From positions 1 through 39,385 of the forward strand of contig JARLFY010000091.1 in NCBI GenBank assembly GCA_031296325.1: DNA of 39,385 nucleotides, written 5' to 3'. The notes beneath the pieces were generated by a model. That model searched no databases. It was not told the DNA's origin and worked only from the letters and a program-made list of their open reading frames with translations. This document shows positions 1-39,385 of the stretch, piece after piece; the first letter of the stretch is position 1; each line of letters opens with the position of its first letter. The position numbers were made by a program, and so were the translations under genes. This stretch comes from Acidobacteriaceae bacterium. Lineage in GTDB: Bacteria; Acidobacteriota; Terriglobia; Terriglobales; Acidobacteriaceae.

Positions 1-731
1 AACTCCTGCACCTGCTCGCGCACTGCAAGTACATTGGAGTTGCCACCACCAGCCACTGCCTGCGCATGAAGTCCGTCGAGATGAAGCAGTAGCTGCTTGA
101 GCCGCTCCTCGGCCCGCAGCAGCGGCGACTTCTCCTCGGCACGACCGGCTGTGTCGAGCCGGTCGGCGTCGACCAGGCAACTGAGTAACATGCGCGTCAG
201 CAGGTCCTGATGGCACTGAGTGGCAGGCGGTGGAGGAGCGATACAGGCGCGAACAATTGCGGGTTGATCCAACTTTGCTACAGGCCATATTTGCTTTGCT
301 TTATCTCGCAAAGCCTTGGTTGGGGCTGCTCTGGAGTTTGGTCTGGTCTCCGACTCGATACTGCCATCGTCGCTCAGCCCGCCATGATGCGCGGCAATCG
401 CCCGTACCACGGGCATCGCCCACTCGCGTACAGTCTCTCCCGACTTCAGGCCAAACTGGCGCGCCGCAATCGCACCGAAGATCGAATGTGGACATCGCCC
501 ACGCCCGTTGCGAATCATCGTCTGAAAGCACTCGGTGTACTTGCCATAATCGTGCAGCAAGCCTGCCACGGAGGCCATCTGATGTAGCGCCGGTCGATCG
601 GGAGCCGCCTCTCTCGCCAAGCTCTCTGCAAGCTCGGAGACGTTGCGCAGATGAACCTTGAGAGGTTGCCACCGATTGCCCGGAGCCTCCGACGATAGAC
701 CCAATGGATCTGAGTGCGCCCAGTATTTCAT
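1..731 (-). CDS. cas3: CRISPR-associated Cas3, HD nuclease domain (3' end beyond window)
   Basis: This is the N-terminal ~243 codons of a type I CRISPR Cas3; the rest runs off the left edge. Reading begins at the ATG at 731, the only in-frame start after a stop six codons upstream, and gives MKYWAHSDPLGL. The HD phosphohydrolase pattern is complete: H27 in WQPLKVHLRNV, H60-D61 in AGLLHDYGKYTECFQ, H82, and the H115-H116 pair followed by GGL. In Cas3 this domain binds metal ions and cuts the single strand of target DNA opened by Cascade; a helicase domain normally follows but is out of view. The N-terminus is most like type I-C Cas3 from memory, but the subtype cannot be fixed without the neighbouring genes. 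Overlapping reading frames in this stretch are shadows: only this frame has the motif series. No CRISPR array lies in the window. Confidence 0.85.
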   Translation of the reverse strand, partial: MKYWAHSDPLGLSSEAPGNRWQPLKVHLRNVSELAESLAREAAPDRPALHQMASVAGLLHDYGKYTECFQTMIRNGRGRCPHSIFGAIAARQFGLKSGETVREWAMPVVRAIAAHHGGLSDDGSIESETRPNSRAAPTKALRDKAKQIWPVAKLDQPAIVRACIAPPPPATQCHQDLLTRMLLSCLVDADRLDTAGRAEEKSPLLRAEERLKQLLLHLDGLHAQAVAGGGNSNVLAVREQVQE

Positions 732-786
732 TGCAAGCCATTATGACACTTTGGGAGATTCTGTACAGACTAAGTAATTTGACCAC

Positions 787-815
787 GCAATCCGTTTGGC
801 GGATAGCCGGATTGC
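787..815. repeat. Inverted repeat upstream of cas3
   Basis: GCAATCCG and CGGATTGC form perfect 8-base arms around a 13-base spacer. The repeat sits about 55 bases upstream of the cas3 start, with no T-run after it. It could be an operator for the cas genes or a hairpin in their leader. The arm match is seen directly; the function is inference. Confidence 0.4.
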
Positions 816-1003
816 AGCGTATTTTGAGGCCAGGAGTAACCTTGCTCCTGCAAAACCCAGCCCCCGACTGGCTTAAATGCATGGCACGGTTGAGATGTAA
901 TGATGGGGTTGTAAACTCATCCTCGATGGATATTCCGAGGGAATAAAGTGTCGGCGCGCTACAGCCCGCGCGTTGTGCTGCTCGCGAGAATGAGAACAGG
1001 TGG

Positions 1004-1333
1004 ATGGAAATGTCTTCCGAGTTCTCCTCTGACGGCGAACGGATGGAGCCGTGGGCCAGTACCGCCAAACTTCGGCGGATCGAAGTCAAACGGATTGAGG
1101 CGCTCTTGGCCGATTCCAGCGTTCCGGCCGGAGACACCATGGCAAAGGTGTTTCTCAAGGCAATTCAACCCAGCCGGACGCTGCCCAACGAAGTCAGAGT
1201 GCGCAGCCAAAAGTATAAGGACAGTCTGGCCCCGCTCATGAAGTCCTTCGGCGTCACGGTTCGCGTCGCCAGCAGGCTCCCGGTTTTAGACGAAGCTAAG
1301 GCCCACCTGCTCGACTTCTTGGGCGGCAGATAG
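1004..1333 (+). CDS. Small hypothetical protein (109 aa), possibly the C-terminal remnant of a larger family
   Basis: The protein begins MEMSSEFSSDGERMEPW and ends LLDFLGGR. The second half (LPNEVRVRSQKYKDSLAPLM, then a run containing RVASRLPVLDEAK) reads like a folded alpha/beta segment and weakly recalls, from memory, the DUF6930 family, whose members are usually longer. An in-frame stop at 944-946 and the lack of any earlier start limit the upstream extension, so this may be a decayed fragment. It lies divergent to cas3 and converges on the tRNA-Leu terminator, in a gene-poor stretch that looks like an island edge. No ribosome binding site is clear. I would not assign a function. Confidence 0.45.
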   Translation: MEMSSEFSSDGERMEPWASTAKLRRIEVKRIEALLADSSVPAGDTMAKVFLKAIQPSRTLPNEVRVRSQKYKDSLAPLMKSFGVTVRVASRLPVLDEAKAHLLDFLGGR

Positions 1334-1541
1334 AGACTCAGCATCCCGATCTGAACTGTGCAGGACGCGGACAGCAACATACAGACGGCACGGAAACGGG
1401 GATCGAGAACCAGCCAATCGCTCAATTTGTCCCGCCCGAAGCAAACGTAATCCAGAAGTTCCGCTGACACTCGAAATTCGAGATGTTTCGATGAATTGTA
1501 CGGAGGGGAACGCGGTTGAGGCGTTTCGAACTATGGTGGAC

Positions 1542-1571
1542 GAAAACAAGGCCAACCGGATTCGGTTGGCC
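1542..1571 (-). terminator. Rho-independent terminator of tRNA-Leu
   Basis: A perfect 9-bp stem (GGCCAACCG / CGGTTGGCC, loop of 4) starts 25 bases past the tRNA 3' end and is followed on the minus strand by TTGTTTT. It ends the tRNA transcript and would also block read-through towards the ORF at 1004-1333. Confidence 0.8.
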
Positions 1572-1595
1572 AGGGTAACATCTTTATTTTCAGGT

Positions 1596-1680
1596 TGGTG
1601 CGGAGGAGGGGACTTGAACCCCTATGCCTTGCGGCGCTAGCACCTCAAGCTAGTGCGTCTGCCAATTTCGCCACCTCCGC
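1596..1680 (-). tRNA. tRNA-Leu (anticodon GAG)
   Basis: The gene folds as a class II tRNA with a long variable arm. The acceptor stem is GCGGAGG pairing with CCTCCGC, followed by discriminator A and an encoded CCA (1596-1598). The anticodon stem CTAGC/GCTAG encloses the loop TTGAGGT, giving anticodon GAG, which reads leucine codons CUC and CUU. The T-arm contains GGTTCAAGTCC. It has its own promoter upstream and a terminator downstream. Its 3' end points towards the cas3 side, the usual orientation for an element integrated at a tRNA. Confidence 0.95.
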
Positions 1681-1735
1681 ATGGAGCCTGCACACAGATT
1701 CTCGTGCGACAGGAGCGACATACAACCCGAACGTC

Positions 1736-1763
1736 AGTATAGCATCTCTGCGCCGTATGGCAA
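1736..1763 (-). promoter_or_regulatory. Sigma-70 type promoter of tRNA-Leu
   Basis: On the minus strand TTGCCA (1758-1763) and TATACT (1736-1741) are separated by 16 bases, predicting a start about 50 bases ahead of the mature tRNA 5' end. The match is good and the position fits a tRNA promoter. Confidence 0.55.
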
Positions 1764-1917
1764 CTTCCGCTTCGTTATCCGTCGTCATTCTGACGGAAGA
1801 GTCTCAACGCAGTCCTATGTGCCGTACTGGATACGGGCTGTCTTTGCAGCTCTACACGATGCTATCGCCAGAGCTTGATAGACTCTTTATTGGAAAGATT
1901 ATGAGAAGGGTTGCGCG

Positions 1918-2574
1918 TTGACAAAAAATCTTTGGATCGTTTCCATTTCGATCGCTTACTTTCTGGGGTCTATCCCCTTTGGCTACCTGCTGATGCGCTT
2001 CATTCGCAAGGAAGACGTGCGCCAACAGGGAAGCGGCAACATTGGTGCGACCAATGTGGCGCGCTCCGGCGGCAAAGGTCTGGGCATTGCGACGTTGGCG
2101 CTCGACATGGGCAAGGCCTATGCGGCGGTGATGATCGCGCAGCATCTGGCGAAGGGCGTTGGCGGTGCAATGGCTTATAACGTGGCTGTGGCGGCGGCTG
2201 TGGCGGCTGTGATGGGTCACGTCTTCCCGGTGTGGCTGGGATTTCGCGGCGGCAAGGGCGTGGCCAGTGCGCTGGGAGTTTTTCTGGCCTTGACCTGGCC
2301 CTCGGCGTTGTCGATTCTGGCGGTCTTTGCCGTGGTCTTCGCTCTGACGCGCTACGTCTCGCTGGCCTCGATCATTGGCGCGGCAACCTTTCCGCTCTTC
2401 GGCTTCTACTTTGTGGCCGAGCGGACAACGATGGTGAAGTTTGGATTTCTCTTTATCCCGGTACTAATCATCCTGAAGCACCATGCGAATATTCGTCGGT
2501 TGATGAGTGGGACGGAGAGCCGCTTCGGAGTCAACCCCGGGGCGGTCGATGAGAATGGAAAGGTGGAAGCATGA
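1918..2574 (+). CDS. plsY: Acyl-phosphate:glycerol-3-phosphate acyltransferase PlsY
   Basis: PlsY transfers an acyl group from acyl-phosphate to glycerol 3-phosphate, making lysophosphatidate, the first step of phospholipid synthesis, in the inner membrane. The 218-aa protein has the family's three loop motifs: GSIPFGYLL near residue 17, GSGNIGATNVAR near 40, and GHVFPVWLGFRGGKGVASALG near 100, between about five hydrophobic helices. The start is TTG, because no other in-frame start exists and GAGAAGGG lies seven bases before it. The stop overlaps the gpsA start by four bases (ATGA), so the two genes are translationally coupled; GpsA makes the glycerol 3-phosphate that PlsY consumes. Length is typical. 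Confidence 0.95.
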   Translation: MTKNLWIVSISIAYFLGSIPFGYLLMRFIRKEDVRQQGSGNIGATNVARSGGKGLGIATLALDMGKAYAAVMIAQHLAKGVGGAMAYNVAVAAAVAAVMGHVFPVWLGFRGGKGVASALGVFLALTWPSALSILAVFAVVFALTRYVSLASIIGAATFPLFGFYFVAERTTMVKFGFLFIPVLIILKHHANIRRLMSGTESRFGVNPGAVDENGKVEA

Positions 2575-3563
2575 GTCGGATTGCGGTACTGGGCGCGGGA
2601 GCGTGGGGAACGGCTTTAACAATCTCGTTGGCACGACGGGGCGGACACTCGCTGGTTCTGTGGTCGTTCGATGAGGCTCTGGCCAAGCAGATGAGTGAGA
2701 CAGGGGAGAATCTTCCCTTCCTGCCCGGTTACACGGTTCCGGCGGACGTCAAGGTAACCTCCAGTCTGGAGGTTGCAGTCTCGGGCGCGGAGATTGTGCT
2801 CTGCGTAACTCCGTCGGAGCACATGCGCGGAGTTTTGACGCAGGTCGCCCCGCTGCTAACGCGGGATCAGATCGTCGTCAGCGCGACCAAGGGGCTGGAA
2901 CAGTCGAGCCTTCTGCGCATGTCGCAGGTGATCGCCTCCGTGACGGAGAATCCCTGCGGCGTGTTGAGCGGGCCGTCGTTTGCCGCAGAGGTTGCGGCGG
3001 GCATTCCAACGGCGATTGTTGCGGCCTCGACCGCGCCCGGAGTGGCGCAGACGATTCAGCGCGAGTTCAGTTCGCCGACGCTGCGCCTGTACACCAACGA
3101 GGATATGGCGGGAGTCGAGCTGGGTGGCGCGCTGAAGAACGTCATTGCGCTGGCCGCTGGCGTGGTGCATGGGCTGGATCTGGGATACAACACTGCGGCA
3201 GCCCTGATTACGCGCGGAGTCGCGGAGATTACCCGGCTGGCCGTGGCCTGTGGAGGACGTCGGCAGACGCTGGCGGGACTCTCCGGGATGGGCGATCTGG
3301 TGCTTACCTGTACGGGATCGCTCTCGCGCAACCGCATGGTGGGCATTGAACTGGGCAAGGGACGCGAACTCGCCAAAATTTTGGAGGAGATGAACGGAAA
3401 GGTTGCAGAGGGCGTTCTCAGCACGGCTGCGGCGCTGGGACTGGCCGCGCGCTACGGTGTCGAGATGCCCATCACCGAGCAGATGGACGCGATTCTTCAC
3501 CGCGGCAAGAGTCCGAAGGAAGCGATCCACGAACTGATGACAAGACCGGGGCGCGACGAGTAG
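2571..3563 (+). CDS. gpsA: Glycerol-3-phosphate dehydrogenase [NAD(P)+]
   Basis: GpsA reduces dihydroxyacetone phosphate to sn-glycerol 3-phosphate in the cytoplasm, supplying phospholipid synthesis. The 330-aa protein opens with the dinucleotide-binding GAGAWGTALTISLA. It has the SATKGLEQ and GVLSGPSFAAEVA segments, the catalytic-lysine region VELGGALKNVIALAAG, and the C-terminal GLSGMGDLVLTCTGSLSRNR that binds the substrate phosphate. Start ATG overlaps the plsY stop. Its stop is separated by a single base from the stop of the convergent xseB. Confidence 0.96.
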   Translation: MSRIAVLGAGAWGTALTISLARRGGHSLVLWSFDEALAKQMSETGENLPFLPGYTVPADVKVTSSLEVAVSGAEIVLCVTPSEHMRGVLTQVAPLLTRDQIVVSATKGLEQSSLLRMSQVIASVTENPCGVLSGPSFAAEVAAGIPTAIVAASTAPGVAQTIQREFSSPTLRLYTNEDMAGVELGGALKNVIALAAGVVHGLDLGYNTAAALITRGVAEITRLAVACGGRRQTLAGLSGMGDLVLTCTGSLSRNRMVGIELGKGRELAKILEEMNGKVAEGVLSTAAALGLAARYGVEMPITEQMDAILHRGKSPKEAIHELMTRPGRDE

Positions 3564-3564
3564 C

Positions 3565-3825
3565 CTACTCCTCGTCCTCGCCAATATCTGCATTCGTATC
3601 GTCGTCCTCGTCGAGATCCATATCGGCGACCTGCATTCCGCCGCCCTTACCCTCTACGAGGACCTGCACGCGGCCCTCTGCTTGTTCCAACTCGGTCTTG
3701 CATGCGCTGGAGAGCTTCATGCCCTCCTCGAAGAGTCGTACCGATTCATCGAGCGTCAACTCTCCGCGCTCCAGCCGTTCCACCACCGTCTCCAACTGCG
3801 TCAAATGCTCTTCAAAGTTCGCCAT
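3565..3825 (-). CDS. xseB: Exodeoxyribonuclease VII small subunit
   Basis: XseB partners with XseA to form exonuclease VII, which degrades single-stranded DNA into short oligonucleotides. The 86-aa protein shows the family core FEEHLTQLETVVERLERGELTLDESVRLFEEG and continues as a helical coiled coil. It then has an unusually acidic tail rich in Asp and Glu from about residue 66, which is probably disordered. It lies 24 bases downstream of the methionine-pathway gene on the same strand. xseA is not in the window. Confidence 0.93.
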   Translation of the reverse strand: MANFEEHLTQLETVVERLERGELTLDESVRLFEEGMKLSSACKTELEQAEGRVQVLVEGKGGGMQVADMDLDEDDDTNADIGEDEE

Positions 3826-3849
3826 TGTGCCGCCTCATCTCTCTCTAAT

Positions 3850-5793
3850 TCAAGCCAGCCCCAGCACCTGAGCCGCCGCAGAATACTTGCCAAACGGCGC
3901 GCTCACCTGACATCCCTGCACCATTCCTCGCGTCTTGGACAGCATCTCCTGCGCAATCAGAATTCCCTCGGCGCGCGCGGCCTCGGGAGTCTCCGCCGCC
4001 GTCATTCGCGCCAGAATCTCGTCCGGCATGGAGATGTGCAGATCGTTCTTTAGAAACTCGGCGTTGCGCAGGCTGACCAGCGGCCAGATCCCCGCAATCA
4101 TCGGGATGCGGAACTCCTCGATCTTGCGCAGAAACTCCTCCAGCAGGCGCAGGTCGAAGACCGGTTGCGTGATGCCGTACTCCGCGCCCGCCTCGACCTT
4201 GGCGGCAAAGCGCCGCACCTCGTTGTCGATGTCCGCCACGCCGGGATTCGCCGCGCAGGCCAGTGTAAACCCGGTCGATGCGCCAATCGGATTCGAGCCT
4301 AGATCAAGCCCATAGTTCAGGTTGCGAGCGATCTTGGTCAACCCAATCGCGTCTACGTCGAAGACCGCCGTCGCGTCGGGATAGTTTCCCATCTTTGGCG
4401 GATCGCCGGTCAGGCACAGAATATTCTTCAGCCCAATCGACGCTGCGCCGATCAGGTCCGACTGGATCGCCAGTAGGTTGCGGTCGCGGCAGGTGTAGTG
4501 CAGCACCGTCTCGATGCCGACCTGCTGCTGAATCTGTATGCACAGGCTCTGCGCGTTCATGCGTGCGCTGGCCCGTGGCGAGTCGGGAACATTGATCGTG
4601 TCCACGCCCATCTTGTAGAGCAGCCTTGCGCCCTCAATCTCTTTGGAGCAATCAATCCCCTTGGGTGGAACAATCTCCACCATCGTGCAGAACTGGCCGC
4701 CCGCGATCATTGCGCCGACCCGCGACCTCTCGGCCAGTGGCGCTGGCTCTACCTCGCTCAGAATCTTCTTCGGCTGATGGTTCGTCCCGACCACCTCGGC
4801 CTGCGTCGCCCCAGCCTGCGCCTCCACTGCGCGCAACGCCGAGCGCATCGCCCGCGTATGATTCGGCGTGGTGCCGCAACATCCACCGATCAGGCTGGCT
4901 CCGGCCTTGATAAACTTGCGCGCAAAGCTCGCCATATACTCCGGCGAAGCCATGTAGATATTTCGTCCATCGACCGAGCGCGGCATTCCTGCGTTGGGCA
5001 TCGCCGCCAGCGGCAGCTTCGTCGCCAGACGCATGCGCCCGATCACGTCCAGCACCGTGGCCGGCCCCTCCGAGCAGTTGCATCCCACGGCGTCCGCGCC
5101 CCACTTGGTCAGGCGTTCGGCGGCAATCTCCGGCGTAGCCCCGTCCAGGCAATTCCCGCCCTCATCGACCGTCATCATGGCAACGAGGCGCAGCCCCGGC
5201 GCAACCTCTCGCGCCGCGCGAATCGCCGCTCCCGCCTCGGCCAGCGAGGTCATCGTCTCCAGAATCAGCAGATCGACTCCGACTCCCGGCCCGCCCTCAG
5301 CCAGCGCTGCAATCTGCTCTGCGAAGGCCGCCTGCGCCTGTTCGAGCGATACCTCGCCCACCGGCTGTAGCTTCACTCCCAGCGGCCCCACGGCTCCGGC
5401 AACAAAGGCCTCCGAGGACTGCTTCTCGGCGATCTGCGCCACGCACTGCCGCGCAATCCTGACCCCTGCGCGATTGATCTCCCGCACCTTGTCGCTCAGC
5501 CCATAGCGCTCCAGACGAAAGGCGTTCGCGCCAAAGGTATTGGTCTCGATGATCTCCGCGCCAGCCTGTAGATACTCCGTGTGGACGCCTGCGACGACCT
5601 CGGACTGTGAGAGGTTCAGTTCGTCGTAGCAGCGATTGATAAAGATCCCGCGGGCATACAACATCGTCCCCATCGCCCCATCGCACAACACGCGTCCGCC
5701 CGCAAACAGCCTGTCGATTGCGCTGCCTTTACCCGCGATCTTCGCCTCGTCCGTCGTTGTTGCTGCACTCAATTCCGCACCCGCCATCATCAA
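3850..5793 (-). CDS. Bifunctional homocysteine S-methyltransferase / methylenetetrahydrofolate reductase
   Basis: The N-terminal ~310 residues form a homocysteine methyltransferase barrel. It begins LCDGAMGTMLYARG, and the zinc-binding cysteines are in VGCNCSEGP and in GGCCGTTPNHTRAM. The C-terminal ~280 residues form a MetF-type FAD barrel, with MVEIVPPKG, NVPDSPRASARM, CLTGDPPKMGNYPDA and EAGAEYGITQPVFD. The protein therefore couples reduction of methylene-THF to methyl transfer onto homocysteine, as in YitJ-type fusions. There is no cobalamin-binding domain, so the methyl route may need a separate MetH module. The start at 5793 follows GAGGA by five bases and is the first of three successive ATG codons. 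I saw no S-adenosylmethionine riboswitch in the 142-base leader. xseB follows in the same operon. Confidence 0.92.
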   Translation of the reverse strand: MMMAGAELSAATTTDEAKIAGKGSAIDRLFAGGRVLCDGAMGTMLYARGIFINRCYDELNLSQSEVVAGVHTEYLQAGAEIIETNTFGANAFRLERYGLSDKVREINRAGVRIARQCVAQIAEKQSSEAFVAGAVGPLGVKLQPVGEVSLEQAQAAFAEQIAALAEGGPGVGVDLLILETMTSLAEAGAAIRAAREVAPGLRLVAMMTVDEGGNCLDGATPEIAAERLTKWGADAVGCNCSEGPATVLDVIGRMRLATKLPLAAMPNAGMPRSVDGRNIYMASPEYMASFARKFIKAGASLIGGCCGTTPNHTRAMRSALRAVEAQAGATQAEVVGTNHQPKKILSEVEPAPLAERSRVGAMIAGGQFCTMVEIVPPKGIDCSKEIEGARLLYKMGVDTINVPDSPRASARMNAQSLCIQIQQQVGIETVLHYTCRDRNLLAIQSDLIGAASIGLKNILCLTGDPPKMGNYPDATAVFDVDAIGLTKIARNLNYGLDLGSNPIGASTGFTLACAANPGVADIDNEVRRFAAKVEAGAEYGITQPVFDLRLLEEFLRKIEEFRIPMIAGIWPLVSLRNAEFLKNDLHISMPDEILARMTAAETPEAARAEGILIAQEMLSKTRGMVQGCQVSAPFGKYSAAAQVLGLA

Positions 5794-5935
5794 TCCTCGA
5801 ACCTTGTCCCTGAGATCCCTTGATTCATCCTAAGCTACAGAGCAAACCATCACCAACCCGCACCAGAAGTCGTCGCGCCGAAATGCGTTATGACAGGGGT
5901 ATGGTAATCCAGCGGTATCCGCTAAAGTAAGAGAT

Positions 5936-6952
5936 ATGGCATTTTCTCTCTTTGGCAAGCGCAAGGCGGAACCGGATGCGGGCAACGAGTTAGAGACGAG
6001 CAGGGAAGTCGCTGCTGCGCAGGAGTCTGAGCCGGAGAAGCGCGGCTTCTTCGACCGCATGAAGCAGGCCGTCACGCGCACGCGCGACTCCTTTTCCGAG
6101 TCGATCGGCTCCGTGCTGGCGCTCACCCGCGAGGTAGACGAGACCTCGCTGGCTGAGTTGGAGGCAGTGCTTCTCGCCGCTGATATTGGCAACGCGACGG
6201 CGCGTACGGTCATTGAAAACCTGCGCCAGCAGGGGCTGCGGCAGGGAATCGAAGGCGGCGAGGAGTTGAAGCGTCTCCTGAAGCTCGAACTCAAGGCCGT
6301 ACTGGACGGAGTCGCCTCAGAGAATGCGACTCCCGCCTCCGCGCCCGAGGTCGTCATGATGGTTGGCGTCAACGGCACCGGCAAGACCACTACCACCGGC
6401 AAACTGGCGGCCTACTACGTTTCGCAGGGACGCTCGGTTCTGCTCTGCGCGGCGGATACCTTCCGCGCCGCCGCCATCGAGCAGCTTGAGGTCTGGGCCA
6501 CGCGCTCCGGCGTTCCCATCATCAAGACCAAGACCGGAGGCGATCCCTCGGCTGCGCTCTACGACGCCTGCACGGCGGCCAAGGCGCGCTCATCCGACGT
6601 GCTCATTGTCGACACCGCCGGACGTCTGCACACCAAGACCGACCTGATGAAGGAGTTGGACAAGATGCGCCGCACTGCCGAGAAGCTTGTCCCCGGCGCA
6701 CCGCACCAGACGCTGCTTGTGATGGACGCGCCGACCGGACAGAATGGTCTGCAACAGGCGCGACTCTTCACCGAGGCCGCCCACGTCACCGGAATCGTGC
6801 TCACCAAGCTCGACGGCACAGCCAAGGGCGGCATCGTGCTGGCCATCGCCACCGAGCTTGGCCTGCCAGTAAAGTTTGTAGGAGTTGGCGAGAAGATCGA
6901 AGACCTGCTCCCTTTCGACAGCGCCGCGTTTGTCGATTCAATGGTTAAGTAA
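5936..6952 (+). CDS. ftsY: Signal recognition particle receptor FtsY
   Basis: FtsY is the GTPase receptor that docks the SRP-ribosome complex at the inner membrane for co-translational insertion. The 338-aa protein has a short charged amino-terminal part (FSLFGKRKAEPDAG) instead of the long acidic A domain of enterobacteria, then the four-helix N domain and the G domain. GTPase motifs are intact: GVNGTGKTTTTGKLA (G1), DTFRAAAIEQL, DTAGRLHTKTDLMKEL (G3), TKLDGTAKGG (G4) and GVGEKIEDLLPFD. A perfect 13-base inverted repeat (5911-5923) sits 12 bases ahead of the ATG. ribD follows after 22 bases. Confidence 0.96.
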   Translation: MAFSLFGKRKAEPDAGNELETSREVAAAQESEPEKRGFFDRMKQAVTRTRDSFSESIGSVLALTREVDETSLAELEAVLLAADIGNATARTVIENLRQQGLRQGIEGGEELKRLLKLELKAVLDGVASENATPASAPEVVMMVGVNGTGKTTTTGKLAAYYVSQGRSVLLCAADTFRAAAIEQLEVWATRSGVPIIKTKTGGDPSAALYDACTAAKARSSDVLIVDTAGRLHTKTDLMKELDKMRRTAEKLVPGAPHQTLLVMDAPTGQNGLQQARLFTEAAHVTGIVLTKLDGTAKGGIVLAIATELGLPVKFVGVGEKIEDLLPFDSAAFVDSMVK

Positions 6953-6974
6953 TGTTGTTGTGCGTGGATCGAAT

Positions 6975-8135
6975 GTGAGCGAAGACCAACTTCAGACCGA
7001 TGAAAGATTTATGCGTCATGCGCTGGATCTGGCGCGGGCGACGGTCGCTCTGGCCTCGCCCAATCCGCAGGTCGGTTGTGTGTTGGTGGGGAACGGCGAG
7101 ATCGTCGGCGAGGGCGCGCATCTCTACGACCAGCGTGACCATGCAGAGATCGTCGCTCTGAAGCTCGCAGGCGAGCGAGCGCGTGGAGCGACCGCCTACG
7201 TTACGCTGGAGCCATGTAGTCATCAGGGCCGCACCGGTCCCTGCGCCGACGCGCTGATCGCCGCCGGAGTGAGCCGCGTCGTAGCGGCGACGGTCGATCC
7301 CAACCCACAGGTCAGCGGGCGCGGCATCGAACGGATGCGGGCCGCAGAAATTGAAGTCGCAGTCGGGGTCTTGCAGACCGAGGCGCGAGCGATCAACGAA
7401 GCCTTCGCGCATTCGATCCGCACGGGCCGACCGCTGGTGACGCTGAAGGCCGCGCTCTCGGCGGATGGCATGCTCGCCCCGCCGCCCGCGACGCGCACCA
7501 CGCACCAGCCGTTCTGGTTGACCGGGCCAGAGTCTCGCGCCGAGGTGCAACGCATGCGTCACGCCGCTGACGCCGTGCTAACCGGCATCGGCACAGTGCT
7601 GGCCGACGACCCGCTGCTGACCGATCGCAGTGGACTTGCACGTCGTCGCCCGCTGCTGCGCGTAGTTCTGGACTCGCGCCTGCGAACTCCGCTCGATTCG
7701 CAACTCGTGCGCTCGGCGCAGAGCGACCTGCTGCTCATCTGGGGATCGGGCAAGGGAGAGACAGCCGCGCAGGAATCGGATGCGACCACAGAGCGAATCG
7801 CTGCGTTTGAAGCTGAGGGCGTTGAGGTTGTAAGAGTCGCCGAGAGCAACGGAAAGCTCGACCTGAGCGCCGTCCTCGATGTACTTGCGCAGCGCCAGAT
7901 TTTGAGCCTTCTGCTGGAGTGCGGTTCGCGGTTGAACGGAGCCTTCCTCGCGCAGGATCTGGTTGATCGAGTCGCTCTCTTCCATGCACCGACGAATCTT
8001 GGCGAGGACGCTGTGCCGTTTGCCGCAGGCTACGTCTCGCCCGAACAACTGGAGCAGTCGCTGGTTTCGCCGCAGCGCACAACCTTTGGAGCGGACAACT
8101 GCGTCTCCGCCCTGCTCCACGATCCCTGGTTCTAG
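6975..8135 (+). CDS. ribD: Riboflavin biosynthesis bifunctional deaminase/reductase RibD
   Basis: RibD deaminates 2,5-diamino-6-ribosylamino-pyrimidinone phosphate and then reduces the sugar, two steps of riboflavin synthesis. The deaminase half has the zinc site HAEIVALKLAGE and PCSHQGRTGPCADALI. The reductase half begins near LKAALSADGMLA and includes RHAADAVLTGIGTVLADDP. I placed the start at GTG 6975 (VSEDQLQTDERF), 22 bases after ftsY; a GTG at 6960 is also in frame and neither has a strong ribosome binding site. Length (386 aa) is normal. The other rib genes are not nearby, so this copy probably depends on the ftsY promoter. Confidence 0.9.
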   Translation: MSEDQLQTDERFMRHALDLARATVALASPNPQVGCVLVGNGEIVGEGAHLYDQRDHAEIVALKLAGERARGATAYVTLEPCSHQGRTGPCADALIAAGVSRVVAATVDPNPQVSGRGIERMRAAEIEVAVGVLQTEARAINEAFAHSIRTGRPLVTLKAALSADGMLAPPPATRTTHQPFWLTGPESRAEVQRMRHAADAVLTGIGTVLADDPLLTDRSGLARRRPLLRVVLDSRLRTPLDSQLVRSAQSDLLLIWGSGKGETAAQESDATTERIAAFEAEGVEVVRVAESNGKLDLSAVLDVLAQRQILSLLLECGSRLNGAFLAQDLVDRVALFHAPTNLGEDAVPFAAGYVSPEQLEQSLVSPQRTTFGADNCVSALLHDPWF

Positions 8136-8198
8136 AGAGTTTCAACTAATTCAATTGGGAGATTCCCGGCTTTGCCGGGGATAGCCCGTGCGCAAAAA

Positions 8199-8304
8199 AG
8201 CAGATTCCTCCGCTTCGCTGCGGAATGACAAAGAAAAGGGCTGCGGAATGACAAAGAAAAGGGCTGCGGAATGACAAAGAAAAGGGCTGCGGAATGACAA
8301 AGAA
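8199..8304. repeat. Palindromic repeat with a 23-bp tandem expansion
   Basis: A palindromic core (CAGATTCCTCCGC, then GCTGCGGAATGAC) is followed by 3.8 exact head-to-tail copies of a 23-base unit starting at 8218, 8241, 8264 and 8287. The unit is CTGCGGAATGACAAAGAA followed by AAGGG. It lies between the convergent ribD and porin genes. The same core recurs near 10.1, 13.5 and 27.8 kb. Confidence 0.85.
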
Positions 8305-8339
8305 TTGTGAACTATAGCAATTCAGTAAAAGGCAAAGCT

Positions 8340-9821
8340 CTAGAAATCGACGTGGATGCGGACGCTCTCGACCAGCACCGGCCCACGCGCCTGGTTGTAT
8401 CCGGGATGGTCGATGAACTGCGCATCCAGCGCGTAGAAGAGTCCGCGCCAGCTATGCAGCGTGTAGTAGCCCTCGACGATGTCTTCGCGTGCGTAGCTCA
8501 GATTTCCATCGCCGATCAGAAAACCGAGTCCGCCAAGAGCGAGGTACTTCCGGTGGTCGCTCTTGATGGCGTTGGAGACGAAGGCTAGTCCGATCTTGTC
8601 GTTGGCGCGTCCCCAGCCGGTACCGGCGAGGTCTGCGCCCAACTCAACCGTCTGATCGATCTCGCTGTAACAGAAGCTTTCGTGCTGGCCCTCGTTCCAT
8701 CCCACACGGCCAAAGACGCGCAGACTCGGGGTCAACTCCTGCTCGGCGTTGAGCCCGAAGCCATACTTCACTGCGCCGAAGCTCTCGTGCTGGGTAACGT
8801 CCGGTGTCTTGTCGATTCCGCGAAGAAAGGCGTTATTGGCTGCGCGATACAGCCCCATGTGGGCGTGGTTGACGTAGCTTAGAGCGCGGACTACGCCCTT
8901 GCGGTCGGGATTCAACAGTCCGCCCAGCAAGCCGTGTCGCCACTCAACTTCCATGTTCTGTCCGCTGGCGCGATGCAGGTTCCAGTCGAGGTCGCTTCCG
9001 TTGGCGACGATCGGCATCAGAGCAAGCCCGTAGCGCGCCGACCAGTTCTTGTCGTCGTACTCGGCGATGCCCGCGTAGGTGTAGCCGCGCGTATCGGCGG
9101 CATAGTCCCACGTACCGTTGTTGTCGACGGCCCAGTTCATGAACTGTAGATGGCTGTCGCTGCCGATGTTGTTCAGGTCGAAGTGGTCGGGCAGGCTCAT
9201 CTTGCCGAAGCGCAGATCCACGCGCCGTTCGGGAACCTCGGTCGCCAGCGAGAAAGGCCCGCGTTCGGACGCCACCATCTTGCTGGAGAGTCCAATCGTC
9301 TGATGCAACTCCACCCGCGCCATGTATGGCGTTGGGCCGAGGGTGGGATTGCGTACCACGTCGAGATTGGTGAATCCAGCCAGCCCCAGCGCCTCGCTGA
9401 TGCCGCGCCCTCCCGCCGACTCCTCGTCGTAGATCGCCTCCAGATGGTGCGCCGGATTGCGCAGCAACTCAACGCCCGTGTACAGCGTGCCGATCAGCGA
9501 GACCTTGTACTCGCCGCGCGCGAGCAGGCTGTTTGCGCCCTCGTAGGGCGAGTGGAACGGCCCATGCGCCTGAAAGATGGAGTTGGCCTGACCCGCGACA
9601 AAGATGCGCGTGGCGTCGGGGTGAGGGAAGATCGTTACCGCCGCCGACTCCGGCGCTGCGGCTGGCTCTTCGGGCTGTGTCGCCGTCTGTGCGCCGATCT
9701 TTCCTGCGAAGATAAAGAGAGCCGCAAGGCAGACTGCGGCAGTCTTCCTGCGTTGCCACAAGGAATCATTCATGCCGCTACGATCTTCACCGGCATCGGT
9801 GAATAGAGTGAGAATCTTCAT
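8340..9821 (-). CDS. Outer-membrane carbohydrate porin, OprB-like
   Basis: The 493-aa protein has a signal peptide and no cytoplasmic domain. The rest is rich in alternating hydrophobic strands and aromatic residues (RVDLRFGKMSLPDHFDLNN, YDDKNWSARYGLALMP, GLAFVSNAIKSDHRKY) and ends in VRIHVDF, the terminal-phenylalanine signature of outer-membrane barrels. This matches carbohydrate-selective porins of the OprB family, which let sugars through the outer membrane. A second ATG at 9773 (MNDSLWQRRKTAAV) gives a cleaner signal peptide cut near IGAQ; the outer start at 9821 leaves a long 30-residue n-region. I list the longer form but favour 9773. The gene stands alone with repeat-rich gaps on both sides. 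Confidence 0.75.
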   Translation of the reverse strand: MKILTLFTDAGEDRSGMNDSLWQRRKTAAVCLAALFIFAGKIGAQTATQPEEPAAAPESAAVTIFPHPDATRIFVAGQANSIFQAHGPFHSPYEGANSLLARGEYKVSLIGTLYTGVELLRNPAHHLEAIYDEESAGGRGISEALGLAGFTNLDVVRNPTLGPTPYMARVELHQTIGLSSKMVASERGPFSLATEVPERRVDLRFGKMSLPDHFDLNNIGSDSHLQFMNWAVDNNGTWDYAADTRGYTYAGIAEYDDKNWSARYGLALMPIVANGSDLDWNLHRASGQNMEVEWRHGLLGGLLNPDRKGVVRALSYVNHAHMGLYRAANNAFLRGIDKTPDVTQHESFGAVKYGFGLNAEQELTPSLRVFGRVGWNEGQHESFCYSEIDQTVELGADLAGTGWGRANDKIGLAFVSNAIKSDHRKYLALGGLGFLIGDGNLSYAREDIVEGYYTLHSWRGLFYALDAQFIDHPGYNQARGPVLVESVRIHVDF

Positions 9822-9950
9822 AAAAAACGGTCATCCAATTTCAAAGGGATTCGCTTCAACGGTGGGGTGCGTCTGCTGTCGGGCAGAGACGGACAGCAAC
9901 AAAGATGCGAGGATTCTGAGTGCAAACACCCATCAATAAGGCTACATCAC

Positions 9951-10265
9951 CTAGGGTGTATCGACATATAGATCTTTTGTAATTGCAGTTGTCCTTGCCT
10001 GTTTGTCATTCCGTAGCGCAGCGGAGGAATTTGTTTTTCGCTGTTGCGGTTGTCTTTGCTGTTGCGGTTGTTTTTATAGCATTTTCCCCGAAGGGATAGA
10101 TTTCTGTGGCGCGAGCAACAAAGCAGATTCCTCCGCTGCGCTGCGGAATGACAAACAAAAGACGCTGCGGAATGGCAAACAAAAGACGCCGCGGAATGAC
10201 AAACAAAAGTGAGGCAACAGCAACAGTGGCGTCGCAAAACAACGTGTATATGTCGATACCGCCTA
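9951..10265. repeat. 315-bp MITE-like palindromic element with CTAG ends
   Basis: The left end reads CTAGGGTGTATCGACATATA. The reverse complement of the right end reads CTAGGCGGTATCGACATATA, so the terminal inverted repeats match at 18 of 20 bases. Inside are two copies of the CCGCAGCGCAGCGG-type core, a segment starting TAGCATTTTCCCCG that belongs to a second repeat family, and a tandem block. There is no transposase frame. The 142-bp element at 27741-27882 is a shorter relative. Confidence 0.75.
10141..10209. repeat. 24-bp tandem repeat, 2.9 copies
   Basis: Copies begin at 10141, 10165 and 10189, with unit CTGCGGAATGACAAACAAAA plus four more bases. It is an expansion of the right arm of the palindromic core, comparable to the blocks at 8218 and 13491 but with its own unit sequence. 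Confidence 0.85.
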
Positions 10266-10362
10266 GAATAAAAAATCCGTATGAATTCCGCATAAACGAC
10301 GCAGGAAGCCCGCATAAATAATTAGCGCGCTTCCCGCTCGCTTTCGACCCCAGCGCCGCCGT

Positions 10363-11637
10363 CTATTGTGCGAAACGTCCTTTGTATGCCCACAGCCCAA
10401 GGCCGGGATTGGAGATGAAGAAGATCTCCTCGCCATCGACGGTGTTCCAGCCATCCACCAGCTTGGTCGGGTCGTACTTCGCGGTGTACTCGGCCAGATC
10501 GCCGTACTCGAAGTGCGCTCCCTCGATCTCCTCGCGCGTCAGGTGACCGGGGCAGTAGCGAATCTTGAATCGCCCCTCGCTCGATCCGTGAATCAGATGA
10601 GCCGCAGCCGAAAGATTGCCCGCCAGCGCCGGATCGTTCTTCACCGCTGCGAGCGTCGCCGGTGTGCCGCAATATCCGTACTTGCGGATCAGTTTGTCGA
10701 TCGTGGGATCTTCGCCGAACTCGTGTACCGCGGGCGCCAGCACGATCAGCTCTGCGTCGTCTGCCAGAGCCATGCGCGTGCGATAGACGCTCTTGTTGCC
10801 CAGCCAGGTTGAGCGGAACTCGCTCGGATCGAGGAAGACCACGGCCTTGTGAATCTCGCGATCCAGCATCAGAAAGTTGACCTGCAAGCTCAGTTCCGCC
10901 GCGCGATCGAAGCACTCCGCGTCGTCGCCGATGTAGAGTCCGCGCAGCACCAGCTTGCCCGCTGCATTCTTGCTCACCACCGTCTGCACATAGACGATTG
11001 GCAGTCCCTGCGCAAAGTGGTCGCTGGCGTAGTTCAACACGCGCCGCACCGGAGTATCGGCCCGGCCCATCATACGTTCCATGCCGTAGACCGCGCCGAG
11101 GAAGTGCGAGCGATGAATCCCCATCACTCCGCCCGTGCCGACAAAGATATTCTTGTTGTAGTTGGCGAATCCGACGACCTCGTGCGGAACCACCTGCCCG
11201 ATGGACAGGATCAGGTCGTGACCACCGTCGCGCAGCAGTTTATTCACCTGCGCCGGCCACGGATAGTCTACCTTGCCCTCGCTCACCTCGCGCACAAACT
11301 CGCTGGGAACCTCGCCCAGCGTCACAATGTCGTTGCGCCAGTCATGCACGCGGAAGAGGTCACGCGGCGTCGGCCCGTACATCGTCTGAATCTCGTGGTC
11401 GGTCATTCCCTTGTGCGTACCCAGAGCGGGCAGCACGTCGGTCAACGCGTCGCCATAGTAGTTCCACGCATACTCGGTCAGCTTGCCTGCCATGGAGTGC
11501 ATGCGGGTGAAGTCCGGCGGCACGGCAAGAACTTTGTTGCGCACGCCCAGTTTGTCCAGCGCGCTGAAGAGAGCGGCCTTTATCTCGGCGGGGGTGAACT
11601 CGGTCGTGGGCGATCCAGCAGCAAAGAATAGACTCAT
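10363..11637 (-). CDS. LarA-like nickel-pincer-dependent racemase/epimerase (lactate racemase family, DUF2088)
   Basis: The 424-aa cytoplasmic protein matches the LarA superfamily, enzymes that racemise or epimerise 2-hydroxy acids using a nickel-pincer nucleotide. The catalytic set is visible: H75 in GTHKGMTDHE, H152 in QVVPHEVVGF, K162 in NYNKNIFVG and H178 in MGIHRSHFLG. The spacing H152-K162-H178 (10 and 16) equals that of lactate racemase H174-K184-H200, where the lysine carries the cofactor and the last histidine binds nickel. The substrate is unknown; a sugar acid is plausible beside a carbohydrate porin. The maturation genes larB, larC and larE are not in the window. The upstream region contains a promoter followed by a terminator, so expression may be controlled by attenuation. 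Confidence 0.8.
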   Translation of the reverse strand: MSLFFAAGSPTTEFTPAEIKAALFSALDKLGVRNKVLAVPPDFTRMHSMAGKLTEYAWNYYGDALTDVLPALGTHKGMTDHEIQTMYGPTPRDLFRVHDWRNDIVTLGEVPSEFVREVSEGKVDYPWPAQVNKLLRDGGHDLILSIGQVVPHEVVGFANYNKNIFVGTGGVMGIHRSHFLGAVYGMERMMGRADTPVRRVLNYASDHFAQGLPIVYVQTVVSKNAAGKLVLRGLYIGDDAECFDRAAELSLQVNFLMLDREIHKAVVFLDPSEFRSTWLGNKSVYRTRMALADDAELIVLAPAVHEFGEDPTIDKLIRKYGYCGTPATLAAVKNDPALAGNLSAAAHLIHGSSEGRFKIRYCPGHLTREEIEGAHFEYGDLAEYTAKYDPTKLVDGWNTVDGEEIFFISNPGLGLWAYKGRFAQ

Positions 11638-11775
11638 GTCGATTATTCTACTCGCGCCATGCCGTTCTTAGAGTATTTTCAGAGGGTGTAAATGTCTCGC
11701 GCATTTCGTTCGCACGGTTATGGTCTACGCCATTGCCAGTGGCAATCGATTCTCCAAAAAACTCTTTGCAGACAC

Positions 11776-11810
11776 AAAAAGACCGCCCGGCAACAGGGCG
11801 GCCTTTCTTT
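11776..11810 (-). terminator. Intrinsic terminator upstream of the larA-like gene
   Basis: GGCCGCCC (11796-11803) pairs with GGGCGGTC (11781-11788) around a 7-base loop and is followed on the minus strand by TTTTTG. The flanking A-run and T-run let it work in the other direction too, though no plus-strand gene precedes it. It lies inside the gap 138 bases before a start codon, not after a gene. Confidence 0.75.
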
Positions 11811-11853
11811 AGGGAGAATAGTTCCAACGGAGGCAAAGCCATCAGAACTTTCT
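11776..11853 (-). ncRNA. Candidate ~78-nt small RNA or leader RNA of the larA-like gene
   Basis: A near-consensus promoter and a strong intrinsic terminator bracket about 78 nucleotides with no convincing gene. The 5' half folds as AGTTC (11845-11849) pairing with GAACT (11820-11824), with an inner GGC/GCC helix and an exposed CCTCCG, followed by another C-rich stretch (CTCCC). Unpaired CCUCC-like loops are typical of trans-acting small RNAs that pair with Shine-Dalgarno sites. The same transcript could instead be the attenuated leader of the larA-like gene, whose ATG is 138 bases past the terminator. The structure is seen; both functions are inference. Confidence 0.5.
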
Positions 11854-11859
11854 GGCTGC

Positions 11860-11888
11860 ATACTAAGTTTGGCCAAAACCGGTGTCAA
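11860..11888 (-). promoter_or_regulatory. Strong sigma-70 type promoter
   Basis: TTGACA (11883-11888) and TAGTAT (11860-11865) are separated by exactly 17 bases on the minus strand; the -35 is a perfect match and the -10 is close to TATAAT. Transcription would start near 11853 and reach the terminator after about 78 bases. It is the best promoter match I found in the window. Confidence 0.75.
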
Positions 11889-12090
11889 GGCTAAAACGCA
11901 TCCGCTGCAACCCCTTGAAAATAAAGGCATGAATTATGCATCTTTGAACATAATTATTACGCCTAAGTTTCGCCTTGTGCGCTCGTTTGAAGCCAGAACA
12001 GACCGAAAAACAATAGGCTTACAGAAAAACCTGCACTGGCTCTGGTGCATTTAATCCTGTTTCAGCCCTCCTGCTCGTGTCCGTCCACCT

Positions 12091-13296
12091 TCAGTCCTTG
12101 GGATCGCGCAGTCGCTTGAAATCGGGTCCGCGCAGATCGATGCGCAGAAACTCCGGATCGCTGGCCGCTGACTTGCCCTGCATCACGCGAATCAGCGCTC
12201 GTCCACCGCCGAAAAAGAGGCCCAGTACCACTGCTGCCAGCGCGCCCAGACCGCACAGGATCGCAATGCTGTTCAGCAGGCTGTAGGTCTTCCGCAGTTC
12301 ACTGTGAAACTCCGGCGGAATCGGCTTGTCGAAGCTCACTTCGAGGCGCAGATGAATTCCGTCAATCAACTGCTGCGCCTCGGTCGCGGGCCATGCTCCG
12401 GTGGTCAGCGCCAGCAGGGGACCCTCGCGGCGCAGTTTCACCGTTCCCGCCGTCGCTCCCTGCTGATGCAGTACGGCCTCGATGGCGCGTCCGTGTTCGC
12501 CTGCAATCTGCGGCGTGGGATAGAGCAGCAGGGTCAACGTGCCTCCCGCCTTCGATCTGGCCGTCACCACCTCGGCGTTCTTGTCGAAGCCCAGCACGCT
12601 TGCCGGAAGCACTCCGCCCGTCTGCGCATATCCCTGCGGCCCCAGCGCATAGCGCACCGATTCCGCGTCCATTCCCTTGGTCGGCACCAGCTTCGGCAGC
12701 ATTGGCGCAATCCCCGCCGCGCCGCTCGCCTTGGGCAGATGGTCGATCAACTCCGCCATCAGCGCGCCGCCGCGATCCCCATGCAGGTTGAAGCTCTCGC
12801 GCACCACATTCACGCCGCTGCGAAAGACAATCTCATTGCCCGCGCCCGAAGCCTTCTCGTCGCCCAACTTCGTTGCATCTACCAGCCCCGGCCTGCGGAA
12901 GTAGTCGAAGGCCGCTACCGCGCCGCTCGCGTCCATGAACTTGTAGACCGTCACCGATCCGTGCTGCGGCCCGTCGGCGTACTCCGAGCGTGCAAACCGC
13001 CGCAGCCCATCCTCAGTCAGAACGGTAGCGTCGGCTGCGTCCACCAACCCCAGTCCGTCGCCCACGTCTCCTGCACTGACGCGCTTCAGCTTGCCCAGCG
13101 TCTCCGGCAAAAGCGGCGCTGGAGGTGCAACCAACATCGTCTTCGGCGCAGCTCCTGCGGGCAGCGCCTGCGCTCCTGCGGAGAGCGTCATTGCGCCTCC
13201 GATAACTGCGCACAGCCCTGCCATCGCCAACCAAAACGCAGGCCGTACCGCGCCGACTCTTGCCGCTATACCCGTCCATCGAAAAAAAACTTTCAT
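12091..13296 (-). CDS. Membrane-anchored hypothetical protein, DUF6599-like
   Basis: The 401-aa protein has an N-terminal signal or anchor (AFWLAMAGLCAVIGGAM), a long extracytoplasmic region, and a second transmembrane helix near residues 340-365 (LLNSIAILCGLGALAAVVLG), then a short basic cytoplasmic tail. The middle contains YADGPQHGSVTVYKFMDASGA and EIVFRSGVNVVRESF, features I associate from memory with DUF6599, a family common in Acidobacteriota and without known function. A proline-rich linker precedes the soluble part. The gene stands alone with a repeat-filled gap upstream. I cannot assign a role; a cell-envelope location is the firmest statement. Confidence 0.65.
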   Translation of the reverse strand: MKVFFRWTGIAARVGAVRPAFWLAMAGLCAVIGGAMTLSAGAQALPAGAAPKTMLVAPPAPLLPETLGKLKRVSAGDVGDGLGLVDAADATVLTEDGLRRFARSEYADGPQHGSVTVYKFMDASGAVAAFDYFRRPGLVDATKLGDEKASGAGNEIVFRSGVNVVRESFNLHGDRGGALMAELIDHLPKASGAAGIAPMLPKLVPTKGMDAESVRYALGPQGYAQTGGVLPASVLGFDKNAEVVTARSKAGGTLTLLLYPTPQIAGEHGRAIEAVLHQQGATAGTVKLRREGPLLALTTGAWPATEAQQLIDGIHLRLEVSFDKPIPPEFHSELRKTYSLLNSIAILCGLGALAAVVLGLFFGGGRALIRVMQGKSAASDPEFLRIDLRGPDFKRLRDPKD

Positions 13297-13625
13297 ACAT
13301 CGCCCAGATTACCACTCCATAGCAGTCCCTCGCTTACCTCATCCTCCCCCCGCGCTGCGATTGAAAGGGCATAGTTCACACGTTCCGAATCATTCGCTGT
13401 GTATGGAAGAACACGGCTCACGACTACCAGAGCATTTTCGGTGATGGGGTAGACCGTTGTGGAGCGAGCAAAAGCAGATTCCTTCGCTTCGCTACGGAAT
13501 GACAAACAATAGATGCTACAGGAGGACAAACAATAGATGCTATGGGACGACAAACAATAGATGCTACGGAATGACAAACAAATTGATCCGTAGCTAAAGA
13601 TCGTATGGCTGATTCATCCGATTGT
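13297..13625. other. 329-base non-coding gap with repeats
   Basis: The gap lies between the DUF6599-like start and the glk stop. A degenerate copy of the AGCATTTTC-type repeat end begins at about 13423 and leads into the tandem block at 13491-13580. 13297-13420 should contain the promoter of the DUF6599-like gene; nothing else is recognisable. Confidence 0.7.
13491..13580. repeat. 24-bp tandem repeat, 3.7 copies
   Basis: Units start at 13491, 13515, 13539 and 13563, with consensus GCTACGGAATGACAAACAAT plus four bases. The middle two copies carry substitutions (AGGAGGAC and GGGACGAC). It follows a palindromic core and is the third independent expansion of this arm in the window. Confidence 0.85.
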
Positions 13626-14654
13626 CTACCGATGCAGCGAGGCCTCTCGATCCGAGTGGCCGGTGAGTTCCGTCGCGCGAGCCTCGGCGTAGGCCGCCGC
13701 TCCCAGCAGAGCGCAGCTCTGATCCAGAATGACGCGAACCGGAATCGATTCGAGCAGAGGCGATAGCCTGCCTTTGTCCAGAAACGCCTGTAGAAATCCG
13801 CCGCGCTCCAGCGTCTTCAAGCTCTTGGGGGCGATGCCTCCGCCGAGATAGATTCCTCCCAGAGCCATCAGCTTCAGCGCAATGTTTCCCGCCTCCGCGC
13901 CATAGGCTGCAACAAAGGCATGCATCGTCTCGCGGCAAAGCTCGCTCGAACCATCCTCGGCGCAGGCTCCAATGACGGCATTCGGATCTTCTGTGGCCAT
14001 GCGTTCGCGCAGCCACGCAGGCTCTTCGAGCCGCTCCACCTCGCGCAGATACGCGTAGATATTCTGGATGCCGAGGCCGGAGACGACGCGCTCGCAGCTC
14101 ACGCGCCCATGCAGTGTGCGCCGCAGATATTGCAGCAGGGCAATCTCCCGCTCGGTGCGCGCGGCAAAGTCGCAGTGACCTCCCTCGGAGGGAATCGGGC
14201 GATGCGTCTTGCCGTCCCAGATGAGTTGCGCCTCGCCCAGCCCGGTTCCTGCGGCGATCAGGCCGCGATGGCCCACGGCCGCCGCATCGCCCTCGTGCAG
14301 GGTGAAGACCTGCTCCGCAGCAAGCTCGGGAATCCCGTAGCCATTGGCTTCGAGGTCGTTGATGAGAAAGATGTGCTCGATCGAGAGCGAATGCGCCAGT
14401 TCATGCGCGTCCAGCGTCCAGGGCAGATTGGTCAGCTTCAGCCGCCCATCGCGCACCGGCCCGGGACAGCCGAAGCAGGCAGCAACAATCTTGTCCGAAC
14501 CGCCGTCGGCGAGAAACGCCTTCACCACGGCATCCAGCGTGGCAAACTGCTGCGCGGGAAACCGTTGCTCGCGAACCACATTCAGCCGACCGGCCTCGAA
14601 GTCATACAGCGCCAGATGCACCTTGGTTCCGCCCACATCGCCCGCAAGAATCAT
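13626..14654 (-). CDS. glk: Glucokinase
   Basis: Glucokinase phosphorylates glucose with ATP to glucose 6-phosphate, feeding glycolysis and the pentose phosphate pathway. The 342-aa protein begins with the phosphate loop ILAGDVGGTKVHLAL. It carries ACFGCPGPV, the substrate segment LTNLPWTLDAHEL, the catalytic-aspartate region HIFLINDLEANGYG, the second nucleotide motif GLIAAGTGLGEAQLIW with SEGGHCDFA, and LGGIYLGGGIAPK. This is the E. coli-type Glk family, not the ROK family. The ATG follows the pgl stop with no intervening base, so the two are co-translated. Confidence 0.93.
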   Translation of the reverse strand: MILAGDVGGTKVHLALYDFEAGRLNVVREQRFPAQQFATLDAVVKAFLADGGSDKIVAACFGCPGPVRDGRLKLTNLPWTLDAHELAHSLSIEHIFLINDLEANGYGIPELAAEQVFTLHEGDAAAVGHRGLIAAGTGLGEAQLIWDGKTHRPIPSEGGHCDFAARTEREIALLQYLRRTLHGRVSCERVVSGLGIQNIYAYLREVERLEEPAWLRERMATEDPNAVIGACAEDGSSELCRETMHAFVAAYGAEAGNIALKLMALGGIYLGGGIAPKSLKTLERGGFLQAFLDKGRLSPLLESIPVRVILDQSCALLGAAAYAEARATELTGHSDREASLHR

Positions 14655-15449
14655 CTAAATCTCCATCGTTCCAACATTCTCTGAAGCCGCCCGCCGAGGC
14701 AGTTCGCAGGCCGCAGCCGCGTCCAGCAACAGCGTCAGCCTCCCGCTCGCCGGACGAATCAACTGCGCAGGCCTCGTCTCTGGATCATACGTCCCAAGAA
14801 ATACATCGTAAACGCTCCGAGCCTTTCCGGCTCCTTCGATCAGGAAGGCAACCTCGCGGCCCTGTTGAATCACCGGCCAGGTCAGCGTGATTCGCCACGT
14901 ATCCTTTTGTGGAACGTGGTTCGCCACGACGATCCGCCCCAACTCGTTGATCGCCGCCGTATGGGGAAAGATCGACGCGGTATGGCCGTCTTCGCCCAGA
15001 CCCAGAAGAATCAGGTCGAACGCCGGAGTCTCCGCGCCCTCCAGACGAAACGCCGTGCGAATTGCCGCCTCGTAGCGAGCCGCCGCGACCTCTGGATCGA
15101 GCTCGCCCTCCATGCGATAGATCTGCGCTACATGCAGTGGCACATGGGACAACAACGCCTCATCCGTCATGCGATAGTTTGAATCGGCATCCGTCGGCGG
15201 AACGCAGCGCTCGTCCACCCAGAAGATCAGCAGTCGATCCCACGGTATCCGTGCGAAGTACGACTCAGCGCGATCCGCCAGCAACGCAAACATTGCCTTC
15301 GGCGTCGTTCCGCCGGAGACCGCAACCCGCGCAAACCCGCGCACCTTCACCGCCGCAGCAACGGTTGAGGTGAAGAACTCCGCCGCCGCCGCCGCCAAAA
15401 GCTCAGGCGTCGGAGAGACTCGATAGGTAACCGAAACAGATCGTGGCAT
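14655..15449 (-). CDS. pgl: 6-phosphogluconolactonase (DevB/SOL family)
   Basis: Pgl hydrolyses 6-phosphogluconolactone to 6-phosphogluconate in the oxidative pentose phosphate pathway. The 264-aa protein has AVSGGTTPKAMFALLAD near residue 43, WDRLLIFWVDERCVPPTDADSNYRMTDEALL, and FDLILLGLGEDGHTASIFPHT, the conserved signature of the NagB-like fold lactonases. The stop directly abuts the glk ATG. zwf and gnd are not in the window. A 219-base gap with a degenerate repeat separates it from the SDR gene upstream, so it may have its own promoter. Confidence 0.92.
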   Translation of the reverse strand: MPRSVSVTYRVSPTPELLAAAAAEFFTSTVAAAVKVRGFARVAVSGGTTPKAMFALLADRAESYFARIPWDRLLIFWVDERCVPPTDADSNYRMTDEALLSHVPLHVAQIYRMEGELDPEVAAARYEAAIRTAFRLEGAETPAFDLILLGLGEDGHTASIFPHTAAINELGRIVVANHVPQKDTWRITLTWPVIQQGREVAFLIEGAGKARSVYDVFLGTYDPETRPAQLIRPASGRLTLLLDAAAACELPRRAASENVGTMEI

Positions 15450-15494
15450 TCTCTCGTTCCTCGCTTGCAGATGCTGCGGAATAGCCTCGTTGAG

Positions 15495-15575
15495 GGAGTA
15501 TTTTCACTCACGGTGCAGAGTGTCGCGCCACGAACAAATGCGGGGATTCTTCGCTGCACTCAGAATGACAAGCCT
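15495..15575. repeat. Degenerate copy of the AGCATTTTC-type palindromic repeat
   Basis: GAGTATTTTCACTCACGGTG, then GCGCCACGAACAAATGCGGG and GATTCTTCGCT...CAGAATGAC, follow the same order of blocks as the element at 27627-27744. It lies in the gap upstream of pgl, close to its start. Confidence 0.55.
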
Positions 15576-15667
15576 TATGACGCTATGGCAAGAGTGAAAC
15601 GCTCTATCCGATGAGAGAATGCCTGCGCGAAAAACCGAAGTTACCGCAACCTCTACTTTGCTGGCGT

Positions 15668-16525
15668 TCACTTGCCCTCTGGCAGATCCGCACCCAGAGT
15701 CACGCTCTCCCACGCGGCAATCTCCTCGTGCCACTGGGCGAGCTTGCCGCGAAAACGCTTCAACGCAATCGCTCCCAGAATCAGATGCAGCGGCGGATTG
15801 GCTGACTCAACCACCGCGATTATCGCTTCGACGGCCTTCTGCGGATCGCCGCGCTGCTTGCCCGATTGCTCGTGGTAGTAGGCGCGCGTCTTGCCCACGG
15901 TCTCTTCGTACTCGTCGATGCTGCGCGCGGCCACCACGCCCGAGCGACCAAGGAAGTCCGTGCGAAACGGCCCCGGCTCGATGATCGTGACCCTCACGCC
16001 CAAGGGAGCCATCTCTGCGGCCAGCGCCTCGCTGAAGCCCTCTACGGCAAACTTGCTGGCGTTGTAGTAGCCCCATCCCGGCGAACCGGCCAGCCCAGCC
16101 ATCGAGGAGAGATTCACGATGTGACCAGAACGCTGCTTGCGAAGCTGGGGCAGAAACGCTCGCGTCACGCGGATCAGACCGAAGAGATTGGTCTCGAAGA
16201 CCGGCATAAACTCCGCCTCGGTCGCCTCTTCAATGCCCGCAGCAATTCCGTAGCCCGCGTTGTTCACCAGCACATCAATGCGTCCGAAGGCCGCAATCGC
16301 GTCGCTGGCGACCTCGTCAATCTGCGCCGGATTGGTCACATCCAGAGCAAACACGCGCGCCGTGTCGGGATACTGCCGCGCCAGATCTGCAATCTGCTCG
16401 ACCTTGCGCGCCGTGGCGATCACGCGCCCGCCAGAGTGCAACACTTTCTCAGCCAGCCGCCGCCCAAAGCCGGTCGAAGTTCCGGTTATGAACCATACCT
16501 TCTGTTCGTTTGTAGAATTTGTCAT
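15668..16525 (-). CDS. Short-chain dehydrogenase/reductase (SDR)
   Basis: The 285-aa protein is a classical SDR with cofactor-binding WFITGTSTGFGRRLAEKVL (TGxxxGxG), ALDVTNPAQIDEV, LVNNAGYGIAAGIEEATEAE, the catalytic serine in IVNLSSMAGLAG and the YYNASK tyrosine-lysine pair. It oxidises or reduces an unknown carbonyl/alcohol with NAD(P). It begins 47 bases after the rpiA stop on the same strand, so it is probably co-transcribed with rpiA, but nothing ties its substrate to the pentose phosphate pathway. Confidence 0.88.
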   Translation of the reverse strand: MTNSTNEQKVWFITGTSTGFGRRLAEKVLHSGGRVIATARKVEQIADLARQYPDTARVFALDVTNPAQIDEVASDAIAAFGRIDVLVNNAGYGIAAGIEEATEAEFMPVFETNLFGLIRVTRAFLPQLRKQRSGHIVNLSSMAGLAGSPGWGYYNASKFAVEGFSEALAAEMAPLGVRVTIIEPGPFRTDFLGRSGVVAARSIDEYEETVGKTRAYYHEQSGKQRGDPQKAVEAIIAVVESANPPLHLILGAIALKRFRGKLAQWHEEIAAWESVTLGADLPEGK

Positions 16526-16572
16526 AGTCTATAGATTCCCTTCAGGCACGGTATGATGCATGCGGCGCGAAT

Positions 16573-17256
16573 CTACGGGAGATATTCGCTTACGCCGTCT
16601 TCTCCGGCCACCAGCGCCAGCTTTGCCATGCCGAGAAAGAGTCCGTGTTCGACGACTCCGATGATCGCGCGAATCTCCGCCGCCGTCCGCTGCGGATCGT
16701 CGATCCGACCGCAGGAGCAGTCGACGATGTAGTTGCCCTCGTCGGTGATAAACGCGCCGTCGCCGCTCTTTGCCAACCGCAGCTTTGGGTTCAATCCCAG
16801 CGCGGCCAGCTTCGGTTCAACCACTGGCAGGGCCATTTTGATGACCTCAACCGGCAGGGGGAACTTACCCAGATGCTCGACCAGCTTGGTCGAGTCCGCT
16901 ACGACGATGAACCGTTTTGCCGCGCTGACGACGATCTTTTCGCGCAGCAACGCTCCGCCTCCGCCCTTGATGAGACCAAGCCCAGCTCCGGGAATGCGCG
17001 CAATCTCGTCGGCTCCGTCGATATAGATGTCCAGTTCGGGAAGCTCGGCCAGCGTCGCGACATTCATGCCCAGCGAGACCGCCAGAGTGTGGCTCGCCTC
17101 CGACGAGGCGACGCAGCGAATCTTCAGATTGCGTGCCGCCAACTCGCGGATGAAGAGCGTTGCGGTCGTTCCCGTGCCCAGCCCGACGATCATTCCATCT
17201 TCTACGAACTCGACCGATCGCCGCGCGACCAGCCGCTTCGCATCATCCTGCGTCAT
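16573..17256 (-). CDS. rpiA: Ribose-5-phosphate isomerase A
   Basis: RpiA interconverts ribose 5-phosphate and ribulose 5-phosphate. The 227-aa protein shows GLGTGTTATLFIRELA, SSEASHTLAVSLG, DIYIDGADEIA and the catalytic KGGGGALLREKIVVSAA. I chose the ATG at 17256 (MTQDDAKRLVARRS) because AGGGGAA lies a few bases upstream and the sequence then aligns with the family; a longer frame starting at TTG 17310 would only add an unrelated stretch that overlaps the end of the preceding small ORF. It follows that 46-codon ORF by 32 bases. Confidence 0.93.
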   Translation of the reverse strand: MTQDDAKRLVARRSVEFVEDGMIVGLGTGTTATLFIRELAARNLKIRCVASSEASHTLAVSLGMNVATLAELPELDIYIDGADEIARIPGAGLGLIKGGGGALLREKIVVSAAKRFIVVADSTKLVEHLGKFPLPVEVIKMALPVVEPKLAALGLNPKLRLAKSGDGAFITDEGNYIVDCSCGRIDDPQRTAAEIRAIIGVVEHGLFLGMAKLALVAGEDGVSEYLP

Positions 17257-17288
17257 TCTGTTCCCCTGAAAAACTCGGGATTCGAGTG

Positions 17289-17429
17289 CTACGAATCCTC
17301 GTACTGCCAATCGTCGCTGGGCGGAACGCTATCCTCGTAGGTCGCCTGCAGCGACGAGTCAAAGGGCGTCCGCTCGCCGAGCTTCGCCTCTTCCGCTTCG
17401 CGCAACATCTCGCGTTCCGAATCCACCAT
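17289..17429 (-). CDS. Small acidic hypothetical protein (46 aa)
   Basis: An ATG at 17429 opens a 46-codon frame reading MVDSEREMLREAEEAKLGER, then TPFDSSLQATYEDSVPPSDD and WQYEDS. It is strongly acidic, begins with a predicted helix and ends in a Tyr/Trp-containing acidic tail. Codons use G or C at most third positions, like the neighbours. It sits 32 bases upstream of rpiA on the same strand, which supports co-expression. GGGATAG about nine bases before the ATG is only a moderate ribosome binding site. I do not recognise a family. Confidence 0.5.
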   Translation of the reverse strand: MVDSEREMLREAEEAKLGERTPFDSSLQATYEDSVPPSDDWQYEDS

Positions 17430-17449
17430 CGCTCTATCCCAAAGGCTTC

Positions 17450-17497
17450 ATTATTCCGCTGCGCTCTTGTTCTCATTCCGTAGCGCAGCGGAATAAT
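17450..17497. repeat. Perfect 16-bp inverted repeat between tkt and the small ORF
   Basis: ATTATTCCGCTGCGCT (17450-17465) and AGCGCAGCGGAATAAT (17482-17497) flank a 16-base spacer that itself contains CATTCCG. It belongs to the dispersed CCGCAGCGCAGCGG family. On the tkt transcript it would form a strong hairpin without a following T-run, possibly stabilising the 3' end. Confidence 0.75.
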
Positions 17498-17602
17498 CTG
17501 CTTCTGCCGTTTCTCGAACCCAAAACCTCAAACAACTCTCGATCCAACCCAGTCTGGATTAGCTTTTCACGCGCGCGAGCGCGTCGAGAGCCGCACGAAG
17601 TG

Positions 17603-19603
17603 CTACTTCTTGACCAGCTTCTTGGCGTGTTCGACGACGTTGGCTACGCTGATGCCCAGCTTCTCCATCGCAATCGGACCCGGTGCCGACGCGCCGAAGC
17701 GGTCGATGCCGATTACCGCGCCGTTCGAGCCGACGTACTTGTACCAGCCCATCGTTGCGCCGGCTTCGAGCGAGACCTTCGGGGTCTCGGCGGGCAGCAA
17801 CTCGGCCTTGTAAGCTGCGCTCTGCTCGTCGTAGATCTTGAAGCTCGGCATGGAGACGACCTTGGCCGTGATTCCCGCCGCTTTCAACTCCGCCGCCGCC
17901 GTCAGGCAGGTGGTAACTTCGGAACCAGCGCCAATCAGAATGACATCCGCCTTGGTAACCTCGGGGGTCATCGAGTAGGCTCCCTTCGGAGTTCCCGCAA
18001 ACGTCAGCGCCGCGTCGAAGACCGGAAGATCCTGCCGCGAGAGAGCCATGAAGCTGGCCGACTTGCGCTCCAGAGCGAGCTTCCAACAGGCCGACGTCTC
18101 GTTCGCGTCCGCCGGACGGAAGTCCGTCAGGTTGGGGATGGCGCGCAGGCTCATCAGGTGCTCGATGGGCTGATGCGTCGGGCCATCCTCGCCCAGACCG
18201 ACTGTGTCGTGGGTGAAGACATACAGCGAGTGGGTCGACATCAACGCGCCCAGACGAATCGCCGGACGACAGTAGTCGGAGAAGACGAAGAAGGTCGAGC
18301 CGAAGGGAATCAGACCGCCGTGCGCTGCGATTCCGTTGACCATCGCCATCATGCCGAACTCGCGAACGCCAAAGAAGACGTTGCGCCCATGCGGTTTCAC
18401 ATGGAAGCTGGCCGAGTCCTTGAAGATCGTCTTGGTCGAGGCGGTCAGATCGGCCGCGCCGCCAAAGAGTTCCGGCACAACCTTCTCAATCGCGTTCATT
18501 ACAACCTGACCAGCATTACGCGTGGCGACTTTCTTTGCCTCTGCGCCGGACGGGAAGGAGGGAATCGACTTCTCCCAGCCGTCGGCCATCTTGGCCGAGA
18601 CTACGCGCTCGAACTCCGTCGCTGGCGCTGGGTAAGCCGTCTTGTACTCGGCAAAGCTCGCGTCCCAGGCTGCATGGGCAGCCTTGCCGCGCGGCTTGAT
18701 GGTGTCCCAGTTGGCGCGCGCCTCGTCTGGAACATAGAAGCTCTTATCCTCGGGCCAGCCCAGATTCTTCTTGGTCGCCGCTACTGCTTCCGCGCCCAAC
18801 GCTTCGCCGTGAACCTTGTTGGTGCCAGCCTTCGGGCTTCCGAATCCGATCACCGTGCGCACACGGATCAGCGTAGGACGGGTCGTCTCGGCCTTGGCCG
18901 CCTTGATCGCGTCTTCGATGGCCACCAGATCGTTGCCGTCGGCCACGCTCAGAACCTGCCAGTTATACGACTCGAAGCGCCTGGTCACGTCTTCGGTGTA
19001 CGAAAGCTCGGTCGGCCCATCGAGCGAGATCAGGTTGTCGTCATACAGCACGATCAGCTTGCCCAGTCCGAGCGTTCCGGCCAGCGAGGCCGTCTCATGC
19101 GAGATGCCTTCCATCAGGTCGCCATCGCCGCACAGAACATAGGTGTGGTGATCGATTACGGCGTGGCCATCGCGGTTGTACACCTCTGCCATGTGCTTTT
19201 CCGCCACAGCCATTCCCACGGCCATTCCAAAACCCTGGCCCAGCGGTCCGGTGGTGACTTCGACGCCCGGCGTCTCGCCGTACTCCGGGTGTCCCGGGGT
19301 GTGCGATCCGTACTGGCGGAACTGCTGGAGCTGCTCCATCGGCAGGTTGTAGCCCGAGAGATGCAGCGAGCTATAGAGCAGCATGGAAGCGTGGCCGTTT
19401 GACAGCACAAAGCGATCGCGGTCGATCCACTTCGGAGCGGCGGGGTCGTGCTTCATCAGCTTGTGATAGAGCAGATAAGCAATTGGAGCGCAGCCCAGCG
19501 GGGCGCCCGGATGGCCGGATTTGGCCTTTTCAATTCCGTCTACAGCCAGAAAACGCAGTGCATTAATGGAAAGCTGGTCCAGTTCGTTCTGCTGATTGCT
19601 CAT
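17603..19603 (-). CDS. tkt: Transketolase
   Basis: Transketolase moves two-carbon units between sugar phosphates in the non-oxidative pentose phosphate pathway, using thiamine diphosphate. The 666-aa protein starts DQLSINALRFLAVDGIEKAKSGHPGAPLG. It has DRFVLSNGHASMLLYSSLHL and the cofactor motif CGDGDLMEGISHETASL ending in NLISLDGPTELSYTE. The middle domain shows GVREFGMMAMVNGIAAHGG and THDTVGLGEDGPTHQPIEHL with the catalytic residues. Length is normal. A 600-codon open frame on the opposite strand is its shadow. It heads the minus-strand sugar-phosphate cluster. Confidence 0.96.
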   Translation of the reverse strand: MSNQQNELDQLSINALRFLAVDGIEKAKSGHPGAPLGCAPIAYLLYHKLMKHDPAAPKWIDRDRFVLSNGHASMLLYSSLHLSGYNLPMEQLQQFRQYGSHTPGHPEYGETPGVEVTTGPLGQGFGMAVGMAVAEKHMAEVYNRDGHAVIDHHTYVLCGDGDLMEGISHETASLAGTLGLGKLIVLYDDNLISLDGPTELSYTEDVTRRFESYNWQVLSVADGNDLVAIEDAIKAAKAETTRPTLIRVRTVIGFGSPKAGTNKVHGEALGAEAVAATKKNLGWPEDKSFYVPDEARANWDTIKPRGKAAHAAWDASFAEYKTAYPAPATEFERVVSAKMADGWEKSIPSFPSGAEAKKVATRNAGQVVMNAIEKVVPELFGGAADLTASTKTIFKDSASFHVKPHGRNVFFGVREFGMMAMVNGIAAHGGLIPFGSTFFVFSDYCRPAIRLGALMSTHSLYVFTHDTVGLGEDGPTHQPIEHLMSLRAIPNLTDFRPADANETSACWKLALERKSASFMALSRQDLPVFDAALTFAGTPKGAYSMTPEVTKADVILIGAGSEVTTCLTAAAELKAAGITAKVVSMPSFKIYDEQSAAYKAELLPAETPKVSLEAGATMGWYKYVGSNGAVIGIDRFGASAPGPIAMEKLGISVANVVEHAKKLVKK

Positions 19604-19863
19604 GCTCTTCTCTTATACCCCTTGATTTGGTCTCCGATTACACGCCCATCCAGTTTACAAGAGAGAGCGGAGGAGTGCGGATTGAGGGTGAGGATATTTA
19701 ACGGTTGTTTCTTGCAGAGTTGTGTAAACTTGTCCGCATCATCGTTCAACCATTTGCATCCAATAGTCGGTAAGCAATCTCCCGTAGCGGACAGGACTCT
19801 GGCAGCACGATCCGCACGGCTCCAAAATTTGCACCATCAACACGATCTACAGGAGAAAAACCA

Positions 19864-20475
19864 GTGGCCTACGAACTTGCTCCTTTACCTTACGACTACG
19901 CCGCCCTCGAACCGCATATCGACGAGGCGACCATGAAGCTGCACCATGACAAGCATCACCAGACCTACGTTACCAACCTGAACGCGGCCATCGACAAGCA
20001 CCCCGAGCTCGCCAGCAAGACTCCCGAGGAACTCATCAAGAACCTCAGCGCCATTCCCGAGGACATTCGCACAGCCGTCAAGAACCATGGCGGCGGCCAC
20101 GTCAACCACACCATGTTCTGGCAGATCATGAAGCCAGCCGGTGGCGGCGAGCCGAATGGAGCCATCGCGGCGCAGATCAAGGCCGACTTTGGCGACTTCG
20201 AGAACTTCAAGAAGCTCTTCAACGAGGCCGCAGCCAAGCAGTTCGGCTCCGGCTGGGGTTGGCTGGTCTTTCAGGCCGGCAAGCTGAAGATCGTCACCAC
20301 GGCGAATCAGGATAGCCCGCTCTCCGAGGGACTCTACCCCATTCTCGCCAATGACATCTGGGAGCATGCCTATTACCTGAAGTACCAGAACCGCCGCGCC
20401 GACTATCTCGCCGCCTGGTGGAACGTCGTCAACTGGGACGAGGTCAACAAGCGCTTCGCCATCGCCAGCAAATAA
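19864..20475 (+). CDS. sodA: Superoxide dismutase, Mn type
   Basis: The enzyme converts superoxide to oxygen and peroxide in the cytoplasm; there is no signal peptide. The 203-aa protein has metal ligands H27 in [13 protein letters not shown] and H82 in [11 protein letters not shown], then the Asp and His of [37 protein letters not shown] and TTANQDSPL are the forms seen in Mn-containing enzymes as opposed to Fe enzymes, so I infer manganese, though cambialistic activity cannot be excluded. The start is GTG, preceded by the strong site AGGAG. A terminator follows 15 bases after the stop. Confidence 0.92.
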
Positions 20476-20489
20476 TCGCGCAGATCCAG

Positions 20490-20534
20490 ATCTCCCTGAC
20501 GCTCAGGATTGCTGCGCGTCAGGGAGATTTTTCT
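20490..20534 (+). terminator. Rho-independent terminator of sodA
   Basis: ATCTCCCTGACGC (20490-20502) pairs perfectly with GCGTCAGGGAGAT (20516-20528) and is followed by TTTTCT. The stem of 13 bp with a 13-base loop is strong and directly downstream of the sod gene. Confidence 0.88.
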
Positions 20535-20640
20535 GTCATTTAACTTTTGTCTGATCGTTCGGGTATCATCCTTTTGCCGGTGCAAAGGGATTTTTTGTGC
20601 GTCGGCATTATTTTTGCGGAAGATTGAGCGAGGTCAGGCG

Positions 20641-21972
20641 ATGTCAGTTCGGCGAGTGCTGGTTGCAACTGCGAGCGTTTTTGCGATGGGAATGATTCAG
20701 CAGGGCGCATACGCGCAGACGGCAGCTTCGCCGCAGACGGCTCAGTCCCAGCCAGCCGCCGCGCATTCCTTTCCCAAGGAACTGACCGATACTCCGGTAG
20801 CTCCGCCAAACACCGACGCAATGCGTCTGGCCGGGATTGCCAAGGATGCCTCGCGGCAGTTTGGCAGCGATCCCGATGAGCCGGGTTCGCTGGATCGGGA
20901 TCTTTCGCCGGAGTTGACGCCGAAGGCCGTTGGCGCGGCCATGCGCAAGGTTGCCGACTGGCAGCTTGGCCAATCGCAGACTTACTTCAGCGTGATCGAC
21001 AAGGCGCGCAATCTGGACGGGCGCCTCTGGACCTGGGCCGTTCTCTACACCGGATACACGGCGGCGTCCGATGCGCTGAATGAGCCGAAGTATCGCGAAG
21101 CGATGGAGGAGATGGGCAAGAGTTACAACTGGGAGTTGCGCAACAACGGCAAGTTGCCCGGCGGGGACGATGAGATTCTGGGTCAGACCTTCCTTGAGCT
21201 GTATCTGATCGACAAGAAACCGGAGCAGCTTGCCAATGTGCGCGCCAACTTCGACGAGATTCTGGCGGCTCCGCGCGTCGAGCTTGGCTCGAATCAGAAG
21301 ATTGCGTGGTGGTGGTGCGATGCGCTCTTCATGGCTCCGCCAACCTGGGCGCGGATGTATGCGGCGACCGGCGACCGCAAGTACATCACCTACCTCGACG
21401 AGGAGTGGGCCAAGACCTCGCAGTCGCTCTACGACTCGCAGGAACATCTCTATGCGCGCGATGCCAGTTTCATCGGCAAGACCGAGAAGAATGGACAGAA
21501 GATCTTCTGGTCGCGCGGCGAAGGCTGGGTGATGGGCGGGCTGGCGCGCACACTGGAGTATCTGCCCAAGGACGATGCGGCGCGCGCGAAGTACGTCACG
21601 CAGTTGCAGGAGATGGCCGCGGCGGTGAAGAAGATTCAGGGACCGGACGGGCTGTGGCGTCCCGGTCTGCTCGATCCCAAGTCCTACGATCAGCCGGAGG
21701 TCTCCGGTTCGGCGCTGATGGTCTACGGCATGGCGTGGGGCGTCAACAACGGCGTTCTCGACCGCACAACCTACCTGCCGGTGATTAGCAAGGCGTGGGC
21801 GGGAATTCTCAAGCACGTCTACGCGGACGGGCGACTGGGAGACATCCAGCAGACCGGAGCGCAGCCCTCGACCTACAAGCCCTCGGCCAGCTACAACTAC
21901 GGCGTCGGCGGATTCCTGCTGGCAGGCAGCGAGGTTATCAAGCTCAACGCGGCAGGGCAGAGCAAAAAATAA
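20641..21972 (+). CDS. Secreted glycoside hydrolase family 105 (unsaturated rhamnogalacturonyl hydrolase-like)
   Basis: GH105 enzymes remove the unsaturated uronic acid left at oligosaccharide ends by pectin lyases. From ATG 20641 the 443-aa protein has a signal peptide (SVRRVLVATASVFAMGM, cut near AYAQ). An alpha/alpha-barrel follows, with DGRLWTWAVLYTGY, the catalytic-region segment KLPGGDDEILGQTFLEL, WWWCDALFMAPPTWARMY, FWSRGEGWVMGGLARTLEYLP and SYNYGVGGFLLAGSEV, all typical of the YteR/YesR group. A longer frame starting at 20509 overlaps the sod terminator and would bury the signal peptide, so I rejected it; GAGG precedes 20641. It converges on the DUF4450-like gene with a shared terminator. 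Confidence 0.87.
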   Translation: MSVRRVLVATASVFAMGMIQQGAYAQTAASPQTAQSQPAAAHSFPKELTDTPVAPPNTDAMRLAGIAKDASRQFGSDPDEPGSLDRDLSPELTPKAVGAAMRKVADWQLGQSQTYFSVIDKARNLDGRLWTWAVLYTGYTAASDALNEPKYREAMEEMGKSYNWELRNNGKLPGGDDEILGQTFLELYLIDKKPEQLANVRANFDEILAAPRVELGSNQKIAWWWCDALFMAPPTWARMYAATGDRKYITYLDEEWAKTSQSLYDSQEHLYARDASFIGKTEKNGQKIFWSRGEGWVMGGLARTLEYLPKDDAARAKYVTQLQEMAAAVKKIQGPDGLWRPGLLDPKSYDQPEVSGSALMVYGMAWGVNNGVLDRTTYLPVISKAWAGILKHVYADGRLGDIQQTGAQPSTYKPSASYNYGVGGFLLAGSEVIKLNAAGQSKK

Positions 21973-21996
21973 TCAAGCGAGATGGAAGAGGCAAGC

Positions 21997-22035
21997 GAGA
22001 CGGGGCGAGGTGAGAAGATCACTTCGCCCCGTCTC
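21997..22035. terminator. Bidirectional terminator between GH105 and the DUF4450-like gene
   Basis: A 17-bp stem with one G-T pair (arms 21997-22013 and 22019-22035, loop GAAGA) lies between the two convergent stops, two bases before the minus-strand stop codon. The T-run is short on the plus side (CATTT), so termination may be partial. Confidence 0.75.
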
Positions 22036-22037
22036 AT

Positions 22038-25000
22038 TTACTCCACGCGGAGAAGGGTTGCGGCCAGCAGGGCGACGACGATTCCGTAGAGTTCCGTCTG
22101 GATCTCAAGCGAGGCGAGAGTCTTGTGCGAATCGAGCGAGAGGTGCAGGATCGTCGCGGCGCCGCCGGGAACGGCGCGTCCCTTGCCGTGAAAGGCGATG
22201 GGGTTGAGCAGGCGCGTCTCGCCGGAGCGCAGATCGACGCGCGGAGGAAGCGGAGCCTCGTTGACGAAGAGGTAGTCGTCCAGCATGTAGTCCTGCTCGA
22301 TGGGCCACCACGTCTCTGGATTGCGCAGAACGAGCTTTGACGAACTGCCGTCAGTGTAGTTCACCGATACCGTTGCGTGGATCATGCGACTGCACTGCGG
22401 CAACGTGGTTCCAGCGAGCAAAAGATAGATTCCGCTGGCGCGACCCGTGAGCGAGAGCCGGGCCGAGGGCGCGTCCTGCTTCCAATAGGAGAGGAAGAGG
22501 CAGTTGGGCGCACGACCCGCAGGAGTGCGGAAGGGAACTCCGAGCGGAGTCTTCAGCAGTCCACCCGCAGCGCGCAGTCCCGCGTCGTCGATGTCGGCGC
22601 GGTTGTCGGGATTGGCCCAGCCGCCGAGCAGGTTGTCGGCGAAGGCCAGCGAGCAGTAGGGTGAACGCGGCTCGGCGTAGACGCGGGTAAAGATCTCGTT
22701 GATCTGATCCTTCAGCAGAGAAGTAAGATCGAGCGGTTCGGCCTGTGCGCCTGCGGCGAGATATGGGCTTGGCGCAAAGACGGGCTTGGCTTCCTTCACG
22801 TCAAACGAGATCGGCATCGACCAGATGCACTCGCCCTGTTTCATGTTGGCGAAGACAGTGTGGAAGCCGAGGGATGTGACGCGACCCTCGGTGAGGGCGT
22901 GCTGCGGGTCGTCAATCTGCGCCAGCGCGACGCCTTTGGGCAGGACGATAGAATCGCCAATGCGATAGGTGTTTGGGAGCTCATGGAGGTTATCCCACGT
23001 CATGTTCTCGTCGCCATCGCCATACTTAGATTCCACGCTGATGTTGTATGTCCGCTCTGCGGGCAGTTGGATGACGACTTGTGGTGTTCCGACGGCTTCG
23101 GGGTCGAAGGCGCACTGAATCGGCGAGCCGTTGCAAAAGACTTTAGGCAGCGTTGTGGTGCCCTGAGCTGTGGAGAGGATCAGCGTAACGGGGACGGCCT
23201 TGGGGAAGCGGCTGGTGAACTCGTAGATCTCCGCGAAGACAAGGCCTGTCCCGATGGTTGTGGATCCGCTACGCACGGTTCGTATAAAGTCGAAGTCCTT
23301 GTGGTGAAGTGAAACGCGATTCCCGACAGCGCTGGGCCGGATGATGCGGATGCGGTTGGCTATGAGGTCGGGCTGGATGCCGAAGAGTCCTTCGACGAGG
23401 GCGCGGGAGGTAATGCCGATAGGGTCGGCGAAGTCGCGCTGCGCCTCCTGCCGGTGCGGGTCGAGCGCCGAGGTCATGTGGAAGTCGCCGGGGCAGAGGC
23501 CCATGTACATCGAATCCAGCAGACTGCCCTTCAGGATGCGATAGGCCTCGTCGTTCATCCCCGCCTGCCACAGCGCAAGGGCCATGTGCGCGTTCTCGGC
23601 CAAAAGCAGCAGGTTGAGCGACCACATATATGGCAGCCAGTCTGTGCAGGAGAGCATGTACAGGTTCTCGTTCGGAACTCCTTCGCCGAGGATGGGAACG
23701 TGGCGCAGCATGTGGAGCCGCTCGGCGCAGATCTGCCAGGCCTGACGTGGCGTTGTGGCCTCGCTGTCGATGGCGTGGTAGACCGTCCACAGCGCCGGAT
23801 TGCTGTAGACGGTTTGCGGGCCGAGGATGTCTTTGGACTCGGCGAAGGCTCCCTGCGCGGGTAGCCAGAGCAGCCGCTGGATGCCTTCGTTGAGTAGCGC
23901 GGCCTCGGCCTCGTACGCCGATGGGTCTTCGCCGAACAGTCGGGCAAGTCGTGCCGCAGTGCGCAGGGCGAAGAGATTGTAGGCCGACGAGTGCATCGCG
24001 CCGCCGCCGTTGTACTGGAGGTTGTCGCTGGCCCAGATGGCGGCGTAGGCCTCGTAGAGCGGCAGTGTCTTGCCGTCGGCTGTGGTGTAGGTGCGGCGAA
24101 AGAGACGGCGCTCCCAGGCTAGGTGTCGCTGCAAGGCAGGCCAGACCTCGCGGGCAAAGGCGAGGTCTCCGGTCCACATCAGATGGCGCAACATCATGTC
24201 GATGAAGACCATATTCATGTCGTAGTGATTGGCCGAGAGATCCCCATTCGAGTGCAGCAAGGACTCCTTGCGCGTGCGATGGAGGTTGGGCGCAGGATCC
24301 CACGGCCCGGTAACCTGCCCGGTGGCGGGATCGCCGGTGGTGATCGCCGCAGTGTTCTGCTTCTTCAGCCAGTGGCGAATGTGTTGCTGCGCGCGGTCGT
24401 GCTGGCCGAGCGAGTCAAGAACGTAGGGGCCGCGCCATCCGGCCAGAGCCACACGCCACGCAACGCCGCCGTGCAGAACGCACTGCTGCCGCGCATCCCA
24501 GAGCGTCTCCGCAGCGACGGCCAGCGCAGGGCCAACGGCGTTGATGTACTCGTCGGGAGTATCGATCGTCAGCGTCGCTGCCAGAGCTTTGACCTGCACG
24601 CTGCGAGATGCGAAGAATGGAGCGGGATCGAGACCCAGACTACTGCCGCTTGCTTCCGGTCGCGCAGCGGGCTGATTTTCTGTTGCAGTTCTTTCGATTC
24701 GATCAATCGTGACAAAGAGCGGAGTGTCTTGAAGTTTCGTAGAGCCCGTGAGAACGGCCTGTTTGGCTTTAACTCCAAAAGCGTCTCCAACTGCTGGCGA
24801 TGCATTCCATGCAGCAAACTCGTCCTGGTGTAGCCACGAGTTCGGTGGGAATGTAAGCAACAGATCGCACGTCTTGCTGACAAGATGACTTGCCATTCGC
24901 TTGCTGACATCGAGTCTGCTTTGGACGTAGTCGTAGGCCTCACCATAAATGGCACTGATGTAAGTATTTCCCTCGCACTCTTCGGGGCGGAGCTGGAAAA

Positions 25001-25688
25001 ACTGGCTGACTGGTTGGACCTCGCATCCGATGTCGCCGTTGCGTCGGCCCTTGCGTCCGCTGACGCCGCCAAATGCCCAGGCGAGGCGTGTGCCTTCGGG
25101 AAGATTGGCGCCCTCGACCTTCACAATTAGGCCGGAGCCAATGCCTGCTGTGACGAGTTCAACGCGCAGCATTCCACTGCCGAGCAGCGAGTCACGGATC
25201 TCGTAGATCATGCGTCCTGGGCGGTAGCGCGCGACGACCTCGTCGGCCTCGGCAGCCCACTTCGATGCAACGCCCTTACTGCCAGCCGCGCCGCCAGCGA
25301 TGAAGCCGAGTTTGAAGTTTCCTCCGTGACCGGGCAGATAGAGCGAGAACTCGGGCACATCGCTCGCGTCCACGCGGAAGTCGGCGGAGCGTTCGGTGGA
25401 GCAGGGCGCATACAGCGGGCGATTGAAGTACTCGCCGCCGTTGCGGATGACGAAGTCGCCGTGGTCTGGGTAGTAGCGCAGCGGGCGCGCAGTGTGGCCC
25501 TTCATCAGCGGCTGGATGCTGCCAGAGATTACCTCCGGCGGAGGCGGGATGCGCGCGGTTCCTTGCTCGGATGTTGGGGCCGCGCCGGTCGTCTGACCAA
25601 GTCCGTTGAGGCTGACTGCGGCCTGCGCAGCCACCGCGCTGGATACAGCCAGAAAACGCCGTCGCGACCAATCCTTGCCGAATTCCAT
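22038..25688 (-). CDS. Tat-exported large glycosidase-like protein, DUF4450 family
   Basis: The 1216-aa protein begins with a twin-arginine signal (WSRRRFLAVSSAVAAQAA), so it is exported folded. Its N-terminal part is beta-rich (YFNRPLYAPCSTERSADFRV, YLPGHGGNFKLGF). The middle looks like a six-hairpin alpha/alpha-barrel: GGVAWRVALAGWRGPYVLDSLG, LHSNGDLSANHYDMNMVFID, NLQYNGGGAMHSSAYNLFAL and SCTDWLPYMWSLNLLLLAE. The C-terminal third is again beta-sandwich. From memory this matches DUF4450 proteins found in pectin and rhamnogalacturonan utilisation loci; the exact bond cut is unknown to me. Pairing with a GH105 enzyme supports a role in pectin side-chain breakdown. A 19-base palindrome lies 34 bases upstream of the start, a likely operator. 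Confidence 0.7.
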   Translation of the reverse strand: MEFGKDWSRRRFLAVSSAVAAQAAVSLNGLGQTTGAAPTSEQGTARIPPPPEVISGSIQPLMKGHTARPLRYYPDHGDFVIRNGGEYFNRPLYAPCSTERSADFRVDASDVPEFSLYLPGHGGNFKLGFIAGGAAGSKGVASKWAAEADEVVARYRPGRMIYEIRDSLLGSGMLRVELVTAGIGSGLIVKVEGANLPEGTRLAWAFGGVSGRKGRRNGDIGCEVQPVSQFFQLRPEECEGNTYISAIYGEAYDYVQSRLDVSKRMASHLVSKTCDLLLTFPPNSWLHQDEFAAWNASPAVGDAFGVKAKQAVLTGSTKLQDTPLFVTIDRIERTATENQPAARPEASGSSLGLDPAPFFASRSVQVKALAATLTIDTPDEYINAVGPALAVAAETLWDARQQCVLHGGVAWRVALAGWRGPYVLDSLGQHDRAQQHIRHWLKKQNTAAITTGDPATGQVTGPWDPAPNLHRTRKESLLHSNGDLSANHYDMNMVFIDMMLRHLMWTGDLAFAREVWPALQRHLAWERRLFRRTYTTADGKTLPLYEAYAAIWASDNLQYNGGGAMHSSAYNLFALRTAARLARLFGEDPSAYEAEAALLNEGIQRLLWLPAQGAFAESKDILGPQTVYSNPALWTVYHAIDSEATTPRQAWQICAERLHMLRHVPILGEGVPNENLYMLSCTDWLPYMWSLNLLLLAENAHMALALWQAGMNDEAYRILKGSLLDSMYMGLCPGDFHMTSALDPHRQEAQRDFADPIGITSRALVEGLFGIQPDLIANRIRIIRPSAVGNRVSLHHKDFDFIRTVRSGSTTIGTGLVFAEIYEFTSRFPKAVPVTLILSTAQGTTTLPKVFCNGSPIQCAFDPEAVGTPQVVIQLPAERTYNISVESKYGDGDENMTWDNLHELPNTYRIGDSIVLPKGVALAQIDDPQHALTEGRVTSLGFHTVFANMKQGECIWSMPISFDVKEAKPVFAPSPYLAAGAQAEPLDLTSLLKDQINEIFTRVYAEPRSPYCSLAFADNLLGGWANPDNRADIDDAGLRAAGGLLKTPLGVPFRTPAGRAPNCLFLSYWKQDAPSARLSLTGRASGIYLLLAGTTLPQCSRMIHATVSVNYTDGSSSKLVLRNPETWWPIEQDYMLDDYLFVNEAPLPPRVDLRSGETRLLNPIAFHGKGRAVPGGAATILHLSLDSHKTLASLEIQTELYGIVVALLAATLLRVE

Positions 25689-26007
25689 TCTTCCTCTGTG
25701 CCTCGGTAAATCGTTATTGCTGATTCAAATTATTTGAATCGGCTGCCAATCTGCTCCCTCATGGTAAACGCGAATGCATAGATTCGTTCATAGCCTACGA
25801 TGGAACTTTCAGGCTAATTCAGATCTTCCCAAGCCAACTTGTTTGTCATAGCAGTACGAACGTAACGTTTCGATTCGCTACAGGGGTGTCACCGCCCGTC
25901 AATCTGCCGATGCATTCATCAACAATGCTCCTACGCAGGCAGAGTCGCCGAGGTGTATTATCTTCTCCTCAATCCAATCCGTCGCCTCCAAGCCTGCATT
26001 CAGAGCC
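25689..26007. other. 319-base divergent promoter region
   Basis: The region separates the divergent DUF4450-like and subtilase genes. It holds the palindrome at 25723-25741. No further gene, repeat or clear promoter consensus is visible in 25750-26007. Confidence 0.6.
25723..25741. promoter_or_regulatory. 19-bp perfect palindrome, candidate operator
   Basis: GATTCAAAT and ATTTGAATC are exact inverted copies around one T. The site is 34 bases upstream of the DUF4450-like ATG, where a repressor would overlap the promoter or leader. No regulator gene is adjacent. The symmetry is seen; operator function is inferred. Confidence 0.5.
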
Positions 26008-27612
26008 ATGCGGCGGCTCTCGGTTCTGCGCAGACTCATAGCTCTTGCCGGACTTCTCTTGGTCGGCCTCATTCTGACCGCTGCTCTGCGTGCGCGCGCC
26101 CAACAACTACCCAGCCCCGTTGGCGCTGCCGTTCCCCATCGCTATCTCATCGCCTATCGCAATAAATTCATCCCCGGCAACATCGAATCTCGCGTCCAGA
26201 CTGGCGGAGCCCGCATCGTTCGTCGCAATCCGAGCTTCGGCATCGCCGTCCTCGATGCCTCTTCGTCCAGCGACGAAGCTGCGACGATCACCGCCCTGCG
26301 CACCGATCCCAACGTCGAGTACGTCATCCACGACCGCATCCTCTCAGCGCATTCGCTGGTCCTGCGCGCAATCCTTCCCGCAACCATCGGCGTCACCGTC
26401 GGTACTCCGCCCACCACGCCCACGCTTCCGGTTACGTCTTTGACGCCCTACGATACCTATTACACCTCCACGCCGCAAAACTGGGCGGTCGTGCAGGCGG
26501 GCGGGTATGGAGCTGGCATCAGTGGGGGACTCTCCCACGGCCCATGGAACACCACAATGGGCGCGGGAGTTCGCATCGCAATTCTGGACAGCGGCGTCGA
26601 TGCCAACCACCCGGACATCGCCCCCAACCTCGCCTTGAATCTCTCCGAGATCGATCAGACTCCTGTCACCGGTCTGCCCAGCGCCTGCGACGATGGAACA
26701 GCGCAGGATCAGCAGGGCCACGGCACATGGACCGCATCGCTGGCCGCCGCTGCCATGGGATCAGGCACCGGTCTGCTCGTCGGCGTTGCTCCCGCAGCCA
26801 CAATCCTCAACATTAAAGTTCTGGAACGCTTGCCCGATCCTTCCAGCACGGCGACCGACATCGCCACACAGTGCAAGACCGGACAGGCCAGCGGTATGCT
26901 GAGTTGGGTTATTCAGGGCATTGAGGACGCCATTGCGCAGCACGCCAGCGTCATCAGCCTCTCGCTGGGAACGCTCGTCGATCTGGAGACGGGCGAAGGA
27001 GCAGGCCTACAGGCCACCTTCGATCGCGTCACTTATGCGGCAGATCAGGCCGGAGCTGTCGTCATTGCCTCGGCGGGCAACGATGGCGTCAATCTGGCCA
27101 ATCCCCGTTACATCGAACTCCCCGCACAGTCGCGCAGCGTTTTGGCGGTCGTCGCCTCCACCAATCCGGCCTGCGCAGAGAATCTTACCGACAAAGCAAC
27201 CTGCGTCCCCGGCCCTGTCACCCTGCCCTATTACAGCAACTATGGCGCGACGCTCAATGCCATCGCCGCACCTGGCGGAAGTTATCCTGACAGCCCATAC
27301 TCGGATGCAGAGAGCGGAGTCAGCGGATGGGTGCGCGGAGCCTGCTCGAACGGCCTCGCCAACACGACCGATGGGCTGCCCGCCGACAGCGCGCACAGCT
27401 TCGGCTGCTTCGACCTCGGTCACATCCAGTATGTTCAGGCCATCGGAACCAGCGCCTCGGCCCCGCTCGTTGCCGGAGCCGCCGCTCTACTGCGCGCCGC
27501 CAACCCCAGCTGGACTCCTGAACAGGTCATCGCCGCTCTGCGCTCCTCGGCCACCGTTACCCCCGGCATTCCCAACGCGCCACGGCTCAATCTAGCCGCC
27601 CTCCTGCCGTAA
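26008..27612 (+). CDS. Secreted subtilisin-like serine protease (peptidase S8)
   Basis: The 534-aa protein has a signal peptide (RRLIALAGLLLVGLILTAA, cut near RARAQ) and an inhibitor-like propeptide (HRYLIAYRNKF, FGIAVLDASS, DPNVEYVIHDRIL). The S8 catalytic domain follows with D194 in ILDSGVDANHPD, H238 in GHGTWTASLA and S482 in GTSASAPLVAGAAALL. VVIASAGNDGVN carries the oxyanion asparagine. The distance from His to Ser is about 244 residues, longer than in subtilisin, owing to an insertion around residues 390-475 with several cysteines. It is presumably an exported degradative protease that removes its own propeptide. A repeat element begins 15 bases after the stop. Confidence 0.9.
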   Translation: MRRLSVLRRLIALAGLLLVGLILTAALRARAQQLPSPVGAAVPHRYLIAYRNKFIPGNIESRVQTGGARIVRRNPSFGIAVLDASSSSDEAATITALRTDPNVEYVIHDRILSAHSLVLRAILPATIGVTVGTPPTTPTLPVTSLTPYDTYYTSTPQNWAVVQAGGYGAGISGGLSHGPWNTTMGAGVRIAILDSGVDANHPDIAPNLALNLSEIDQTPVTGLPSACDDGTAQDQQGHGTWTASLAAAAMGSGTGLLVGVAPAATILNIKVLERLPDPSSTATDIATQCKTGQASGMLSWVIQGIEDAIAQHASVISLSLGTLVDLETGEGAGLQATFDRVTYAADQAGAVVIASAGNDGVNLANPRYIELPAQSRSVLAVVASTNPACAENLTDKATCVPGPVTLPYYSNYGATLNAIAAPGGSYPDSPYSDAESGVSGWVRGACSNGLANTTDGLPADSAHSFGCFDLGHIQYVQAIGTSASAPLVAGAAALLRAANPSWTPEQVIAALRSSATVTPGIPNAPRLNLAALLP

Positions 27613-27626
27613 CGCAAGCGTGAGGA

Positions 27627-27744
27627 CTAGAGCATTTTCAACGATGGTGTAATGTATTGCACTGCGAGCAAAATGCGGGGATTCTTCGCTCCGCTCAGAA
27701 CGACAATATCATTCTGCATTACAGTAATCGTAAAAATGCCCTAG
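27627..27744. repeat. 118-bp palindromic element with CTAG ends
   Basis: The left end is CTAGAGCATTTTCAACGATG and the reverse complement of the right end is CTAGGGCATTTTTACGATTA, an imperfect ~28-bp terminal inverted repeat. The centre holds GATTCTTCGCT-CCGCTCAGAACGAC. Its right-hand CTAG is also the left CTAG of the next element. Degenerate copies occur at 10.08, 11.67, 13.42 and 15.5 kb. Confidence 0.7.
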
Positions 27745-27882
27745 TCCGTATCGGCATATAGCTCTTTTGTGATTGCAGTTGTGCTTGCTGTTTGTCATTC
27801 CGCAGCGTAGCGGAGGAATGACAAACAAAAGAGAGGCAACAGCAGCGTCACAAAGCAACGTGTATATGTCGATACGGCCTAG
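27741..27882. repeat. 142-bp palindromic element supplying the nuoN stop codon
   Basis: The ends CTAGTCCGTATCGGCATATA and (reverse complement of the right) CTAGGCCGTATCGACATATA match at 18 of 20 positions. The middle is the perfect stem TGTTTGTCATTCC / GGAATGACAAACA around the CGCAGCGTAGCGG core. The right-hand CTAG contains the TAG that ends nuoN. It could also act as the 3' hairpin of the nuo transcript. Confidence 0.8.
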
Positions 27883-29384
27883 CGAAGGCTGGCGCTGGCG
27901 AAGTTGGCCAGATGAAGAATGTGGTTGGGAAGAATGCCAAGCATTAGCACAGCCGCTGCGGCTAACGCGAGAGCGATTCCTGCCGGAACGCTGATAGCAA
28001 CTGCGGCGGGTGAGCTAAGCGACGCGCTCAGGTCCCCCGTGCTTGATCCGGCGGCGGACGGAAGAGCTTCCGTGGATTCTTCCGGCTTGGCATAGACCGA
28101 CGACAGCACTCGCAGGTAGTAGAAGCAGGCAACGCCGCTGTTGAGCAGGCCGATGATGACGATCCATACGTGTCCGGCTTGCAACGCTGCGTTGAAGACG
28201 TAGAACTTGCCGAAGAAGCCGCCGGTGAAGGGGATTCCGATCAGCGAGAGCAGGAAGAAGGCGAGTAACGCGGAGAGGATGGGGCGACGCAGAGCCAGAC
28301 TTTTGTAGTCTTCGATCGTGCGCAGGCTCTCGTTGTAGCCGCCGACCTGAGTGACGACCGCGAAGGCTCCAACGTTCATGGCGGCGTAGGCGGCGGTGTA
28401 GAAGCAGGCTGCGGAGATGCCAGCCGCCGGAAATGCGGTGAAGGCGACCAGCAGATAGCCCGCGTGGGCGATGCTGGAGTAGGCGAGCAGACGCTTGACG
28501 TCGTTCTGCTTGAGCGCGCCAAGGTTTCCGATGGTCATCGACAGCGCGGCCAGACCCCAGATCAGCAACGACCAGCGATGCTCCATCATCGGGAAGCCGG
28601 AGAAGGTGATGCGCAACAGAACCGCAAACGCAGCGGCCTTGGGCGCGGTTGACATCATTCCGACGACCGGTGCCGGCGCTCCCTGATAGACGTCCGGCGT
28701 CCAGACGTGGAAGGGTGCGGCGGAGACCTTGAAGCCGAGGCCGACGATCATCATACCCAGTGCTAGAAAGGCCATGTGCGGAGTCGCGCTGGTGGCAAGG
28801 CCGTGAGCGATTGCGGCGATCGCGGTCGATCCGGTAGATCCATAGGCCAGCGCGATGCCGTAGAGAAAGAAGGCTGTGGCGAAGGAGCCCAGCAGAAAGT
28901 ATTTGATGGAGGACTCGACCGCTGTGCCTTGGCCCTTGCGGAAGCCCGCCAGAATGTAGGTCGAGATCGAAGAGATCTCCAGTCCGATGAAGACCATCAG
29001 CAGTTCGACCGAGCAGGTCATCAGCATCATGCCGACGGCTCCGAACAGAACCAGAGCGAAGTACTCCCCGGCAAGGTTGACGTGGCCTTCAAAGTAGTCG
29101 AGCGAACCGAGCAGCGTCGCCAGAACGACCGCAGCAATCAGCAGGTGAAAGAATACGCTGAAGGCATCGACCTGAATGCTGCCGCTGAAGGCGGTGAGCG
29201 TACCGAGGCGAAGCTGGTAGTAGCTGATAAACCCGGCAGCCGTAGTCCCCGCAATGGCCAGCCAGCCGAGCGGCTTGCGGCTAGTTCCAGGCTTGAGAAC
29301 GGCCTCAACGAGCATGAGGAGAACGCCGACCAGAGTGAGAACGTATTCGGGCAGAAGCGCGATTACGGAGGGGGAAAGATTCAT
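27879..29384 (-). CDS. nuoN: NADH-quinone oxidoreductase subunit N
   Basis: NuoN is one of the three antiporter-like proton-pumping subunits of complex I. The 501-aa protein consists almost entirely of membrane helices, with the Mrp-type core [59 protein letters not shown] and [14 protein letters not shown], which include the conserved lysines of the proton path. The ATG overlaps the nuoM stop (TAATG). The last codon and TAG lie in the CTAG end of a repeat element, so the C-terminus may have been altered by its insertion. It is the last gene of the cluster. Confidence 0.95.
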
Positions 29385-30943
29385 TAGCGCGCTCCTCCTG
29401 TGGTCGTTTGCAATGAGGTGACTTGTAGGGTTGTAGGTGTGGCAGGGGAGAGAACCGCTGCATTTACCGCTGTTCCGTATGTATCGATGGCGCGAGTCCA
29501 GATTGAGGGAGCAAGGCCCATTGCGAGGAAGAGCGCGACCAGAGGCCAGAGCGCGAGGTGTTCGCGGGTGTCAAGATCCCAGCCCGCGACGGCCTGCGGC
29601 TTGGAACCAAGGTCGCAGTAGAAGACGCGCTGTAGCATTCGCATCATGTAGGCTGCGCTGAGAATTACGCCGGTGGTCGCGAGTGCCGTCAGGATGTGCC
29701 GATGCGCGAAGGGCGATTGCATGGAACCGGAGAGGATCAGAAACTCTCCGACGAAGCTGTTCAGCATGGGCAGGCCGATGATCGAGAGCGTGGTAATGGC
29801 GTACAGAGTGACGATCCACGGCAGCTTCTGCGCCAGACCGCCGTACTCGCGGATGTCGTAAGTTCCATAGCGCTCGTAGAGCAGGCCCAGCAACATGAAG
29901 AACGCGCCGCCGGAGATGCCGTGGTTCAGAATCTGGTAGATGCCGCCGTCTAGGCCCGCAATGGTGAAGGTAAAGATTCCCAGCGTGATGAAGCTGAGGT
30001 GGCCGAGCGTGGAATATGCGGCGAGTTGCTTGAGATCGTTCTGCACCAAAGCGAGCAGTGATCCGTAGACGATGCCGATAACCGCAAGCGCGATCATCAG
30101 CGGTGCAATGCGGTGTGACTGCTCGGGGAAGATTGCGAACGAAAAGCGCAGGATGGAGTAGAGAGCGGTCTTGCCCGCAAGCACCATGACGGCCGCCGTC
30201 GGAGCTTCGCAGATTGCATCCACCAGCCATCCATGCAGCGGGAAGACGGGAATCTTTACCGAGAAGGCGAGCAGAAAGCCGAGTGAGGCGATCCATAGCG
30301 CGGAGGAGCTGGGCGAGATGGCGTGTTGCGCGGCGAGATCGGCCAGCTTCGGCAGGTCGAAGGTTCCGGTCTTCGCATAGACCCACAGCATCGCAACCAG
30401 AAGCAGCGCCGAGGGGATGAAGGCGTAGAGGAAGTACTTGATCGCTGCGAGGCGCCGCCGCTTGGTGCGTCCGAAGGTGGAGATCAGAATCGCCATCGGG
30501 ATCAGAGACATCTCCCAGAAGGCGTAGTAGAGGAACAGGTCGAGCGAGACAAAGATGCCCATCATCGCGACCTGCTGTAGCAGAAAGAGGACGTAGAAGA
30601 GCTTTTTGCGGCTGTCGATGGCGCGCCAGGAGATCAGCACTCCGAGCGGAGCAAGCAGGCCGGTCAGCACCATCAGCCACATCGAGAGGCCGTCGACGCC
30701 GAGGTGATAGCGAATGACGGGCGAGGCGATCCACGGCAGATTCTGCTCAAACTGGAAGACGCCAGACGGACTCGCATAGGAGTAGTGGAACGGCAGATGC
30801 AACGTCAGCAGAAAAGTGAAGAGCGTGACGGCGAGAGCGGCCCATTGCATGGTCTTGCCGCGATCCGGCAGTAGCGCCAGAAGCAGCGCTCCAGCCAGCG
30901 GGACGAAGACGATGAGGGTCAGAATGATGTGGTCGATGTTCAT
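29384..30943 (-). CDS. nuoM: NADH-quinone oxidoreductase subunit M
   Basis: NuoM is an antiporter-like, proton-pumping membrane subunit of complex I. The 519-aa protein shows [19 protein letters not shown], the glutamate-bearing [42 protein letters not shown] with the conserved lysine, [17 protein letters not shown] and [15 protein letters not shown] chose ATG 30943 ([13 protein letters not shown]) because GAGGA lies five bases upstream; an ATG at 30979 would add twelve residues overlapping the nuoL end. Its stop shares a base with the nuoN start. Confidence 0.95.
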
Positions 30944-30950
30944 CGTTTCC

Positions 30951-32924
30951 TCATAGGTGTGCCCATAGCGAGCTGCCAAAGATCATTACCGCCATTACGA
31001 CGGCGGCGCCGATGGCGAGCCATCCAGCGTAGGAGCGAATGTTGCCAGAGATCTGGGCCCGAGTGAGCCAGGCGAAACCGCGAACCGTCGTTCCCGCTGC
31101 ACGGCCCGAGCCATTGACGACACCGCGTTCAAAGATGAGTTCCATGATGCCGCGTGTGAACATCAGCAAGGGAGTCACCAGATAGATGTTGTAAAACTCA
31201 TCGACCCAGTACTTGTTGCTGAGGATGGCGTAGGCAGGGCGATTGCGTTGCGCGATGGCGTTGGCTGTGCCCGGCTTTTTGTAGTAGAAGACGTAGGCAA
31301 AGCAGAAGCCGAGGGCTGCAACAAGAACGGAGATCGCAGCAAGAATAAGTTCGAGGCCGTGGCCTGTGGTCGATACGGCGGCCTCGGCTGCGGGGTTTGA
31401 GAAGACGGGATCAAGGAAATGCTCGAAGGCATTGTTGCCGCCGAGCGCAGCGGGGATGCCGACCCATCCGCCAACCACCGAGAGAATAGCGAGAATCACA
31501 AGAGGAAGCAGCATGATCCACGACGACTCGTGAACGCTATGCTGGCCGTCGCCGTGCTGGTCGATGCGCGACTCGCCGAAGAAGGTCTTGAACCAGAGGC
31601 GGAACATGTAGAACGAGGTCATGCCTGCGGTGAGGAGTCCGACCAGCCACAAAGCGATGTGCAGTGGGTTAGGCGAGGTGAAGGCGCGGTAGAGAATCTC
31701 GTCCTTGGAGAAGAAGCCAGCAAAGGGAGGAATGCCTGCGATGGCGAAGACTCCCGCGCTCATCGTCCAGAAAGTGATGGGAGTACGGGTGCGTAGCCCG
31801 CCCATCTTGCGCATGTCCTGCTCGCCGGAGAGGGCGTGGATCACCGATCCGGCGGCGAGGAAGAGCAGCGCCTTGAAGAAGGCGTGCGTCAACAGATGAA
31901 AGATGCCTGCGGCGTAGGCTCCCACTCCGCAGGCCAAGAACATGTAGCCGAGCTGCGAGATGGTGGAGTAGGCCAGAACGCGCTTGATGTCGTGCTGCAC
32001 CATGCCGATGGATGCGGCGAAGATCGCCGTAGCCGCGCCGATGGTGGCAACGACCGAGAGCGCCAACGGTGAGCTGTTGAAGAGTACGTGGCAGCGCGCA
32101 ACCATGTAGACGCCCGCCGTCACCATCGTCGCGGCGTGGATCAGTGCGGAGACCGGCGTGGGGCCTTCCATCGCGTCGGGCAGCCAGATGTAGAGCGGAA
32201 TCTGCGCCGACTTGCCTGCTGCGCCGAGGATCAGAAGAAGGCATATCGCAGGCAGGAAGTGCGCTCCCTGCGCCTGCCATCCGGGATGCTGCGCGACGGT
32301 GTCAAAGACCTGCGAGAAGCTCAAGCTGCCGAAGTGAACGATGAGCAAAAACATCGCGAGCAGAAAGCCAAAGTCTCCGATGCGATTGACGATGAAGGCT
32401 TTCTTGCCAGCATCCGCCGCAGATTTTTTCTTGAAGTAGAAGCCGATCAGCAGGTACGACGCGAGGCCAACGCCCTCCCAGCCGACGAAGAGCAGCAGGA
32501 AGTTGGAGGCCAGAACCAGCACCGACATGAAGAACATGAACAGGTTCAGGTAGGCGAAGAAGCGCCAGTAGCCCTCTTCGTGCGCCATGTAGCCGACCGA
32601 GTAGATGTGGATGAGGAAGCCCACTCCGGTGACGACCGTGAGCATGATCAGCGTGAGGTGATCGACCGTGAGGGTGAAGTCCACCGTAAAGTCCGTGATG
32701 GCGATCCACGGACGGCTGATGGTCTCGATCACGCCCGACGCGCCTGCGGAACACATCGTCGCCCACAGCCACGCAACCAGCGCGGCGGGCAGAGCGGTAA
32801 AGAACAGCGCAACGGCGCTAACGGTAGTGCGCGGCAGCTTGCGGCCCAGCGTCCCGTTGATCAGGAAGCCGGCGAAGGGAAGCAGCGGAATGAACCAGAG
32901 ATAACTCGTGGGCATTGGGTTCAT
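30951..32924 (-). CDS. nuoL: NADH-quinone oxidoreductase subunit L
   Basis: NuoL is the distal antiporter-like proton-pumping subunit with the long lateral helix. From ATG 32924 it is 657 aa, beginning [20 protein letters not shown]. Key segments are [39 protein letters not shown] with the conserved glutamate, [34 protein letters not shown], and [17 protein letters not shown]. The start overlaps the nuoK stop by four bases (ATGA); a longer frame to 33068 lies inside nuoK and reads as arginine-rich nonsense. Confidence 0.95.
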
Positions 32925-33223
32925 AGTTTCATCAGGTCGATCTCGTCGACGTTCAGCGTCTGACGGCTGCGGAAGATGGAGATGATGATGGCGAGTCCGA
33001 CCGCAGCCTCTGCGGCGGCGACGACCATCACGAAGAATACGAAGATCTGTCCGGCGACCTGATGCCACATGTGGGCGAAGGCGACGAAGGTCAGGTTGAC
33101 GGCGTTCAGCATCAGCTCAATCGAGATGAAGATCGTAATCACGTTGCGCTTGATGAGGAACGCGGCGATGCCGATGGAGAACAACATCGCGGCCAGGATG
33201 AGATAGTACGCGGTGGGCACCAT
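32921..33223 (-). CDS. nuoK: NADH-quinone oxidoreductase subunit K
   Basis: NuoK is a three-helix membrane subunit that contributes glutamates to the complex I proton channel. The 100-aa protein reads [19 protein letters not shown], then [22 protein letters not shown] with the conserved Glu, and [19 protein letters not shown] with the second. Its ATG overlaps the stop of the 36-aa ORF (TAATG), whose Gly-Gly-encoding GGTGGA may serve as its ribosome binding site; its stop overlaps nuoL. Confidence 0.96.
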
Positions 33224-33333
33224 TACTTATGTCCACCCTTCTTCTTGCAACATGAACCCGGAGTGAATGCGCCGATAAGAGCGGTCACCACGCCAGCGAT
33301 GATTGCAATCCAGCATGCAAAGGGGATGCCCAT
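33223..33333 (-). CDS. Small single-helix membrane protein between nuoJ and nuoK (36 aa)
   Basis: ATG 33333 opens a 36-codon frame: one hydrophobic helix ([17 protein letters not shown]) followed by [13 protein letters not shown]. It starts two bases after the nuoJ stop and has an excellent ribosome binding site (GGAAGGAG, eight bases before ATG). Its TAA overlaps the nuoK ATG (TAATG). The tight packing on both sides and the Cys-Cys/poly-Lys tail argue for a translated, coupled gene. By the positive-inside rule the lysine tail faces the cytoplasm. It may be an accessory or assembly factor of complex I; I know no named family. It is too short for ordinary gene finders. Confidence 0.7.
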
Positions 33334-33335
33334 GG

Positions 33336-33842
33336 TTATTGCTCCTTCCGCGCGAGCACGACTGCGCCGAGAATGGCGACGAGGATGAGGATCGAGGTGA
33401 CCTCGAACGGCAGCAATTGGCGGGTGAAGAGCATCGCGCTGACGTCGGCGATGTTGTCGGCGGCGTTGCTCAGGTCTCCGCCAATGTTGGAGGTCATCAG
33501 CGCACTGCGCTCCGAGAGAAAGACGAAGCTGAGCAGGCAGAAGATCGCGGCGGCTCCAGGGATGCCGACCGCGTAGGCCGCGCGACTGCCGTTGGTGCGA
33601 TGTTCCTCGCCTGCGTTCAGCAGCATGATGACGAAGATGAACAGCACCATAATGGCGCCCGAGTAGACAATGACCTGCGCTGCGGCGAGAAACTCTGCGC
33701 CCAGCGACCAGTAGAGCACCGCCAGCGACATCATCACAACGACCAGCGAGAGCGCGCTGTGGATGGGGTGACGCTGGTAGAGCAGATTCAATGCTCCGCC
33801 CAGGGCCAGTGCGCCAAAGATGATGAAGAGTGCCAGTTGCAT
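33336..33842 (-). CDS. nuoJ: NADH-quinone oxidoreductase subunit J
   Basis: NuoJ is a five-helix membrane subunit next to the quinone site and the first proton channel. The 168-aa protein has NLLYQRHPIHSALSLVVVM and the conserved EFLAAAQVIVYSGAIMVLFIFVIMLL segment with its pi-bulge tyrosine. It follows nuoH after an 82-base gap in which no nuoI can be read. The end of the gene carries the ribosome binding site of the 36-aa ORF. Confidence 0.96.
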   Translation of the reverse strand: MQLALFIIFGALALGGALNLLYQRHPIHSALSLVVVMMSLAVLYWSLGAEFLAAAQVIVYSGAIMVLFIFVIMLLNAGEEHRTNGSRAAYAVGIPGAAAIFCLLSFVFLSERSALMTSNIGGDLSNAADNIADVSAMLFTRQLLPFEVTSILILVAILGAVVLARKEQ

Positions 33843-33924
33843 GGGTTCCGTCGATCCTTCGTAGTGCGTAGATACGGCTATTGAGTGTCGAGTCGGTGTC
33901 TAGTGATTGTAAAGCAGTGCGGCG

Positions 33925-34983
33925 CTATCCCCGCATTGCGAGTATAAAACTGGTGGCAATAATGTTGGCCATGGCGAGCGGCAGCAGAAACTTCCAGCCG
34001 AAGCCCATCAGTTGGTCGTAACGGAAGCGGGGCAATGTGGCCCGCACCCAGATGTAGAGAAACAGGAATCCAAAGACCTTGGCGACAAACCAGAAGACCG
34101 GCAGGATCGCCTGCACGACCGCGCCGCCGAAGGCTGGAATGAGATGGCCAAAGGGACTGGATGCGCCGCCGAAGAAGAGCAGCGTGGCCAGGCAGCTCAC
34201 CGTAATCATGTTGGCGTACTCGGACATGAAGAACATGGCAAACTTCATGGAACTGTACTCGGTGTTGTATCCGGCGACCAGTTCCGTCTCGGCCTCGGGC
34301 AGATCGAAGGGCGCGCGATTGGTCTCGGCGTAGGCTGCCATCAGATAGATGAAGAAGCCGACGAACTGCAATCCGCCAAAGAAATTCCAGGAGAGCATGC
34401 CGTGCGCAGACTGGCTATCGACGATGACGCGCAGGTTCAACGACTGTGCGCGCAGTACAACGCCAACCAGCGAGAGGCCGAGGGCAAGCTCGTAGCTGAT
34501 GACCTGCGCGGTCGAACGCAGCGAACCGAGCAGCGAGTATTTATTGTTCGACGACCAACCGGAGAGGGTGATGCCGTATACGCCAATCGACGTGATGCCG
34601 AGGATGACCAGTAGGCCGATGTTGACGTTGGCGATCTGGAAGAGATCCACGCCATGAACGCGCGTAACTGCTCCAAACGGAACAACGGCGATAGAGACCA
34701 GCGCGCAGCCCAGAGCCAGAATCGGCGCCAGAATATACAGCGGACGCTCCACCGCGAGCGGCATCATGTCTTCCTTGAGGAAGAGTTTTGCCCCGTCGAC
34801 CAGCGGCTGGAGCAGGCCGAAGGGCCCGACTCGGCTGGGTCCCCAGCGATTCTGTATGCGGCCCAGCAGTTTGCGCTCAAGCAGCACGGTGTAGGCCACC
34901 GCCATCAGCGTAATGACCAGAACAACCGCAACCTTGAGCACGCTCAGGAGCAGGAAGACTTCGATATTGGTTAGATGGCTCAA
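33925..34983 (-). CDS. nuoH: NADH-quinone oxidoreductase subunit H
   Basis: NuoH forms the membrane side of the quinone-binding pocket. The 352-aa, eight-helix protein contains LLERKLLGRIQNRWGPSRVGPFGLLQPLVDGAKLF and YAETNRAPFDLPEAETELVAGYNTEYSSMKF, the two most conserved loops of the family. The start codon is TTG at 34983 (TTG-AGC-CAT), since no ATG precedes the first helix. It begins 14 bases after the nuoG stop. Confidence 0.94.
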   Translation of the reverse strand: MSHLTNIEVFLLLSVLKVAVVLVITLMAVAYTVLLERKLLGRIQNRWGPSRVGPFGLLQPLVDGAKLFLKEDMMPLAVERPLYILAPILALGCALVSIAVVPFGAVTRVHGVDLFQIANVNIGLLVILGITSIGVYGITLSGWSSNNKYSLLGSLRSTAQVISYELALGLSLVGVVLRAQSLNLRVIVDSQSAHGMLSWNFFGGLQFVGFFIYLMAAYAETNRAPFDLPEAETELVAGYNTEYSSMKFAMFFMSEYANMITVSCLATLLFFGGASSPFGHLIPAFGGAVVQAILPVFWFVAKVFGFLFLYIWVRATLPRFRYDQLMGFGWKFLLPLAMANIIATSFILAMRG

Positions 34984-34997
34984 GGTCTCTCTCTGGT

Positions 34998-37433
34998 CTA
35001 CTCGACCGATGTCTGGTCAATCTGGATTTGTGTTTGTCGGGGCTGGTACTGTTGTAGATCGTTGAGGCTCGCCGAGTAGCGAGTGAGCGAGCCGGAGGTA
35101 AACAATGTATCGCCCGCAGGCAAAACCAGATCGCGGCGATTGGAGATTTGTACCAGACCTGCGTTGTCCTTGATCGGTGCGGCCGCCGGTTGCAGGTGCT
35201 GATCGTTGCCGGAGAGTAACTGGAGACGAAGCAGGTCGCCGTAGCCCGGAACCAGCCGCTGAATTTCGTCGAGAATTGCATTCGGGTCGAAGGGGCTGAG
35301 GCGCGGTTCAAGGTTGTTGGCGGTAAGCCATACGGCGTACCGATCGGCCTCGCCGGCCTGTACGCCGCGCGTCTGGCCCATGTCTGCGCGAGTGCCTGCG
35401 GTGGCCTGCCCAAAGGGAACCAGTGCGCGAACGTCGGCGCCCATCTTGTCGGCGATGCGCACGATCATCTCGAAGTCCGTGCGAACGCCTGCGCGGTCGG
35501 CGGCTTTTTTCACCTGCTGTAGATCGCCGTAGCTGTTGGTCACCGAGCCGGACTTCTCGTAGAGATTCGCTGCGGGCAGAACAACGTCGGCCAGTGCCGC
35601 CGTCTCAGTCAGGAACATCTCCTGCACCACGACGAAGGTGTTCTTGAGCGCGGCTGGATCGACATCGTAACGCGCCACGGGGTTCGCTCCGACGACGTAG
35701 AGCGCGGAGAGATTGCCTGCGGTTGCGGCGTCGAAGATCTCAATCAGGTCGAGACCGGGCGTGGTGGGCGAGCTGTACTCGATGGCAATCTTGCTGCCGG
35801 GATCCTGCGTGTCGATGGGGCCGATCGGCGTGTAGCCGGGAAGCAGGTCGGGCAGAAGTCCCATGTCGGCTGCGCCGCGCGAGTTGGCGTAGTCGGCCAG
35901 CAGCGCGAACTTTGCGTTCGGCAATGTCAGTCCAAAGTCGATGAGACGCTTGAGCTCCGCGCCGCGCAGATCATTGCCGATCAGGATGAGCAGCGACTCT
36001 TCGGCCTTGACCGCGTCTCGGAAGCTGGCCAGCGAAGTAGCGTCTGCGGCGGCTGCACTTGCTGCCGCATCGTCGCCGGAAAGATAAGCAGCCAGAGGTC
36101 CGTAGCCGTACTCGGCAAGATGCACGAAGGCCTTGGCCTGACGGCGCAGCTTGATCGCCTCCGAATTCGCGATGTAGAGCTTGGCGCGATTGAGCCGAAC
36201 GTTGGTGCGCAGATTCCACGCCGTTGCGGGACTCTGATTGGTCGGATCGCCGCCGACCAGAAGCACCGCCTTGGCAGTCAGCGTCTCGCGCAGCGATGCT
36301 GTGCGATTGGCCGTTCCCGCCAGAGCCTGCGCAAAGGTGACATAGTCCGCCGTGCGGTGGTGGTCGATGTTGTTGGTGTGCAGAACCGAGCGCGCAAACT
36401 TCTGTAATAGATACGCCTCTTCGTTGGTCAGGCGATTGCCGCCGATCACGCCGATGGTCTTACCGCCGCGTGCATCGCGCAGTTCGGAAAACTTTTTACC
36501 AACAAGCGTGAGCGCCTCTTCCCAGCTTGCAGGCTTCAACTCGCCGTTGGGCTGACGAACCAGCGGCTGCGTAATCCGCGCGTCGTTATTGGCGAAATCG
36601 AAGGCGTAACGTCCCTTGTTGCACAGGAAATCGCCGTTGATGCCGGACTTGTCGCGATTGTCTCCGCGCACGATCTCCGAGCCGTCGGCGGTAGAACGAA
36701 CGCCGAGCGTGGTCTTGCATCCGTCGCCGCAGTGCGTACAGATTGTGGCAACGTGGTTCATCTCCCACGGTCGCGTCTTGTAGCGATAGGCGCCAGAGGT
36801 CAGCGCGCCCACTGGACAAGCGTCGATGCACATGCCGCACTGCTCGCAGTCGAGGTGGGCAAGGTTGTCGGGCGCAAGCTGCGCGGGAACATTCGGCGCG
36901 ATGATCGACGACGAGCCGCGATTCTCCACGGCGAGCGCGAAGACGTCCATCCCTTCGCCACACATGCGCACGCAACGATAGCAGAGAATGCAGCGCGGGC
37001 GGTCGAAGTAGACGACCGGCGACCACTTCTGCTCCTCGCGATGATTCTTCGGCTCGGCGTAGAAGCTGTCCGCCGCGCCGTACTTGAAGGTCATGTCCTG
37101 CAACTCGCACTCGCCGCCCGCATCGCAGACCGGGCAGTCCAGCGGATGGTTGCCCAGCAGCAGTTGCAGCGTGGCCTTGCGCGCCTGAATCACCTCGGGC
37201 GTGTCGGTGAAGAAGACCTGTCCCTCGGCGACCTGTGTGGTGCAGGCGGTCTGTAGCTTCGGCACCTTCTCCTGGCGCACGACGCACATGCGACAGGCGG
37301 CCTGTAGGCTCAAGCCGGGGTAGTAGCAGAACGCAGGAATCTCGATGCCCGCAGATTTGCAGACCTCAATCAGCAGCGTCCCCGCAGGCGCGGTGAGTTT
37401 CTTGCCGTCAACGGTAATGGTTACATCTGCCAT
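34998..37433 (-). CDS. nuoG: NADH-quinone oxidoreductase subunit G
   Basis: NuoG carries the iron-sulfur chain of the peripheral arm of complex I. In the 811-aa protein C36, C47, C50 and C64 fit the [2Fe-2S] N1b, and H96, C100, C103 and C109 fit N5. CILCYRCVRMC (from 148) and CEQCGMCIDACP (from 196) are two complete four-cysteine ferredoxin motifs, more than the N4 ligand set of E. coli. CTHCGDGCK with a later LCNKGRYAFDF fits N7. A molybdopterin oxidoreductase-like domain without obvious cofactor function makes up the rest. It starts 46 bases after the 41-aa ORF and ends 14 bases before nuoH. Confidence 0.94.
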   Translation of the reverse strand: MADVTITVDGKKLTAPAGTLLIEVCKSAGIEIPAFCYYPGLSLQAACRMCVVRQEKVPKLQTACTTQVAEGQVFFTDTPEVIQARKATLQLLLGNHPLDCPVCDAGGECELQDMTFKYGAADSFYAEPKNHREEQKWSPVVYFDRPRCILCYRCVRMCGEGMDVFALAVENRGSSSIIAPNVPAQLAPDNLAHLDCEQCGMCIDACPVGALTSGAYRYKTRPWEMNHVATICTHCGDGCKTTLGVRSTADGSEIVRGDNRDKSGINGDFLCNKGRYAFDFANNDARITQPLVRQPNGELKPASWEEALTLVGKKFSELRDARGGKTIGVIGGNRLTNEEAYLLQKFARSVLHTNNIDHHRTADYVTFAQALAGTANRTASLRETLTAKAVLLVGGDPTNQSPATAWNLRTNVRLNRAKLYIANSEAIKLRRQAKAFVHLAEYGYGPLAAYLSGDDAAASAAAADATSLASFRDAVKAEESLLILIGNDLRGAELKRLIDFGLTLPNAKFALLADYANSRGAADMGLLPDLLPGYTPIGPIDTQDPGSKIAIEYSSPTTPGLDLIEIFDAATAGNLSALYVVGANPVARYDVDPAALKNTFVVVQEMFLTETAALADVVLPAANLYEKSGSVTNSYGDLQQVKKAADRAGVRTDFEMIVRIADKMGADVRALVPFGQATAGTRADMGQTRGVQAGEADRYAVWLTANNLEPRLSPFDPNAILDEIQRLVPGYGDLLRLQLLSGNDQHLQPAAAPIKDNAGLVQISNRRDLVLPAGDTLFTSGSLTRYSASLNDLQQYQPRQTQIQIDQTSVE

Positions 37434-37479
37434 TTCTAATCCCTATTCTCTACAGATCATCGTGCCGCATTTGTTCGTC

Positions 37480-37605
37480 TTATTTGAATCTGTGCGATTT
37501 CTGAAGCAGAATCTGCCGATCGGAGCTTTCGTGGTGCATCCTCGACTGAACCAACACGCCGAGAACAAAGAGAGCAAAGACTATTGCAAAAATTACGACG
37601 ATCAT
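37480..37605 (-). CDS. Small membrane protein between nuoF and nuoG (41 aa)
   Basis: ATG 37605 opens a 41-codon frame: a hydrophobic helix (MIVVIFAIVFALFVLGVLV) then a basic, His-rich tail (QSRMHHESSDRQILLQKSHR). It starts 14 bases after the nuoF stop and ends 46 bases before nuoG. TGGA six bases upstream of the ATG is a weak ribosome binding site. Position inside the operon suggests co-expression with complex I; no family is recognised. The C-terminal tail should be cytoplasmic because of its charge. Confidence 0.5.
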   Translation of the reverse strand: MIVVIFAIVFALFVLGVLVQSRMHHESSDRQILLQKSHRFK

Positions 37606-37619
37606 AAATCCACGGTTGC

Positions 37620-38951
37620 TCAGTGTCCTGCTCCGACTAACTCTTGCACCGTGATGAGCGGTGTTCCTGCCTTCTTGCCTTCGATGTAATCTTCGAACTC
37701 TTTGCGGAATTTTTTGACAAAGCCGAGCGTGGGCATGGCGGCGGCGTCGCCCAGCGGGCAGAAGGTGCGGCCCATCATGTTCTCCGCCAGATACTGCACG
37801 TTGTCGATGTCCTTCTTCTGTCCGCCGCCCTCGTAGACGCGGGTCAGGGTCTTCTTGATCCAGTCGGTTCCTTCGCGGCAGGGGATGCACCAACCGCAGC
37901 TCTCGTGCTGGTAGAACTTGATGGTGCGCAGGGCAAACTCGACGATGGAGACGGTCTCGTCGAGCACGACAATCCCGCCCGAGCCGAGCATGGTTCCCGC
38001 CTTGGCCATCTGGTCGAAGTCGAGGCCTACGTCGATCTCGTCGGCGCGCAGCACCGGGCAGGACGAGCCTCCCGGAACCACGGCCTTGAGCTGCTTGCCG
38101 TCGCGAATTCCTCCCGCAACCTCGTAGATCGCCTTGCGCATGGAGTAGCCCATCGGCAACTCATACACGCCGGGGCGGTTGACGTGACCGCTGATTCCGA
38201 AGAGTCGCGTACCGCCGTTGCGCTCTGTGCCCAGCTTGGCGTAGGCCTCGCCGCCCATCAGCAAAATGTGCGGCACGTTGGCGATGGTCTCGACGTTGTT
38301 GATGACCGTCGGCCCGCCATACAGTCCGACGACGGCAGGGAAGGGCGGGCGAATTCTCGGCACGCCGCGCTTGCCTTCCAGCGACTCCATCAACGCCGAC
38401 TCTTCACCGACCTCATAGGCTCCTGCGCCGGTCTGGGTCACAATGTCGAAGTCCAGGCCGGAGCCAAAGATATTCTTGCCCAGATAGCCGCGCTCGTAGG
38501 CCTCCGCAACCGCGTGCTCCATGATCTGGAGCAGGTAGCGATACTCGCCGCGCAGATAGATGAACCCCATCTTTGCGCCGATGGCCAGCCCCGCGATCAT
38601 TGCGCCTTCGATGATGGTGTGCGGGTCCTCGCGAAAGATCAGGTGATCCTTGCACGTCCCCGGCTCGCTCTCGTCGCCGTTCACCAGAACATACTTCGGC
38701 TTGGCCGAGGTCTTGGGAACGAAGCTCCACTTCAACCCGGTAGGGAAGCCCGCGCCGCCGCGTCCACGCAACCCGCTGGCCTTCATCGTGTCGATGATCC
38801 AGTTCGGCATCGCGTCGGGGCCTTGCGCAATCGCCTTCTGCACGGCTGCGTAACCTTCCAACTCGACATACTTGTCGATGGAGGCTGCGCCCTGGCCAAA
38901 CCTGCGCTTCAGCACAATCGCTTCATCGGGATGGGATACGAGTCTGGGCAT
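37620..38951 (-). CDS. nuoF: NADH-quinone oxidoreductase subunit F
   Basis: NuoF binds NADH and FMN and passes electrons to cluster N3. The 443-aa protein has the FMN loop LRGRGGAGFPTGLKWSF, the NADH-binding NGDESEPGTCKDHLIFREDPH, and the N3 ligands in ESCGWCIPCREGTDWIKKTL with the fourth cysteine in GRTFCPLGDAAAMP. The ATG overlaps the nuoE stop (TAATG), showing translational coupling. A long opposite-strand frame here is a shadow. Confidence 0.96.
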   Translation of the reverse strand: MPRLVSHPDEAIVLKRRFGQGAASIDKYVELEGYAAVQKAIAQGPDAMPNWIIDTMKASGLRGRGGAGFPTGLKWSFVPKTSAKPKYVLVNGDESEPGTCKDHLIFREDPHTIIEGAMIAGLAIGAKMGFIYLRGEYRYLLQIMEHAVAEAYERGYLGKNIFGSGLDFDIVTQTGAGAYEVGEESALMESLEGKRGVPRIRPPFPAVVGLYGGPTVINNVETIANVPHILLMGGEAYAKLGTERNGGTRLFGISGHVNRPGVYELPMGYSMRKAIYEVAGGIRDGKQLKAVVPGGSSCPVLRADEIDVGLDFDQMAKAGTMLGSGGIVVLDETVSIVEFALRTIKFYQHESCGWCIPCREGTDWIKKTLTRVYEGGGQKKDIDNVQYLAENMMGRTFCPLGDAAAMPTLGFVKKFRKEFEDYIEGKKAGTPLITVQELVGAGH

Positions 38952-39385
38952 TATCTCCCGTCCTTTTTGCTTGCATAGTCTTCGAGGATCTCATCGACCT
39001 TGGCTGGTGTCAGCTCGTCGTGGAAGTCGTAGTTGACCTGCATGGCTGGGGCGGCGCAGCAGTCGCCGATGCACTCAACCTCTTCGAGCGAGAACTGTCC
39101 GTCCGGCGTGGTCTGCTTGTGGCCAATACCCAGCTTCTGCTTGCAGTGGTCGAGAATCTCGTATCCCCCGCGCAACATGCAGCTGATGTTGGTGCAGACC
39201 TGCACGTTGTACTTGCCCGCTGGCTTAGTCCGCAGCATGGAGTAGTAGCTCAGCACGGAGCGCACGTCGAGGTCGATCAGGTCGAGCCGATGGGCGATCT
39301 CCTGAATGACGGCCTCGGAGACGTAGCCCACCTCATCCTGCGCGTAGAGCAGCATCGGGATCAGCGCCGAGCGCTTGACCGGGTA
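38951..39385 (-). CDS. nuoE: NADH-quinone oxidoreductase subunit E (5' end beyond window)
   Basis: NuoE holds the [2Fe-2S] cluster N1a beside NuoF. The reading frame continues through the right edge (YPVKRSALIPMLLYAQDEVG), so the true start lies outside; at least 144 codons are present. Cluster ligands are in VCTNISCMLRG (C-x4-C) and ECIGDCCAAPAMQVN (C-x3-C). Its stop overlaps nuoF. nuoA-D presumably lie further right. Confidence 0.94.
   Translation of the reverse strand, partial: YPVKRSALIPMLLYAQDEVGYVSEAVIQEIAHRLDLIDLDVRSVLSYYSMLRTKPAGKYNVQVCTNISCMLRGGYEILDHCKQKLGIGHKQTTPDGQFSLEEVECIGDCCAAPAMQVNYDFHDELTPAKVDEILEDYASKKDGR

Follow-up and report, generated by a model that had tools for sequence, protein, structure and literature searches.

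The locus and its small RNA

The window, by which we mean the whole stretch of 39,385 nucleotides analyzed from an Acidobacteriaceae bacterium, carries a DUF6599 gene (12091..13296, minus strand; PF20244, 55.8 bits) and, further along the same strand, a larA-like gene. Between the two and outside both lies a short unit, also entirely on the minus strand, in which a promoter is followed by a predicted RNA of ∼81 nt and an intrinsic terminator. The −35 element TTGACA (11883..11888, minus strand) and the −10 element TAGTAT (11860..11865, minus strand) are separated by a 17-nt spacer. With 10 of 12 matches, this is the top of four promoter-like sites within 8 kb, for which shuffled sequences lead one to expect 1.9 sites. 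TTGACA was invariant in 30 loci from the window's genus and in a set of 36 loci, and the −10 element reads TAGTAT in the genus loci and mostly (C)ATAAGAT in other genera. Judging from the promoter spacing, transcription probably starts at the A at 11853. The predicted small RNA (11773..11853, minus strand) folds at −34.9 kcal/mol, compared to −19.6 ± 2.9 in shuffles (z −5.3). It was matched by our covariance model R1 (27 sequences) at G000:C43:11773-11853 with an E value of 1.1e-18, the window copy being itself part of that model.

The terminator (11776..11808, minus strand) is composed of a stem and a T-rich tail. A terminator scan returned seven such sites versus 7.3 in shuffles, which is no excess, so the case for this terminator rests on its conservation. 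Both elements had been noticed in a preliminary description of the DNA, which placed them correctly but named no strand, and both are conserved family-wide. It also gave the right distance to the larA-like ATG at 11637, ∼138 nt from the end of the terminator stem. A tRNA gene at 1599-1680 (minus strand; RF00005, 54.6 bits) is the sole Rfam match in the window at gathering score. Two other regions (∼9947-10321 and 13293-13577) contain short intergenic repeated segments, with SFVCHSAA / SIYCLSS repeats in the ORF translations, that resemble dispersed intergenic repeats.

The RNA has the plan CAGAAAGTTTTGACGG, variable loop, CCTCCGTTGGAACTATTCTCCCTTGAA, terminator throughout the family. Its 5′ hairpin (11815..11853, minus strand) keeps the stem and varies in the loop, which is predicted to be CUUUGCCU in the window RNA. 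The CCTCCG previously proposed to be exposed is therefore only partly so, since the CCG that follows sits inside the stem and the loop itself varies across the family. The element that we infer to pair with a target, CTATTCTCCCTA (11810..11821, minus strand), is conserved and spans an unpaired CCCUAA (predicted unpaired at a probability of 0.93-1.00) and the lower stem of the hairpin.

Structural conservation was evaluated on an alignment, A2, that was fitted to the covariance model and comprised 100 matches, with 92 of its rows distinct. Changes on both sides of a pair were found in 14 of 27 pairs (11 of 13 in the terminator stem and 3 of 14 in the 5′ hairpin), and 99.1% of the cells were paired (99.0% in the 5′ hairpin), a result reached by none of 500 shuffles and by no slid control; because the alignment was fitted to the model, these counts lean towards it. 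An independently aligned genus set showed both-sided changes in 5 of 27 pairs, all of them in the terminator; the 5′ hairpin hardly varied in this set. The 30 aligned genus loci retained promoter, transcript, and terminator, with conservation islands upstream and none evident past the terminator. By these comparisons, the promoter-transcript-terminator unit is more than a chance arrangement and is kept across the whole family.

Distribution of the small RNA

A DNA search of 61 genomes detected the RNA in 32, all from the window's genus, of which 37 genomes were sampled, the window's own included. The covariance search in related Acidobacteriota, proposed as a check in the preliminary description, extended this range considerably: the order was represented by 298 genomes, and 256 of them, all from family f1 and none from family f2, carried the RNA. 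Across a phylum-wide sample, 31 of 297 genomes matched, namely, 29 from f1 (two f1 genomes were missed) and two (G522 and G548) from the ∼266 genomes outside f1; these two matches were weak (E about 4e-4) and are perhaps due to chance. An exact-pattern scan of named genomes returned at least 117 stretches, and among the 80 matches listed all were from Acidobacteriota, including Edaphobacter lichenicola, Granulicella aggregans, and Acidicapsa dinghuensis. Genome G020 carries two copies of the RNA ∼180 nt apart (locus L076), an arrangement seen on two contigs of the one assembly. Hfq is encoded in 59 of the 61 relatives, among them the window genome.

The neighborhood is largely constant upstream and variable downstream

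Of 202 loci, a set in which some genomes are represented twice, 196 have a DUF6599 gene directly upstream of the RNA and on the same strand; in four of the remaining six, the sequence available upstream is shorter than 500 nt. The genes on the 3′ side differ between loci, and the downstream ORFs fall into many separate groups. The larA-like protein matched at 1 of 209 loci, the window's own. No linkage to glucokinase or 6-phosphogluconolactonase was seen in 84 loci of at least 7.9 kb.

The order of promoter, terminator, and larA-like ATG, in line and ∼138 nt apart, had suggested a transcription attenuator or riboswitch that controls the larA-like gene. However, conservation stops at the terminator, and no Rfam cis-regulator reached the gathering score in the window. 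Since the gene that follows the RNA varies and a larA-like protein occurs at a single locus, the relatives do not have one regulated gene behind the RNA, as a cis-acting element would, and we discarded this reading as extremely improbable.

A similar fate befell the proposal of a leader-peptide system, or of a dual-function RNA, encoding MALPPLELFSL... The 64-codon frame exists (11842-11648), and in the genus loci its ATG and first 10 codons are kept, both variable sites therein being third positions. Outside the genus, however, ATGG is mostly ACGG (GACGG for GATGG), and the loop changes in length out of frame. Even within the genus, the ORF ranges from 26 to 523 codons, and no ribosome-binding site was evident by eye. 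As the ATG and the frame are lost, there is no conserved short ORF of the kind expected of a leader-peptide attenuator, and hardly any likelihood is left to this reading. To judge by its sequence, the RNA instead forms a unit with a promoter and a terminator of its own that does not depend on the gene behind it, as trans-acting base-pairing small RNAs (sRNAs) do.

The RNA is complementary to the start of a lysine-rich micropeptide gene

Exact base complementarity links the core of the RNA, CUAUUCUCCC, to the ribosome-binding site of a peptide that is encoded elsewhere and has 12 to 24 residues, mostly lysine and alanine. The exact complement, GGGAGAATAG, occurred 42 times in nine genomes; 8 of these matches were the small RNA gene itself, leaving 34 others versus 27 for a reversed control. 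Thus, there is hardly any overall excess, and the informative part is that the match recurs at one gene only: in six genomes of five genera, it lies 2 to 6 nt ahead of the start codon of one very small gene, and in a seventh genome, G141, it is also found at the start of this gene. Among the 30 of 42 ten-mer matches that could be read, no other gene with a match at its start recurred by eye.

The encoded peptide is about half lysine (MATKKAAKK..., MATKKKAKKKKH). Across 84 peptides, only K, A, T, P, H, G, S, V, and M were found, with a mean lysine content of 51%. The one micropeptide examined had no match in Pfam or NCBIfam; ORFs that short are commonly overlooked by gene finders. The gene has its own promoter of the TTGACA...TATACA type, a leader estimated at 43 to 63 nt, and a terminator-like hairpin behind it. 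RNA gene and micropeptide gene are 0.3 to 2.4 Mb apart in the closed or large contigs of G022, G112, G115, G096, G091, and G141. On three contigs (G133:C24, G089:C3, and G250:C104), they lie ∼6 to 9 kb from each other.

We then searched the order with the pattern GGGAGAATN{2,14}ATGGCNACNAARAARGC, that is, GGGAGAAT 2 to 14 nt ahead of ATG-Ala-Thr-Lys-Lys-Ala. It matched in 112 of 298 genomes, whereas the reversed control matched in none, and none of the 14 f2 genomes carried it. Although the pattern demanded only GGGAGAAT, all but four of the matches listed extend to GGGAGAATAG. In 80 further chosen genomes, GGGAGAATAG preceded ATGGC in 56, and 45 of these read as the micropeptide, one of them ending at a contig edge; the other 11 comprised six different genes (G072, G075, G118, G159, G227, and G228) and five left out (G041, G092, G101, G117, and G146). 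The suggestion that a free RNA pairs with ribosome-binding sites thus found a specific and conserved target, but the pairing element is the linker CUAUUCUCCC and not the CCUCC loop to which pairing had been ascribed.

RNA and target change together

Four genomes (G003, G011, G016, and G036) have CUGUUCUCCC in place of CUAUUCUCCC in the RNA. Their peptide genes, fetched by the coding start alone with the binding site left free, carried GGGAGAACAG rather than GGGAGAAUAG where the peptide begins. The converse was obtained for G121 and G100, where the target GGGAGAACAG was seen first and the RNAs, read afterwards, proved to be CUGUUCUCCC. An order-wide search for the C-type target matched in 6 of 298 genomes, five from the switched set (G016 is outside that sample) and G282; the G282 match was rejected, as it belongs to a longer, different gene, and the micropeptide gene of G282 has a T-type site.

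Altogether, 76 genomes were read on both sides. The switching position of the duplex was A-U in 70, G-C in 6, and mismatched in none. These pairs come from searches in which that position was restricted to T or C, and because most of the searches demanded the 10-mer, a perfect 10-nt match follows from their design; crossed pairs, A-C or G-U, were still detectable among the 76. For the same reason, that the targets had already been picked by the 10-mer, we rejected a comparison of complementarity length with shuffled leaders as support. A flanking position of the duplex paired in 59 of the 76 genomes, compared to a mean of 34.4 and a maximum of 49 in 10,000 permutations, uncorrected for kinship.

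On a tree of DUF6599 (91 rows), RNA base and target base each switched three times, and all three independent pairs agree; a sign test on these three events gives a p value of 0.25, three being too few for significance. The tree labels G072 as target bearing although its match is another gene, and G072 is outside the three switching clades.

Could folding of either RNA account for the switch? In the predicted fold of the sRNA, the switching base is an A that bulges out of the 5′ hairpin without a partner, so the RNA's own structure fails to explain its change. On the mRNA side, the target base lies within a predicted leader hairpin in the window's genus; this hairpin could be a partial alternative for the mRNA-side change but leaves the change in the sRNA unexplained. 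In computed binding, four cognate pairs gave values of −12.1 to −20.4, and the A-type RNA of G022 bound two of three C-type targets at −6.1 and −7.7 but the third, from G100, at −11.9. G-type RNAs bound the U-type target of G022 at −10.9 to −12.9, compared to −12.1 for G022's own RNA.

Since changes in the RNA match changes at the start of the peptide gene, the sRNA very probably pairs with the micropeptide mRNA. It has, by sequence comparison, conserved and covarying complementarity to an mRNA from another locus, which is the mark of a trans-acting base-pairing sRNA. The pairing data are equally compatible with the reverse relation, in which regulation starts from the micropeptide mRNA: it would act as a sponge, capturing and eliminating an sRNA that mainly targets other mRNAs. 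sRNAs often have several targets, and the peptide mRNA forms a short, structured unit bounded by a promoter and a terminator of its own. However, the site lies right at the ribosome-binding site of an ORF whose product remains lysine-rich in many genera, as would be expected of a repressed mRNA, and the readable ten-mer matches did not reveal a second recurring gene to serve as main target. We therefore consider a sponge improbable and favor an sRNA that acts on the micropeptide mRNA.

Genomes in which the partner was not found

The co-occurrence of RNA and target is loose by these searches. The order-wide target pattern was found in 105 of 256 RNA-bearing genomes, in 7 of 28 family genomes in which the RNA was not detected (G007, G013, G255, G283, G288, G293, and G302), and in none of the 14 f2 genomes. 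Searches of the window's own assembly (88.8% complete, 2.6 Mb) did not return the micropeptide gene, and the window's neighbors in the tree, G008, G017, and G298, carry the target pattern. The target patterns were likewise unmatched in several RNA-bearing genomes, for example, G030, G149, G182, G020, G202, G223, and G225. The RNA of G225 is of the G type, and the order-wide search found no C-type target in that genome; no match was obtained for the compensating targets predicted for G202 (RNA CUCCUU) and G223 (CGAUUCUCCC).

The reading of 20 more RNAs brought up genus g22, which offers a natural test of the pairing and of which nine genomes were read (L399-L407). All nine RNAs have the core CUGCCUCCCAUAG for CUAUUCUCCCUA and are otherwise alike; the target-pairing element is CTGCCTCCC, and the core can also be given as CUGCCUCCC. 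The GGGAGAAT target was found in none of 21 g22 genomes. Either the peptide was lost in this genus or its site changed along with the RNA; a changed RNA where the GGGAGAAT target is missing fits the proposed pairing, in a negative way. A search for the predicted g22 target, GGGAGGCAG, followed by a lysine-rich ORF covered 297,272 bases on either side of the RNA in the nine genomes and returned no such peptide gene.

The g22 RNA retains CCUCCC while the remaining core differs, and the linker is CU-rich in general. Both observations would suit a broad anti-Shine-Dalgarno sRNA with many targets, the peptide mRNA being just one of them and the CCUCC of the hairpin perhaps contributing; alphaproteobacterial sRNAs carrying motifs of this type are believed to act on many targets (PMC7143759, PMC12559287). 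Against this breadth, conservation exceeds the Shine-Dalgarno complement (CUAU...) and tracks a single target, and the loop is variable. We regard a broad sRNA as possible but less likely than not, and it would be compatible with the explanation that we prefer, silencing of the micropeptide.

Proposed mechanism and relation to known systems

Conservation, structure, complementarity, and the coordinated change of both sides emerge from the sequence comparison, and they are best explained, with high likelihood in our view, by an independent gene whose product, a trans-acting sRNA, prevents a polycationic micropeptide from being translated. The gene would produce an RNA of ∼80 nt from its own sigma-70-type promoter, with a 5′ hairpin (stem kept, loop variable), a highly conserved CU-rich linker, and a terminator. 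The linker CUAUUCUCCCU-A/U and the ribosome-binding site AGGGAGAAUAG of the separate peptide mRNA would form a duplex of ∼12 bp. Pairing probably nucleates between the unpaired CCCUAA and AGGG of the target, after which the duplex would invade the lower stem of the 5′ hairpin. Binding of the 30S subunit would then be blocked and the peptide not made, provided that both RNAs are expressed together; Hfq may help the pairing. By this route, the sRNA very probably switches the micropeptide off. The peptide itself would be expected to bind nucleic acid or another polyanion.

In its plan, the RNA works like CU-rich sRNAs of alphaproteobacteria, above all alpha-r8 (MmgR/SuhB, RF00519; SisA-D of Caulobacter), with which it shares a length of ∼77 to 80 nt, a 5′ hairpin, a CUCCCUA linker, and an intrinsic terminator. 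Among Rfam families, RF00519 also came closest, with a weak alignment that spanned the whole model (17.6 bits; E value of 0.35 or 0.07 depending on search size). We did not file the RNA as a member, the gathering score being 41. It differs from alpha-r8 in coming from another phylum and in having one conserved, covarying target, whereas the accessible parts of the MmgR literature report no direct mRNA target and mention no micropeptide target (PMC12559287, PMC7143759). AbcR and alpha-r14/NfeR1 of rhizobia likewise have unpaired CU-rich anti-Shine-Dalgarno motifs and a host with Hfq but are longer, with three hairpins and many predicted transporter targets (PMC7143759); the present RNA has no gathering-level Rfam match. 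Acido-1 (RF01686) and Acido-Lenti-1 (RF01687), noncoding RNA candidates from the same phylum (PMC2864571), were unmatched in the window at gathering score and absent among the eight matches with an E value up to 10 for 11640-12100.

Trans-encoded type I toxin-antitoxin systems such as ZorO-OrzO also consist of an sRNA that pairs with the mRNA of a very short peptide, and here too the RNA is complementary to the mRNA of a candidate toxin. Type I toxins are described as small hydrophobic proteins. The present peptide is not a small hydrophobic (membrane) peptide, being ∼51% lysine. The RNA is present in most of the family genomes sampled, and, unlike a compact pair, the two genes are separated by 0.3 to 2.4 Mb in the six closed or large contigs named above. 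Before a cyanobacterial candidate, type I systems were known only from Proteobacteria, Firmicutes, and Tenericutes, according to PMC12390103.

sRNAs of Acidobacteriota are little known: a table in one review counts four annotated ones (PMC9029176). Our searches of open-access papers yielded no description of the present RNA and no acidobacterial sRNA with a named mRNA target. Here, an sRNA and its covarying target were found at once, so the pairing is testable by two point changes. The distribution raises the question of why a widespread family keeps an RNA dedicated to a micropeptide.

Upstream elements and a possible circuit

Upstream of the promoter, the window contains a dyad, TGCACCAGAGCCAGTGCA (12032..12049, minus strand), of the form TGCAC-N6-8-GTGCA, possibly a site for some regulator. 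This form occurred 159 to 172 nt upstream of the −35 element in 54 of 186 distinct loci, compared to 4 of 3720 shuffled upstream regions.

A bolder picture, which we offer tentatively and with rather more doubt than belief, makes the two genes a circuit within the core genome of the Acidobacteriaceae. The dedicated sRNA would silence a protamine-like, hydrophilic, nucleic-acid-binding polylysine micropeptide much as trans-encoded type I pairs do with their hydrophobic peptides, a regulator bound at the upstream dyad would shut the RNA off and so release the peptide, and in g22 both partners of the duplex would have been recast (RNA CUGCCUCCC, predicted target GGGAGGCAG). The dyad at its near-fixed distance, together with other conserved elements elsewhere, suggests that the RNA is probably regulated. 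These elements comprise TGACA/TGTCA dyads, present in 11 of the 186 loci, and TCTCA...TGAG-like and GTAAGTTATTGAAAA elements.
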